Assembly (NCBI GenBank): GCA_032433765.1
Contig: JAVIAB010000160.1
Span: forward strand, 38,404,223-38,468,222
Length of the DNA: 64,000 nt
Reading direction: 5' to 3'
DNA from: Megaustenia siamemsis
Lineage: Eukaryota > Mollusca > Gastropoda > Stylommatophora > Ariophantidae
This document shows, in pieces, positions 1 through 64,000 of this stretch. Under the pieces are notes generated by a model. It had not been told where the DNA came from, did no database searches, and worked only from the letters and a program-made list of their open reading frames with translations. Position 1 is the first letter of the stretch; each line of letters starts with the position of its first letter. The position numbers and the translations under genes are program-made.

Positions 1-650
1 GAATTGTTCATGTAGAAATAGATGTTGGATGATATTCACAAGAAACTATAGAGGTTATAGAGAAACAGGGAAAAACATAGGAAGATATAAATAAGAAATA
101 TTAGAGATATAAGGAGAGACAGGGAGACATAAATTAGAAAAGAAAGAGATAGACAAAGAGGACGATAGAAAAACAAATCAAAATAAGACAGAGAGTATCA
201 TTCAGATATTAGATACAAAACGATCTTAGAAAAGAGAAATTCTTCTAAAATAATACTAAAAAACATGCAATTATGCCGAAAGAAACAGTAACAAAACATT
301 GCAAATGTTGCACATAAAAAAAAAGATACAAATCTCACACAGCCTATTGATATTGATTTATCTTTTCTCTTAAATCTCGAACGGGGTAGATGAGATCACA
401 TTACATCTCGTCTGCAGTTTTCACATCGACTGAGATATATCTCCAGAATTTTATGTCTCATGTTTTTTCTGGCACTTGAAATGGGATAGATACAACCCAG
501 ACAAAGTGGGAACTGCAGACGGGGACATAATCTGATCTCATCTAAATGTATATTTAATCTGGCAATATTTCTTTCCCTTTACAGCTCTATTTTTTTGTTT
601 TCTTCATCTATGTTTCTTATGTGACGAATCGTGCATTCATTTAACACAGG
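1..650. other. No gene seen; A- and purine-rich DNA
   Basis: Short A/G-rich runs fill the first 300 bases. I see no coding pattern, no tRNA-like boxes and no match to the repeats elsewhere in the window. Confidence 0.5.
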
Positions 651-738
651 ATGTTTCTCTTCCTATGGAACTCGGCATTTCTTTACTGGGATCTACCACT
701 AAATACTAATCTGAATGGAAAAGGATGGAAACGGCAGG

Positions 739-886
739 ACAAAATCAATAACAGAATTATGGAAAAGAAAAGGACATCACCTCTGTGCAAAATCAATAAC
801 AGAATTATGGAAAAGAAAAGGACATCACCTCTGTGCAAAATCAATAACAGAATTATGGAAAAGAAAAAGACATCACCTCAGTGCAA
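739..886 (+). repeat. 48-bp segment in three tandem copies
   Basis: Three near-identical copies of a 48-bp segment (starts AAAATCAATAACAG, ends ATCACCTC..GTG) lie directly 5' of an RTE-a fragment. The end of the unit corresponds to RTE-a ORF sequence near 39,350, so the triplication arose within or at the edge of a truncated element. The segment stays open in two forward frames, but those peptides are by-products of the repeat. Confidence 0.8.
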
Positions 887-1230
887 TTAAAACAGGTAAA
901 TGAATTTAAATATTTGGGGACTTTGTTAACCTCAGACGGAAGATGTACAAAAGAGGTGAGATACAGAACGGCTCAGGCAAAAGCAGCCTTCCAAAAACAA
1001 TCATCATTTTTTGGCCTGTAATGAGAAGAGAACAACTGAAATATATTGTAATAACTTGAAAAATTGAGGGACGAAGAGATTGATGGAAGCAAAGAGAAAA
1101 AAATACCAGACAGCTTAAGAGAATGGCTTGACAGAAGGTCAACAACAGAAATGATAAATAACTGTCGAGATCGAAAGTTGTGGAGAGACATGATCACCTA
1201 CGCCAGCAGGCCCAGTACTTGATGGTGATG
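880..1230 (+). mobile_element. RTE-a LINE, 3' fragment with internal deletion
   Basis: The sequence encodes the C-terminal end of a non-LTR ORF in broken frames (EFKYLGTLLTSDGRC, then a tail with REQLKYI and the terminal ATGATCACCTACGCCAG motif) and ends in a GATGATGAT-like tail. Compared with the copy ending near 40,006, about 265 bases are missing: the join runs from the AKAALQK region straight into SSFFGHV, at a short A-rich stretch present on both sides. Several stops make it inactive. Confidence 0.8.
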
Positions 1231-1249
1231 ATGACCAGTCAAATACCAG

Positions 1250-1540
1250 TGGTTAAAAGAGATACAACGAAGACGATTGTGCTGGATAGGACACACACTA
1301 CGGAAGCCAACATAGAGTATTAAACGACAGAACCTTTTTTGGAATTCTCAAGGAAAAAGACAAAGAGGAAGACCAAAATATTCTTGTAGAAGACAGATGG
1401 AAGCAGGGATGAAGATGATGGGGAAGACATGGAATGATCTTAAAAAAGTGGCAAGAAACAGAACGGCTTTGAAAATGTTGGGTGAAGACCCCTGTTCCAC
1501 AGTAAGCTGACAGAAAGATAAAGAGAAGACTACTACAGCC
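1250..1540 (+). mobile_element. RTE-c LINE, 3' ORF fragment
   Basis: The forward translation with a few stops reads RRLCWIGHTLRKPT, then QGKRQRGRPKYSCRR, then MGKTWNDLKKVARNRTA. This order is the standard C-terminal end of RTE-type endonuclease-reverse transcriptase ORFs. The same end occurs at 8,285-8,400 and, on the minus strand, at 13,908-14,375. The fragment is 5'-truncated and broken. Confidence 0.8.
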
Positions 1541-1619
1541 ATCTAATATAGAAACAACAAAGAAGGTGGTTTGCATATCTAGAACGAATGTCGTGCGATT
1601 CCTTACCATACAAGGCATA

Positions 1620-1692
1620 CATTAAAAGTGGACAAGGCAGAGAGCAAGAGGCAGACCTAGAGGAAGATGAACAACAACATTCAAAATAAAGG
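1620..1692 (+). mobile_element. Possible RTE-like ORF scrap
   Basis: A short forward reading gives QRARGRPRGR, resembling the GRxRGRPR motif near the end of RTE ORFs. It is wedged between the RTE-c fragment and a SINE-3 tail and is too short to assign. Confidence 0.3.
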
Positions 1693-1699
1693 TACAGTA

Positions 1700-1812
1700 C
1701 GAGACTTCAATCGGCGTCTTAGCACGCGAGTTTTCATCCATAGGTGCCCGGTCGCCTATCCCGAAGTGTACGGAGACTTCTGAATAGTGTCGCTTCAAGC
1801 ATCGAAACATCA
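1700..1812 (-). mobile_element. SINE-3, 3' part
   Basis: On the minus strand this matches the last ~110 bases of the full SINE-3 copy at 3,229-3,554: the run GTTTCGATGCTTGAAG, the paired GAAGTCTCC and GGATAGGCG blocks, and the end GACGCCGA..AAGTCTCG. The tRNA-like head is absent, so the copy is 5'-truncated. Confidence 0.75.
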
Positions 1813-1949
1813 AAAATCAAAGATACGCTATAAAAACCTTAACTTACAATGATTGATATCGCCAAAAGTGCGAAAACCAGAACTTTGTATCTCACACGGC
1901 TACATGAGTAAGTGAAGAAAGGAATAAAAAAAAGATAGATAGACTGATA

Positions 1950-2075
1950 GAATAAAGAAAGAAAGAAAGAGAAAGAAAGAAAGAAAGAAAGAAAAAATGA
2001 AAGAAAGAGAGAGAGAGAGAAACAAAGAAAGAAAGAAAGAAAGAAAGAAATAGAGAAAGAAAAAAGAAAGACCAC
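1950..2075 (+). repeat. (GAAA)n microsatellite
   Basis: Imperfect GAAA/GAGA purine repeat. The long S/F/L-rich reverse reading is a repeat artefact. Confidence 0.9.
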
Positions 2076-2418
2076 TAAATACTCGCTTCTTCTGAGTGCA
2101 TCAACACATTTTCCAACTCTCCTTTATGAACATCACAAGCACTGTCCACTAAAAGTCGCGAAAGACATCCTACTTTGTGCCTGGACACTCACTAATATAA
2201 CAGTGATCAGCAGTGAGGCGCGCCAGGAAGGCTGTCCTACTCTGTGTATCAAAAAGTAAGCACCAAACATTCGAGTCGCATTTGTTTCATTTCCCGCACA
2301 AGGAACGCATCACTGTCCAAACTTCGGTACAGTATCATCAAGGCTTCTGGAGTTATTGAGGAAATACCGAGGTTCTCGGCCAGTGAAGTATTCTGTTTCA
2401 ACAATTAAAATGCGTCCA
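2076..2418. other. No gene or recognised repeat
   Basis: Ordinary-complexity DNA with no convincing frame and no match to the other repeats in this window. Confidence 0.4.
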
Positions 2419-2427
2419 TTGTAATCT

Positions 2428-2709
2428 AGGAGCCTCGGTGGCTGAGTGGTTAGTGTTCCCGCTTTCTGACCAGAAGGTTCCGGGTTCGATCCCTAGAAGT
2501 GGCGGAATCTTTTTTTCGGACTGACAAGGCTCCGGGGTACACCCTGCCTCTAAAAATTGGTACCAGAGATTTTTCTGGGAAGCAAAAGCGGCCTGCCGTG
2601 ATACCGACCACATCCCCCCAAAATATGCCGTGGTCATAGAAAAAAATGGTCACTAACACCTTATTCCCCATACGCCTAGCAAGGCGTGAAGGGAACCTTT
2701 ACTTTACTG
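2428..2709 (+). mobile_element. SINE-2, full-length tRNA-derived SINE
   Basis: The head carries pol III box A (TGGCTGAGTGG) and box B (GGTTCGATCCC) about 45 bases apart. The body ends in a 3' hairpin, ACGCC-TAGCAA-GGCGT, and an ACTTT-type tail. A 9-bp direct repeat, TTGTAATCT, flanks it at 2,419-2,427 and 2,710-2,718, a typical TSD of a LINE-mobilised SINE. Confidence 0.88.
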
Positions 2710-2744
2710 TTGTAATCTCGTACTGTATTTATAACGTAATTGAG

Positions 2745-2862
2745 TTATTGAGTTATTTGCGGGTCATCATCATTGCACTCCGAACATGTCCATGGGTGCT
2801 CAGATCCCCTACTCAGCAATTCCCTCAGTGTCCAGCGACTGACGACTCCAGTTCTATGTATA
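2745..2862 (-). mobile_element. Relic of RNase H-encoding repeat
   Basis: This piece closely matches part of the larger copy at 32,875-33,290 (shared CAGTGTCCAGCGACTGACGA and flanks). Read on the minus strand it corresponds to the region after the RNase H motif, including CPEC-like sequence. It lies just 3' of a SINE-2 insertion. Confidence 0.65.
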
Positions 2863-2953
2863 ACGTAATTGTTTGTTTTAAATAAGGACAATTTGTTTGC
2901 CAGTGTATTTTCATTGTGTTTTTATTGATATTATTGTATTTGAAGGTAATATA

Positions 2954-3205
2954 TGTAATAAAAGAAAAAGTAAAGAGCCCCGTCACGCCAAGTGGCTTAT
3001 AGGGAATACGGTGCTAGTGACCATATATTTTACAGACCATCATCACATGATTTTGGGGGTAATGTGGTTAGTATAACGCCCGTGCCGCTTTACTTTCTCA
3101 GAACAAAATCCGGTACCCATTTAATGCTGGATGAATCCAAAAGAAGTCGGTTGGGATCGAACCTTTTGTCCTTTGTAGTCCAGTTCACTAACCACTGAGC
3201 TCCCT
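2954..3205 (-). mobile_element. SINE-1, full length
   Basis: Reverse complement of the abundant SINE-1: the right end holds tRNA-like box A (GCTCAGTGGTTAG) and the left end the tail. A perfect 14-bp TSD, TTGAAGGTAATATA, lies at 2,940-2,953 and 3,206-3,219. The sequence is diverged from other copies, so it is an older insertion whose TSD survived. Confidence 0.9.
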
Positions 3206-3228
3206 TGAAGGTAATATAATTACTCTTT

Positions 3229-3554
3229 AATGGGGGCTTCGGTAGCCTAGTTCAGAAAACCACCCGACTGGCTGCCGATGTTCGGACAATCTGTGTTCGA
3301 TTCCCGCTGGGAGCAGTGTGAGTTGTACTTGTGGTTGGAAAAAAAATACCCCTGCGGTCGATCCAGTAGCTGGCAGAAATGGGTACCAGTGTAGTAGTAC
3401 TCTTGGAAGGTGAGGAATGCCGCCTCGGATCGTGAGTTTCGATGCTTGAAGGGACACTATCAAGAAGTCTCCTAACACTTCTGGATAGGCGGTCGAGCAC
3501 ATATTGGTAAAAATTCGCGTGCTGAGACGCCGAATCAAGTCTCGTTCTTTACAT
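3229..3554 (+). mobile_element. SINE-3, full length
   Basis: A tRNA-like head (box A-like TCGGTAGCCTAG, box B GTGTTCGATTCCC) is followed by a ~240-bp body unlike SINE-1/2. A 9-bp TSD, TTACTCTTT, lies at 3,220-3,228 and 3,555-3,563. The body recurs on the minus strand at 1,700-1,812, confirming a dispersed family. The TSD lies directly beside that of the SINE-1 insertion. Confidence 0.82.
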
Positions 3555-3782
3555 TTACTCTTTGATATATAATATTCATGCTAAACGAAATAGTCAAGCA
3601 ATTAAAGATGAACAATAGAACTTCCTTGTCACTACCTGTGATGTTAAGGGAATATAGATTTTAACTGTCAAGATTTCTTTAACGTGAGCGATTGCACACT
3701 TGAACTACCCAAGATTAGCAGGGGAGGGTAACGTCACGAAGAAATCACGGATTAATTTTTTTTTTTTTTGAAAAAAAAAAGT

Positions 3783-5290
3783 GTAACAAGAAAAGACATA
3801 GTGAGGAATGATGAAAATACTGAGTGTAACAAGAGACGGAGTGAGAAATGATGAAACTACTGAGTGTAACAAGAGACGGAGTGAGAAATGATGAAAATAC
3901 TGAGTGTAACAAGAGACGGAGTGAGAAATGATGAAAATACTGAGTGTAACAAGAGACGGAGTGAGAAATGATGAAAATACTGAGTGTAACAAGAGACGGA
4001 GTGAGAAATGATGAAAATACTGAGTGTAACAAGAGACGGAGTGAGAAATGATGAAAATACTGAGTGTAACAAGAGACGGAGTGAGAAATGATGAAAATAC
4101 TGAGTGTAACAAGAGACGGAGTGAGAAATGATGAAAATACTGAGTGTAACAAGAGACGGAGTGAGAAATGATGAAAATACTGAGTGTAACAAGAGACGGA
4201 GTGAGAAATGATGAAAATACTGAGTGTAACAAGAGACGGAGTGAGAAATGATGAAAATACTGAGTGTAACAAGAGACGGAGTGAGAAATGATGAAAATAC
4301 TGAGTGTAACAAGAGACGGAGTGAGAAATTATGAAAATACTGAGTGTAACAAGAGACGGAGTGAGAAATGATGAAAATACTGAGTGTAACAAGAGACGGA
4401 GTGAGAAATGATGAAAATACTGAGTGTAACAAGAGACGGAGTGAGAAATGATGAAAATACTGAGTGTAACAAGAGACGGAGTGAGAAATGATGAAAATAC
4501 TGAGTGTAACAAGAGACGGAGTGAGAAATTATGAAAATACTGAGTGTAACAAGAGACGGAGTGAGAAATTATGAAAATACTGAGTGTAACAAGAGACGGA
4601 GAGAGAAATGATGAACATACTGAGTGTAACAAGAAGTGGCAAAGTGAGGAATGATGAAAATACTGAGTGTAACAAGAAAAGACATAGTGAGAAATTATGA
4701 AAATACTGAATGTAACAAGAGACGGAGAGAGAAATGATGAACATACTGAGTGTAACAAGAAAAGACATAGTGAGAAAATACTGAATGTAACAAGAGACGG
4801 AGAGAGATGATGAAATACTGAGTGTAACAAGAAAAGACATAGTGAGAAATGATGAAAATACTGAGTGTAACAAGAAGTGGCAAAGTGAGAAATGATGAAA
4901 ATACTGAGTGTAACAAGAGACGGAGTGAGAAATTATGAAAATACTGAGTGTAACAAGAGACGGAGTGAGAAATGATGAAAATACTGAGTGTAACAAGAGA
5001 CGGAGTGAGAAATTATGAAAATACTGAGTGTAACAAGAGACGGAGTGAGAAATGATGAAAATACTGAGTGTAACAAGAGACGGAGTGAGAAATGATGAAA
5101 ATACTGAGTGTAACAAGAGACGGAGTGAGAAATGGTGAAAATACTGAATGTAACAAGAAGTGACAGAGTGAGAAATGAGGAAAATACTGAATGTCACAAG
5201 AAGTGACAAAGTGAGAAATGAAGAAAATACTGAATGTAACAAGAAGTGACAGAGTGAGAAATGAGGAAAATACTGAGTGTAACAAGAGAC
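3783..5290. repeat. 40-bp minisatellite, about 37 copies
   Basis: The unit contains GAGACGGAGTGAGAAATGAT and ends ACTGAGTGTAAC. The core (about 3,830-4,600) is nearly homogeneous, while the 4,600-5,290 side has diverged units with deletions and GTGGC/GTGAC variants, a homogenised centre with a degenerate edge. As 40 is not a multiple of three and the reverse unit lacks stops, all three minus frames stay open for hundreds of bases; these are not genes. Confidence 0.97.
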
Positions 5291-5481
5291 ACACTTTTCA
5301 AAGAATTTGGGGCATTTACAGAAATTAGGTGCTGGTTCATATCAAGAAACAACTGTCTTGGATGTTTGTACATGTCACACCCCTAGACAAGCCCTATAAA
5401 ACAAGACACAGTAGCAGTGGGAGCGGTGGAAGGACAGACATAGACAACATGACGGAAATAAATGCCTGGATAAATACAAGG

Positions 5482-5742
5482 CGGGAGCCGCGATAGCTCA
5501 GTGCTTAATGAAATGGGCTACACAGGACAAGAGGTAGGGTTCGATCCTAATCGACGGCTTCCGGTTCACCCAGCCTTTAATGGGTACCGGATTTTTTCTG
5601 AGAAAGTAAAGCGGCACGGGCGTAATACCGACCACATTACCCCAAAAATCATGTGCTGAAGGTCTGTAAAATTTATGGTTACTAACATCATATTCCCTAT
5701 ACGCCACTTGGCGTGACGGGGACACTTTACATTTTTATACTT
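5482..5742 (+). mobile_element. SINE-1, full length
   Basis: Begins GGGAGCCGCGATAGCTCAG (tRNA-like 5' end and box A), has box B GGTTCGATCC, and ends with the hairpin ACGCC-ACTT-GGCGT plus a T-rich tail. A near-perfect 12-bp TSD (ATAAATACAAGG-like) lies at 5,470-5,481 and about 5,743-5,754. Confidence 0.9.
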
Positions 5743-5754
5743 ATAAATACAGGG

Positions 5755-6098
5755 TGTCTCACTCGCTACCGAACCCGACATTTCCTCAATAATCATTATC
5801 CTGTTTGGACGCAAAAAGTGATCACTTCCAACATAAAAAATGCACAAAATGAACACTGAGGCGAGAAGCAACAACAGCAGACACCAGCTCCATTGCCGAG
5901 TTTGAAAGGCTCGGTCAGAACAGGGTCATGTGCGAAATATAATGCGGGAAGCGCAAAGACAGTAAGAGCAAATATTGTGTGGCTTGGAGAGTCTAGAATT
6001 GCTTTACTTTGTGACGTCATCGGCTCGAGACGATAGTAGAACGACAGACTTGTAATACCGATTTGTTAATTTCTTATGCACTTTCTTTCAATTTCACA

Positions 6099-6100
<2 letters not shown>
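5755..6100. other. No gene seen
   Basis: Moderate-complexity DNA. Two overlapping reverse frames of 74 and 102 codons show no domain and run partly into SINE sequence. Confidence 0.4.

Positions 6101-6153
<53 letters not shown>
6101..6153. repeat. (ATT)n microsatellite
   Basis: About 17 perfect ATT/TAT repeats. Confidence 0.95.
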
Positions 6154-6156
<3 letters not shown>

Positions 6157-6199
6157 CCTTTTATACTTTTCTGTTTACAATTATTAACTGACTTTATCA

Positions 6200-6663
6200 T
6201 CATCATCATGTGTTTTGCCGGTTGACGTAGATGACATGTTCTTCTAGAATTCTCTATCCACAGTACATCGCATCAAATCTGTTATTGACTGTATTCCCTG
6301 CCATGACCCCCAGCTATCCAGTATCTTCTCTATTTGTCGTCCTCGATCTCTCTTTCCCTGTGTTTTGCCAATTGTAATCAGGTATTCCAACTTTCCTATT
6401 CTCATGATGTGTCTAAAAAATGTCGATCACTTCTTTCTGATGTTTTTATGAGCTCCTTTTTTTGTGTTGACCTCTTTGAGAATGTCCTTATCGGTCTTTT
6501 TAGCTGTCCAGGGAACTTTCAACATTCTTCTGAGAAGTCCTCCTCTGTGGTCTCTAATCGTCTTTTTACTTGTTTGTCAACTGTCCATGATTCACATGCA
6601 TAAGTCAGAATTGCCTTTATATAAAACCGATGAATTTTCTTTCTCACATCTATTGACATAACT
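6200..6663 (-). mobile_element. RTE-b LINE, 3' fragment
   Basis: Reading the minus strand from 6,663 gives the C-terminal ORF end of family b (WTVDKQ-type segment, RRMLKVPW, KKCSTFFRHIMR-like, a basic GKxxGRE tail), ending in the terminal GTAGGTGATCATG-complement motif and a CATCATCATCATG tail at the left. Stops and indels show it is dead. Confidence 0.82.
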
Positions 6664-6892
6664 TCAGTGTGACTTAAACCAATGTTGACTGCTACAACTG
6701 ATTTCAGCTACCCCGTACCTGTGTCATTCAACAAAAGTTTATTGATAAATCATTCAACGACTACTATCGATTTAGCTGTTTCATGGACATTTTCAATCAA
6801 GATTATGTCCGCTTGCATGGTGGTCTTGTAATTTTGGCAATTTATTGATTTTAATTTTTAAAGAATTTAGTTTTTTCTTATTGCTTGCTGTC
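6664..6892. other. No recognised feature
   Basis: AT-rich DNA between two RTE insertions, without a recognisable repeat or frame. Confidence 0.4.
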
Positions 6893-6902
6893 TGTTGATA
6901 TT

Positions 6903-7736
6903 AGGAAGAGATAATCATCATTTTTGGTCATATAATGAGAAGGGCATACTATAACCAGTGATGGAAAATGTACAACTGAAATAAACAAAAGAATAGGAAT
7001 GGCAAAATGTAATTTTAATGCCATGAAGAACAAACTAACATCAAAACAAATAACACCAGGGCTAAAACTAAGAATAGCAAAATGTTACATCTTCTCAATA
7101 TTCCTATATGGTGCAGAAACATGGACATTAGACAAGAAAACAGAACAGAAAATTGAAGCGTTTGAAATGTGGATATATAGAAGAATAGGTAGAATTGGAT
7201 GGAAGGAAAAGAAAACAAACGACGAAGTCTTAAAACAACTAAAATTGAAAAGAGAACTACTAAACACAATTCAAACAAGACAAGTGCGATTTTTGGGCCA
7301 TGTTAAAAGAGTCAACAGCCTACTAAAAGTAATCCTAGAGAGGAAAATGCAAGGTAAAAGAGGCAGAGGCAGACCAAGACTAACATGGGCGAGTAACATC
7401 AAAAGATGGACAAGTCAGCCTATGACAACCTGCACCATCAAAACAAGAGACAGAGCAGAATGGCCCTCCATGGTAGCCAGCCTTCGTTTCGGAGATGGCA
7501 CTCGATGGTGATGATGATGAATTAGAAGAGAACAGCTGGAATATATTGTGACAACTTGGAAAACTGAGGGTCGAAGAGATAGAGGAAAGCAAAGAGAAAA
7601 GATAACAGACAGCTTAAGAGAATGTCTTGGCAGAAGGCCAGCAACAGTAATTATAAATAACTGTCGTGATCGAACGTTCTGAAGAGACATGATCACCTAC
7701 GCCAGCAGACATGGTACTTGATGATGATGTATGTAT
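6903..7736 (+). mobile_element. RTE-a LINE, 5'-truncated, split by nested RTE-d
   Basis: The left part (6,903-6,942) encodes the SSFFGH segment and the right part (7,520-7,736) resumes at REQLEYIVTTWKTEGRRDRGK and runs to the ATGATCACCTACGCCAGCAG end and GATGATGAT tail. The whole is bracketed by a 10-bp TSD, TGTTGATATT, at 6,893-6,902 and 7,737-7,746. RTE-d sits inside, so this is the older insertion. Confidence 0.9.
6943..7519 (+). mobile_element. RTE-d LINE, 5'-truncated, with open 170-codon ORF end
   Basis: The forward frame 6,999-7,511 (170 codons) is uninterrupted and encodes the post-RT C-terminus of an RTE-type polyprotein: YGAETWTLDKK (residues ~37-48), IYRRIGRIGWK, RFLGHVKR (~98-105), a basic GKRGRGRPRLTW stretch (~119-130) and a W-rich end. 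It stops in the GATGATGATGA tail. The catalytic RT palm is absent, so this fragment cannot act alone. A 9-bp TSD (AATGAGAAG / AATTAGAAG, one mismatch) at 6,934-6,942 and 7,520-7,528 lies within RTE-a, proving nested insertion. Confidence 0.9.
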
Positions 7737-7800
7737 GTTGATATTGTAGCTGTCATATAGTGTTACTTATTTAAAAAAAATATTAGGGAGGACAGTAGGA

Positions 7801-8190
7801 GAAGAAATTAATAGTGCGGGCCAAACATAGGGCACCTCGTGAAGGACGGTCATAGACCTAATAAACTTTCTAGCCGGCATAAAGAGCCCCTACATTAACT
7901 GCCATGTCGGCATATGACCAAGAAATGGAAATATTGTGCTTTAGGACATCTCCATTTGATGTAGAAGACGTTGATACTTATATTTAATAGTAAGAGAAGA
8001 AATTAATAGTGTGGGCCAAACATAGAGCACCTCGCGAAGGATGGTCATAGAATTAACTAAGTTTGTTGGCGGCGTTAAAGAGCCCCTATCTTGACTGCCA
8101 TGTCGGCAAATGAGCAAGACAGGGAGATTGTGCTTTAGGACATCTCCATTTGATGTAGAAGACGTTGATACTTGTATTTGACAGTAAGAA
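7801..8190. repeat. 195-bp tandem duplication
   Basis: Two copies start with GAAGAAATTAATAGTG at 7,801 and 7,996 and share the blocks GGCCAAACATAG, AAAGAGCCCCTA, TGCCATGTCGGCA and GACATCTCCATTTGATGTAG, with about ten percent divergence. I do not recognise the source; it could be retroelement UTR. Reverse frames over it are repeat shadows. Confidence 0.9.
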
Positions 8191-8284
8191 TATGGTTTGT
8201 GTACTTGAGTTATTTTAATTGCTCTTTTGACAGTGATGATGACGTAGACTCGATTCTGAGTGGGTAAGATGTGTTTTTCCACCC

Positions 8285-8400
8285 GGGAGATGGAATGATT
8301 TTAAAAGAATAGCAAGAAACAGAACGGCTTCGAAAGTATTTGTTGAAGACCTATGCTCCACCGGGAGTTGAAAGGTAGAAGATAAGAAGAAAAAAGAAGA
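8285..8400 (+). mobile_element. RTE-c LINE, extreme 3' end
   Basis: Forward reading gives WNDFKRIARNRTASK, then EDLCSTGS and a GAAGAAGAAG-rich tail, matching the terminal part of RTE-c. It is heavily truncated. Confidence 0.75.
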
Positions 8401-8731
8401 AGAAATTAAGTTACTAACTATAAAGTAACAGTAAAAGAATAACTTTCAGTTCATGAAACGGCAGACATTAGCTCTGTGAAAACTTTGGTATCAGGTTGGA
8501 AACTCCACTTCATCTGAGAAACAAAACGGGTTAATATAATCACTATAAGTTATTGATTTGTGTGAGAATCAATACTATCGATCTGTTTTTATTAAATGTT
8601 AAATTAGTATTTGTTCAGTTGGATCATGAAGTGAGTTAGTGTGTGTTCATCAGTGTCGATAAAGATCACGTAGTTATGTTTTCTGATGACGTGAATTACG
8701 AAGATTGCTAGTGAGGCCATTGCGATGATGT

Positions 8732-8734
<3 letters not shown>
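8401..8734. other. No gene seen
   Basis: AT-rich unique-looking sequence leading into a microsatellite. Confidence 0.4.
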
Positions 8735-8770
<36 letters not shown>

Positions 8771-8778
8771 ATAAATCA
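8735..8778. repeat. (AAT)n followed by (CAT)n
   Basis: About ten AAT units followed by the CATCATCAT tail of the adjacent minus-strand RTE-a. Confidence 0.9.
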
Positions 8779-9085
8779 TCATCATCATCAGGCATCAAAC
8801 CTGCTGGCGTAGGTGATCATGACTCTCCACAACTTTCGATCTCGACAGTTATTTATCATTTCTGTTGTTGACCTTCTGCCAAGCCATTCACTTAAGCTGT
8901 CTCGTATATTTTCTCTTTGTTTCCCTTTTATCTCTTCGTCCCTCAATTTTCCCAGTTGTTACAACATATTCCAGCTGTTCTATTCTCATTACATGTCCAA
9001 AAATAATGATTGTTTCTTCCTAATTTTGGAAATTAGCTCTCTTTTTGCTTTGGCCCGTTTCAGAACGTTTTCATTACTAATCAAA
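8776..9085 (-). mobile_element. RTE-a LINE, 3' fragment
   Basis: The complement encodes the ENVLKRAKAKREL segment, the EQLEYVVTTGKIEGR-like segment and the terminal CACCTACGCCAGCAGG motif with a (GAT)n tail on the left. It is truncated at the 5' side near 9,085. Confidence 0.85.
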
Positions 9086-9598
9086 TAAATAATAAAACTT
9101 CATAATATTTAATAAAATAAATAGTAGAAATAATAAATAATAATGACAACAGACTTTCTATCTCGGGAAATAAGTCGAAGTGTCAGAGTAGGCCACTTCA
9201 GAACGAAAACAGGGTTTGTTTGGAATAAATAGTCCTATTCTAGATTGCAGTCACTTTCACTTACGGAATAGTGTTTATCTTGTGCATGATTGATTGCACT
9301 CTAGAGCTGAGCGATATCTCCGTAACACAAACTAGGACAAGGTGTATGGAAATCCTGTGTTGTCAAGGCCTCCGATCCCTTCAGTTTAGTTGGTTCATGC
9401 AAAGTGACATAATTGTGATACGGCAGGTGCCTGTAGACTCCGCCATGATAATAGTAGGATTTTCTTATTTGGTAGAGGTGCTCGAGAATACGGAATTTGC
9501 AAAAGTACGTTCAGATATGTGGACAATTTTAATGTATAATATAAGAACAAATATCAAGAACATGAGAAATGATAGTTTATTAATGATTTACCATTGTG
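9086..9598. other. No recognised feature
   Basis: One forward frame of 111 codons (9,271-9,606) has no recognisable motif and its codon use matches the AT-rich background. I would not call it a gene. Confidence 0.4.
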
Positions 9599-9609
9599 TA
9601 GTTTAGTTT

Positions 9610-9884
9610 GGAGCCTCATGGGCTGAGTATTTAATGTGCTCGCTTCCTGTCCAGAAGGATCCGGGTTCGATCATCAGTAGTTGTGGATTTTTTACGAACT
9701 TACAAGACTTCGAAGTTCACCCAGTCACTAAGAATGGGTACCAAAGATTTTTCTGGGAATTAAAGGCGGTCCGACTTGATACTGATCACATAACCCAAAA
9801 AATATTCAGTGGTCATAAACAAAATATGGTCACTAACACCATATTCCCCATACGACTAGCAAGGCGTGGAGGGAATATTTACTA
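9610..9884 (+). mobile_element. SINE-2, full length
   Basis: Same architecture as the copy at 2,428: box A GGGCTGAGTATTT, box B GGTTCGATCAT (decayed) and the 3' segment GGTCACTAACACCATATTCC followed by the degenerate hairpin ACGACTAGCAAGGCGT. An 11-bp TSD, TAGTTTAGTTT, lies at 9,599-9,609 and 9,885-9,895. Confidence 0.85.
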
Positions 9885-9896
9885 TAGTTTAGTTTA

Positions 9897-10044
9897 GTTA
9901 AGGCGAATCAATCAATCTCGGCAATAGAGCGTATGCCTACTGTTGTTGGCATTTACTTTAATTTAGTTTAGTTAAGGCGAATCAATTAATCTCGGCAATA
10001 GAGCTTATGCCTACTGTTGTTGCATCCCCCCTCAGTGTTCCATT
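9897..10044. repeat. 74-bp tandem duplication
   Basis: Two copies starting GTTAAGGCGAATCAAT at 9,897 and 9,971, about 95 percent identical. The first copy begins inside the right TSD of the SINE-2, so the SINE and the duplication share an edge. Confidence 0.88.
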
Positions 10045-10185
10045 TAGTGTATATCTAGGTCTCACCAAATACCCTAGCAATCTCTTTCATACTGAGTGAA
10101 TGATATTTTTCTCATATTAGAAAGCATGATATTCTAGTGTCAGAGATTAGATATTATATCAGCTACTGTTCCTTACTGCCTACAA

Positions 10186-10818
10186 GTGGATATCAAAGTT
10201 GAAGGAATAGACCTGGAGACAGTTCAGAGCTACAACTACCTTGGGCATACTATAACCAGTGATGGAAAATGTAAAACTTAAATGAATAAAGGAATGGCAA
10301 AAAAGTTATTTTAATGTCATGAAAAATATACTATAATAACATCAAAACAAATAACACCAGGGCTAAAACTAAAAATAGCAAAATGTTATATCTTCTCGAC
10401 GTTCCTGTATGGTGCAGAAAAATGGACATTAGACAAGAAAACAGAACAGAAAAATGAAGCCTTTGAAATATGGATTTATTTAAAAATAGAAAGTTTTGGA
10501 TGGAAAGAAAAGAAAACAAACGATGAAGTCTTAAAACAACTAAAAATGAAAAGGGAACTACTAAACACAATTAGAACAAGACAAATGAAATTTTTGGGCC
10601 ATGTTAAAAGACATAGCAGCTTACTGAAAGTAACATTGGAAGGGAAAATACAAGGTAAAAGAGGCAGAGGCAGACCAAGATTAATATGGACGAGTAACAT
10701 CAAAAGATGGACAAGTCAGCCTATGACAACTTGCACCATCCAAGCAAGAGACAGAGCGGAATGGCGCTCCGTGGCAGCCAACCTTCGATGCGGAGACGGC
10801 ACTAAATGATGATGATGA
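10186..10818 (+). mobile_element. RTE-d LINE, 5'-truncated
   Basis: A longer RTE-d fragment starting at the VEGIDLETVQSYNYLGHT segment and running through YGAEKWTLDKK, MKFLGHVKRHSS and GKRGRGRPRLIW to the ATGATGATGA tail. Small indels break the frame early; the last 264 bases remain open. Confidence 0.85.
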
Positions 10819-11042
10819 CTGCTCCTTCAAGTGCGCTTCAAGAAATAATTTAATAGGGACATTTTTGGTACGGATTGTCGGTCCTGCTTCGAAATGTCTG
10901 TAACCGACATCTTAGATCCATGTCTAACAAATACTGATACTTCAGACCTTACAACATTCACGTTGATATGATCTTATTATTTCAACATCGAAACCGGTAA
11001 GCTAATTATTGCAGTTATCCAGGAAAAAAACTGTTCAGAGAT

Positions 11043-11215
11043 AATCATCATCAAGTACGCCTACTACGCCTGCTGGCGTAGGTGATCATGTCTCTCCACA
11101 ACTTTCGATCTTGACAGTTATTTATCATTTCTATTGTTCACCTTCTGCCAAGCCATTCTCTTAAGCTGTCTGGTATCTTTTCTCTTTGCTTCCTTCTATT
11201 TCTTCGTCCCTTAGT
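11043..11215 (-). mobile_element. RTE-a LINE, extreme 3' end
   Basis: The (CAT)n tail and terminal motif GCCTGCTGGCGTAGGTGATC lie at the left, followed by complement of the SLREWLGRR region; truncated after about 170 bases. Confidence 0.85.
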
Positions 11216-11540
11216 TAAGAGATAGTATACCGGAAGCACTCCCTTCATTTTTTAGGTCCACGCGAGTGCTACTGAGTTGATGCTAATGAAACAATCATCG
11301 GTGCTTTCGCTGACGTTTGACGCCAGGGATGTATGCTGGAAAACTTGCTGGGCACAATGGAGTTGTCCGATGAGCAAAGAAGATGATCTGTCGGCTAAAC
11401 TAAACTTTCTTGATCATATATTAAAGTTTCAGTGTGCAATATTATGAAAACAAACACAATTGTTGTAGTGTGCTTTCATGTATGTACTGAGTAGATAACA
11501 GAGTTAGATACTTAAGTGCATATCGACTTTGTTTTCAGAC
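11216..11540. other. No gene seen
   Basis: Unique-looking sequence between two RTE-a tails, without motif or frame. Confidence 0.4.
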
Positions 11541-11930
11541 AATCATCATCATCAAGTACCGGGCCTGCTGGCGTAGGTGATCATGTCTCTCCACAACTTT
11601 TGATCACGACAGTTATTTATCATTTCTGTTGTTGGCCTTCTGCCAAGCTATTCTCGTAAGCTATCTTTTCTTTTTGCTTCCCTCTATCTCTTCGTCACTT
11701 AATTTTCCCAATTGTTACAATATATTCCAGCTGTTCTCTTCTCATTACATGGCCAAAAAATGATGATTGTTTTTTCCAAGTTTTGGAAATTAGCTCTCAT
11801 TTTGCTTTGGCCTCTTTCAGAACGTTTTCATTACTCTTCTTAGCTGTCCATGGTATTCTCAACATTCTTCTGTAAAACCACATTTCTACAGACTCCAGTG
11901 ATTTTCCTGTCTGTTGTCCTATCTCAGACA
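11541..11930 (-). mobile_element. RTE-a LINE, 3' fragment
   Basis: Starts with the CATCATCATCAAGTACCGGG tail and continues as complement of the QSSFFGHVMRREQLEY and KKSNENVLKEAKAK segments to the TDRKITGVCRNVVLQ region. Truncated near 11,930. Confidence 0.85.
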
Positions 11931-12216
11931 AGGCGAAGTTTTCAAACCTAAAAATTGTGCTTGTCAACTTTAACCAACTGTTGGGTACTCCTTCAAATAC
12001 AGTCAGAATCGTTCTTCTTCAGTGTGTTCACAGTTTGCTATCACTGTGTGTACATTTCGTTAAATTGTTCAAATAATTTATTGCCTTTGTTTTTTCCCGG
12101 ATTGTTGTGATGCAAATAAAAAATTAATGATCTAACACTGTTCTGAATAACGTAATAGAGGGAAATAGGTGAGAGTTAGTGTGGAAAATTGGCGACCTCG
12201 TTATAACTGAATGAGA
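11931..12216. other. No recognised feature
   Basis: AT-rich sequence leading into a minisatellite. Confidence 0.4.
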
Positions 12217-12435
12217 TAGGATTGGTCGAGAATAATAAGGTGATAGGATTGGTCGAGAATAATAAGGTGATAGGATTGGTCGAGAATAATAAGGTGATAG
12301 GATTGGTCGAGAATAATAAGGTGATAGGATTGGTCGAGAATAATAAGGTGATAGGATTGGTCGAGAATAATAAGGTGTAAGGATTGGTCGAGAATAATAA
12401 GGTGATAGGATTGGTCGAGGATAATAAGGTGTAAG
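12217..12435. repeat. 27-bp minisatellite, about 8 copies
   Basis: Unit contains AGGATTGGTCGAGAATAATA; copies are nearly identical. Confidence 0.95.
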
Positions 12436-12683
12436 ATAGAGTGAGCGAGTAATGGATCAGGATGACATTCTAAATTCCTTTAATAAGACAAGAAGGGTTT
12501 AATGAATCGTGCAATGAAGTTAGACTATAACTATGAATGTATGAATATATATGACTATAACTATGAATGTATGAATATAAATGACTATAACTATGAATGT
12601 ATGAATATAAATGACTATAACTATGAATGTATGAATATAAATGACTATAACTATGAATGTATGAATATAAATGAAAATAACTA

Positions 12684-12685
<2 letters not shown>

Positions 12686-12734
<49 letters not shown>
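12686..12734. repeat. (AT)n microsatellite
   Basis: About 24 AT units inside the 30-bp minisatellite, probably expanded from the ATATAT within the unit. Confidence 0.95.
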
Positions 12735-12736
<2 letters not shown>

Positions 12737-12774
12737 CTATAACTATGAATATATATGACTATAACTGTGAATAA

Positions 12775-13031
12775 AAGGGAGCTCTTAAAAAACATCAGAA
12801 AGAAGCAATCAACATTTTTCGGGCACATCATGAGAAGAGGAAAGTTGGAATACTTGGTTACAACTGGCAAAATAAAAGGAAAGAGAGATCGCGGGCGACA
12901 AGGAGAGAAAATACTGGATAGCTTGGTGTCATGGTATGGAAAACAGTCAACAACAGAACTGATACGATGCACTGTAGATAGAAGATTGTGGAGGGACATG
13001 ATCACCTACGCCAACCGTTATGGCACATGAT
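12775..13031 (+). mobile_element. RTE-b LINE, severely 5'-truncated, inserted in minisatellite
   Basis: Forward reading: KRELLKNIRKKQSTFFGHIM, then KLEYLVTTGKIKGKRDRGR, then ILDSLVSW, with the frame continuing to the ACCTACGCCAAC end and ATGATGATGA tail. Family b ORF otherwise continues far upstream, so only ~250 bases were copied. Flanks ATAACTGTGAATA and ATAACTATGAATA may be a TSD, although the surrounding array repeats that sequence. Confidence 0.9.
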
Positions 13032-13296
13032 GATGATAACTATGAATATATGAATATATATGACTATAACTATGAATGTATGAATATATATTACTATGAC
13101 TATGCATGTATGAATATATATGACTATAACTATGAATGTATGAATATATATGACTATAACTATGAATGTATGAATATATATGACTATAACTATGAATGTA
13201 TGAATATACATGACTATAACTATGAATGTATGAATATATGACTATAACTATGAATGTATGAATATATATGACTAAAACTATGTAAGCAAAAAAAAA

Positions 13297-13546
13297 GGTA
13301 AAGAGCCCCCGTCACGCCAAGTGGCGTATAGGGAATATGGTGTTAGTGACCATATATTTTACAGCCCTTCGGCACATGATTTTAGGGTAATGTGGTCGGG
13401 ATTACACCCGTGCTGCTGTACTTCCCCAGAAAAAACTCCGGTACCCATTAAATTATAGGTGAACCCGGGGCCGTCTGTTGCGATCGAACCCTACCTCTTG
13501 TCCTTTGTAGTCCAGTTCACTAACCACTGAGCTATCGCTGCTCCCT
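13297..13546 (-). mobile_element. SINE-1 inserted in minisatellite
   Basis: Complement of SINE-1, with the hairpin ACGCC-AAGT-GGCGT near the left end and box A complement at 13,525-13,540. Minisatellite sequence resumes directly after it. Confidence 0.88.
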
Positions 13547-13640
13547 CTATAACGATGTATGTATGAATATATGTATATATATATGACTATAATTATGAAT
13601 AAATGACTATATATGACTATAACTTTGAATAGATTGCAAG

Positions 13641-13905
13641 AGATTCAAGTCAAAAGTAATGATCAGCGTTACTTATGAAACTAAAGAAGATATAAACAAC
13701 ACAGAACTTGGGATGTCAGTTGCTCTGCGCAGAGAAATCAACTGACAAGAACTATTATGAGCTTGTAGTCGTCCCGCGAGGGTGACCTATCAACTAACTA
13801 AACTGACTAGCATTTCTGTTCATTTGTGCATAATAACAATTATTGCTTGTTGATTTGATTTACTATAAAGCTTTCATTTCATTTCATAATTATGTGAAAA
13901 CTTGT
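13641..13905. other. No recognised feature
   Basis: Short AT-rich stretch with no frame. Confidence 0.4.
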
Positions 13906-13907
13906 GG

Positions 13908-14375
13908 TTATCTTCTTCTTCTACCTTTCATCTCCCTGTGGAACATAGGTCTTCAACTAACACTTTCCAAGCCGTTCTGTTTCTTGCCATTCTTTTAAGA
14001 TCATTCCATGCCTTACCTATCATCTTCATCTCTGCTTTCATCTGTCTTCTCCAAGAACATTTTGGTTTTCCTCATTGTCTTTTTTCCTTGGGGATTCCAA
14101 AAGGGGCATGTTGTGTAATACTCTCAGTTGGCTTCCGCAATGTGTGTCCAATCCAGAACCATCGTCTTCGCTGTATCTCTTTATTCACTGGTGTTTGACT
14201 GGTAATTTTCCACAATTCTGTGTTAGTGATTTTGTCCTGCTATTTCCATCCTTTTATTCTGCACAAGCTTCCATTAATGAAGCTCTGTATCTTCATGATT
14301 GTCAATTTTTTTGTTCTCCATGTTTCACAGCCAATATCATCTGCTGATAGGACTGACTTAACATTTGAGTTCCAA
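13908..14375 (-). mobile_element. RTE-c LINE, 3' fragment
   Basis: The complement gives the longest RTE-c view: CETWRTKK, a long linker, WIGHTLRKPTE-like, then GKPKCSWRRQMKAE and GKAWNDLKRMARNRTAWK, ending EDLCSTGR with a GAAGAAGAAG tail at the left edge. Stops interrupt it. Confidence 0.83.
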
Positions 14376-14390
14376 TTTTTAATTTTTGAA

Positions 14391-14576
14391 AATCATCATC
14401 ATCATCATGTGCCATGCCGGTTGGCGTAGGTGATCATGTCCCTCCACAATCTTCTATCCACAGTGCATCGTATTAGTTCTGTTGTTGACTGTTTTCCATG
14501 CCATGGCACCAAGCTATCCAGTATTTTCTCTCTTTGTCGTCCGCGATCTCTCTTTCCTTTTATTTTGCCAGGTTAT
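14391..14576 (-). mobile_element. RTE-b LINE, extreme 3' end
   Basis: CATCATCATCATG tail at the left, terminal motif GCCGGTTGGCGTAGGTGATC, then complement of the KGKRDRGRQREKILDS region; truncated after ~185 bases. It abuts the 5' end of the RTE-c copy. Confidence 0.87.
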
Positions 14577-15030
14577 TTTGCCAGTATTAAAAAAAATACA
14601 ATATAAAAATAATAATAATTTTAAAAATACAACTCGTGGATATATTAGACATAAAATCCGGAAGCTAAAATTATAAATTACAGTCATTACTCTTGATGTA
14701 ATATCGACTTTTGTCTTCATGATTGCACGACCAAGTGCTGAATATAATATTATCCTTGCTACGTTAAAAATTGCACTTGTTGGAAATGAAGTGGTAAATT
14801 CAGTTAAAAAATGAAAAAAGAACAAAGAAATGCATGTATGTTGTATATTATTCATTCGCGTTGCAATCTAACAAGGGAAACAAGCCAATAGAATTGCGAC
14901 AGCGACGCATACTTTTATATTTAAAGAAATTACTTCTCTGAAGCCGATCAATATTTGCAGTTTATTGTTTTGTTTTTTCCTCACACACGAATGCTCATAC
15001 GCAGAATGCAACAAACTCATTTATAAAACG
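14577..15030. other. No gene seen
   Basis: AT-rich sequence leading into a long microsatellite. Confidence 0.4.
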
Positions 15031-15202
15031 CACATACATACATACATATATACATACATACATACATACATACATACATACATACATACATACATACATA
15101 ATTACATACATACATACATAATTACATACATACATACATACGTACATACATACATACATACATACATACATACATACATACATACATACATACATACATA
15201 CA

Positions 15203-15236
<34 letters not shown>

Positions 15237-15716
15237 CATACATACATACATACATACACACATACATACATACATACATAATTACATACATACATACATA
15301 CACAAACCACACCCACACGCACGCACGCATACACACACGCGTACACACACACTCATACATACATGCATGCATACATACATACACACACATATATACATAC
15401 ATACATACACACACACATACATACATACATACATACATACATACATACATACATACATACATACATACATACATACGTACATACATACACAAACACTCAT
15501 ACACACACACACGCACGCACGCATACACACACGCGTACACACACACTCATACATGCTTGCATACATGCATACACACACATATATACATACATACATACAC
15601 ACATACATACATACACATACAAACACTCACACACACACACACGCACTCATACACACACGCGTATACACACACAGTCATACATACATACATACATGCATAC
15701 ATACATACATACATAC
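15031..15716. repeat. (ACAT)n microsatellite with CA/CG-rich islands
   Basis: Nearly 690 bases of ACAT/TACA repeat. An island of CACACGCACGCACGC/CGCGTACACACAC type occurs three times (about 15,307, 15,505 and 15,625), so blocks were duplicated as larger units. Forward readings (THIHTYIHT) and reverse readings (YVCMYVCM) of over 180 codons are repeat artefacts. Confidence 0.97.
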
Positions 15717-15914
15717 TTAAATCCACTTACCCTCTTAGTTATTTCCTAATTAAATATTTTCTTCTCTTGTTTTCTCCATGCAGTTTATTTTTCCTCTTTC
15801 CACTCTTTATTGTTTTAAATTTCTTTCTCACCACTTTCTACTCGCTTCACCAGACACCACCTTCTTCCTCTTTCATTTATTCTCTTCTGTGTTTCTATTT
15901 AATCATATATATAT

Positions 15915-16141
15915 ATGACGTATAGGGAATATGGTGTTAGCGACCATAATTTTTACAGACCTTCGGCACATGATTTTTGGGGTAATGTGGTCGGTATTAC
16001 GCCCGTGCCGCTTTACTTTCCCAGAGAAAAAAACCGGTACCAATTAAGGCTGTCTAAACCTGGAAGCCATCGATCAGGATCGAACCCAATCTCTTGTCCT
16101 TAGTAGTACAGTTCAGTAACCACTGAGCTATCGCGGCTCCC
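15915..16141 (-). mobile_element. SINE-1, tail-truncated
   Basis: Complement of SINE-1 with box A at the right (GAGCTATCGCGGCTCCCC complement). The left edge starts inside the hairpin at an ATATAT run, so the 3' tail is missing. Confidence 0.87.
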
Positions 16142-16336
16142 CATTTAATCATGTTGTCTTCCCTATATTCAACTCTCCTTTTCTACTAGTTTATTTTCCT
16201 TTTGCGTGCTTTTTCTACACTTATGTTTTTTTCATCTGACAGTACTTTATCTTCTCACTATTTTTCATTCTGTATTCTTCTAATTTTATTCTCCTAAATT
16301 TATTTCATCTTTCGTTTCTTGTATTATTTCAGTACC

Positions 16337-16416
<80 letters not shown>
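16337..16416. repeat. (ATC)n microsatellite
   Basis: About 26 ATC units. Unlike the other CAT/GAT tracts here it has no LINE end attached. The preceding 200 bases are T/C-rich. Confidence 0.95.
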
Positions 16417-16419
16417 CCA

Positions 16420-17105
16420 TCCCTATAATTATTTCATTTATAATTATTTACCGCTAACATAATTGACCTTATCGTTTTCTAAAACCTCTCTCGTCTGCTG
16501 CCATTTCTGTCCATATCTCTATCTGCCCATATATCTTGTTAATGTACTGTGCCGAAGTTTGGCAACTCTCGATTATTTTGCCGTGCGTTCGCCTTAAGAT
16601 ATCCGATCTATATTAATCAATCCATATCCATGGTGGTATGTTTTCAAAGATTCACGCATATATGGGATTTATTATGTGTTTTTAAAATGTGTTTATCTCG
16701 TTTATATTGTGAAGATACATACAAAGTGCGACTTTTGTTGATGTTTTAATATAATTGTTAATTACCCGTGTTTACCGAGACGGTTGGAATACAGGTTGTG
16801 TTATTTTGAAATCCGGTCTCTACAAAGTTACATAACTGAGAAATTATTCCACCGCTGAAAAGGCACCAACCACAGGTTAGTGATATGATAACGAGAGTTC
16901 GCATTCGAGCTCAGTCAATGACTTTTAAGCTCATCCAGCTGTAAATAGGTATCTGACGTATCTGGAGAAGAAATACGACACTTGCGCGAAACCAATTATG
17001 TCACTTAAAATGTGTCAAAGATGATAAGAAACATGGACACAATATTCTGTACACGCCATGAGGTGGTGTGATGTTCTTTCTTCTTCTTATTCTGCTTGGT
17101 CTCTT
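16420..17105. other. No gene seen; possible decayed SINE at 16,868-16,960
   Basis: Part of this stretch (ATTCGAGCTCAG, then AAGCTCATCCAGCTGTAAAT and GGTATCTGAC) resembles the box B and early body of tRNA-derived SINEs but is not close to the five families here. The rest holds nothing I recognise. Confidence 0.35.
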
Positions 17106-17109
17106 TTTT

Positions 17110-18390
17110 CATAATCATCAGGTTGCGTGTCCATTGCTGAACGTTGCACTCATCACAGCTCATCGGAAAGAACCTCTCTCTCTCTAGCCAGATTCCCACT
17201 TCTGTTGTCATGTTCAATGTCTCCTTGATGTCTTGAAACCACCTTCTTAGTATGCTCTTGTCTTGTCTTCCTGAAACTACCTTCGTCTTAGTATGTTCCT
17301 GTCTTGACTTCTTGAAACCACCTTCTTGTTAGTATGCTCCTGTCTTGACTTCTTGAAACCACCTTCTTGTTAGTATGCTCCTGTCTTGACTTCTTGAAAC
17401 CACCTTCTTCTTAGTATGCTCCTGTCGTGACTTCTTGAAACCACCTTCTTCTTAGTATGCTCCTGTCTTGACTTCTTGAAACCACCTTCTTCTTAGTATG
17501 CTCCTGTCTTGACTTCTTGAAACCACCTTCTTCTTAGTATGCTCCTGTCTTGACTGCTTGAAACCACCTTCTTCTTAGTATGCTCCTGTCTTGACTTCTT
17601 GAAACCACCTTCTTCTTAGTATGCTCCTGTCTTGACTTCTTGAAACCACCTTCTTCTTAGTATGCTCCTGTCTTGACTTCCTGAAACCACCTTCTTTTTA
17701 GTATGCTCCTGTTTTGACTTCTTGAAACCACCTTCTTCTTAGTATGCTCCTGTCTTGACTTCCTGAAACCACCTTCTTCTTAGTATTCTCCTGTTTTGAC
17801 TTCTTGAAACCACCTTCTTCTTAGTATGCTCCTGTTTTGATTTCTTGAAACCACCTTCTTCTTAGTATGCTCCTGTTTTTACTTCTTGAAACCACCTTCT
17901 TCTTAGTATGCTTCTGTCTTGACTTCTTGAAACCACCTTCTTCTTAGTATGCTCCTGTTTTGACTTCTTGAAACCACCATCTTCTTAGTATGCTCCTGTT
18001 TTGACTTCTTGAAACCACCTTCTTCTTAGTATGCTCCTGTTTTGACTTCTTGAAACCACCTTCTTCTTGGTGTGCTTCTGTCTTGTCGCCCTGAAAACAT
18101 GTCTTTCGTTAGTGTTCTCTTCAGGCCACTGTGTCTTTTGACGTGGCCTTATTATTTACATTTCCTCTGTAAGATGCTGTTGAGGAATAAATTCATTTCA
18201 AAGTTTAGGTCTTTTAATATGTCTTCATTGTTCTTTTTTATTATGCAAGAAATCTTTTTTCTTTAACATTTCGTTTCGATTGAATCAGTTTTTTTTTCAT
18301 TGTTGTTTGCGAATTTGTCCATGATTCACAACCATATGTTGCTTTTTGGAAGATACATGCTCTGGTTGGTTCTAAATCTATTGTCTAGTT
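17110..18390 (-). mobile_element. RTE-e LINE, 3' ORF fragment containing a minisatellite
   Basis: Read on the minus strand from 18,390: YGCESWT, then an EDILKDLNF-like segment, then GHVKRHSGLKRTL, then FSGRQDRS, and after the repeat block FQDIKETLNMTTEVG and WLERE. This order matches the C-terminal end of RTE-type ORFs and the plus-strand copy at 51,650-51,985 (HVKRHNSLKKKI). The basic GRR linker between the two halves has expanded into a 41-bp minisatellite. Frameshifts and stops show it is inactive. Confidence 0.75.
17228..18085. repeat. 41-bp minisatellite, about 21 copies, derived from RTE-e
   Basis: Unit contains CTTGAAACCACCTTCTTCTT and AGTATGCTCCTG. On the minus strand it encodes QDRSILRRRWFQE, the expected basic linker of the LINE ORF, so the repeat grew from coding sequence. 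As 41 is not a multiple of three, each unit shifts frame. Confidence 0.93.
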
Positions 18391-18504
18391 GGTGGTGTGT
18401 CTCCTTTAAAGCTACTTAATATAGTTGATATAGTTTCATAGTCAATCGTGCTATAGGAGGTGTGTGAAGCGTTTTTTTTTTGTTAAGTCGCAAACATTTG
18501 CAGA

Positions 18505-18780
18505 TGATATTGGCTGAATTGTTAGTGCACTGGGTTCATGATCGGAAGAGTTGGGTTTAATTATCAGCAGTGCCGAATATTTTGTTCACATCAAAAAGGC
18601 TTCGGGTTTCACCCAGCCTTTGAAAATGGGTACCTGTGATTCCTTTTAGGGAGTAAACGCGGCCTGGTGTAAAACTGACTACATCGCCCAAAAATGCACG
18701 CTTGGTCTTTGAAAAGTATAGACACTAGAACCGCATTACCTATCCCTTAGCAATGTAGGGAGAGAACAATTACTTTACTT
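18505..18780 (+). mobile_element. SINE-2-like copy, diverged
   Basis: Decayed box A (TTGGCTGAATTGTTAGTG) and box B (GGTTTAATTATC), then the shared body: CACCCAGCCTTT, GGGTACC, and a tail near TCCCTTAGCAATGTAGGG with a final TTACTTTACTT. An old copy intermediate between SINE-1 and SINE-2. Confidence 0.7.
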
Positions 18781-19134
18781 TGAGATAATGACGTCAGTGG
18801 CTCAATAATTTGAAAAGCGTAACAGAAATGAAATAGTGAGATCAACACTAAACGCGACATGAAGAGACAGCCCGAAGTGATTAAATAAGGAAAAGATATG
18901 GGGATACATCGATACTTGACTACGTTTAAGACTTGGAAAATATAGGAGCCATGTCGCCGGATGTTTATAGAGAGTTAAGTCGTTAAAACCAGGTTTCGCT
19001 AGCATTCTGATTTTTACCAAAATAATTTCTTTCATTTACCCTAGCGGTTAGTGCAGGACGTTATGTTTGGTAATTCAACACCGGACGGGTGGTGGGTCGG
19101 AGCAAGCTTTGTGGGTGGGTGAGTTAATGGATTG
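18781..19134. other. No gene seen
   Basis: Unique-looking DNA without motif. Confidence 0.4.
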
Positions 19135-19480
19135 ACGGATTGGTGAATATATAGATAGAAAGATAGACAGAAAGATGGATGGATGAATGGATGAATGGAT
19201 GAATGGATGGATGGATTGATAGAAAGATAGATGGATTGACTGGCTGGTGTGTGGATGGATGGATGGACCGATTGATGTATAGATGGTAATGTAGATAGCA
19301 AGACCGATGAATGGGTGGTAGATGGATGGATATAAAGATGGATATGTGGATGGATGGGCCGACTGCTGGATAGTTGGATACTTCATCCATCCATCTCTCT
19401 GTATGTCTATCTTTCAATCTACAGATGGATATATAGACAAACAGAGAGATTAATAGATGGTTCGATGAGTGCAAGTGGGC
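19135..19480. repeat. (GGAT)n-type microsatellite
   Basis: Imperfect GATGGATG/GATAGATG tetranucleotide tract. Reverse S/I/H/P-rich readings are artefacts. Confidence 0.92.
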
Positions 19481-19717
19481 TGGTTGGTAGGTAAATACTT
19501 AGGTAAACTAGACTAAAAAAAAATTAATCGAAATAGTGAAGATACTGCAGGATTTCCATGAGACAGAGAACATAATCAGACGCAGAATCAAATTGAGAAA
19601 ACATTGCACGAATGAAGTAAATGACAACACAGTGAACATCGTACACGTGACATGACACATGCGATCAGTGATTATAGTCCTCAAAGCTGAATTTTTTTCA
19701 TGGCTGAACGACAACAG

Positions 19718-20114
19718 AAAGAAAGAAAGAACGAAAGAATGAAAGAAAGAAAGAAAGAAAGAAAGAACGAAGGAAAGAAAGAAAGAAAGAAAGAAAGAAC
19801 GAAAGAAAGAACGAAAGAAAGAAAGAACGAAAGAAAGAAAGAAAGAAAGAAAGAATGAAGGAAAGAAAGAAAGAAAGAAGAAAGAAAGAAAGAAAGAAAG
19901 AAAGAACGAAAGAACGAAAGAAAGAAAGAACTAAAGAAAAAGAAAGAAAGAAAGAAGAAAGAAAGAAGAAAGAAAGAAAGAAAGAAAGAAAGAAGAAAGA
20001 AAGAACGAAAGAAAGAAAGAACGAAAGAAAGAAAGAAAGAAGAAAGAAAGAAAGAAGAAAGAAAGAAAGAAAGAACGAAAGAAAGAAAGAAAGAAAGAAC
20101 GAAAGAAAGAACGA

Positions 20115-20162
<48 letters not shown>

Positions 20163-20720
20163 ACGAAAGAAAGAAAGAAAGAACGAAAGAAAGAACGAAA
20201 GAAAGAAAGAACGAAAGAAAGAAAGAAAGAAAGAACGAAAGAAAGAACGAAAGAAAGAAAGAACGAAAGAAAGAAAGAAAGAAAGAACGAAAGAAAGAAC
20301 GAAAGAAAGAACGAAAGAAAGAAAGGAAGAAAGAAAGAACGAAAGAAAGAAAGAACGAAAAAAGAAAGAAAGAAAGAAAGAAAGAATGAAAGAAAGAAAG
20401 AAAGAACGAAAGAAAGAACGAAAGAAAGAATGAACGAAAGAAAGAAAGAAAGGAAGAAAGAACGAAAGAAAGAAAGAAAGAAAGACAAGATTGATTGAGA
20501 AAGAGTTTTTGAGGGAGGGAGGGAGAGAGAGAAAGAGATAAAGAAAGAAAAGAAGGAAGAAACAGTGAGGATGAAGTAGAACAGTTGGAGGAGAGGGAGA
20601 AATGAAGGAAATAAGTAATGAAGGAATGAAGGAAGGAGGAAGGAAGGAAGGAATTGGGGAGAGGAGGAAAAAAGAATGGTGGGAGGGGGAGGAAGAAAGG
20701 AATGAATTGAGGTAGCAAGG
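19718..20720. repeat. (GAAA)n microsatellite and purine-rich flank
   Basis: About 770 bases of GAAAGAAAGAAC variants followed by AG-rich sequence to 20,720. The strand asymmetry is extreme (plus strand almost free of pyrimidines), a context able to form triplex DNA. Reverse FLSFFLSF readings of up to 358 codons are artefacts. Confidence 0.97.
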
Positions 20721-21040
20721 AAGGAAGTGGTCTGTGATTTCTTTGTTGTTCTTACTTTCACGAGCCAGAGTCATAAATTTAGTGACTCAATCGTTGCGTG
20801 CAACGGGTCAATTAAGGGCATAGTTCATGCTACTTGCAACGTATAACCAGTGCCCTACCCTAATGTTGCTTCAACGGTTTTAATGCAAATAACGCTATTT
20901 AACGACTGTGCTTCTATTGTTCTCAATTGCATCTTTGTTAATGGCTTATTTCCAGTCAAAATGAGAATAAAATTAGCAATTTCTTTGACATTCCTTATTG
21001 AACACGCTGGATCAATATTTTCAGATTATTACTGAAATTC
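20721..21040. other. No gene seen
   Basis: Short forward frame of 61 codons without any motif. Confidence 0.4.
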
Positions 21041-21042
21041 GA

Positions 21043-21043
21043 T

Positions 21044-21096
<53 letters not shown>

Positions 21097-22015
21097 GTGC
21101 CACACCGGTTGGTGCAGGCGATCATGTTCTTCCACAACTTTCTGTCTATAATACATCGTATCAATTCTGTTGTTGACCGTTTTCCATGACATGTCATCAA
21201 GCTATCCAGTATTTTCTCTCTTTGTTGTCCGCGATCTCTCTTTCATTTTATTTTGCCAGTTGTAACCAAGTATTCCAACTTTCCTCTTCTCATGATGTGC
21301 CCGAAAAAATGTTGATTGTTTCTTTCTGATGTTTTTAGTAACTCCCTTTTAGTGTTGGCTTCTTTGAGAATTTCCTCATTTGACTTTTTAGCTGTCCAGG
21401 GAACTTTCAACATTCTTCTGAGAAATTCCATCCTTTTTTCATTTGTTTGTTTATTGTCCGTGATTTGCTTCCATAGAATTCGCTCTACATAGCACCGATG
21501 AACTCTTTTTCTCTCTTTTATTGACATAGAATGTTGCATAAGACTTTTTTTCATTTTCTGAAATGCTATTTAGGCCTGAGCTATTCTGCTTTTTATTTCT
21601 GTGGAGCATCTTCCATCTGATGTTATTATTGTGCTCAAGTATTTGACGCGTTGCACTTGTTTCAGATTTGTCCTGTTTATTTTTATGCTGCATAATGGTG
21701 ATGTTTGTTTCTTTGATATGACCATTACTTCTGTTTTCTTACTATTCTGACTGAGACCTTTCTTATTGATTTCCTTCACTATTATATCTATCATTTCTTG
21801 TAGTTCATTCTCTGTCTCTGCTATTAAGACTGTGTCATCTGCATATTGTAAATTATTTATATTGTGACCGTTCACTTCAGTTCCATTTTTTTGTCTACTG
21901 TAGATCTCATAAAATTTTCGCCGTGGAGTGAAAACAAATCTGACGACAGAACACTGCCTTGCCTGACTACTTGTTTTATATATTTGGAATTGTCCTGTTT
22001 CGATATTTTACGTTC
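21043..22015 (-). mobile_element. RTE-b LINE with partial reverse transcriptase
   Basis: Tail (CAT)18 at 21,043-21,096, then about 920 bases of ORF on the minus strand. From the 5' side: a decayed RQGSVLS/DLFS palm segment near 21,950, then NLQYADDTVLIAETENELQ with the catalytic YADD at about 21,835-21,846, then SKKTEVMVISKKQTSP, LSTIITSDGRCSTEIKSRI, YGKQ, RRMLKVPWTAKKSNEEIL, NQHFFGHIMRRGKLEYLVTTGKIK and the terminal motif. Frameshifts split it into three pieces; the N-terminal endonuclease is missing. Best RTE-b view of the RT active site in the window. Confidence 0.9.
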
Positions 22016-22139
22016 TCATATTTATTCTCTTTTTCTAATTTATGTAAATTAAGAATAATGTAAATAAGAAAGAAGTTGTAAATGAATATAAAATCAAACT
22101 GGCCGCTGTAATTATATTATGTTGTATTCTTCTCCCCAT

Positions 22140-22395
22140 ATTTTTTTTCTTTTTCTTCCCATTGAGCCATCGACCATCATCATAAGCTCTCAAATTCCTG
22201 CTCTCCGTTGCTGTTTTCTCTGATCGTTTCTGGTTGTAATTGATCTTTGCGACTTGTCTCAAGCTTTTGTTCCACATGTGTTCCTAGGTCTTCCCTTTTT
22301 TCCTCCTTTCCTGTGGGTTCTAGGCGAGAACTAGTCTGGTAATCCTTGTAGCTGATATTTAAAATCTGTGTCATATCTGCTCCGTGTTTTTTTCT
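22140..22395 (-). mobile_element. RTE-like 3' ORF end, family unassigned
   Basis: The minus strand reads, with frameshifts, RLEPTGKEEK then KGRPRNTCGTKA, the usual basic motif near the end of an RTE ORF, and ends in an AGCTTATGATGATGG-like sequence. It lies immediately 5' of the RTE-b copy. Confidence 0.5.
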
Positions 22396-22431
22396 TATCG
22401 ATACTTCAGCTGTCAGTTGATTTGCTCTTTG

Positions 22432-23045
22432 TCACAGTTCATCATGTCACAATTAATCATGTCACAGTTCACCATGTCACAGTTCATCATGTCACAGTTC
22501 ACCATGTCACAGTTGACCATGTCACAGTTTATCATTTTGCAATTAATCATGTCACAGGTCATCATGTCACAGTTGACCATGTTACAGTTCATCATGTCAC
22601 AGTTCACCATGTCACAGTTACCATTTTCCAATTCATCATATCACAGTTCACCATGTCACAGTTAACCATGCCACAGTTCATCATATCACAGTTCACCATG
22701 TCACTGTTCACCATGTCACAATTCATCATATCACGGTTCACCATGTAACAGTTCATGATGTCACAGTTCATCATGCCACAGTTAATTATGCCACAGTTTA
22801 CCATGTCACAGTTCACTATGTCACCGTTCATGATGTCATACTTCACCATGTCACAGTTCACCATGTCATCGTTCACCATGTCACAATTCATGATGTCACA
22901 CTTCACCATGTCACAGTTCATCATGTCACAGCTCACAATGTCACAGTTCACCATGTCACAGTTCACCATGCCACAGTTCGTCGTGTCACAGTTCACCATG
23001 TCACAGTTCACCATGTCACAGTTCGTCGTGTCACAGTTTCTCATT
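22432..23045. repeat. 15-bp minisatellite, about 41 copies
   Basis: Unit ATGTCACAGTTCAYC. As 15 is a multiple of three, both strands give an unbroken 5-residue repeat (MSQFT/MSQFI forward, NCDMV/NCDMM reverse) for over 100 codons. The flanks have no start context, splice signal or unique coding part, so I call it non-coding. Confidence 0.95.
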
Positions 23046-23377
23046 CCTAACGGTATCTGACCATTTGATATAAGACGTCCTCCTTTAAGCATATGTTGAC
23101 AAACTTCTAATGTTTCTCCATATTCTTGGCTTTTGTTGCACCCCCGTCTTCAATAAATAAATCAAATATAAAACAAACACAAAATTAATAACAATAATAA
23201 GCATTCGTTGAATCCGCTTCTGCTGTCTAGCGGTATATGAGGCGGGAGTTGAAGAATTAGTTTCGCATGTTTCATCGCAATTGCCAAGTGGTGAACAGGT
23301 CAAAAAGTAGTGTCCCAAAACATGTAACTGTTCACATGAGAGTAACATATCATTGCACTTAGCTAGACCGTGGGCAT
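23046..23377. other. No gene seen
   Basis: A reverse frame of 87 codons has no recognised motif. Confidence 0.4.
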
Positions 23378-24640
23378 TTGGAAGTGGAGAAGGTGGGGTA
23401 CATCATCTCTGTCATTATTTTTTCTCTAATTTGGAAGTGGGGAAGGTGGTGTACTTCATCGCTGTCATTATTTTATCTCTAATTTGGAAGTGGAGAAGGT
23501 GGTGTACTTCATCTCTGTCATTATTTTTTCTCTAATTTGGAAGTGGGGAAGGTGGTGTACTTCATCTCTGTCATTATTTTTTCTCTAATTTGGAAGTGGA
23601 GAAGGTGGTGTCCTTCATCTCTGTCATTATTTTTCCTCTAATTTGGAAGTGGAGAAGGTGGTGTACTTCATCTCTGTCATTATTTTTCTCTAATTTGGAA
23701 GTGGAGAATGCGGGCACATCTTCTCTGTCATTATTTTTCCTCTAATTTGGAAGTGGAGAAGGCGGTGTACTTCATCTCTGGCATTATTTTTCCTCTAATT
23801 TGCAAGTGGAGAAGGCGGTGTACTTCATCTCTGTCATTATTTTTTCTCTAATTTGGAAGTGGAGAAGGTGGTGTACTTCATCTCTGTCATTATTTTTTCT
23901 CTAATTTGGAAGTAGAGAAGGTGGTGTACTTCATCACTGTCATTATTTTTTCTCTAATTTGGAAGTGGAGAAGGCGGGGTACATCTTCTCTGTCATTATT
24001 TTTCCTCTAATTTGGAAGTGGAGAAGGCGGTGTACATCATCTCTGCATTATTTTTCCTCTAATTTGCAAGTGGAGAAGGCGGTGTACTTCATCTCTGTCA
24101 TTATTCTTCCTCTAATTTGGAGTGGAGGAGACGGTGTCCTTCATCTCTGTCATTATTTTTCCTCTAATTTGGAAGTGGAGAAGACGATGTACTTCATCTC
24201 TGTCATTATTTTTCCTCTAATTGGAAGTGGAGAAGACGATGTACTACATCTCTGTCATTTTATTTTTTCTCTAATTTGGAAGTGGAGAAGACGGGGCACA
24301 TCTTCTCTGTCATTATTTTTCCTCTATTTGGAAGCGGAGAAGACGATGTACTTCATCTCTGTCATTATTTTCCTCTAATTTGGAAGTGGAGAAGACGATG
24401 TACTTCATCTCTGTCATTATTTTTCCTCTAATTTGGAAGTGGAGGAGACGATGTACTTCATCTCTGTCATTATTTTTCCTCTAATTTGGAGGTGGAGGAG
24501 GCGGTGTACTTCATCTCTGTCATTATTTTTCCTCTAATTTGGAGGTGGAGGAGGTGGTGTACTTCATCTCTGTCATTATTTTCCCTCTAATTTGGAAGTG
24601 GAGAAGGCGGTGTACTTCATCTCTGACATTATTATTCACT
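23378..24640. repeat. 53-bp minisatellite, about 24 copies
   Basis: Unit contains TTTGGAAGTGGAGAAGG, GGTGTACTTCATCTCTGTCA and TTATTTTTCCTC. Units at the right carry GACGATG variants and single-base deletions, so the two ends belong to different sub-groups. Confidence 0.95.
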
Positions 24641-24855
24641 AATTCAGTGAATTATGCTCCTTTTGCGGCTGTGTCTACTGGTGAGCGTCAAGCTGCGTTC
24701 GAATCATCAGTCACAGTACCACCAAGCCAGCCCGTGACCACTACGCTACACACAGAGTATTTATACTCGTACTTCAGTCTCCGACAGAAAACATTAAAAG
24801 GATACCTTTCTAAACCTGACTATTTTTTATATATTATTATTATTATGTATACCAA

Positions 24856-25110
24856 GGGAGCCGCGATAGCTCAGTGGTTAGTGAACAGGACTACAAAGGA
24901 CAAGAGATTGGGTTCGATTCCAACCGACGGCTTCCGGGTTCACCCAGCCTTTAATGGGTACCGGATTTTTATTGGGAAGGCAAAGCGGCACGGGCGTAAT
25001 ACCGACCACATTACTCAAAAATCATGTGCCAAAGGTCTGTAAAATGTATGGTCACTAACACCATATTCCCTACACGCCACTTGGCGTGACGGGAGTACTT
25101 TACTTTACTT
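24856..25110 (+). mobile_element. SINE-1, full length
   Basis: GGGAGCCGCGATAGCTCAGTGG head, box B GGTTCGATTCC, hairpin ACGCC-ACTT-GGCGT at about 25,075, tail ACTTTACTTTACTTTT. TSD unclear because both flanks are TTATTA-rich. Confidence 0.92.
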
Positions 25111-25762
25111 TTATTATTTAAACCAAACTTACGTCCACTTAATTTGAAAGCAACTGGTTTAGTCTTCTCGGTCCCGTCCTCTTTTCTTGTAATTTAAAAT
25201 TTATGTATCTATCTTCATGTGGGGTGAAGTATAATCATTTCTTTCTGACTTTCTTCACAGAACTTTACATATATGTGTGTTCAATGAGTTGAACTGTTCT
25301 AAAACCGCTAAATCGAGTTACATCTCAAGCTCCAGACTGCTGTGTTTTCTTTGTACTAAAATATGAATACAAACTTTTCCAAGAAAAACATAAGACTGCT
25401 TTAGTCAGAAACCAGCGGAACATGTTTTCTCGGAAGACATTATTTCAAATGCTTTCATGGAAGATTCCAGACATCTGCTGTTAATGATATGAATGTAACG
25501 TCGACAACATCACAGCCATCACGACTTTTGGCTTCACTTTATCCAAACTGTTTGGAAGAGGCTGTTAAGACTATCCATCATGAGGTCCGTTCAGGGAAAG
25601 GACGTCGGGGTATGGCTGATGGCCAATCGGATTTTGGTGCCTTGGTGTATATCGTGGTTGTACTTGTGTTCTATTCTGCAGGTTTGTAATGCTTGTTATT
25701 GTGATACGCACAATATAATCGCTGAGTGTTCGTTAAATATTAGTTACATTGTTGTTAAATAT
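25111..25762. other. No gene seen
   Basis: AT-rich sequence. Two overlapping forward frames (66 and 84 codons near 25,489-25,834) have no motif, and the second runs into a microsatellite. Confidence 0.4.
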
Positions 25763-25763
<1 letters not shown>

Positions 25764-25794
<31 letters not shown>

Positions 25795-26300
25795 TATCGT
25801 CGTCATCATGTACCAGGCCTGCTGGCGTAAGTGATCATGTCTCTCCACAATTTTCAATCTCGACAGTTATTTATCATTTCTGTTATTGACCTTCTGCCAA
25901 GCCATTCTCTTAAGCTGTAAGGTGTCTTTTCTCTTTGCTTCCCTCTATCTCTTCGTCCCTTAATTTTCCCAGTTGTTACAATATATTCAAGTTGTTCTCT
26001 TCTCATTACATGGCCAAAAAAATTATGATTGTTTCTTCCTAATATTGGATATTAGCTCTCTTTTTGCTTTGGCCTCTTTCAGAACGTTTTCATTACTCTT
26101 CTTAGCTGTCCATAGTATTCTCAACATTCTTCTGTAAAACCACATTTCTACAGCCCCTAGTGATTTTCTTGTGCGTTATCCTATTGCCCACGATTCACAT
26201 CCATTTGTTAAGACTGGCTCTACATAACATTTAAGAACTATTTTTATTGTTTCTTTTGTCACAAATTGATTGCGCAGTATCTTCTTCATTTTTTGGAGGT
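25764..26300 (-). mobile_element. RTE-a LINE, 3' fragment
   Basis: (CAT)n tail at 25,764-25,810, terminal motif GGCCTGCTGGCGTAAGTGATC, then complement of the whole RTE-a ORF end up to the LTKETIKIVLKCYVEP region. About 490 bases of element. Confidence 0.87.
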
Positions 26301-26504
26301 GTTAAATATACTTATTGTTAATTATTTTAATTAATTGCTTGCTTTTATTTACTTATTTTACGTGTAATTGTATCATTGTATCAGTATGAAGACAACCAAA
26401 GACAAAGAAATGCTAATATGTATAAGAATATTAAGTACACATTTAACAACTGAAAGTATTAATAAACACGGAAAAAATGAAATTAGCATATAAAGATACA
26501 AAAA

Positions 26505-26992
26505 AAGTAAGGGAGGCCTTCATCACACAATGAAACAAAAGAAAATTAAAGAAATTAGGTTAGATACACAAATAAAATTGTTCAACTACAATGTTAAATC
26601 AGTCCTATTGTATGGCTGTGAAACATGGAGAACAACAAAAACAAAAGGCACGACGCTACATACCTTCATTAATAGATGCCTGCACAAAGCAAAGGAATGG
26701 ACAGTTCAAGACAGAATTACTAACTTAGAACTACGTGAAAATGTCAGTGGAGAAAGACAAAGGTTATGGATATGACACATTGCGGAAGGCAGTTGAGAAT
26801 ATTACACGACAGGCTTTGTCTTTGGAATCACCAGGGGAGGAGAGAAAAAAGAGAAAAGGGGGGGGGGAAATTTACTTGGAGAAGAGAGATGGAAAGATGC
26901 CAAAGACATGGAGCGATCTGAAAAGAATGATAACAAACTAGACGGCTTGGAAAGTGTTTGCTGAAGATCTATGTTCCTCAGAGAATTGAAAG
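26505..26992 (+). mobile_element. RTE-c LINE, 3' ORF fragment
   Basis: Forward frame with stops: LFNYNVKSVLLYGCETWRT, then TTLHTFINRCLHKA, RLWI*HIAEGS and the truncated basic region, ending in W-rich DLKRMITN and a GAAGAAGATGATGAAGAA-type tail. An 81-codon piece (26,530-26,775) remains open. The VLLYGCETW segment is diagnostic of RTE-type ORFs. Confidence 0.83.
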
Positions 26993-27084
26993 GTAAAAAA
27001 TGAAGCAAAAGAGGAAGAAGATGATGAAGAAAAAGACAAGAAAAAGAAGAAGTGTGTGCATAATCAGAACTTTTAAAGATAATA

Positions 27085-27232
27085 TGTAAGTTTGAAAATG
27101 ATTTTACTTTTCTTCTACTTTTCTTCTTTCTTCTTCTTCTGCATCTTATTTTCCCTTTTCTTCTCATTCTGTTTCTTCTTCCTTCTTCTTCTGCATCTTA
27201 TTTTCACTTTTCTTCTCATTCATATTTTTCTT
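27085..27232. repeat. TTC-rich low-complexity DNA
   Basis: Pyrimidine tract of TTCTTC and TTCTTTTC, roughly duplicated (CTGCATCTTATTTTC occurs twice). Confidence 0.8.
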
Positions 27233-27734
27233 CTGCTAAAACCAAAACAGCGACAAATAGCTGAGTACTGGTGTACCAGGATCTGTGAACCAAAGTTAAT
27301 CAAAACTTGACTTCCCTGTTGGAGAGCGAGAAAGAAACTGGCAAATCTGATCAAACGTGCAGGATTTGAAGAGAGAGAGTAAAGCTGGTATCCGAAATAC
27401 GCCGTAATGGCGTCAGATGTATCGAGCCGCAAGACACTAAATGTTCCACCCTAGATGTAAACTGCAACACATCGTAACTTACAACATCCATTTGATCCCC
27501 ATTCCAGAGATAAGGAACGTCAGTACTTGTTAAGTCAATTGTCAACAACATGGTACATTTACCTGAGATACGGAGCTCGTACACTTTATTAGTACATTTC
27601 AGTAGAAACAGCAGAGATGGGAGTGCTAACGTACATGACTACATCGTATATGACTACACTCACATATGACTATGTTCGGAGTGCCATAATGATGAACCGG
27701 AAATAACTCGATAAATCAGTAACATATGTACTGT
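27233..27734. other. Unclassified; possible degraded coding fragment
   Basis: Two overlapping minus-strand frames (27,220-27,432 and 27,351-27,584) have unusually even codon composition for this window, with YLWNGDQMDVVSYDV and LVSCGSIHL, but I recognise no family and they are frame-shifted relative to each other. Could be part of a dispersed repeat. Confidence 0.25.
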
Positions 27735-28130
27735 ATATGACCACACTCACATGTGACAACACTATATATTACCACACTCACATATGACAACACTGTTTAT
27801 GATCACACTCACATATGACAACACTGTATATGACCACACTCACATATGACAACACTGTTTATGACCACACTCACATATGACAACACTATATATGACCACA
27901 CTCACATATGACAACACTATATATGACCACACTCACATATGACAACACTATATATGACCACACTCACATATGACAACACTATATATGACCACACTCACAT
28001 ATGACAACACTATATATGATCACACTCACATATGACCACACTCACATATGACAACACTATATATGATCACACTCGCATATGACCACACTCACATATGACC
28101 ACACTCACATATGACCACACTCACATTTGA
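27735..28130. repeat. 31-bp minisatellite, about 13 copies
   Basis: Unit combines ACAACACTATATATGACC and ACACTCACATATG; the right edge degenerates to short CACACTCACATATGAC units. Confidence 0.95.
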
Positions 28131-28164
28131 CTACACTGGTGATGATTCTTGTCATTAAAAGATA

Positions 28165-28375
28165 AATTACACTGAGTGGTCTAGAGATAAGACGTGAGCA
28201 TCTGGACAAGATGATCCCGGGTACGAACCCCGCCACATTGGGGTAGGAATTGTTCACTTCGAACCCGTGCTTTCTTTGCGGTTTTACTCTCCCCTGGTCC
28301 CTGGCTAGTGAGATCCGACGTCTATCCCCTTCGAATATGTTCCGTATGCACTCCAGCACATAAACACATTCCTGG
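28165..28375 (+). mobile_element. SINE-4, putative
   Basis: Box A-like GAGTGGTCTAGAGAT and box B-like GGGTACGAACCCC, then a body with GGTTTTACTCTCCCCTGG and CTAGTGAGAT. The same arrangement occurs at 32,203-32,345. Family assignment rests on these two diverged copies. Confidence 0.5.
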
Positions 28376-28494
28376 CCAAGGGATTAACTCACTTTAGCAC
28401 GACTGTTTTTCATAATAAAAAAAAAAAATAATTAAATTAATTAAATAAAAGTAAGAAAATAAATTAACATTATCTACAGCACATAGTTTGTTCA

Positions 28495-28755
28495 GAGCCG
28501 CGATAGCTCGGTGGTTAGTGAAGTGGACTACAAAGGACAAGGGGTAGGGTTCGATCCCAACCGACGGCTCCGGGTTCACCCAGCCTTAAAATGGGTACCG
28601 GATTTTTTTTCTGGGAAAGTAAAGCAGCACGGGCGTAATACCGACCACATTACCAAAAAATCATGTGCTGAAGGTCTGTAAAATATAGGGTCACTAACAC
28701 CATATTTCCCTATACGCCACTTGACGTGACGGGGTTACTTTACTTTTTTTTTTTT
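28495..28755 (+). mobile_element. SINE-1, full length
   Basis: GAGCCGCGATAGCTCGGTGG head, box B GGTTCGATCCC, hairpin (one mismatch, ACGCC-ACTT-GACGT) and a T-rich tail. TSD of 14 bp with one mismatch, ACATAGTTTGTTCA / ACACAGTTTGTTCA, at 28,481-28,494 and 28,756-28,769. Confidence 0.93.
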
Positions 28756-28937
28756 ACACAGTTTGTTCAGAAAACTCGGCCAGGAAGTCGGAAAATAGGT
28801 TAAATAATAGAATTGCAATGTCTTAGTAAAAATAACTGCTGCATCGTCAGTAAATTAAAAGCTGAAAAAACTAGCTTCAGGGTTAAACGTGTTGGTAACT
28901 AAAGCCAGTTTTTGTAGCTCGTGGTACGGAATGTGTT

Positions 28938-29103
28938 AGTGAAGCTTTGAAGCTAAAAGTCGAAAAAAGTTGGCCAAAAATTGGCCACCGCTCGAAAAAA
29001 ATGTTAAACAAAAATATCCCATTCTGGAAGACGGATGTTCAGGTCGAGAAGCGCAGATGTCGAAGTCTTGTCGTAAACTAGCGCCGTAACGCATCCATGC
29101 CAT
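28938..29103 (+). repeat. Dispersed repeat R1, copy 1
   Basis: Matches 32,690-32,852 in the same orientation: AGTCGAAAA, TTGGCCAAAA, GAAGACGGATGTTC and TTGTCGTAAA-like blocks in order, about 75 percent alike. No coding frame. Source unknown. Confidence 0.65.
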
Positions 29104-29126
29104 GTTAACATGTGAATGAAGTAAAG

Positions 29127-29338
29127 GCATCAAGGTGCATCAAGGTGCATCAAGGTGCGTCAAGGTGCATCAAGGAGCATCAAGGTGCATCAAGGTGCGT
29201 CAAGGTGCGTCAAGGTGCATCAAGGTGCATCAAGGTGCGTCAAGGTGCATCAAGGTGCATCAAGGTGCGTCAAGGTGCATCAAGGAGCATCAAGGCGTCA
29301 AGGTGCATCAAGGAGCATCAAGGTGCATCAAGGTGCGT
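29127..29338. repeat. 10-bp minisatellite, about 21 copies
   Basis: Unit GCATCAAGGT with GCGTC and GGAGC variants. All three forward frames give the 10-residue CIKVHQGASR repeat. Confidence 0.95.
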
Positions 29339-29384
29339 AGAGATGCGAAGCTGCTGTAAAGCTGATGGTAATAGCAATACTCAA

Positions 29385-30965
29385 AAAAAGAAGAGAAAAA
29401 GTGGCATGGTGACAGATTTACGTAGTAATGGACAAAACAAAAGCCGACGTTTCGGTCAAGTAGGCCTTCAGCCGGAACAACAAACAACAACACACAAAAA
29501 ATATATATAAGGATATGTAAACAAATCTAACTACATGGCGATAATATGCTCATCATCATCATCGAGTGCCTTCTCCGCAACGAAGATTGGCTCCATGGAT
29601 CGCCATTCTACTCTGTTTCTTGCCTTGATGATGCAGGCTTGTCATAGATTGACTTGTCCATCTTTTGATGTTACTCGTCCATGTTAGTCTTGGTCTGCCT
29701 CTGCCTCTTTTACCTTGTATTTTTCCTTCCAATATTACTTTTAATAGGTTGTTGTGTCTTTTAACATGCCCCAAAAATTGCATTTATCTTGTCTTAATTG
29801 TATTTAGTAGTTCTCTTTTTATTTTCAACTGTTTTAAAACTTCATCGTTTGTTATCTTTTGTTTCCATCCAATTCTACCTATTCTTCTATAAATCCACAT
29901 TTCAAAGGCTTCAATTTTCTGTTCTGTTTTCTTGTCCAATGTCCATGTTTCTGCACCATACATGAATATTGAGAAGATGTAACATTTTGCCATTCTTAGT
30001 TTCAGCCATGTTGATATTTGTTTTGTTGTTAGTATATTTTTCATGGCATTAAAATTACTTTTTGCCATACCTATTCTTTTGTTTATTTCAATTTTGCATT
30101 TTCCATCATTGGTTATAGTATGTCCCAGGTAGTTGTAGCTCTGGACTGTCTGCAGATGTATTCCCTCAACTGTGATATTTAATTGTAGGTCTTGAGAATT
30201 TTCTTTGTTTATGGTCATAGTTTTAGTCTTTTTGATATTCATTTCTAGTCCATATTTTTTGCTTGTTTTTGCAATTGTTGTAGGTCTTTAGGATTTTCTG
30301 CTAGTAGAATAGTATCATCAGCATATCCTAGGTTATTGATTATCTTTCCATTAATGTTTAGGCCTGGCATCTCTGAGATGTTTTTAAAGATTTGCTCAGT
30401 GTATAGATTGAACAGGCTTGGTGATAGGATGCATCCTTGTCTTACTCCTCTTTTTATGTCCATGGGTCTAGAGTTCTCCTTGTTATATCTTATTATTGCT
30501 GTTTGCCCCCAGTACAAATTACATATTAGTCGTATGTCTGTTTCATCTAGATTTATATCCTTTAGGCAGTCTATGAGTTGGTTATGGTGTATTCTATCGA
30601 AAGCTTTGGTGTAGTCTATAAAGCAGGCATATATTGGTTTGTTTACTTCTGTGTACTTTTCAATCAATGTTCTCATACTGAAATTGGCTTCTTTTGTCCC
30701 ACTGTTTTTCCTGAATCCAAATTGTTGCTCATCTAATTCAGTATTGATTTTATTCTGAATCCTTCCCTGTATAACTTTTAGTAAAATTTTTGTTACCTGG
30801 CTCATTAGGCTTATTGTTCTGAAATCACTGCATTCAACTACGCCATTCTTTTTAGGCAATAATATGCTAGATACTCAAAAAAGGAAATAAAAATAAAAGG
30901 GTTACTTCCCTGTGTTCCAGAGCGTGGTCAGTCTCCGAATGAACTAAAATGAGAAGGCGGACCAA
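29385..30965 (-). mobile_element. Hammerhead-like, Penelope-associated repeat, interrupted by RTE-d
   Basis: Outer parts (29,385-29,550 and 30,859-30,965) together match, in reverse orientation, the uninterrupted copy at 36,970-37,225. On the minus strand the left part carries GGCTGAAGGCC, a short loop and GACCGAAACGTCGGC, resembling a hammerhead ribozyme core (CUGANGA, stem II, GAAA). Such ribozymes are known in Penelope-like elements. Core position 4 and position 6 bases differ from consensus, so activity is doubtful. Confidence 0.55.
29551..30858 (-). mobile_element. RTE-d LINE, 5'-truncated, with near-complete RT domain
   Basis: About 1.3 kb in three almost contiguous minus-strand frames (30,245-30,859; 29,784-30,242; 29,559-29,783). 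Order: LPKKNGVVECSDFRTISL (RT start), FGFRKNSGTKEA, CFIDYTKAFDRIHH (catalytic D), RQGCILSPSLFNLY, NNLGYADDTILLAE (YADD near 30,313-30,324), TITNDGKCKIEI, YGAETWTLDKK, KRGRGRPRLTW, and a GATGATGATGAG tail. Two small frame breaks separate the pieces. A perfect 10-bp TSD, ATAATATGCT, at 29,541-29,550 and 30,859-30,868 defines the ends. The endonuclease is missing; one of the younger-looking LINE copies here. Confidence 0.93.
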
Positions 30966-31139
30966 CTATATATATATATCTCACTGACCAAACATGTGAA
31001 TGCTAAGATGAAGAGAGAAAAAACATTTGTTAACGATTTTTTTTTATTATCAGCAATAGGAAGCATTTAGTAACAGTAAGTGTAAGATGATGCTTTCAGT
31101 AATGTTACCTTTCTTTTCTTCACATTCACTTCCTGCTAG

Positions 31140-31387
31140 GTGTGATAGTGATGATCGTGAGATACCTGAAGACCGAGAAGAAGGAGCTGGAAGAGGAAGT
31201 CACTCTGGAGAATTTCTTCAAGTACATGCCGGACAGGAAGCAGGAACAAGAACACAGAGTCAACCGTATCGCCATCCACGCTTTCCACACACTGACCTCC
31301 ATCTCGTACGATGACGAGCAGTTGGAGGAGTTTGACATCATATCTGAGGCATCTTCCCCAGACCCTCTGTTGGTGCCTCGTTTGTGA
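31140..31387 (+). CDS. Candidate terminal exon of a host membrane-protein gene
   Basis: A pyrimidine-rich tract ends in the acceptor TTCCTGCTAG at 31,139. The frame then runs 82 codons to TGA at 31,385-31,387 with GC-rich third positions (AAG, GAG, CTG, ATC, TAC preferred), unlike the AT-rich transposon frames around it. The exon begins in split-codon phase (two bases before GTG ATA GTG). The peptide starts with hydrophobic VIVMIVRYLKTEKK, like the end of a transmembrane helix with a basic stop-transfer, then a charged cytoplasmic-type tail (ENFFKYMPDRKQEQ, HRVNRIAIHAFHTL, SYDDEQLEEFDIISEASSPD) ending LLVPRL. I do not recognise the family. Upstream exons would lie outside or far upstream; RTE-d and other repeats would be intronic. 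Confidence 0.6.
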
Positions 31388-31439
31388 TTAAGGAAGACAA
31401 GCATTACCGTACGCATTTCTGCCGTTATTATTTTGAAGG

Positions 31440-31925
31440 AGATATCAGATCTAGATTAGTGGTTATCAAAATGTAAATCAGATCTAGATAGTGATTCTCA
31501 AAATATAAATCAGATCTAGATCAGTGATTCTCTAACTATAAATCAGAACTAGGTCAGTTATTCTCAAAATATCAATCAGAACTAGGTCAACTACTGTCAA
31601 AATATAGATCAGATCTAAATTAGTGCTTCTCAGAACATAAATTAGATTCAGTGATCAGAATTAGTGATTCTCAAAATATTGATCTCAGATCTAGATCAGC
31701 GATTATCAAAATATGGATCACAGATCTAGATCAGCGATTATCAAAATATGGATCACAGATCTAGATCAGCGATTATCAAAATAAGGATCACAGATCTAGA
31801 TCAGCGATTATCAAAATATGGATCACAGATCTAGATCAGCGATTATCAAAATATGGATCACAGATCTAGATCAACGATTATCAAAATACTGTTTAGATTT
31901 AGATCAGTGGTTCTCAAAATACAGA
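31440..31925. repeat. ~35-bp tandem repeat just 3' of the exon
   Basis: Repeats of AGATCTAGATCAGCGATTAT plus CAAAATATGGATCAC. The centre (31,690-31,880) is regular at 35 bp; the left half is decayed with variable spacing. If the exon at 31,140 is real this lies in its 3' UTR or just beyond. Confidence 0.88.
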
Positions 31926-32202
31926 TCTGATACGGAGGAACTAAAAATAACGAATATCCCAAACCAGGTCTGACTGCAATTATTTGTGACCTAACACACG
32001 ATTAGTCAGTTATTCGTGATGACGGCGCTGCTGTTATGACCTTAGTATATCATTAGTTAGAGGTATACTATTTTGAAATCAAATGAATCAGAGTATTAAT
32101 ATGATGGTGAAAGGTTCAAAACTTATCCTCGATGTTACCTTCATTACTCAGCTATGTTTGTTTCAATGTTTAACATTTATATTGACTGCATGGCACTGGG
32201 TG
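31926..32202. other. No recognised feature
   Basis: AT-rich DNA without a frame. Confidence 0.4.
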
Positions 32203-32345
32203 GTTTAGTGATATAGCGTCTTCCTCTGGAAAAGAAGGCCTCGGTTCGAATCCTTAACAACGTTGTGGGAGTTTTTTTTTTCAATTAGAATCGGTGTTTC
32301 TTCATGGTTTTACCCTTCACTTTTCTCTGGGTAGTGGGATACTAT
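32203..32345 (+). mobile_element. SINE-4, putative, second copy
   Basis: Box A-like GGTGGTTTAGTGATATAG, box B GGTTCGAATCC, then ATGGTTTTACCCTTCAC and GGGTAGTGGGAT, parallel to the copy at 28,165. Confidence 0.5.
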
Positions 32346-32400
32346 CTATCTATCTATTGTCCTTTCGAGCTGAAGACGGCACATAGGGCAGAGCCACAAT
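32346..32400 (-). mobile_element. LINE 3' tail with (ATAG)n
   Basis: CTATCTATCTATTG then CCTTTCGAGCTGAAGACGGC and CATAGGGC. The same block occurs at 51,489-51,560, where the minus strand leads into RTE-type coding sequence, so this is likely the terminal piece of that LINE family. Confidence 0.55.
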
Positions 32401-32689
32401 CTTAAAAACAGAAACCTAGCGTGCCAAAATGGCACATATTGCCGAGATCACTGCTCTAAAATCTATGGCGCTGTTTCCATAACAATACTTTTTACAATGA
32501 CTGCTTGTCAAGCCATCGATCAACCTCATTAGTCGCCTCTTACGACATGCCTGGAAGGTCACAGTGTCACTATTCTTTACCTCCCTCATAATGAGTCCCC
32601 GGTAACACACGGGATAGTGAGATACTAGCACTCGGCGAAAAACAGGAGGTCCCGTGTGCACTTCCATACGTTAAAGAATTCTTCGTAAT
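32401..32689. other. Unclassified
   Basis: Contains TCGCCTCTTACGACATGCCT and a GGTAACACACGGGAT block. Looks like repeat body but has no second copy in this window. Confidence 0.35.
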
Positions 32690-32852
32690 TAACAGTCGAA
32701 AAGAGTAGGCCAAAATGGCCGTTTTACTAGAAAAATTAATAAACAAAATGTATCCATGCTGAAGACGGATGTTCCGGGTCAAAAAGCACAAATATCGCGG
32801 TTTTGCCGTAAAGAGGCGACCCAACGAAAGCATCACTCCCACCTTACGGGTG
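32690..32852 (+). repeat. Dispersed repeat R1, copy 2
   Basis: Same blocks and order as 28,938-29,103. Confidence 0.65.
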
Positions 32853-32874
32853 AACGCTAAGAAGATGAAGAAGT

Positions 32875-33290
32875 GTTGATTGAGGTATTTGAGGGTCATC
32901 ATCATTGCACTCCGGACATGCCCATAGGTGCTCAGATCCCATCCTCAGCAAGTCCCGCAGTGTCCAGCGACTGACGACTCCAGTTCTATGTTGGTTGATA
33001 AGTCTTCTTACACGCCCACTAAGTTTCTCGTTTCTGGCTATGTCCATCTTAACTCCCATCTCTATCATCTGAGGGAATGACGTGGATTTGTGGTTGTCGA
33101 AGTAGTTCTTCCCACATCTCGGAGGGCACTGATGATGTCCGCGCGATCCATTGGTTGACAGTCTTCATCGACAGTACAGTTGGCCAACCTATTCGCTCTT
33201 TTATTTCCCCGTATTACCGCACTTCCAGGGACGTAGACAATGGTGACTCTACGTATTACAGATGGTCCATTAAGAGTCGACAAAGATTGG
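32875..33290 (-). mobile_element. Retroelement fragment encoding end of an RNase H domain
   Basis: Minus-strand frame 33,065-33,283 reads RRVTIVYVPGSAVIRGNKRANRLA, matching the last RNase H motif (VPGHxGIxGNxxAD). Frame 32,844-33,068 overlaps it and continues the tail (RRLINQHRTGVVSRWTL, EHLWACPEC), so a frameshift separates them. The usual catalytic aspartate after GNxxA is N here and the H of PGH is S, so the enzyme would be inactive. Matching scrap at 2,745-2,862. Parent element not identified. Confidence 0.7.
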
Positions 33291-33394
33291 TTCTTCTACA
33301 TTGCAAACCCGTTATCTGAATACTAAATTAATCGCACATGCCAAGAATATTTGTAATAATATGAGAAAAATGTTATATAAACGAGTCACTATCA

Positions 33395-33680
33395 TTTGAA
33401 ATTAGAAAAAAGATGGCTACATCGAACCGGTGCTGCTTTATGGTTACGAATTGTGGACAGTTAACAAATAGATACAACGCCGAATAGAATCAGCTGGATT
33501 TTTAATTTTGTTTATTTTTAGAAGATTGCTAAAGATTCCGTGGACAGCAAGAATATCCAATAAGGAGGTACTGAACAAAGGCTTGTGAAGAGGTAAGATT
33601 GTAAAGGAAATTAGGAAAAGGCAGTCGAGATTTGTGGGGCATGTGTTGGAGAAGAGGTTGGTAGGAACACTCAATAACAA
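33395..33680 (+). mobile_element. RTE-like LINE fragment, separate family
   Basis: Forward reading with stops: YIEPVLLYGYELWTVNK, RRLLKIPWTARISNKEVL, KEIRKRQSRFVGHVLEKRL. Clearly an RTE ORF end, nearest to RTE-a/b but diverged. No trinucleotide tail; it stops near 33,680. Confidence 0.72.
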
Positions 33681-33925
33681 CCGAAAATACACAAGGACAC
33701 ACTCACAAGAAATAAAATATTTGTTGAACTTAGGTCAATGTTTAGCTTTTCTTCAAAACTACTTACAAGGGGCGTAAAATTATATCACTTCTAGAAGTAC
33801 AGAAATGTTTCATTTTCATTTTGAAGTGTGTAATTAATTCCCCCTGTCAATGTAACTAAATATTTCGAACATTAAAATTGGAAATACTGCACGTCGTTTT
33901 TTTTATTTTTTATTTTTATAAAGGT
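33681..33925. other. No recognised feature
   Basis: AT-rich DNA leading into a minisatellite. Confidence 0.4.
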
Positions 33926-33929
33926 AAGA

Positions 33930-34462
33930 AAGAAAGAACGAAAAACAGAAAGACAGAAAGAAAGAATGAAAAACAGAAAGACAGAAAGAAAGAATGAAAA
34001 ACAGAAAGACAGAAAGAAAGAACGAAAAACAGAAAGACAGAAAGAAAGAATGAAAAACAGAAAGACAGAAAGAAAGGATGAAAAACAGAAAGACAGAAAG
34101 AAAGAATGAAAAACAGAAAGACAGAAAGAAAGAATGAAAAACAGAAAGACAGAAAGAAAGAATGAAAAACAGAAAGACAGAAAGAAAGAATGAAAAACAG
34201 AAAGACAGAAAGAAAGAATGAAAAACAGAAAGACAGAAAGAAAGAACGAAAAACAGAAAGACAGAAAGAAAGAATGAAAAACAGAAAGAAAGAAAGAAAA
34301 ACAGAAAGACAGAAAGAAAGAACGAAAACAGAAAGACAGAAAGAAAGAATGAAAAACAGAAAGACAGAAAGAAAGAATGAAAAACAGAAAGACAGAAAGA
34401 AAGAATGAAAAACAGAAAGACAGAAAGAAAGAAAGAATGAAAGAAAGAAAGAAAGAAAGATA
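33930..34462. repeat. 28-bp minisatellite, about 19 copies
   Basis: Unit joins GAAAAACAGAAAGACAGAAA and GAAAGAAT/GAAAGAAC; the last ~30 bases decay to plain GAAA. Confidence 0.95.
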
Positions 34463-34872
34463 TTTATTTAAATATTCATTTTTGACAGTTGACTTATTTT
34501 GTTACAATTTTGTTTTTCATGAATTCTAAAGCATGTAAACTTTTTATGTTTGCAAATATTGAAATCAAAGCGTATTCGCTGTCTAAGAATCCTCCTGGTT
34601 TGAGTCACCTAAATGTGTTTAGATAGAATATCATATTTTATGTATGTTTTTATTAATTAGAACAGATGACGCAATTAAAACAAAGAAATTAAAACAGAAA
34701 TGATTACATTGACTCGTGTGCTTCTTTTACATCCATAGTTTATACACATTTGCTGTAAATAAGACTTTGATTACTTGAAAGTCAACTTGCTTTCTTATCA
34801 TTAAGTATTTTATCTTATACATTTATTTGTATTAAATTATTTTGTATAATATATTATTATTCCACATTATTA
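34463..34872. other. No gene seen
   Basis: AT-rich DNA without a recognised motif. Confidence 0.4.
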
Positions 34873-35148
34873 TAGAAAAAGAGGTCTTAAATGTTATGTA
34901 GAACCAGTCTTAACATATGGATGTGAATCATGGACAATAGAACAATAGACAAGAAAATCACTGGAGGCTGTAGAAATGTGGTTTACATAAGAATGTTGAG
35001 AATACCAAGGACAGCTAAGAAGAGTAGTGAAAACGTTCTGAAAGAGGTCAAAGCAAGAAGAGAGCTAATTTTCAATATTAGGAAGAAACAATCATCATTT
35101 TTTGGTCATGTTATTTGAAGGGAACAGCTGGAATATATTGTAACAACT
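34873..35148 (+). mobile_element. RTE-a LINE, internal fragment lacking the 3' end
   Basis: RKRGLKCYVEPVLTYGCESW, RMLRIPRTAKKSSENVLKEV and KQSSFFGHVI, ending at the EYIVTT segment. The terminal motif and tail are absent, so this copy lost its 3' end after insertion. Confidence 0.82.
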
Positions 35149-35590
35149 GAAATGTTCACTAACATAAACTGAGCTAGAGACGTTCACTTTTCTGCGTTAA
35201 AATCGTCATAAATAATGATGACGTTTCTCTCAAGATTGGTAAATCCGATCAGACACTGCAACCTTTGGGATGCGCCTTTCGCATTATACTCACAAATATT
35301 AACTAAAACAAATATTAACTAAAACAAATATTAACTAAAACAAATATCTTTTTGGGGTGAATCCTAATGGCCTGAAATTGTATCACGTCACCTAGACGTG
35401 CCCATCTCTGAGGCTACAATAATGGTCCGCACGGGGACTGTCAGCCCATGATGTCGCCTGTCGCAAAAAAAATATTAATAATTAATACAGTTTACGAAAA
35501 GAATCGCCAATTTACAACAACATTTTGTCGTTTCTTTTGTTTTTTGTTTTTGTTTTCTTTTGACCAGGGAATTTTTCTCGGTCGTCGGCG
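35149..35590. other. No gene; small 16-bp repeat at 35,283-35,347
   Basis: Four copies of ACAAATATTAACTAAA lie in otherwise unremarkable DNA. Confidence 0.6.
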
Positions 35591-35599
35591 ACATCAAAG

Positions 35600-35945
35600 A
35601 ACTCTTTGTGACGCGAGAAATCAGTGACTAACGCTTCGAGATAGCCGAACATACTGATATACATCAAACATCTCTTTGTGACGCGAGAAATCAGTGACTA
35701 ACGCTTCGAGATAGCCGAACATACTGATATACATCAAACATCTCTTTGTGACGCGAGAAATTAGTGACTAACGCTTCGAGATAGCCGAACATACTGATAT
35801 ACATCAAACATCTCTTTGTGACGCGAGAAATCAGTGACTAACGCTTCGAGATAGCCGAACATACTGATATACATCAAACATCTCTTTGTGACGCGAGAAA
35901 TTAGTGACTAACGCTTCGAGGTAGACGAACATACTGACATACTGA
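35600..35945. repeat. 70-bp tandem repeat, about 5 copies
   Basis: Unit contains CTCTTTGTGACGCGAGAAAT, AGTGACTAACGCTTCGAG and GAACATACTGATATACATC; copies nearly identical. GC content is higher than in neighbouring arrays. Confidence 0.95.
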
Positions 35946-36071
35946 ATACACATGTTATTGTCAAGATGGCTCGCCTGTTAGCTCATAGTAGTAGATGGTA
36001 CTTCTTTCGACTGTAGAACTCACGGCTTTGTGGGTGAATCGATGAAACTAAGTCTACAGGTAGTACATTAC

Positions 36072-36800
36072 CTGGAAGGATAGAATCTAAGGCAGTCGAT
36101 GAGGAGGGTGTGTCTTACCTGGAAGGATGGAATTTAAGACAATTGATGGGGACAGAGATGGGATTTCTCAGAAGAATGTTGAAAGTTCCCTGGACAGATA
36201 CAAAGACCAATGAGGAAGTTCTCAAAGAGGCAAACATAAAAAGGGAGCTCTTAAAAAACATCAGAAAGAAGCAATCAACATTTTTAGGGCACATCATGAG
36301 AAGAGGAAAGTTGGAATACTTGGTTACAACTGGCAAAATAAAAGGAAAGAGAGATCGCGGACGACAAAGAGAGAAAATACTGGATAGCTTGGTGTCATGG
36401 CATGGAAAACAATCAACAACAGAACTGATACGAGGCACTGTAGATAGAAGATTGTGAAAGGACATGATCACCTACGCCAACCGGTATGGCACATGATGAT
36501 GATGATGATGATCGGGGCAGGTGTGTCCTACCTGGAAGGATGGAATTTAAGACAGTCGATGGGGGCAGGTGTGTCCTACCTGGAAGGATGGACTTAAGGC
36601 AGTCGATGGGGCAGGTGTGTCCTACCTGGAAGGATGGATCCTTAAGCAATCGATGGGGAGGGTGTGTCCAGCCTGAAAGGATGGACCCTAAGGCAGTCTA
36701 TGGGAAAGGTGTGTCCTACCTGGACGCACGGACCCTAAGGCAGTCGATGGGGCAGGTGTGTACTACTTGGAAGGGTGATACCTAAGACGGTCGATTTCAG
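36072..36800. repeat. ~48-bp minisatellite split by an RTE-b
   Basis: Unit contains CCTACCTGGAAGGATGGA, TTAAG-CAGTCGATGGGG and AGGTGTGT. Two units lie before 36,150 and about six after 36,514; the RTE-b between them is an insertion. Confidence 0.9.
36151..36513 (+). mobile_element. RTE-b LINE, 5'-truncated, inserted in minisatellite
   Basis: An open forward frame reads MGFLRRMLKVPWTDTKTNEE, ELLKNIRKKQSTFLGHIMRR, KLEYLVTTGKIKGKRDRGRQ, ILDSLVSWHGKQSTTELI, then the terminal CACCTACGCCAACCGG and (GAT)n. The sequence before and after is the same minisatellite. Confidence 0.92.
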
Positions 36801-36969
36801 GGTGTGTCATACCCATCTTCTGGCATCCCCTATAAATCGGCTTCAGTGTCAAATGTAAGGGCTTTGTCCCTCCTCAAAAATTCTTGGAGGATGAGTCGAA
36901 TAAGGGTTAGTGCACTTTCTCAATGTTACTACCTTTCATAACCCTGTGATCTAGTTTATCAGTTATTTT
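36801..36969. other. No recognised feature
   Basis: Short unique stretch. Confidence 0.4.
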
Positions 36970-37225
36970 AGAAAATCGGTCCTGTCGTTTCAATTCAGTC
37001 CATTTGGAGACTGACCCAGCTCAGGAACACTGGGAAGTGACCATTTTTTTATTTTTCCTCTCTTTAGTATCCAGCATATTATCGCCATGTAGTTAGATTT
37101 GTTAATTTATCGTTATATATAATTTTTGTGTTTGTTGTTCGTCCAGATGAAGGCCTACTTGGCCGAAACGTCGACTCTTGTTTCGTCCATTACCACGTAA
37201 AGCTGTCACCATACCACTTTTTTTT
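36970..37225 (+). mobile_element. Hammerhead-like, Penelope-associated repeat, uninterrupted copy
   Basis: Contains TTTGGAGACTGACC, GTATCCAGCATATTATCGCC, then GTCCAGATGAAGGCC, loop TACTT, GGCCGAAACGTCGAC. The core differs from hammerhead consensus CUGANGA at one base (A for U); stem II GGCC/GGCC and GAAA are intact, followed by ACGUC as in minimal type-I ribozymes of Penelope-like elements. It also serves as the empty-site reference for the copy split by RTE-d. Confidence 0.6.
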
Positions 37226-37394
37226 TCTTCCTTTTTTTTAAGTATCGCTTTTTTAGAAACACATTGACTGTAGGATCCGAATCAAGCAATCAATGGTCAA
37301 ATGATAGCAGTTCTAAGTCTCTCTTTCACCCTTGTAGCATGTACTATGTTTCCCATTATTTTCTTCTATATCAATGTCATGTACTTAAACAAAC

Positions 37395-37673
37395 GATGAA
37401 GTTTTTTAAAAAAATAAAAATAAAAAGAGAGCTACTAAATACAATTAAGACAAGACAAATGACATTTTTTTGGGAGCACGTTAAAAGACACAACAGCCTA
37501 CTAAAAGTAATATTGGAAAGGAAAATACAAGGTAAAAGAGGCAGACTAATACTAACATGGACGAGTAACATCAAAGATGGACAAGTCAATCTATGACAAC
37601 CTGCACCATCAAAGCAAGAAACAGAGTGGAATGGCTATCCATGGTAGCCATCCTTCGTTGCGGAGACGGCACT

Positions 37674-37726
<53 letters not shown>
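37395..37726 (+). mobile_element. RTE-d LINE, 3' end with long (GAT)n tail
   Basis: KIKRELLNTIKTRQMTFFW, HVKRHNSLLKVILERKIQGK, then the terminal CGGAGACGGCACTTGATGAT and about 17 GAT units to 37,726. Indels disrupt the frame. Confidence 0.88.
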
Positions 37727-37744
37727 TAGTTAACATTCAAAATA

Positions 37745-37777
37745 CATTCTCTCTCTCCCCATCTCTCTTTCTTTCTC

Positions 37778-37810
<33 letters not shown>

Positions 37811-37828
37811 TTCTTTCTCGTTCCTCTT
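37745..37828. repeat. (CT)n low-complexity tract
   Basis: CTCTCT with TTTC interruptions, directly following the RTE-d tail. Confidence 0.9.
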
Positions 37829-38147
37829 TTCTCTTTAAAAATGTTACAATAGTAATATTCTATTCACTAAGCACTGAGATCAGTGCAAAGAGGAAATGCG
37901 CAGTGCATGCATTATAAGTGTTGCATTAGTGATAATGGAAAATGATGAAAAGTCGGAGAGGAGGTGAAATACAATTAGTCAGAGAGAGCGTGGGAATGAA
38001 ATATGAATGAGGATGTGGGAGTGGTGCTCTTAGAGCGGTAGCGGAGACAACAGAGCACGCACAATCATTGTTCGATATTCAAAACCGTAAATTTATCTTT
38101 TCTTTCTATCTCCCTCCAACCCTTTTTTCTCTATTCATATCCTTACT
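37829..38147. other. No gene seen
   Basis: Mixed-composition DNA with no motif. Confidence 0.4.
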
Positions 38148-38220
38148 TCTTTTGATGTTTGTTGCATTGATTCTTTTAGTGGGAAATGCTTGAAGAATCA
38201 ATGCAACAAACATCAAAAGA
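38148..38220. repeat. Perfect 28-bp inverted repeat (hairpin)
   Basis: Arms 38,148-38,175 and 38,193-38,220 are exact reverse complements around a 17-base loop. The right arm is the first coding stretch of the RTE-a copy; the left arm is its inverted copy. That fits a short 5' inversion during LINE integration; a small-RNA hairpin is less likely. Confidence 0.9.
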
Positions 38221-38805
38221 GTTCATACCACCAGTGAGGACAAATTCAAGAAAGAAATGGATGACAGGATGAAGAATTAATAGGAAGAAAAACGCAATCA
38301 AAAACTGGATGTTTAAGATCTAAGAAAGGAGAACTGTTGATTGAACAATAAAGCATTAGGGAACGATGGACATAATACATTAAAGATCTTTATAATGATG
38401 AACGAACGGAAGTAAATATTAAGGATAATGGAGAAGGACCAGAAATACTCAGAGAAGAAGTGGAAGACGCCTTGCGCAATATGAAAGCAGGCAAAGCTCA
38501 TGCACCAGATAATATAACTAAAGAAGAGATTGAAGCCATGGGTGATTTTGGAATAGAAATAATAACAAAAATATTGAATGATATCCACAACAGTGGATAT
38601 ATACCAGACGACCTGCTCAAATTATTATTCATAGCCCTTCCAGAGAAATCGGGTGCGATTGAATGCAATGATCATTGCACAATAAGCCTCTTGAGTCACA
38701 TGACTAAGATATTATGAAGAATCATCATGCGAAGAGTGCGAAACAAAATCAGTCCAGAAATTAGCGATGAACAGTGTGGTTTTGTTAGAGATAAAGGAAC
38801 GAGCA

Positions 38806-38868
<63 letters not shown>

Positions 38869-40006
38869 CATAATCTTTAGTAGAAAGAGCCATAGAGGTG
38901 AAAACAGATCTATACCTATGTTTCATAGATTACACCAAAGCATTTGACAAAGTAAAGCACCAAGAAATAATCACAATTTTAGAAAGCATAAACGTAGACA
39001 GCAAAGATCTAAGAATAATAAAGAACATGTACTGGCATCAAACAGCGGCCATAAGAACTGGAAACCAATTGGGAATGTTTCAACAAATAAAACAGGGTGT
39101 TAGACAAGGTTGTGTGCTGTCACCAGATTTGTTTAATATTTATAGTGAGATTATTTTAAGATCCATAAGGGCATGCCTGGAATAACAATTGGAGGTCACA
39201 ATATAAATAATCTAAGGTATGCTGATGATACAGTCTTAATCGCTAAGAGTGAAAATGAGTTACAAGGAATGTTGGACATTATAGTGAAAGAAAGCAAAAA
39301 TAAAGTACTCAGCCTTAATAGCAAAAAGATAGAAGTAATGGTAACAACAAAGAAAAAGACATCACCTCAGTGCAAAATAAAGACAAGTGGAACAATATTA
39401 AAACAGGTAAATGAATTTAAATATTTGGGAACTTTGTTAACCTCAGACGGAAGATGTACAAAAGAGGTGAGATGCAGAATGGCCTAGGCAAAAGCAGCTT
39501 TACAAAAAATGAGGAAGATAATATGCAATCAATTTTTGACAATAGAAACAAGAAAAAGAGTTCTTAAATGTTATGTAGAGCCAGTCTTAACATATGGATA
39601 TGAATCATGGGCAATAGGACAACAGACAAGAAAATCACTGGAGTCTGTAGAAATGTGGTTTTACAGATGAATGTTGAGAATACCATGGACAGCTAAGAAG
39701 AGTACTGAAAACGTTTTGAAAGTGGTCAAAGCAATACGAGACCTAATTACCAATATTAGGAAGAAACAATCATCATTTTTTGGCCATGTAGTGAGAAGAG
39801 AACAACTGGACTATATTGTAACAACTGGAAAAATTGAAGGACGAAGAGATAGAGGAAAGCAAAGAGAAAAAATAACAGACAGCTTAAGAGAATGGCTTGG
39901 CAGAAGGTCAACAACAGAAAAGATAAATAACTGTTGAGCTCGAAAGTTGTGGAGTGACATGATCACCTACCCCAGTAGGCCCGGTACTTGATGATGATGA
40001 TGATGA
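38193..40006 (+). mobile_element. RTE-a LINE, longest copy, pre-RT linker to 3' tail
   Basis: About 1.8 kb covering the post-endonuclease linker and whole RT. Pieces: EALRNMKAGKAHAPDNITKE (near 38,465), IALPEKSGAIECNDH, then after an (AT)n insertion CFIDYTKAFDKVKHQEI (catalytic D), RQGCVLSPDLFNIYSE, LRYADDTVLIAKSENELQ (YADD at 39,218-39,229), NEFKYLGTLLTSDGRC, CYVEPVLTYGYESW, RIPWTAKKSTENVL, QSSFFGHVVRREQLDYIVTT, GRRDRGKQREKITDSL. Stops at about 38,717, 39,484 and 39,670, plus frameshifts, make it inactive. Ends ACTTGATGATGATG. Confidence 0.93.
38811..38866. repeat. (AT)n microsatellite within RTE-a RT
   Basis: About 28 AT units interrupt the RT domain after GFVRDKGTSNAI. Likely slippage expansion of a short ATAT run after insertion. 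Confidence 0.95.
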
Positions 40007-40540
40007 TCCTTTTACGTTTCTATTGAGATTTTTTTTTTTACTTTTAAGCTTTTTCTTCTACTCTTTTAAATTTCTATTTCCTCTTTATCGTGTTATTTTT
40101 TTCTCGCTATTTTTGTCAATATTTTATTCCTCCTCGTTGATCTTCACATATCTATCACTTTCGCTTTAGTTTTCACATTGTTTAACTCATTTGTCAACTC
40201 TACACTCCATTCTATCTATTTCACATATATACTCTATTCACTCCATCTATTTCGCCACTCTTCTATATCACGCGTCTCATTTCATTTTCCTCAATTTCTC
40301 TATTTCCTTTCTATACTTATTTATTTTACATACTTCCATATACATCTTCTCCTACGTCTATCTTCCTATTCCCCCCCCCCCCCCTTTTTCTCTCTCCCAT
40401 TACTACATCTCACAGACACTCTCAAATACAAACATTTTCTCATCTTTTTTATTTCATACTCATTCTCTCTTACACACACACACCCTCACTCTCTCTCACT
40501 CTCTCTCACTCTCTCTCCCATCTCTCAAGCAAAGCACATT
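40007..40540. repeat. Pyrimidine-rich low-complexity DNA
   Basis: T/C-rich for over 500 bases, with a C12 run at 40,373 and CTCTCTCACT repeats near 40,480-40,520. Forward 124-133 codon frames (H, S, I, L-rich) are composition artefacts. Confidence 0.85.
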
Positions 40541-40995
40541 TATAAACGAGCTCATACAATGCTAATGAGGAAAACATAAAACTGCTGTGATCTCCAATCT
40601 GTAATCTCCTCAAACATTCCTAACCTGCCCCTAAGTTCCACTAAACTCCACAACTCCCCACCTCCCTACCAAAAGTGTAGGCAGTACCTGGTGTAACTGA
40701 CTCGCTTACCAGCGAGCTGGCTTGCGTTCAATAGATAGCTAGAGATTGCGCTGTTCAGTTCTCAGTTGCCATCTTGCCGTTGTAATCGATAAACAGTGAT
40801 CGATCAATGCATCAGCAACAAAGCTGATGAGGTTGATTGATAACATTTCAAAATGATGATTCTTTCATCCAAGTATTCTCTCCGGCGTGCACTTTAGCGT
40901 CTAATTAATCTTTCACAACCATAACCTTGACATAATCAACTTCTCGAAGAACGAATGTTTCTCAACCAACTTCTTATTGAGCAATATCATCGTGT
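40541..40995. other. No gene seen
   Basis: Unique-looking DNA without frame. Confidence 0.4.
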
Positions 40996-41130
40996 CTTGT
41001 TATGGTTATGGAAGGCCCCGGTATCACTGCAAAGGAATTAAAATCCATATTTGTTCAACCGCCCGTCCCAGTGGAATCATCCGAATTACTATCTCATCTC
41101 CGAAACAAAGAAATGTACCTGTAGCAGTCT
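40996..41130 (+). repeat. Dispersed repeat R2, copy 1
   Basis: Shares TATCACTGCAAA-GAATTAAA, CAGTGGAATCATCCGAATTA and CAAACAAAGAAA-like blocks with 42,327-42,455, about 85-90 percent alike over 130 bases. Confidence 0.8.
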
Positions 41131-41610
41131 CTGCACACGCCATAAGACATAAGGCGAAACCGCACAGAAAGTGACCACAGGCATCTGTTCTCCGTCATAC
41201 GGTATCATCATTCATCGTAAACAATTGGAATATCGAAACATGATGAAAAATGATAAAACGCACAGCTCACGGGGTGCACAAAGCACTTAACTCAGTAGCT
41301 CCTGCAACAAGCTGGACTTGGAATGTGAGGAAACTACAACAAGGAACACTGTCATACATAGCCCTCAATGGTTCCTGATCTTGTCTTGTCTTGTCTTGCA
41401 ATGTAAGAAAGCCTATATTTTTTTTCTCGCAAACATTATAATATTTTTGTCAGTTGTTGTGATCAGCACTGCGCCAGTCCGATTAAAGTATTTACTTTCC
41501 CAGAAGAGAATCGTTGGTACTCATTTTAATGACGAACCATGTGGCCAGGTCATAGCGCCAAACCGGCTGACGTAGGCGATAGAGACAAATGATAAATGAA
41601 TATTTTTATG
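41131..41610. other. No gene seen
   Basis: Includes a short TCTTG repeat near 41,380 and, at 41,555-41,580, CCAAACCGGCTGACGTAGGCG, which resembles the 3' terminal motif of RTE-b on the minus strand. Confidence 0.4.
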
Positions 41611-41920
41611 AAGGGAAACTTCCGAGGCGATAGATCAGCGAATCAATTCAGGGGAAGAGGTATGTTCACAACACTCTGAAAAAAATCACAAACAATGAAC
41701 AACAGAAGAAAAAACAAAGAACAATAGATGGTCTGAATCAGAATCGAACTTATACTCTTCGGCACAGCGTCTTGCCACGAGAAACCAAACGCTAGGACAC
41801 ACGGCCAACTAGGCTATCCTGCTTCGGGCCGTCTATTGTTCTTTGTCTTTTATCTATTGTTGATTGTTTGTGATTTTTTTCCGAGTGCTGTAAACATACC
41901 TTTTTCCTTGAAATGATTCG
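41611..41920. mobile_element. SINE-5 copy with its tail inverted (palindrome)
   Basis: Minus-strand SINE-5 (AACTTCCGAGGCGAT end at the left, tRNA-like region near 41,740-41,815) is followed by an inverted copy of its tail. Imperfect arms 41,639-41,731 and 41,829-41,920 pair around a 97-base tRNA-like loop. Same family as the units of the array at 54,025-57,294. Confidence 0.8.
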
Positions 41921-41939
41921 TGGCATAGACGTTCACGTA

Positions 41940-42196
41940 CTTTCGTAATGCATCTTATCTATTCTGTTTTTGACTGTTTACTGTACACGACACCAAAGTA
42001 TCTGGTATCTTTCCTCTTTGTCGTCGGCTGTCTTTCTTTCCCTGTATTTTGCCGGTTGTAAGAAGATATTCCAATTTTTTTCTTCACATTATGTGTCCAA
42101 AAAAAACAAAAACATGCTGAATGTTTCCTTCTAGTGTTTTTAGGAGCTCTCCGTTTGTGTTGGCTTCGTTGAGAATTTCCTCGTTCATCTCTTGTC
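41940..42196 (-). mobile_element. RTE-b LINE, 3' region without tail
   Basis: Complement of the TGKRKTADDKEERYQ-like region and the ELLKNTRRKHSACF segment, up to EILNEANTNGEL. Diverged and lacking the terminal motif. Confidence 0.75.
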
Positions 42197-42326
42197 ACAT
42201 TTTAAAATTAAACCAGGACAGACTTGAACATTAGAGAAGCAAACAAATGACTTCGTCACCTCGTGCTCACCGAAGTAGCCCTCATTCAAAATGCTTTTTA
42301 CAAATATACTTTTTTGCCGAACTGGT

Positions 42327-42455
42327 ATTGGTTATTGGTTATGTAAGGCCTCGGTATCACTGCAAACGAATTAAAATCCATAATTGCTCAATCGCCTGTG
42401 CCAGTGGAATCATCCGAATTACTAACTCATCTCCCAAACAAAGAAAGGTAACTGC
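42327..42455 (+). repeat. Dispersed repeat R2, copy 2
   Basis: Second copy of the ~130-bp element at 40,996, same orientation, 1.33 kb downstream. Confidence 0.8.
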
Positions 42456-42536
42456 CGAACTGTTACTTTACTGAACAGATATTTAATCACAAACTTTTAT
42501 TCGAATTATCATTCGGTGATGTTTAAAAGGTAATGT

Positions 42537-43291
42537 TTAAGGTCTCAGTCTGAACAGTAAGAAAACAGAAGTAATAGTCACATCGAAGAAACAATCATCA
42601 GAATTAATAGTCACATCAAAGAAACAATCATCACCATCATGCAGCATACAAATAAACAGGACAAATCTGAAACAAGTGCAACGTTTCAAATACGTTGGCA
42701 CAATAATAATATCAGATGAAGATACAACACAGAAACAAAAAGCAGAATAGCTCACGTCAAAATAGCATTTCAGAAAATAAAAAACATCTTATGCAACAAA
42801 TATACATGTATGTCAATAGAACTGAGAAAGGGAGCTTATCAGTACTATTTAGAGCCAATTCTGATCTATGGAAGCGAATCATGGACAGTAAATAAACAAA
42901 TGAAAAGACGATTAGAGGCCTCAGAGGTGGAATTTCTCAGAAGAATGTTGAAAGTTCTCTGGACAACTAAAAATACCAATGAGGAAGTTCTCAAAGAGGT
43001 CAACACAAAAAGGGAGCTCCTTAAAAACATCAGAAAGAAACAATCAACATTTTTCGGGCACATCATGAGAAGAGGAAAGTTGGAATACTTGGTTACAACT
43101 GGAAAATAAAAGGAAAGAGAGATCTCGGACGACAAAGAGAGAAAATACTTGATAGCTTGGTGTCATGGCATGGCAAACAATCAACAACAGAACTGATACG
43201 ATGCACTGTAGATAGAAGATTGTGGAAGGGCATGATGGCCTACGCCAACCGGTAAGGCACATGATGATGATGATGATGAAGATGATGATGA
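42537..43291 (+). mobile_element. RTE-b LINE, 5'-truncated, first duplicated copy
   Basis: Starts at the GLSLNSKKTEVIVTSKKQ region, then NLKQVQRFKYVGTIIISDE, YYLEPILIYGSESWTVNKQM, FLRRMLKVLWTTKNTNEE, STFFGHIMRRGKLEYLVTTG and terminal motif with (GAT)n. A 38-base near-repeat around TAGTCACATC..AAACAATCATCA sits at 42,570-42,630. Confidence 0.9.
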
Positions 43292-44375
43292 TGTTTAAAA
43301 GGAAGTTAAGTCACTGACTTTGAGTGAACAAACTTTTGACTAAATAGACATTTAGTCTACACAATGCAAACTCTGCGGCTTTGTTTTTTTTGGTTAAAAA
43401 GCCAACCCGTCAGTTAATGACGTTTTGAAATGATTTTGTTTATTCCTTATAGCAGTTGGAACCTTTTTTTTTTGGTTACAATTGTAATCTTGTTAGTGTG
43501 TCTTTTATTGCTACTGTATTATTTTTCAAATTTGAAACAAGTGCAACGTTTCAAATACTTGGGCACAATAATAACATCAGATGGGAGATGCACCACAGAA
43601 ATAAAAAGCAGAATAGCTCAGGCCAAAATGGCATTTCAGAAAATGAAAAATATCTTATGCAACAAATCTATGTCAATAAAAATGAGAAAGAGATTTCATC
43701 GGTGCTATATAGAACCAATTCTGACCTATGGAAGCGAATCATGGACAGTAGACAAACAAATGAAAAGACGATTAGAGTCCACAGAGAAGGGATTTCTCAG
43801 AAGAATGTTGAAAGTTCTCTGGACAGCTAAAAATACCAATGAGGAAGTTCTCAAATAGGTCAACACAAAAGGGAGCTCCTTAAAAACATCAGAAAGAAAC
43901 AATCAACATTTTTCGGGTACATCATGAGAAGAGGAAAGTTGGAATACTTGGTTACAACTGGCAAAATAAAAGGAAAGAGAGATCTCGGACGACAAAGAGA
44001 GAAAATACTGGATAGCTTGGTGTCATGGCATGGAAAACAGTCAACAACAGAACTGATACGATGCACTGTAGATAGAAGATTATTGGAAGGGCATGATGGC
44101 CTATGCCAACCGGTATGGCACATGATGATGATGATGATGTTTAAAATTATGTTTAGTCACTGACTTTGAGTGAACAAACTTTTGACTAAATAGACATTTA
44201 GTCAACTACACAGCGCAAACTCTACGGCTTTGTTTTTTATTTGTTAAAAAGACAATCCGTCAGTTACTGACGTTTTGAAATGATTTTGTTTATTCCTTAT
44301 AGCAGCTAGAACCATTTTTTTTTTACAATTGTGATCTTGTTAGTGTGTCTTTTATTGCTACTGTATTATTTTTCA
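42669..44375. repeat. ~0.86-kb tandem segmental duplication
   Basis: Unit 1 (42,669-43,533) and unit 2 (43,534-44,375) each hold the RTE-b 3' end plus ~230 bases of downstream flank (GTCACTGACTTTGAGTGAAC, GTCAGTTA-TGACGTTTTGAA, GTGTGTCTTTTATTGCTACT). The junction CAAATTTGAAACAAG joins flank to LINE sequence. Units differ by several percent, so the event is not recent. Confidence 0.92.
43534..44145 (+). mobile_element. RTE-b LINE, second duplicated copy
   Basis: QVQRFKYLGTIITSDGRCTT, MAFQKMKNILCNKSMS, IEPILTYGSESWTVDKQM and onward to the (GAT)n tail. The 142-codon frame 43,430-43,858 starts in flank sequence and only from ~43,530 is LINE-coding. Confidence 0.9.
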
Positions 44376-44382
44376 TTAATGC

Positions 44383-44389
44383 TGAGCTT

Positions 44390-44424
<35 letters not shown>
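44383..44424. repeat. Poly(T)
   Basis: About 40 consecutive T, immediately after the duplication. Confidence 0.95.
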
Positions 44425-44425
<1 letters not shown>

Positions 44426-44683
44426 GGTGTAAAATACATTCTAGAAAACCATGTCTTAAAATATATAGTCTGTGAGTGAATTAGTAAGGCTGTAGTGTAT
44501 GAGGTGGAGGAGAATGGGTCTCTTCCTAACTGTTAATGCCTTTTCTAACTCAGCGATAAATTAGTCATTAATTGAGGCAGTGGCGTGGCTGGTGGGTGAA
44601 AGTTGATAACTATTTTCTTGGGCGCAACAATCTTATGACGCAATAACTAAAGTAGTAATAATCGAAAACTAACAGGCTTAAAT

Positions 44684-44946
44684 GGGGAGCTGCGATAGCT
44701 CAGTGGTTAGTGAACTGGACTACCATGGACAAGGGGTAGGGTTCGATCCCAACCGACGGCTTCCGGGTTCACCCAGCCTTAAAATGGGTACCGGATTTTT
44801 TCTGGGAAAGTAAATCAGCACGGGCGTAATAACGACCACATTACCCAAAGATCATGTGCTGAAGGTCTGTAAAGTATAGGGTCACTAACACCATATTTCC
44901 CTATACGCTACTTGGCGTGACGGGGGTACTTTACTTTCTTTTTTTT
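44684..44946 (+). mobile_element. SINE-1, full length
   Basis: GGGGAGCTGCGATAGCTCAG head, box B GGTTCGATCCC, hairpin ACGCT-ACTT-GGCGT, T-rich tail. TSD AACAGGCTTAAAT / AACAGGCTAAAAT (one mismatch) at 44,671-44,683 and 44,947-44,959. Confidence 0.93.
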
Positions 44947-44984
44947 AACAGGCTAAAATACTTGACTTTTCTCGGCTCGGTGCA

Positions 44985-46270
44985 GTGACACACTACATAC
45001 TTACTTGCCCTTTCTCCGCGTAGTATCACACTACATACTTACCTGCCCTTTCTCCGGGCAGTGTCACACTACATACTTACTTGTCCTTTCTGCGAGCAGT
45101 GTCACACTACATACTTACTTGCCCTTTCTCCAGGCAGTGTCACACTACATACTTACTTGCCCTTTCTGCGAGCAGTGTCACACTACATACTTACTTGCCC
45201 TTTCTGCGAGCAGTGTCACACTACATACTTACCTGCCCTTTCTCCGGGCAGTGTCACACTACATACTTACTTGTCCTTTCTGCGAGCAGTGTCACACTAC
45301 ATACTTACTTGCCCTTTCTCCAGGCAGTGTCACACTACATACTTACTTGCCCTTTCTGCGAGCAGTGTCACACTACATACTTACCTGCCCTTTCTCCGCG
45401 TAGTATCACACTACATACTTACTTGTTCTTTCTGCGAGAAGTGTCACACTACATACTTACTTGTCCTTTCTGCGAGCAGTGTCACACTACATACTTACTT
45501 GCCCTTTCTCCGCGTAGTGTCACACCACATACTTACCTGCCCTTTCTCCGAGCAGTGTCACACTACATACTTACTTGTCCTTTCTCCGGGCAGTGTCACA
45601 CTACATACTTACTTGTCCTTTCTGCGAGCAGTGTCACACTACATACTTACTTGCCCTTTCTCCAGGCAGTGTCACACTACATACTTACTTGCCCTTTCTC
45701 CGCGTAGTGTCACACTACATACTTACCTGCCCTTTCTCCAGGCAGTGTCACACTACATACTTACCTGCCCTTTCTCCAGGCAGTGTCACACTACATACTT
45801 ACTTGTCCTTTCTGCGAGCAGTGTCACACTACATTCTTACCTGCCCTTTCTCCAGGCAGTGTCACACTACATACTTACTTGTCCTTTCTCCAGGCAGTGT
45901 CACACTACATACTTACTTGCCCTTTCTCCAGGCAGTGTCACACTACATACTTACTTGTCCTTTCTCCAGGCAGTGTCACACTACATACATACTTGACCTT
46001 TCACAGGGCAGTGCCACACTACATACTTACTTGCCCTTTCTGCGAGCAGTGTCACACTACATACTTACCTGCCCTTTCTCCAGGCAGTGTCACACTAGAT
46101 ACTTACTTGCCCTTTCTCCAGGCAGTGTCACACTACATACATACTTGCCCTTTCACAGGGCAGTGTCACACTACATACTTACTTACCTTTCTGCGAGCAA
46201 TGACACACTACATACTTACTTGCCCTTTCTCCAGGCAGTGTCACACTACATACTTACTTGCCTTTTTCGC
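44985..46270. repeat. 38-bp minisatellite, about 34 copies
   Basis: Unit joins CAGTGTCACACTACATACTT and ACTTGCCCTTTCTCCAGG. Subtypes differ at the last bases (CTCCAGG, CTGCGAG, CTCCGCGT, CTCCGGG) in a non-random order, suggesting larger repeated blocks. All forward frames stay open (up to 311 codons); artefact. Confidence 0.97.
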
Positions 46271-46958
46271 GACTCCGACACCTCACTCTACTCCCCATGT
46301 TTAGATTACTAGGTAAAGTAGAGTGGTTACATCTAAAATTGAATGACAAAGACTTTATGAAGTCAGTGCGCTGCCAATTCCGCTACTGCTAAATCTCCTA
46401 AACATAAGAAACAGACTTTTAAAATATCGTCAGTCTTGTTCCCTTCCAACACGTACATGAGAAAGAAGAGAGATTCTATATCCATACTCAACACACTGTC
46501 AATATTACTGGATTCGATAGCACTTTTTCAAAATTAAAAAAAAACCCCGTAAATTGTGGTAAAATGTAGGAAAATAAAGCTAGGTAGAGAGATGTGTGCA
46601 ATTTTATTATCAGGTCTTAAGAGCTTTACTTCCATGATTACTGACTACTCAACACTTCAAAGCGACGTTGAAAAAAACAGACACGGCTGGGAAGGATAAT
46701 GATTCATCTCTGTCTTTAATTTATGCGAACTTTCAAGCTTCAAAGATGAATTGATTAGTTGAAGTAAAGTAGTTGTAAGCCCAGTGATTGTGACGTTTCA
46801 GTAGGGTTTGTATTGTGTAGTGATTTATGAATGTGATCGATATCAATGGTCTTGTGGTAAGCATATAGGTAGCTCTTTCTGCTAGTTGCGAAAGCTGTTG
46901 TGATAATGCTAGTTAGAGGACAGTGGGGTAATGAAATAGCAGGCATTATAATGAGTAC
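46271..46958. other. No gene seen
   Basis: AT-rich DNA; no frame or repeat recognised. Confidence 0.4.
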
Positions 46959-46972
46959 TATGCCACAAACAC

Positions 46973-47233
46973 GGGAGCCGCGATAGCTCAGTGGTTAGTT
47001 AACTGGACTACAAAGGACAAGAGGTATGGTTCGATTCCAACCGACGGCTTCCGGTTCATCCAGCCTTTAATGGAAACCAATTTTTTTTTTCTGGGAAATT
47101 AAAGCGGCACGGGCGTAATACCGACCACATTACCCCAAAAATCATGTGCCGAAGGGTCTGTAAAATGTATAGTCACTAACACCATATTCCCTATACGCCA
47201 CTTGGCGTAACGGGGGGACTTTACTTTACTTTT
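46973..47233 (+). mobile_element. SINE-1, full length (reference copy)
   Basis: Exact ends are set by a 14-bp TSD, TATGCCACAAACAC / TATGCCACAGACAC, at 46,959-46,972 and 47,234-47,247. The element is 261 bases: starts GGGAGCCGCG, box A near 46,983, box B GGTTCGATTCC near 47,030, hairpin ACGCC-ACTT-GGCGT near 47,196, and ends in repeated ACTTT. Confidence 0.95.
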
Positions 47234-47247
47234 TATGCCACAGACAC

Positions 47248-47608
47248 ATTACAGTGAGCTTTTGACTCTATTTTTCCTGGATTCTGCAATGCAGTAAAAT
47301 CAGTGGTAGTATGACGAAAGCATAAATCCTGAGAACAGCAGCATTTCAGTATTTTGTAGCAATTAGCATCACTAGGGCTGCGAAAGTTGTGTGTCAATCC
47401 AAAACATTCATTTTACTAAAACATTATTTGTGCCGTATTTCACTTTCCTCGTAAATTCGTCTTTAAAAAAAAACAAAACCAGTCTGGATTGCTTCAATCA
47501 GAGATAACTATGTGGAGTCCTGATTTATCGACGGAGACGACAGCAGTTAATTATAGATCATTGCCTGCTATAACAAAACACAACAAATATAATGTTTCAA
47601 CATTGCAG
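47248..47608. other. No gene seen
   Basis: Unique-looking DNA. Confidence 0.4.
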
Positions 47609-47609
47609 A

Positions 47610-48168
47610 TCATCATCATCATCACGTGCCATGTCGTTGGTGTCAACGATCGTATCCTTCAACAATTTTCTATTCACGGTGTTGTATCAATTTGTTCTTG
47701 ACTGTTTTTCATCGCATGACATCAAGCTATCTAGTTTTTTTTCTCTCTTTGTCGTCTGCTATCTCTCTTTCCCTGAATTATGCCAGTTAAAACCAAGTAT
47801 TCCAACTTTCCTCAATTTATGATGTGCCCGAAAAATGTTGATTGTTTCGTTCTGATGTTTTTATGAGCTGCATTTTTGTTTTACCCTCTTTGAGAATGTC
47901 CTCATTGGTCTTTTTAGCTGTCCAAGGGAACTTTCAACAATCTTCTGAGAAATCCCATCTCTGTGGCCTCTAATCGTCTTTTTATTTGTTTGTTTACTGT
48001 TCATGATTCGCTTCTATAGGTCAGAATTGCTTTTATATAACACCGATAAACTTTCTTGCTCAACTTTATGGACATAGACTTATTGCATAAGACTTTTTTC
48101 CATTTTCCAAACAGCTATTTTGGCCTGAACTGTTCTACTTTTTATTTCTGTGGTGCATCTACCATTTC
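47610..48168 (-). mobile_element. RTE-b LINE, 3' fragment
   Basis: CATCATCATCATCACGTGCC tail, then complement of the whole ORF end up to KSRTVQAKIAVWKMEK. Cut off at 48,168 exactly where an RTE-d tail begins; the rest of RTE-b does not reappear beyond that element. Confidence 0.87.
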
Positions 48169-48784
48169 ATCATCATCACCATCGAGTGCCGTCTCCGCAA
48201 AGAAGGTTGGCTACCATGGAGCGCCATTCTGATCTGTCTCTTGCTTTGATGGTACAGGTTGTCATAGGCTGATTTGTCCATCTTTTAATGTTACTCGTCC
48301 ATGTTAGTCTTGGTCTGCCTCTGCCTCCTTTACCTTGTATTTTCCCCTCCAGGATTACTTTTAGTAGGCTGTTGTGTCTTTTAACTTGGCCCAAAAATCA
48401 CATTTGTCTTGTTTGAATTGTGTTTAGTAGTTCTCTTTTCATTGTTAGTTGTTTTAATTAAGACTTCGTCGTTTGTTTTCTTTTCCTTCCATCCAATTCT
48501 ACCTATTCTACTATATATCCTCATTTCAAAGGCTTCAATTCTCTGTTCAGTTTTCTTGTCCAATGTCCATGTTTCTGCACCATATATGAATATTGAGAAG
48601 ATGTAATATTTTGATATTCTTAGTTTAGCCCTAGTGTTATTTGTTTTGATGTTAGTATGTTCTTCATGACATTAAAATTACTTTTTGTCATTCCTATTCT
48701 TTTGTTTATTTCAGTTGTACATTTTCCATCACTGGCTATAGTATGTCCAAGGTAGTTGTAGTTCTCAACTGTCTCCAGGTCTTA
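48169..48784 (-). mobile_element. RTE-d LINE, 3' fragment
   Basis: CATCATCATCACCATCGAGT tail, complement of GKGGRGRPRLTW, FEMRIYSRIGRIGWKEKKTN and TWTLDKK, up to ENYNYLGHTIA near 48,760. Truncated where Penelope-like sequence starts. Confidence 0.88.
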
Positions 48785-49052
48785 CACAAAGGAGAAAGAA
48801 TAGAACAGAAGAATAACAGGTACTCGAAAGGCGGAAAAAGTGAGATGTCTGAGAGTGGGCTACCATAAAAAAACATATGGAAGGAAAGTAGCACGGACAA
48901 AAGAGGTATATAAGTCCACCGAATTGTCTCAGTGGGGACTAGTGGAGGAGAACTATGAATAGCATGGCATAGTAGATAGACTAACGTGCCGAAACATGGG
49001 CTGCAGAGAAGGCTATGCAATAGGGAAGGAGCAACTAAAAGTAAACTATGTG

Positions 49053-49500
49053 TACGAGTGAGATACATTCATGCCTCGTGGAGTCAGCGAACCAAACTTG
49101 ACTATAAGGCGATTCTCCAAAGCAGTGACAAAGGACAATACCAGTGATACGGATCTCGTCTTAGCCCTTGTGTTCTGAGGAATTGAAATAGGAAGACACT
49201 GGAGTGCCAGTATTCTGTTGAACATCTCGAAGATGTCCACAAAATCATCCCGCGAATCGTCTCCACTCTCGCCAATATAAATCATGTGGCATCGTTGGCA
49301 TATGATGGCATAAATGATGTTTCGGGACATACATGTGAAGCCATGCTTAATCTTGAATCGTCCGTTAGGGAATACGACAGAGTCAGTGCGGAGCACATAG
49401 ACGCAGGTGATGCAGTTACGACCACAAGGGACCGTACCCAAGTGTTAATGGTCGGAGCGGGGGAGATGGCTACTAACCAGAATATCTCCCAAATTCCTGT
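49053..49500 (-). pseudogene. PLE GIY-YIG endonuclease domain
   Basis: The minus frame reads GTVPCGRNCITCVYVL, then FTCMSRNIIYAIICQRC and MIYIGESG: the IYAI..MIYIG pair is the GIY-YIG signature, preceded by the Cys-rich linker usual in this family. The end, ENRLIVKFGSLTPRGMN, matches the family C-terminus. A frameshift after IYIGESG (DDSRDDFVDIF in place of a RRFADHF-type continuation) breaks it. Confidence 0.85.
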
Positions 49501-49821
49501 CACGTTTGAAGGCGATCATAGGGGGATCACTAAAATGTAGACGAGTAGTTGGATCAGAGTGGAGAATGGAACGGTAGCGGTTGAGTATCTTCACAGCAGT
49601 CAGGTTGTGACGATGATAGGTAAGGGTGAGTATAGTTCTCTCAGAGGGGGCGGGACGGTTGGTAGGAGTGAGTGCTTCGGGATGAGAGATAAGGAGGACC
49701 GCTTGAAGGCAGACTGGAGGATCGAATCTGTATAAAGCAGGCGGCTAAAGAAACCTAACATGAGGTGAGCCTGTTGGAGGAAATCTTGGTCATCCTCGCA
49801 GATGCGAGAAAGACGCAATAA

Positions 49822-50737
49822 TTATGAAAACAGAATCGAATCACGACAAGAAGGTGAATGGGATGAAGTATAGAGAAGATAAAATTTGGCGTCTGTGGTT
49901 TTATAGAAAACCGAGATATGGAGGCTAGAAGTACCCAAGGAAACAATAAGATCTAGGAAGACAACAGAGGAAGTGGATATGCAAGATGTGGATCTTGATA
50001 GCTTTGTGATAGCTACCAATGTAGTCGATAAACCTGGAGAGGTCATCCTCAGGTAGATCGGTAATTCCGAAGCAGTCATCAATGTACCGAAGGTATATGA
50101 TGGAAATGGGACCTTGTTATGATTTGAGAATGTGGTGGTCAAGGTAACCCATAAATAGGCAAGCATAGCCGGGGCCCATCTTGGTGCCCATGGCTACTCC
50201 ACTAACTTGGTCATAGAAGTTACCATCGAACTCAAAGGTATTGAGGTTGAGTACAAGCTCAGTAAGGTGGAGAAGAGTGGCAGTATCAACAGAGGGGTGT
50301 TGTCTCTGGTCAAGAAAGAACCGTAGAGCCAGGAGGCCGTTGGAGTAGGGGATAGAGGTGTAGAGAGAATAAACATCAAGGGCGAAAAGTCGGTATGAGC
50401 GACCTCGGGAGAGAGAGATGGAAGAAAAGATTCTCAAGGCATGGTTTGTGTCCTTGACATATGAGGGAAGACTATCATGGGCTGGAAGATACTGTCTAGA
50501 TAATCAGATATGTGTTCAGTTGGGCAAGCACACGCTGACACGACTGGACGTCCTGGATTGTCGATTTTGTTAATTTTAGGGGGCATGTAGAATGATGGTT
50601 TGCAGAGAAAACTATTGGGATAATGAGGCGGGGCGCAGTAGGAGGAAGGAGGTCTCGGATCAGTTCCTTGATGGTAGATTGGACCTGCTTGTTGTGGAGG
50701 ACAGTGGCGTCGTCAGGGCGGGGTTTATAAAACATGG
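49822..50737 (-). pseudogene. PLE reverse transcriptase
   Basis: Broken frames on the minus strand hold the expected series: RPDDATVLHNKQVQSTIKEL, PSFYMPPKINKIDNPGRPVV, LDVYSLYTSIPYSNGLLALR (catalytic D), NLNTFEFDGNFYDQVSGVAM with GTKMGPGYA, LRYIDDCFGITDLPEDDL (YIDD at about 50,074-50,085) and SSVVFLDLIVSLGTSSLHIS. Frame changes occur near 50,620, 50,440, 50,130 and 50,000. The catalytic residues are still readable. Confidence 0.87.
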
Positions 50738-50778
50738 TATTGGGTAACTGTGTGTTGCCCTCTAAAATGTATAAGTCT

Positions 50779-51009
50779 TTACGCCAACTCTACTACCACC
50801 GCTCCCCCCTTGTCTGCCGTTTTGATAACGATGCCCTCCCGGCGGCGGAGATTATAGAGGGCCCGAAACTCAGAGGGAGTTAAATTAGAGCGATGAAGTA
50901 TTCTAGGGCGCAGTTGTTGCATCTCACGTGAGGTGACCTTTATGTAGAGATCCAAGGCATGTGAGGCGCCAGTTTGTGGGGTACAATCCGATTTACGGGT
51001 GGGGTCCAA
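50779..51009 (-). pseudogene. PLE N-terminal conserved region
   Basis: A minus frame of 76 codons ends NLTPSEFRALYNLRRREGIV and IKTADKGGAVVV, the block found just before the RT in Penelope-like proteins. Its first residues (DPTRKSDCTP) come from a 23-bp tandem repeat. Confidence 0.8.
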
Positions 51010-51112
51010 TCCGATTTACGAGTGGGGTCCAATCCGATTTACGGGTGGGGTCCAATCCGATTTGCGGGTGGGGTCCAATCCGATTTACGGGTGGGGTCCA
51101 ATCCTATTTAAA
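50982..51112. repeat. 23-bp tandem repeat at PLE 5' side, about 5-6 copies
   Basis: Unit GGGGTCCAATCCGATTTACG plus GGT, with single-base variants. It overlaps the start of the PLE frame and marks the 5' edge of recognisable PLE sequence. Confidence 0.92.
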
Positions 51113-51488
51113 ACGTAAGCCTGCTTTTTGGTGCACAGTGTTGCAATATTTGCTCAATCCTGTATTTACATCAGTTTTTACCCGGCACAGCATTATGTGG
51201 TCAGAGCCTATTTCAGCTATGACCACTGTTATGTTGTACGATTGTATCTCAAAACTGTATGGTTTGTCAAGATTCATCGCGCGCTGATAATTATAGAGCA
51301 TTATATTTAACAATTGATTACATCAACCATTTCTTTTTTGCTGTGGTCGGTCGGTCGGTTTTATTTAGGATTTCAGACATTAACTGGTGTAATAACAAAA
51401 CTTAGGTTATTAATAGCTTGTATTTTTTCCCACAGCAACATGCTGCTGGGAAACCACGTGACATATCTGCAGATGTGCTAACAGTGCT
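51113..51488. other. No gene seen
   Basis: Short overlapping frames on both strands, no motif. Confidence 0.4.
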
Positions 51489-51645
51489 AAAATCTATCTA
51501 TCTATTGACCTTTCGAGCTGTAGCCGGCCCATAGGGCGTAGACCAAGATACTCCCTCTGTAATCTGAATTTTTGTTCTAGCAGTTTTCAATTCTTTTAAA
51601 GATATTTTATCAAATCTCGCCATTTGTCTCTGTTCTGCGCAAGCA
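51489..51645 (-). mobile_element. RTE-like LINE 3' end with (ATAG)n tail
   Basis: CTATCTATCTATTGACC at the left, then CGAGCTGTAGCCGGCCCATA. The minus strand upstream of it reads ELLAQNRDKWRDLIKYL, an RTE-type terminal segment. Shares its terminal block with 32,346-32,400. Confidence 0.6.
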
Positions 51646-51649
51646 GCTC

Positions 51650-51985
51650 TAAGAATACTCAGAATACCATTTCAGTGAAAAGAACAAACAGATACAATCT
51701 CCATGAACTAAAAATTCCAGAAAACTTGTCGGTAAGGAACATCAAAACAAGGAAAATAAAATATAGTTGTCATGTAAAACGACATAATAGCTTAAAGAAG
51801 AAGATTATTGAAGACATATCACTGGATAAACATGTGAGAGAAAACCTTAGAACGAGGTGAGTGCAAAATATCACAGAAAGGGGCTAGGATTGACTGATTC
51901 AGACGCTGGATATCTCGCGCAGGGCCAGATAACATGAGAGTAGCTGTTATGGAAATCAAGTTCCAGTTGGGACAAATTAGCTTAT
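51650..51985 (+). mobile_element. RTE-e LINE, 3' ORF fragment
   Basis: Forward frame: YNLHELKIPENLSVRNIKTR, KIKYSCHVKRHNSLKKKIIE, DISLDKHVRE, then in other frames QNITERG and ARxRxxWRxAVMEI-like end. It lies head-to-head with the preceding minus-strand LINE tail. Confidence 0.72.
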
Positions 51986-51989
51986 GATG

Positions 51990-52252
51990 ATTTTTTTTTT
52001 CTATTTGTAATGTCCAATTTGAATCAAAATATAAATTGCAATTACTTTTTATTTACATGTTAACTGTTAACTTCATGAAACTACTACATTAGTGTGTACG
52101 GTAATTATTTCAATTTAATTTACTAAGTCGTTATTTCGTGCAATGTAAGCTGTACTGGCTTGTAGTGATGAGCTGGCAGAATATTGTTCTGTTTCGCTCT
52201 GACGTAGAAGCCCCATCCTCAATATTTCAAACCTCGTCCCACAGGTCCATTA
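51990..52252. other. No recognised feature
   Basis: AT-rich DNA up to the hAT insertion. Confidence 0.4.
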
Positions 52253-52482
52253 GTCTAGAACAGGGGTGGCCAAATGGCGGCCCGCGGGCCGGATCCGGCC
52301 CGCCAGCCTAGTTTTCTTGGCCCGCGAAGCTCCACGGACTTACTTCATTTTTTACCCCTAATAGCGGATTTCTCCTGGTTTTAATCCGTGTCGGAGATAA
52401 CTCTTCTATCGTTCAAGAATACACAATTTGAAAATCTCTGTCAATTTCTCGCAACAGCTAGATTGGCAACATAATTTCAAAT

Positions 52483-52587
<105 letters not shown>

Positions 52588-53009
52588 ACTAATGGTGCCG
52601 ACAATATTCAAAGTCTTTGCTTCGAGTTGGTACCGCAAAGTTGCTTTATTGTCAGTGCGGTGATAGCGTCAGATCTTTGGCTCAACATTTGTCGTCTGGA
52701 CTTGTGGTGGCTCTTTCATTTCGCGGTAAGGGGTTAATGAGGTTGGGAGGGACAGGGGTGAGGGGACTTCGTAGCTCTAATTCTGTCTTTGAAGTTACAT
52801 TCAAAATGTTTCACTGTTCGCCTTCATTCCCTTTGATCCCATCGTCTTGTCTTGTCCATAAAATGACTGCAACGTGTTTATTTGGTCACAATCTTTTGAT
52901 TTCATTGTCAAACACAAGTCTGTGTATAACTGTCAAATCTGGACTTATTTTCGATAGTGGACCAACATTCTGTGACTTTTAACTTTGATGTGAGATTTTG
53001 TATTAAATC

Positions 53010-56000
53010 ATGTTAAAACGTAGAAAAGTTGATTGTGAAAATCGCATATTTAAACCTGAATGGGAATTAGATTATTTGTTCATCTTCAATAAGGATAGTA
53101 AACCTCAGTGCTTAATTTGCGTTCAAGTGTTAGCCGTTTTGAAGGAATATAATTTAAAACGGCACTATGCCACACATCATCAAAACATGTATGAGAAACA
53201 TAGCATTGAAGCTAGGAAGCTTTTGGTTGAACAGCTGAAGACAAAGTTGAATCAACAGCAAAGTATGTATACAAAGGGCAATAAAATTAAAGAGTCATCG
53301 ATCATTGCATCATATACAGTTACCTATGAGCTTGCAAAATCTAAAAAAACCCTTTACTGACGGAAATTTTGTGAAGAAATGTGCGATTCAAATGGCAAAG
53401 GCATTCGGTCAAGAAAAAATAGCCAAAGAATTTGAATCTGTGCCTCTTTCAAAACAAACTGTAGCCAGAAGAACAGAAGACATCAGTCTGCAACTGTCTC
53501 AAAGTTTAAAATCTTGTATTGAAAACTGCTCATATTTTTCGCTCGCGATTGATGAAAGTACTGACATCACTGACACTTGCCAGCTTCTTATTTTTGTTAA
53601 AGTTATCCAGGAGGATTTTACTGTTATTGAAGAATTGTTGAAAGTTTGCTCTTTGCATGACACTTGTAGAGGGACAGACATATTTTCTGCAGTTCATAGT
53701 GCCGTAGATGAAGTAGGTGTTTTGGAAAGTTGTCTGCAGTGTGTACTGATGGTTGCAAAGCTTTTATTGGTCCAAATACTGGTTTTGTTGGACTTCTAAA
53801 GCAAAACAAAATTAACGTACCTACATTGCATTGCATAATTCATCAAGAGGCCCTTTGTGCAAAGTCCATAAATCTAAAAGACACCATGGCTACTGTTGTG
53901 AAAATAACAAATTTGATAAGAGGAGGACACCAGTCTTTAAATCACAGGAAGTTTTTATCATTTTTAGAGGAAGTAGATTCTAGCTACGGTGATCTCCTGC
54001 TTTATACAGAAGTAAGATGGCTTACTGGTAACAAATAATAATACATAAATATTATTATATGGGGAACTTCCGAGGCGATAATAGGGAATAATAGAACAAA
54101 TAAGTATGTGTTAGCACTCGGAAAAATTAACAGACAAACAACAACAGAAAAAAACGAAGAACAATATATGGTCCGAAGTGGGATCGAACCCGTACTCCCT
54201 GGCACCGCGCCTTGCCACGAGAGGCCGAACGCTTGGCACACTGCCACTCAGCCAACTAAAAAATTGGCTATTGTAGTAGTGTCTTCCACGAAAGGCGCTC
54301 TCAATGACTATAGCATAGGGTAACGATCTCAGACCGGAAATAAATTGTATATTTGTACTTTCCTATTAATGCAAGTATCTCCCAGTAGGGCTGAATACTT
54401 GTGTTGTAGACAAACATTTATTGGACGAAACAGCACGAATAGTAGTTTCCAGTGGTTATATACTGGTAACAAATAATAATACATAAATATTATTATATGG
54501 GGAACTTCCGAGGCGATAATAGGGAATAATAGAACAAATAAGTATGTGTTAGCACTCGGAAAAATTAACAGACAAACAACAACAGAAAAAAACGAAGAAC
54601 AATATATGGTCCGAAGTGGGATCGAACCCGTACTCCCTGGCACCGCGCCTTGCCACGAGAGGCCGAACGCTTGGCACACTGCCACTCAGCCAACTAAAAA
54701 ATTGGCTATTGTAGTAGTGTCTTCCACGAAAGGCGCTCTCAATGACTATAGCATAGGGTAACGATCTCAGACCGGAAATAAATTGTATATTTGTACTTTC
54801 CTATTAATGCAAGTATCTCCCAGTAGGGCTGAATACTTGTGTTGTAGACAAACATTTATTGGACGAAACAGCACGAATAGTAGTTTCCAGTGGTTATATA
54901 CTGGTAACAAATAATAATACATAAATATTATTATATGGGGAACTTCCGAGGCGATAATAGGGAATAATAGAACAAATAAGTATGTGTTAGCACTCGGAAA
55001 AATTAACAGACAAACAACAACAGAAAAAAACGAAGAACAATATATGGTCCGAAGTGGGATCGAACCCGTACTCCCTAGCACCGCGCCTTGCCACGAGAGG
55101 CCGAACGCTTGGCACACTGCCACTCAGCCAACTAAAAAATTGGCTATTGTAGTAGTGTCTTCCACGAAAGGCGCTCTCAATGACTATAGCATAGGGTAAC
55201 GATCTCAGACCGGAAATAAATTGTATATTTGTACTTTCCTATTAATGCAAGTATCTCCCAGTAGGGCTGAATACTTGTGTTGTAGACAAACATTTATTGG
55301 ACGAAACAGCACGAATAGTAGTTTCCAGTGGTTATATACTGGTAACAAATAATAATACATAAATATTATTATATGGGGAACTTCCGAGGCGATAATAGGG
55401 AATAATAGAACAAATAAGTATGTGTTAGCACTCGGAAAAATTAACAGACAAACAACAACAGAAAAAAACGAAGAACAATATATGGTCCGAAGTGGGATCG
55501 AACCCGTACTCCCTGGCACCGCGCCTTGCCACGAGAGGCCGAACGCTTGGCACACTGCCACTCAGCCAACTAAAAAATTGGCTATTGTAGTAGTGTCTTC
55601 CACGAAAGGCGCTCTCAATGACTATAGCATAGGGTAACGATCTCAGACCGGAAATAAATTGTATATTTGTACTTTCCTATTAATGCAAGTATCTCCCAGT
55701 AGGGCTGAATACTTGTGTTGTAGACAAACATTTATTGGACGAAACAGCACGAATAGTAGTTTCCAGTGGTTATATACTGGTAACAAATAATAATACATAA
55801 ATATTATTATATGGGGAACTTCCGAGGCGATAATAGGGAATAACGTGGCAAGGCGCGGTGCCAGGGAGTACGGGTTCGATCCCACTTCGGACCATATATT
55901 GTTCTTCGTTTTTTTCTGTTGTTGTTTGTCTGTTAATTTTTCCGAGTGCTAACACATACTTATTTGTTCTATTATTCCCTATTATCGCCTCGGAAGTTCC

Positions 56001-58093
56001 CCATATAATAATATTTATGTATTATTATTTGTTACCAGTATATAACCACTGGAAACTACTATTCGTGCTGTTTCGTCCAATAAATGTTTGTCTACAACAC
56101 AAGTATTCAGCCCTACTGGGAGATACTTGCATTAATAGGAAAGTACAAATATACAATTTATTTCCGGTCTGAGATCGTTACCCTATGCTATAGTCATTGA
56201 GAGCGCCTTTCGTGGAAGACACTACTACAATAGCCAATTTTTTAGTTGGCTGAGTGGCAGTGTGCCAAGCGTTCGGCCTCTCGTGGCAAGGCGCGGTGCC
56301 AGGGAGTACGGGTTCGATCCCACTTCGGACCATATATTGTTCTTCGTTTTTTTCTGTTGTTGTTTGTCTGTTAATTTTTCCGAGTGCTAACACATACTTA
56401 TTTGTTCTATTATTCCCTATTATCGCCTCGGAAGTTCCCCATATAATAATATTTATGTATTATTATTTGTTACCAGTATATAACCACTGGAAACTACTAT
56501 TCGTGCTGTTTCGTCCAATAAATGTTTGTCTACAACACAAGTATTCAGCCCTACTGGGAGATACTTGCATTAATAGGAAAGTACAAATATACAATTTATT
56601 TCCGGTCTGAGATCGTTACCCTATGCTATAGTCATTGAGAGCGCCTTTCGTGGAAGACACTACTACAATAGCCAATTTTTTAGTTGGCTGAGTGGCAGTG
56701 TGCCAAGCGTTCGGCCTCTCGTGGCAAGGCGCGGTGCCAGGGAGTACGGGTTCGATCCCACTTCGGACCATATATTGTTCTTCGTTTTTTTCTGTTGTTG
56801 TTTGTCTGTTAATTTTTCCGAGTGCTAACACATACTTATTTGTTCTATTATTCCCTATTATCGCCTCGGAAGTTCCCCATATAATAATATTTATGTATTA
56901 TTATTTGTTACCAGTATATAACCACTGGAAACTACTATTCGTGCTGTTTCGTCCAATAAATGTTTGTCTACAACACAAGTATTCAGCCCTACTGGGAGAT
57001 ACTTGCATTAATAGGAAAGTACAAATATACAATTTATTTCCGGTCTGAGATCGTTACCCTATGCTATAGTCATTGAGAGCGCCTTTCGTGGAAGACACTA
57101 CTACAATAGCCAATTTTTTAGTTGGCTGAGTGGCAGTGTGCCAAGCGTTCGGCCTCTCGTGGCAAGGCGCGGTGCCAGGGAGTACGGGTTCGATAACACT
57201 TCGGACCATATATTGTTCTTCGTTTTTTTCTGTTGTTGTTTGTCTGTTAATTTTTCCGAGTGCTAACACATACTTATTTGTTCTATTATTCCTCAGTAAG
57301 ATGGCTTAGTCGAGGGAAATGTTTAATAATATTTTTTGAACTGAAGAATGACATTTTTGACTTCCTGCGAGAGAACTTACCATGCTCCATTGATCTTCAA
57401 CATGCACTCAAAGACATTAATTTCCTTCATAATCTGGCATATCTCACAGACATCACACAACATTTGAACATATTGAATTTGCAGCTACAAGGGGAAAAGC
57501 AAACCATTTTTCAATTGATGGGATATGTTGATGGTTTTAAAAAGAAGCTGAATCTATTTAGACTTTCTTTGCAAAAAAATGATCTGTTCCATTTTTCAAG
57601 TTGTAAGCAGTTGTTGTCAGAGATAGAAAGTGCAAACTTCAGTAAGTACGCAGCTGACATTGAACATTTGATTTGTGAATTTGATCGACGATTTCAAGAT
57701 TTTGAAATGTTTCGTCCGCAAACGGAACTTTTTAATAACCCAATTAAGTGCACAGTGGAGTGCCAGCCATCAGATCTTCAACTAGAGTTGTGTGACCTTC
57801 AGTGTGACCCCTTCCTCAGTACTGTAAAGGCATTAGGAGCTGACTTCTGGAAATTGCTACCAAATGAACGTTACCCGTGTCTGAGAAAATGGGCACTAAA
57901 GATGTGCTCTATATTCGGCAGCACATATCTCTGCGAGACAACATTCTCTTCCATGAAGTTAATTAAATCTAAGACCAGGAACAGAATGACCGATTCGACA
58001 TTGTCCCATACTCTCCGAATCGCCACGTCAAAAATGGAAGTGGACTTCAAATCTCTGGTGGAAAGCTGTGACAAGTCACAATCGTCGCACTGA
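53010..58093 (+). pseudogene. hAT transposase, GTF2IRD2/ZBED-like type, interrupted
   Basis: Frames 53,010-53,347, ~53,345-53,725, ~53,730-54,024 and 57,309-58,093 together cover a whole transposase. N-terminus: LKRRKVDCENR and a BED-type zinc finger (PQCLICVQVLAVLKEY, KRHYATHH). Catalytic core: FSLAIDESTDITDTCQLLIF, CTDGCKAFIGPNTG, LHCIIHQEALCAK, EVRWL. C-terminal dimerisation region: ICEFDRRFQDF and STYLCETTFSSMKLIKSKTR, ending near QSSH. The closest family known to me is the transposase from which GTF2IRD2-like host proteins derive. A one-base gain in an A-run near 53,345 and a one-base loss near 53,727 shift the frame out and back; a 3.27-kb array splits it after EVRWL. The C-terminal 260 codons are intact. 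Confidence 0.93.
54025..57294. repeat. Palindromic array of 438-bp units (SINE-5-containing) inside hAT
   Basis: Four units in one orientation (54,025-54,462; 54,463-54,900; 54,901-55,338; 55,339-55,776) plus 66 bases, then a switch at about 55,843 and about 3.3 units in the opposite orientation to 57,294. Units are almost identical. Each has a tRNA-like SINE-5 (box A GGCTGAGTGGCAG, box B GGTTCGATCCC) and ~230 bases of other sequence including GGACGAAACAGC. The array is flanked by a perfect 14-bp TSD, AGTAAGATGGCTTA, at 54,011-54,024 and 57,295-57,308. Repeated 118- and 71-codon frames are repeat artefacts. Confidence 0.95.
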
Positions 58094-58303
58094 GACATTA
58101 AAGGTAATTTTAAAATGAATAATTAATGGATTTGTTACAAATCAAATATGTAGTCAAAGTGCAAGCATTATTTATATATTACTATATCGCATAGGTCCCT
58201 ACTGTCATTTTTGACGATATTCTTAAGTGTGGCCCGCGGGTCTTGGCCTTGGCTTTAATCCGGCCCTCGGGCAACCTCAAGTTGGCCACCACTGGTCTAG
58301 AAG

Positions 58304-58860
58304 CATAAAGAGGAAAAAGAAAGACGAAGGAGAAGAAGAAGAAAAAAGAAGAAGTAGTTCAAAAAGCAAAAAGAGGAAACAAAAGGAAATGGAATGAGAA
58401 AGAAGACGTGGAAGAATGAGGAAGAAAAAGACGAATAAGAAAGAGTCATAAAAAGACGAAGATGAGTGTGTAAAAAGAAGAAAAAAGAGAGAAAAGAAGA
58501 AAAAAGTAAGAAGAAGAAAGAGGAAGAGGTTTTCTTCTTCTTCTTCTTCTTCTTTCTTTCCTCATCTACCTTTCAGCGTCGAGGGGAAGAGGTATAGACA
58601 GAAAAAAAAGAAAGAGGAGAAAGAAAGCACAGGAATCGAATACAAAGAAGAAAGAGAAGAAGTATAGAAAAAAAAAGAAAAGAAAGCGGAGGAAGGAGAA
58701 AGTGGGAGGAACAAGAAGACAAAAAGGAAGACAAAATATAAAGAAGGAAAAAAAGAAAAAAGCAGTGGAAGAAAAAGAAGAAGACGATGAAGAAAGAAGA
58801 AGAAGAAATTGAAGGAAAAGAAGCAACTTAAAAGGTTGCAGGTTTCGTCACACTTCATCA
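58304..58860. repeat. Purine-rich low-complexity DNA with a short RTE-f tail
   Basis: AG-rich (GAAGAA, GAAAAAG) on both sides of a TTCTTCTTC block at 58,530. At 58,555-58,597 CTTTCAGCGTCGAGGGGA matches, in reverse, the 3' end of the RTE-f copy near 60,505-60,545, so a minimal RTE-f tail is embedded here on the minus strand. Confidence 0.7.
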
Positions 58861-59370
58861 TAGGTTTCTTCTTATTTTTTTCTTTCGCCCAACGGAAAGT
58901 CCTCTTCATGGACAGCACTTAACGTGACATTAATTTTGCGTAGATGTGGTGCATTTTAGTAGACAGCATGTAGCAATATTTGCTCAAACATCACATCCGA
59001 CCTCGGTGTGTTTCTGAATTATTTCCTTCTGCTTTCATTACAAAAAACTTGAATTAATTACCTTTTATATGTCTTACTTTCAACGCTACTATCAGCATAC
59101 GTAATGACTTTCACACAACAGTGTCAAAACAACTTAATTGACTTTCACAGTTTTAGAGCAGACACAATTTATTACAAGCAAGCTCAAAAATAGCACGAAA
59201 TAAATTCGAAAGAGATATTCAGGCAATTTTTAAGCAAATGAATGTATCACAAAATGTAATATTTTAATCAGCAGCGTAACGTATGTTTGTTTGGGAGGGG
59301 GGAGTGGGCAGGTGCAGGGAGTAGTCCTGAAAGACGGTTTGTCTAGAGTGCTAAATTGTTAGGTGTTTTA
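58861..59370. other. No gene seen
   Basis: Unique-looking AT-rich DNA. Confidence 0.4.
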
Positions 59371-59372
59371 AT

Positions 59373-59492
59373 TAAATGGAGACGAAGAAAGAAAGACAAA
59401 AAAGAAGGAAAGAAAGAATTGACATGAGAAGAAAGAAAGGAAGAATTTAATAATTTACATGAGAAGAAAAAAAGAGTTGACATGAGAAGAAA

Positions 59493-59525
<33 letters not shown>

Positions 59526-59585
59526 AATAAAGAAAGAAAAAAAAGAATTGACACGAGAAAGAAAGAAAGAAGGAAAGAAGTAATA
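59373..59585. repeat. (GAAA)n with GAATTGACATGAGAA repeats
   Basis: Purine microsatellite in which GAATTGACATGAGAA-like blocks recur four to five times, suggesting an older minisatellite layered on the GAAA tract. Confidence 0.85.
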
Positions 59586-60050
59586 AAACATTTTAAAACG
59601 TGTAAGTTAGGGAGCACAATACGTTAGCTTGCCCTGGGCGCTGGCAGCCCAGACTAGGTCACTGATTAAAATATTTTGAGCAAACCATATAAAACAATAT
59701 ATGTTATTGTCATGCTATGTTAACAAATATGTATTACATTATTTTATGTTCCTACATAACAAAATACTGTGCGTGTACATAACTTAAACTAATTCTCTTA
59801 TTTACTGGATTCTACATTGCCCTTCTAATTTCATGCACCCAGTAACTGACAAGCCTCTTTTTATTTGTTAGATTTACGTATTATTTCTTTTGGCGCACCA
59901 ATTTTACTTCTGCCATTTAGCGTACACAAAAGTGCCTGAAATGTAAAGTAGTTTCACTTATTGTGAGTACATACTCAAATCAATAGTTTTTGCATAATAT
60001 AGATTTAAATACATTCTTGACCAATATTGACAGGAACGCTTTATTTAATT
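59586..60050. other. No gene seen
   Basis: AT-rich DNA without motif. Confidence 0.4.
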
Positions 60051-60054
60051 TTAG

Positions 60055-60545
60055 TTGTTAACATCACCACTATTGTCCAACAAGGAAATAACTCTGGAGG
60101 CAAAACGGGCACTCTACAATACAATCTTCATCCCAACGTTGTGTTACCAATGCCAGACCTGGACCCTAGATGCAAGAACAATAAGAAAAATAACCTATAC
60201 AGAGATGAAATGTGTTAGACGAATGACAGGAAACAGTCTGAGAGATATGATCAGAAATGAAGAACTGAGAAAAAAGCTAGGAATAGCCCCCGCCATAGAA
60301 TATATAAGGAAACAACAGATACAATGGTTTGGCCACGTGACAAGGCAGAAAGAACAAAACACAACACAATGAGCCTTCAACAAACGTTGTGAGAACACCA
60401 GACCCAAGAGTCGACCACGAAAAAGATGGGTCGATGCAATATTAGAAGCACTAGGAAACATAACAGCAGCAGAGGCGAACAGAAGAGCAAAAGACCGCAG
60501 ATTATATCTCCCCTCGACGCCGAAAGGCAGATGAGGAAGGAAAGA
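60055..60545 (+). mobile_element. RTE-f LINE, 3' ORF fragment
   Basis: Forward frame 60,055-60,372 (105 codons) reads NKEITLEAKRALYNTIFIPT, LCYQCQTWTLDARTIRKITY, EMKCVRRMTG, APAIEYIRKQQIQWFGHVTR, and after a single stop continues SRPRKRWVDAILEALGNITA, EANRRAKDRRLYLPSTPKGR to a natural stop. The CYQCQTWT / WFGHVTR / RKRWVD order is typical of this RTE branch. Relatively well preserved. Confidence 0.85.
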
Positions 60546-61010
60546 AGTAGAAGATGTTAACAAACAGCTTACAAGAGCTAGAAATATTTGTTTTCAAAAA
60601 TATATTTATATATTCTTCCGGTTTTTTTTTATATGATTGTACTGGTTTTTCGCATGAATTTATTCAGTTTTTAAAATATATTTTATTTAATCATTATTTT
60701 TTTTTAAATAATGCCCTAAATTATTTTTTATTGACAATAGTTTGCGCTAAAGTCTTCTTAACAGATTTAGTAGCCTCGTCCTGATTTAATTAAAAATAAT
60801 AGATGTGTTAATTAATTTCATTAAAGACGAGATACATTGTTTTGTTCAAAGTTCTTACAGTGGATATAATGTAAATAAACATTCATGACAAGATCAGTTA
60901 TTGTAGTCTAAGTTTCAAAATCTGCCTACTGCCTCAGTCTATAAACATAATTATTTCTTTGTTTTTCTTCCCAATTTTCATTTTGCAGAATATCAGTTAT
61001 AACCGAATTA
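60546..61010. other. No gene seen
   Basis: Very AT-rich DNA. Confidence 0.4.
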
Positions 61011-61012
61011 AT

Positions 61013-61460
61013 CATCATCATTATCATCAAGTACCATGCCTGCTGGCGTAGGTGATCATGTTTCTCTACAACTTTCAATCTCGACAGTTATTTATCATTT
61101 GTGTTGTTGATCTTCTACCAATCTATTCTCTTAAGCTGTCTGGTATTTTTTTCTCTTTGCTTCCCTCTATCTCGTCCCTCAATTTTCCCAGTTGTTACAA
61201 CATATTCCAACTGTTCCCTTCTCACTACATGGCAAAAAAATTGTGATTGTTTCTTCCGAATAGTGGATATTAGCTCTCTTTTTGATTTGGCCTCTTTCTG
61301 AACGTTTTTCATTAATCTTCTTATCTGTTCATGATATTCTCAACATTCTTCTGTAAAACCACATTTCTACAGACTCCAGTGATTTTCTTGTCTGTTGTCC
61401 TATTTCCATTATTCACATCCATATATTAAGACTGGCTCTACGTAACATTTAAGATCATGG
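61013..61460 (-). mobile_element. RTE-a LINE, 3' fragment
   Basis: CATCATCATTATCATCAAGT tail, terminal motif GCCTGCTGGCGTAGGTGATC, complement of QFFCHVVRREQLEYVVTTGK and the TGVCRNVVLQKNVENIMNR region, up to VLNVT*SQS near 61,440. Truncated there. Confidence 0.87.
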
Positions 61461-62404
61461 ATCATGTTGCTGCATACATTTGGTTATTCTCTAATTACAC
61501 ACATGTTTAAATAAAATCTATTTTATGTTTTCTTGTACTTTATAATTTGTTACGGCTAAAGAAGGTGTAACTAAATAAATACAGATTGTAAACAATAAAA
61601 CATATGTCTAAAACACATTATACTTGTATGTGATGTTTGTGCTCCTATCTAAATTGAGTATCCACATATTTGATGTTTTAGCCAATTTACTATCTTATTT
61701 GTATATCATATTACATCTGCGTGTTGATTTTCAAGCCATTACTGTCTTATTTTACGTGTATGTTATATTTATCTGTCGATGTGTAAGCCATCACTAGAAC
61801 AATCTATTTCTTCTAAATATCAGGATTGCCTTCTGCTGTGAAGCTCTGCATAAAGAATTTCCTGTCGGTGGTACTCATACAATAACGTCGGCCTGTTCAA
61901 TGAATATCAGTCTATTTAGTTTCATAATTACACACTATTGTTTATACGTATCATAGTGTTTAAGTCTGAGATAAACACAATTACTTTCAACTTCATTAAT
62001 AAAATTACTTTCAATTTCATGAATAAAATTACTTTCAAGTTCTACTAATAAAACTGTTTAATATCACAGAAACAAGAAACTGTGTCACAATTCACACCTT
62101 GAGAAACGTGATTACCTTACTGAGTACTGAGTGTGATTAAAGCAAACATATAATTAGGAATTTCTAATCAAACGTTGATGTACAATATCAAATATATCAC
62201 ATTTCATTGCATTGTTTGTATCTTACTTTTGTATATGTCTAGATAACAATTGTAGAATTACTTTAGCCAATACTAAAATTGTTCAATTTTTTTTAAAAAT
62301 CAAGGATGTAATTATTTCGGGTTTGTTCTACAATGGCGCACCAAAATGTAACACTGGAGAACTTTGTCCTTGTCATATAAACGAAACTGAAGTCAAACGC
62401 TTAA
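61461..62404. other. No gene seen
   Basis: AT-rich DNA. A small direct repeat (ATTACTTTCAA..TTCAT-AATAAA, three times) lies at 61,980-62,050. A 70-codon forward frame (62,212-62,424) has no motif and ends in the satellite. Confidence 0.45.
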
Positions 62405-62740
62405 TTACTTTGTTCCTTTCATAGAGATACTGTTTAAGTCAAACACTCAATTACTTTGTTCTTTTCATAGAGATACTGTTTAAGTCAAACACTCAATTAC
62501 TTTGTTCTTTTCATAGAGATACTGTTTAAGTCAAACACTCAATTACTTTGTTCTTTCCATAGAAATACTGTTTAAGTCAAACACTCATTTACTGTGTTCT
62601 TTTCATAGAAATACTGTTTAAGTCAAACACTCAATTACTTTGTTCTTTTCATAGAAATACTGTTTAAGTCCAACACTCATTTACTGTGTTCTTTTCATAG
62701 AAATACTGTTTAAGTCAAACACTTAATTACCTTGTCATTG
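62405..62740. repeat. 46-bp minisatellite, about 7 copies
   Basis: Unit contains ATAGAGATACTGTTTAAGTC, AAACACTCAATTACTTTG and TTCTTTTC. Confidence 0.93.
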
Positions 62741-63227
62741 TGCTAGAAAAAAAACTGTTTAGTCAAATACTTAATTATTCTCACCTTATCCTAGAAAACG
62801 ACCGTTTAGTCACGGTTAATTTGTCATCATCCTAGAAAACAACTGTTTAGTTACTCAATTACTGTGTCATCGTCCAAGAAAACAACTATTTAGTTACTCA
62901 ATTACTGTGTCATCGTCCTAGAAAACAACTATTTAGTTACTCAATTACTGTGTCATCGTCCAATAAACAACTATTTAGTTACTCAATTACTGTGTCATCG
63001 TCCAAGAAACAACTATTTAGTTACTCAATTACTGTGTCATCGTCCAAGAAACAACTATTTAGTTACTCAATTACTGTGTCATCGTCCTAGAAAACAACTG
63101 TTTAGTTACTCAATTACTGTGTCATCGTCCAAGAAAACAACTATTTAGTTACTCAATTACTGTGTCCTCGTTCTAGAAAACAACTATTTAGTTACTCAAT
63201 TACTGTGTCCTCGTCCAAGAAAACAAC
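62741..63227. repeat. 43-bp minisatellite, about 10 copies, related to the 46-bp array
   Basis: Unit contains ACTATTTAGTTACTCAATTA and CTGTGTCATCGTCCAAGAAA. It aligns with the 46-bp unit (ACTGTTTAAGTC..ACTCAATTACT.TGT), and intermediate units at 62,700-62,880 link them. Confidence 0.93.
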
Positions 63228-63229
63228 TA

Positions 63230-64000
63230 CAGTCGAACCTGGTCTTAGGACCACCTGTTTAAAGCGTTTCCCTGGTTATAGGACCGGGTCTACAATTTCC
63301 CGAGTTTTTTACTATATGCTAACACTGATTACGGCGCTCACCGTATGACGCGACCAGAGACCAGGCTAATTAACCGCCGCCAATGTTATTTATCCCGTTT
63401 ACGACGACCAGCCAGTCCTTCGTCTCGCTGGGGGCCATAAACGATCGACACAGGTGTCTACAGGTGTTGATGTTTTCCCGTATTTAGTGAGTCCCAGATT
63501 ACAGTGGGACGTGTTACGTTTATCAGTCAATACTGGTGCAGACACAGATCTATGATTCGTGAAGTGACATCACTTCGCGGTTCCGTCTAGACCAGAGTAG
63601 ACCATTGCGTGGCCCGTATAAATTACAGGAATTAACTAAAGAATTAGTCATTGCCCGCTTAGAGTGTATTCATGTACATGTACAGTATCTCAGTGAATTA
63701 TTTTTGTGGATTTTAAAAGTGTTACACACAATATAGGAAATGGCCAGTGTCAAAAGTGTAAAACCAAAAGCATTAACGCTGGAAGAACGAATATCAGTGA
63801 TTCGACAAAATCAGCAAGGTAAAAGTTCGCGATTATTGGCAGAACAGTTTGGAGTGGGAAAGACACAGATTTTACGTACGTTAAAGAGAAAAGCCGAGTA
63901 TATGAATGACTTTGAAAATAATGCACCAAGTATGAAAAGAAGGAATAGCAGGAAAACGGGAAATGAAGACATAAATACACTTTGTTGGAAATGGTGTCAA
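63230..64000 (+). mobile_element. Tigger/pogo-like DNA transposon, 5' end
   Basis: Left terminal inverted repeat starts CAGTCGAACCTGGTCTTAGG, the usual start of Tigger/pogo elements, directly after a TA at 63,228-63,229 (TA target expected for Tc1/mariner-pogo). The TIR region holds repeated GGACC/GGTTATAGGACC blocks. About 480 bases of leader precede the transposase. It is inserted in the 43-bp satellite (AACAACTA interrupted before TTTAG) and runs off the window. Confidence 0.88.
63740..64000 (+). CDS. Tigger/pogo-like transposase, N-terminal part (runs off window)
   Basis: ATG at 63,740 opens a frame of 87 codons without a stop to the window edge. Residues ~9-50 form the psq/CENP-B N-terminal helix-turn-helix: KALTLEERISVIRQNQQGKS, LLAEQFGVGKTQILRTLKRK. 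Next comes the linker with KRRNSRKTGNEDINTL and WKW, the start of the second CENP-B-type DNA-binding domain. The DDE catalytic part would follow outside the window. The protein would bind the element's TIRs in the nucleus. Start chosen as the first in-frame ATG before the HTH, in context GGAAATGG. No break seen in this part, so the element may be young; whole-gene integrity cannot be judged here. Confidence 0.88.
   Translation, partial: MASVKSVKPKALTLEERISVIRQNQQGKSSRLLAEQFGVGKTQILRTLKRKAEYMNDFENNAPSMKRRNSRKTGNEDINTLCWKWCQ

What the first reader, a model, noticed from the sequence alone, without database searches (positions are those of the whole stretch)
54011..57308. Palindromic 438-bp array inserted with a 14-bp TSD into a hAT transposase
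Seen directly: four near-identical 438-bp units in one direction, a switch at ~55,843, about 3.3 units in the other, all bracketed by an exact 14-bp duplication of transposase coding sequence. A TSD that long points to target-primed reverse transcription, not DNA transposition. Either one SINE-bearing copy inserted and later amplified with inversion, or a multimeric RNA template was integrated. The inverted arms exceed 1.4 kb, so a transcript would form long dsRNA, a possible small-RNA source.
Basis: partly seen in the sequence, partly recalled or inferred. Interest (0 to 1): 0.85.

Follow-up and report, generated by a model that had tools for sequence, protein, structure and literature searches.

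The report
Two-armed SINE arrays made Penelope-style
The back-to-back repeat array in a broken transposase is one of very many copies of a small tRNA-like mobile element whose insertions carry the signature of Penelope retrotransposons, apparently two DNA copies started at two fixed points of one kind of RNA, one on each side of the cut, which offers a way to study how this poorly understood enzyme class inserts DNA.

Summary
In detail: 4.16 units of 438 bp on the minus strand, a switch at 55,843/55,844, 3.31 units on the plus strand, and an exact 14-bp duplication (54011-54024, 57295-57308) in a hAT transposase frame that closes when the insert is removed. It is not a one-off. The unit has tRNA-type boxes A and B; a 36-mer of it has 17,844 matches (up to 3 mismatches) in the 2.59-Gb genome. 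All 16 distinct strand switches in two partial listings are divergent. Of 14 insertions held (window included) 12 are two-armed; of the 11 with both outer ends held, 10 have one end at unit position ~180 (site A) and the other at ~240 (site B), either way round. TSDs of 12-16 bp flank 11 of 13. A Penelope-like (PLE) family in the same genome shows the same signature: 15 of 15 switches divergent, and paired ends about 67-76 nt apart in the 3 of 4 fetched insertions with both ends resolved. Best reading: a tRNA-derived non-autonomous element integrated by PLE-type machinery through paired priming at two fixed RNA sites, one per target strand, on a circular or multimeric RNA. Partner identity and RNA form are inferred.

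The parts
53251..54024 (+). 5' part of the hAT transposase target up to and including TSD copy 1
   Evidence: open frame continues into the 3' part when the insert is removed; a frame switch lies further upstream
54011..54024 (.). target-site duplication, copy 1 (AGTAAGATGGCTTA)
54023..55843 (-). left arm: 4.16 units of 438 bp, sense strand reads leftwards; outer end at unit position 241 (site B)
55843..55844 (.). centre junction (unit position 173 on the minus arm joined to 45 on the plus arm), no filler
55844..57292 (+). right arm: 3.31 units, sense strand reads rightwards; outer end at unit position 179 (site A)
56247..56257 (+). box A of one unit (TGGCTGAGTGG), unit position 10
56311..56320 (+). 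box B of one unit (GGTTCGATCC), unit position 74; changed by two bases in the last, partial unit
56347..56353 (+). run of 7 T (unit 110-116), Pol III terminator-like, between box B and sites A/B
56417..56478 (+). segment between site A (about unit 180) and site B (about unit 241) in one unit; at the outer ends it is present on one arm only
57295..57308 (.). target-site duplication, copy 2
57309..58093 (+). 3' part of the hAT transposase target (Dimer_Tnp_hAT)
41585..41905 (.). old relative (75-79% identical) with the same divergent layout: minus arm to unit 233, plus arm to unit 166; no TSD test was made
49046..50503 (-). decayed Penelope-like element (RT and GIY-YIG pieces) of a family with open frames of up to 948 aa elsewhere in the genome

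Best explanation
The array is one insertion of a tRNA-derived, non-autonomous retroelement that uses Penelope-type (PLE) machinery. SHOWN in the copies examined: an insertion is usually a pair of arms whose sense strands point away from each other; one target edge joins the unit at site A (about 180) and the other at site B (about 240); arm lengths and the centre join are variable; a 12-16 bp TSD usually flanks it; a PLE family of the same genome has the same kind of paired ends, direction and TSD size. INFERRED: the PLE protein, perhaps as a dimer, cuts both target strands about 14 nt apart; each freed 3' end primes synthesis on element RNA, one at site A and one at site B; both cDNAs run towards the 5' side of the RNA, through or around repeated units, until they stop and are joined in the middle by microhomology or filler. 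Because synthesis often runs past the unit's start, the template must be multimeric or circular; a unit-length circle copied by rolling-circle reverse transcription is the simplest origin of tandem units, but this is not shown.
For: Direction: 16 of 16 distinct opposite-strand neighbours within 1.5 kb are minus-then-plus (11 from 57 typed places of the listing, 6 from the 100 listed places, one shared); 0 the other way. Both listings show only the first exact matches. Ends: of 11 two-armed insertions with both outer ends held, 10 are A plus B, none A plus A or B plus B; if each end chose A or B independently, 10 of 10 has probability about 0.001. TSD 12-16 bp in 11 of 13 insertions with both flanks held. 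Homogeneous units: in the C1:86.4-Mb array 17 of 17 plus units share five variants and its minus arm the two it covers; both arms share at least one variant in 4 of the 9 fetched two-armed insertions with any variant in the overlap (L023, L024, L028, L036). PLE: among 150 scored RT hits, 15 of 15 strand switches within 12 kb are divergent, and 7 of 8 same-strand neighbours lie 3.95-3.99 kb apart; ends at slice positions 2038 and 2105-2114 in 3 of 3 insertions with both ends resolved, of 4 tried. Published biochemistry: a lizard PLE protein cuts and extends both target strands and starts synthesis at two adjacent internal RNA sites (PMC11167929, main text section); Penelope insertions are described with inverted pLTRs, TSD and an optional tail on one of them (PMC3846280, passages and discussion). 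Counts fall past site A as predicted: 17,844 before A, 14,595 between A and B, same pattern length.
Against: The PLE slice I hold shares no significant sequence with the unit (best blastn E 0.72); shared features near the sites are short, and the stem test is weak (54 of 500 shuffles do as well for the unit, 5 of 500 for the PLE); in the longer PLE fold the stem is not in the minimum-energy structure. Either another PLE family is the partner, or recognition is structural. No hammerhead was found in the unit, so how a circle would form is unknown. In 5 of 9 two-armed insertions with variants in the overlap (L027, L030, L032, L033, L034) no variant is shared by both arms; later mutation may explain this, but it weakens the one-unit template. 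Some shared variants (280A>T, 373A>T, 41C>T) recur in several insertions, so they mark subfamilies. Homogeneity could also come from gene conversion between arms or from a transcript of an already homogeneous array. The 7-T run would stop a Pol III transcript before the priming sites. Two of 14 insertions held are one-armed (L021 from B; L025 from A, without TSD), L028 has no TSD, and one L033 end lies near U200-204. In 200 kb around the window three further older pieces (L001, L002, L003) are one-directional. In the listing 8 of 14 multi-hit clusters are one-stranded, though that probe cannot see arms that stop at A. The fetched copies are the first exact hits on one contig, so they favour young copies. 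The drop in counts past A may partly reflect different mutability.
Confidence: 0.7

Rival explanations
1. LINE-type twin priming: a LINE mobilises a SINE multimer, and the inversion is the ordinary L1-style twin-priming by-product.
For: TSD size, microhomology at joins and inversion fit twin priming in general.
Against: In LINE twin priming (recalled, not looked up) the first site is the RNA 3' end or tail and the second is variable, and inversions are a minority. Here both sites are fixed and internal to the repeating unit, no 3' tail is seen at the ends printed, and 12 of 14 insertions held are two-armed. The PLE family shows the same paired layout.
Confidence: 0.13
2. One monomer inserted and was later amplified and inverted by DNA recombination.
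For: Units within an array can be nearly identical; the C1:86.4-Mb array repeats a two-unit spacing variant 17 units apart (spacings; the first pair read), which may reflect DNA-level expansion.
Against: Short insertions with arms of 66-219 bp already have both arms, both ends and a TSD (L022, L026, L027, L032); the same end pair recurs in independent loci.
Confidence: 0.08
3. A DNA transposon or MITE with long terminal inverted repeats.
For: Inverted arms flanked by a duplication.
Against: The outer ends of the two arms are different sequences (site A versus site B, about 60 nt out of register), arm lengths are unequal and arbitrary, and TSD length varies from 12 to 16.
Confidence: 0.02
4. 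Self-priming (fold-back) on a template, as proposed for head-to-head Penelope copies in bdelloid rotifers.
For: Two of 12 centre joins have the same unit coordinate on both sides with filler between them (L022, L026), and a third (L030) joins at a palindromic 9-mer; PMC3846280 discussion.
Against: 9 of 12 centres have unequal coordinates, and fold-back would not by itself put one end at A and the other at B.
Confidence: 0.07

Closest known systems
Penelope-like elements with GIY-YIG endonuclease
   Same: Tandem units, divergent (head-to-head) arms, TSD, two alternative end points tens of nt apart (the published optional tail), both target strands used.
   Different: The unit is 438 bp, encodes no long ORF, carries tRNA-type boxes A and B, and no hammerhead was recognised.
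Animal non-LTR retrozymes (small circular RNAs with type I hammerheads)
   Same: Within the published unit size range of 150-450 bp, low GC, tandem multimers, TSDs longer than 4 bp, proposed mobilisation by PLEs (PMC7229834 passages; PMC7761336 passages).
   Different: No hammerhead found by Rfam at E<=10 or by core motif; tRNA-like promoter boxes instead; the word 'inverted' has 0 occurrences in PMC7229834.
tRNA-derived SINEs
   Same: Box A and box B 64 nt apart, no long ORF, very high copy number.
   Different: No 3' tail of simple-repeat type at the insertion ends, multimeric and two-armed insertions, a 7-T run before the priming sites, and a PLE-like rather than LINE-like signature. SINEs are described as LINE-mobilised (start of the abstract of PMC7245038 in the listing).

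Membership tests
Penelope-like elements (insertion structure) | divergent inverted arms and tandem units | tested here: met
   16 of 16 listed switches divergent for the 438-bp family, 15 of 15 for the PLE family; 12 of 14 insertions held are two-armed
Penelope-like elements (insertion structure) | two alternative end points, a tail on one side | tested here: met
   10 of 11 two-armed insertions A plus B; PLE 3 of 3 resolved, of 4 tried
Penelope-like elements (insertion structure) | target-site duplication | tested here: met
   12-16 bp in 11 of 13 insertions with both flanks; the rotifer copies I read of have 8-10 bp, some none
Penelope-like elements (autonomous) | ORF with RT and GIY-YIG endonuclease | tested here: not met
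   in the list (stop to stop, at least 120 aa) no frame lies in the arms except the first 42 bp of the flanking hAT frame
Penelope-like elements | hammerhead ribozyme motif in pLTR | tested here: not met
   no Rfam hit at E<=10 in 53900-57400, no CTGANGA in the unit; a hammerhead-like stretch is visible in the PLE slice, but Rfam does not score that one either, so the test is of limited power
Animal retrozyme | type I hammerhead ribozyme | tested here: not met
Animal retrozyme | short tandem units, GC below 50% | tested here: met
   438 bp, about 40% GC
Animal retrozyme | circular RNA in tissues | not testable with these tools
   no RNA data
tRNA-derived SINE | box A and box B at Pol III spacing | tested here: met
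   unit positions 10 and 74; 1 of 2000 mononucleotide shuffles has such a pair; ARAGORN finds no tRNA
tRNA-derived SINE | insertion end at a 3' tail (A-rich or simple repeat) | tested here: not met
   ends are internal sites A and B of the repeating unit
tRNA-derived SINE | mobilised by a LINE | tested here: inconclusive
   insertion structure argues for a PLE; no comparison with LINE tails was made
TIR DNA transposon / MITE | identical inverted termini and fixed TSD length | tested here: not met
   outer ends differ (site A versus B); TSD 12-16

The most novel reading that the evidence does not exclude
A new class of SINE: a Pol III-box, hammerhead-free, circular-RNA element mobilised by a Penelope-like protein, integrated by obligatory paired priming in which one RNA offers two fixed start sites, one for each target strand, followed by rolling-circle reverse transcription on both sides. 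The thousands of copies would be an in vivo record of the PLE integration mechanism.
Probability: 0.32. Interest if true: 0.8.

Novelty: new variant of a known kind. Interest (0 to 1): 0.62.

Why it matters
How Penelope-like elements integrate is an open question: in vitro work showed both strands cut and two adjacent start sites on the RNA (PMC11167929), and head-to-head copies were earlier put down to self-priming on an antisense template (PMC3846280). This family offers thousands of small, readable insertions; in those examined the two start sites are nearly always paired, one per target strand. That favours coordinated dual priming on a sense RNA and can be tested by counting. It would also extend SINE biology to a non-LINE partner. 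Long near-perfect inverted arms are a possible source of dsRNA and of assembly and copy-number trouble.

Tried and rejected
Hammerhead or any Rfam family in the unit: none. Intact tRNA gene: none by ARAGORN; the acceptor stem does not pair by eye. dna-mode genome search found nothing, not even the window's own copy, because common words are skipped; pattern mode was used instead. Sequence similarity between unit and PLE slice: nothing significant. A shared RNA stem around site A: suggestive only. The copy-number step past site B could not be measured: that pattern was answered 'busy' each time. No paper on a tRNA-derived SINE mobilised by a PLE appeared in the listings of my searches; I saw titles and starts of abstracts there, and this library lacks most subscription journals, so absence is weak. 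Searches listed no paper that by its title describes this family. Papers seen only in passages or parts and not used for claims: PMC13282606 (outline and one section), PMC6685494 (passages), PMC9795677 (passages).

Rows dropped before counts: L029, L031, L035 and L037-L050 are further hits in the arrays of L028, L030, L034 and L036. The 14 insertions held are the window array and L021, L022, L023, L024, L025, L026, L027, L028, L030, L032, L033, L034 and L036. L021 and L025 are one-armed and L036 lacks its right end, so these three are not in the end count; L036 is not in the TSD count. The TSDs of L021 and L027 were read by eye from the prints, that of the PLE at C106.
Full report
What is there. 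The window holds 4.158 units of 438 bp on the minus strand (54023-55843) followed without a gap by 3.308 units on the plus strand (55844-57292); 3 positions differ from a common unit. An exact 14-bp duplication, AGTAAGATGGCTTA, flanks the array at 54011-54024 and 57295-57308. Removing the array and one duplication copy gives a continuous hAT transposase frame over the junction, whose 3' part matches Dimer_Tnp_hAT. So this is an insertion.

The unit. I number it (U) from the T-run just before box A, sense being the plus strand of the right arm. It has box A (U10 TGGCTGAGTGG) and box B (U74 GGTTCGATCC); 1 of 2000 mononucleotide shuffles has such a pair. ARAGORN finds no tRNA and Rfam nothing even at E<=10. 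A run of seven T at U110-116 lies downstream of box B.

A genome-wide family. In the window's own genome (2.59 Gb, 155 contigs, unnamed) a 42-mer of the unit (U149-190) has 13,978 matches with up to 3 mismatches, a 36-mer before site A (U136-171) 17,844 and a 36-mer between sites A and B (U190-225) 14,595, with 0 in the reversed control each time. Neighbouring same-strand hits lie mostly 432-440 bp apart, the longest run seen being 29 plus-strand hits at C1:86.4 Mb. Wherever strands switch within 1.5 kb, the order is minus then plus: 11 of 11 in the 57 typed places of the listing and 6 of 6 in the 100 places of the listing, 16 distinct switches in all, none the other way. Against this, 8 of the 14 multi-hit clusters of the listing are one-stranded; that probe cannot see an arm that stops at site A.

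Two fixed ends. I hold 14 separate insertions of the family beyond old pieces: the window array and 13 fetched ones, the first exact hits on one contig. Twelve are two-armed; L021 and L025 have one arm. The arms run outwards to two different unit positions: site A, about U175-186 (sequence TATTATTCC), and site B, about U230-244 (TTTGTTACCAG). Of the 11 two-armed insertions with both ends held (window, L022, L023, L024, L026, L027, L028, L030, L032, L033, L034), 10 have one A end and one B end, in either orientation; L033 has A and a position near U200-204. L036 shows B on the left and its right end is not held. TSDs of 12-16 bp are seen in 11 of the 13 with both flanks held (not in L028, and not in L025). 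Bases at the ends are often shared with the target. Of 12 centre joins 9 have unequal unit coordinates, with microhomology, no overlap or 5-50 nt of filler; two (L022, L026) have the same coordinate on both sides with filler between, and L030 joins at a palindromic 9-mer. The old relative at 41585-41905 of the window, 75-79% identical, has the same divergent layout with ends at U233 and U166. Three older pieces in the 200 kb around the window (L001, L002, L003) are one-directional.

How uniform the units are. In the C1:86.4-Mb array the minus arm and 17 of 17 plus-strand units examined share 67G>T and 204A>T, and the plus units also share 264T>C, 280A>T and 340G>A. Comparing arms where both cover the same positions, L023, L024, L028 and L036 share at least one variant; L027, L030, L032, L033 and L034 show arm-specific variants only; L022 and L026 have none. 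Some shared variants recur in other insertions, so they mark subfamilies. A circular or homogeneous multimeric RNA with later mutation explains this; gene conversion between arms is an alternative. In the C1 array a pair of shorter, 437-bp steps recurs 17 units later (spacings; the first pair carries a 2-bp deletion at site B), which a unit circle alone does not explain.

A Penelope-like family does the same. The window's decayed PLE (49046-50503, minus strand) belongs to a family with open frames of up to 948 aa elsewhere; 150 hits were scored of 4724 candidates. Its protein has relatives with RVT_1 and GIY-YIG domains, the best named ones in land snails and slugs (110 proteins at E <= 0.001); the slice itself hits GIY-YIG at E 0.00054, below the curated cut-off. 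Among the 150 hits, strand switches within 12 kb are minus-then-plus in 15 of 15, and 7 of 8 same-strand neighbours lie 3.95-3.99 kb apart, one 4.49 kb. I fetched the predicted ends of four divergent PLE insertions. Three have both ends resolved, each with one end at slice position 2038 and the other at 2105-2114 (C106; C155; C123). In the fourth (C59) one end is at 2108 and the other was not in my slice. TSDs: 14 bp at C106 (read by eye), 11-13 bp at C123, and uninformative at C155, which lies in a local tandem repeat.

Mechanism. Both arms have the strand polarity expected if the freed 3' ends of both target strands prime synthesis on a sense RNA and run inwards. Fixed, different, internal start sites on each side argue for one coordinated complex. 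A purified lizard PLE protein cuts and extends both strands and starts at two adjacent internal RNA sites (PMC11167929, main text section). The rotifer Penelope paper describes inverted pLTRs, TSDs and an optional tail on one side, proposes self-priming, and shows that pLTRs can move an unrelated gene in trans (PMC3846280, passages and discussion). I therefore infer PLE-type paired priming. Arms that cross the unit start show that the template is multimeric or circular. The Pol III boxes may be only ancestral, because the 7-T run precedes both sites.

Partner and structure. The PLE slice has no significant similarity to the unit. By eye there are positional resemblances: AACATAC or AACACATAC some 21-35 nt before A, TTCC at A, a stem enclosing A (TTCCGAG/CTCGGAA in the unit, GTAAAGCT/AGCTTTAC in the PLE) and a hairpin before B. 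Shuffles make the stem weak evidence (54 of 500 and 5 of 500), and the longer PLE fold does not use it. The exact partner is open.

Known and new. Divergent, tandem, tailed insertions are known for autonomous PLEs, and reviews propose PLEs as movers of hammerhead retrozymes (PMC7761336, PMC11722881, passages; unit features from PMC7229834, passages). I found no report of a tRNA-derived, hammerhead-free family inserted this way in the listings of searches. I call it a new variant of a known kind.

Noticed in passing
G000 C1:86406541-86419341 (L036-L050 cover up to 86414260): Array of a short minus arm and at least 29 plus units; a pair of 437-bp steps recurs exactly 17 units later (spacings), the first pair carrying the same 2-bp deletion at site B.
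   Followed up: partly
L022 1604-1655; L026 1401-1416; L030 2364-2372: Centre joins with the same unit coordinate on both sides (87/87 with 50-nt filler, 64/64 with 14-nt filler, 193/193 at a palindromic 9-mer). Possibly both cDNAs ran to the same RNA 5' end.
   Followed up: partly
window 41585-41905: Old, 75-79% identical member of the family with the same divergent two-arm layout.
   Followed up: partly
window 49046-50503 minus; L051: Penelope-like family with open frames of up to 948 aa, tandem units of about 3.97 kb and a hammerhead-like stretch (CTGCTGAAGGCCTATTGGCCGAAACGTCG) upstream of its end sites, not scored by Rfam.
   Followed up: partly
L058 1-120 and L059 120-250: The PLE insertion at C123:66.29 Mb sits beside other tRNA-like sequence with a box-B-like GGTTCGATCC.
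   Followed up: no
window 53720-53800: The hAT frame switches from one frame to another some 200-300 bp upstream of the insertion, so the transposase is broken independently of the array.
   Followed up: no
window 1-64000: 73 tandem-repeat rows, many of them minisatellites; a reverse-transcriptase (RVT_1) piece at 30245-30874 minus.
   Followed up: no
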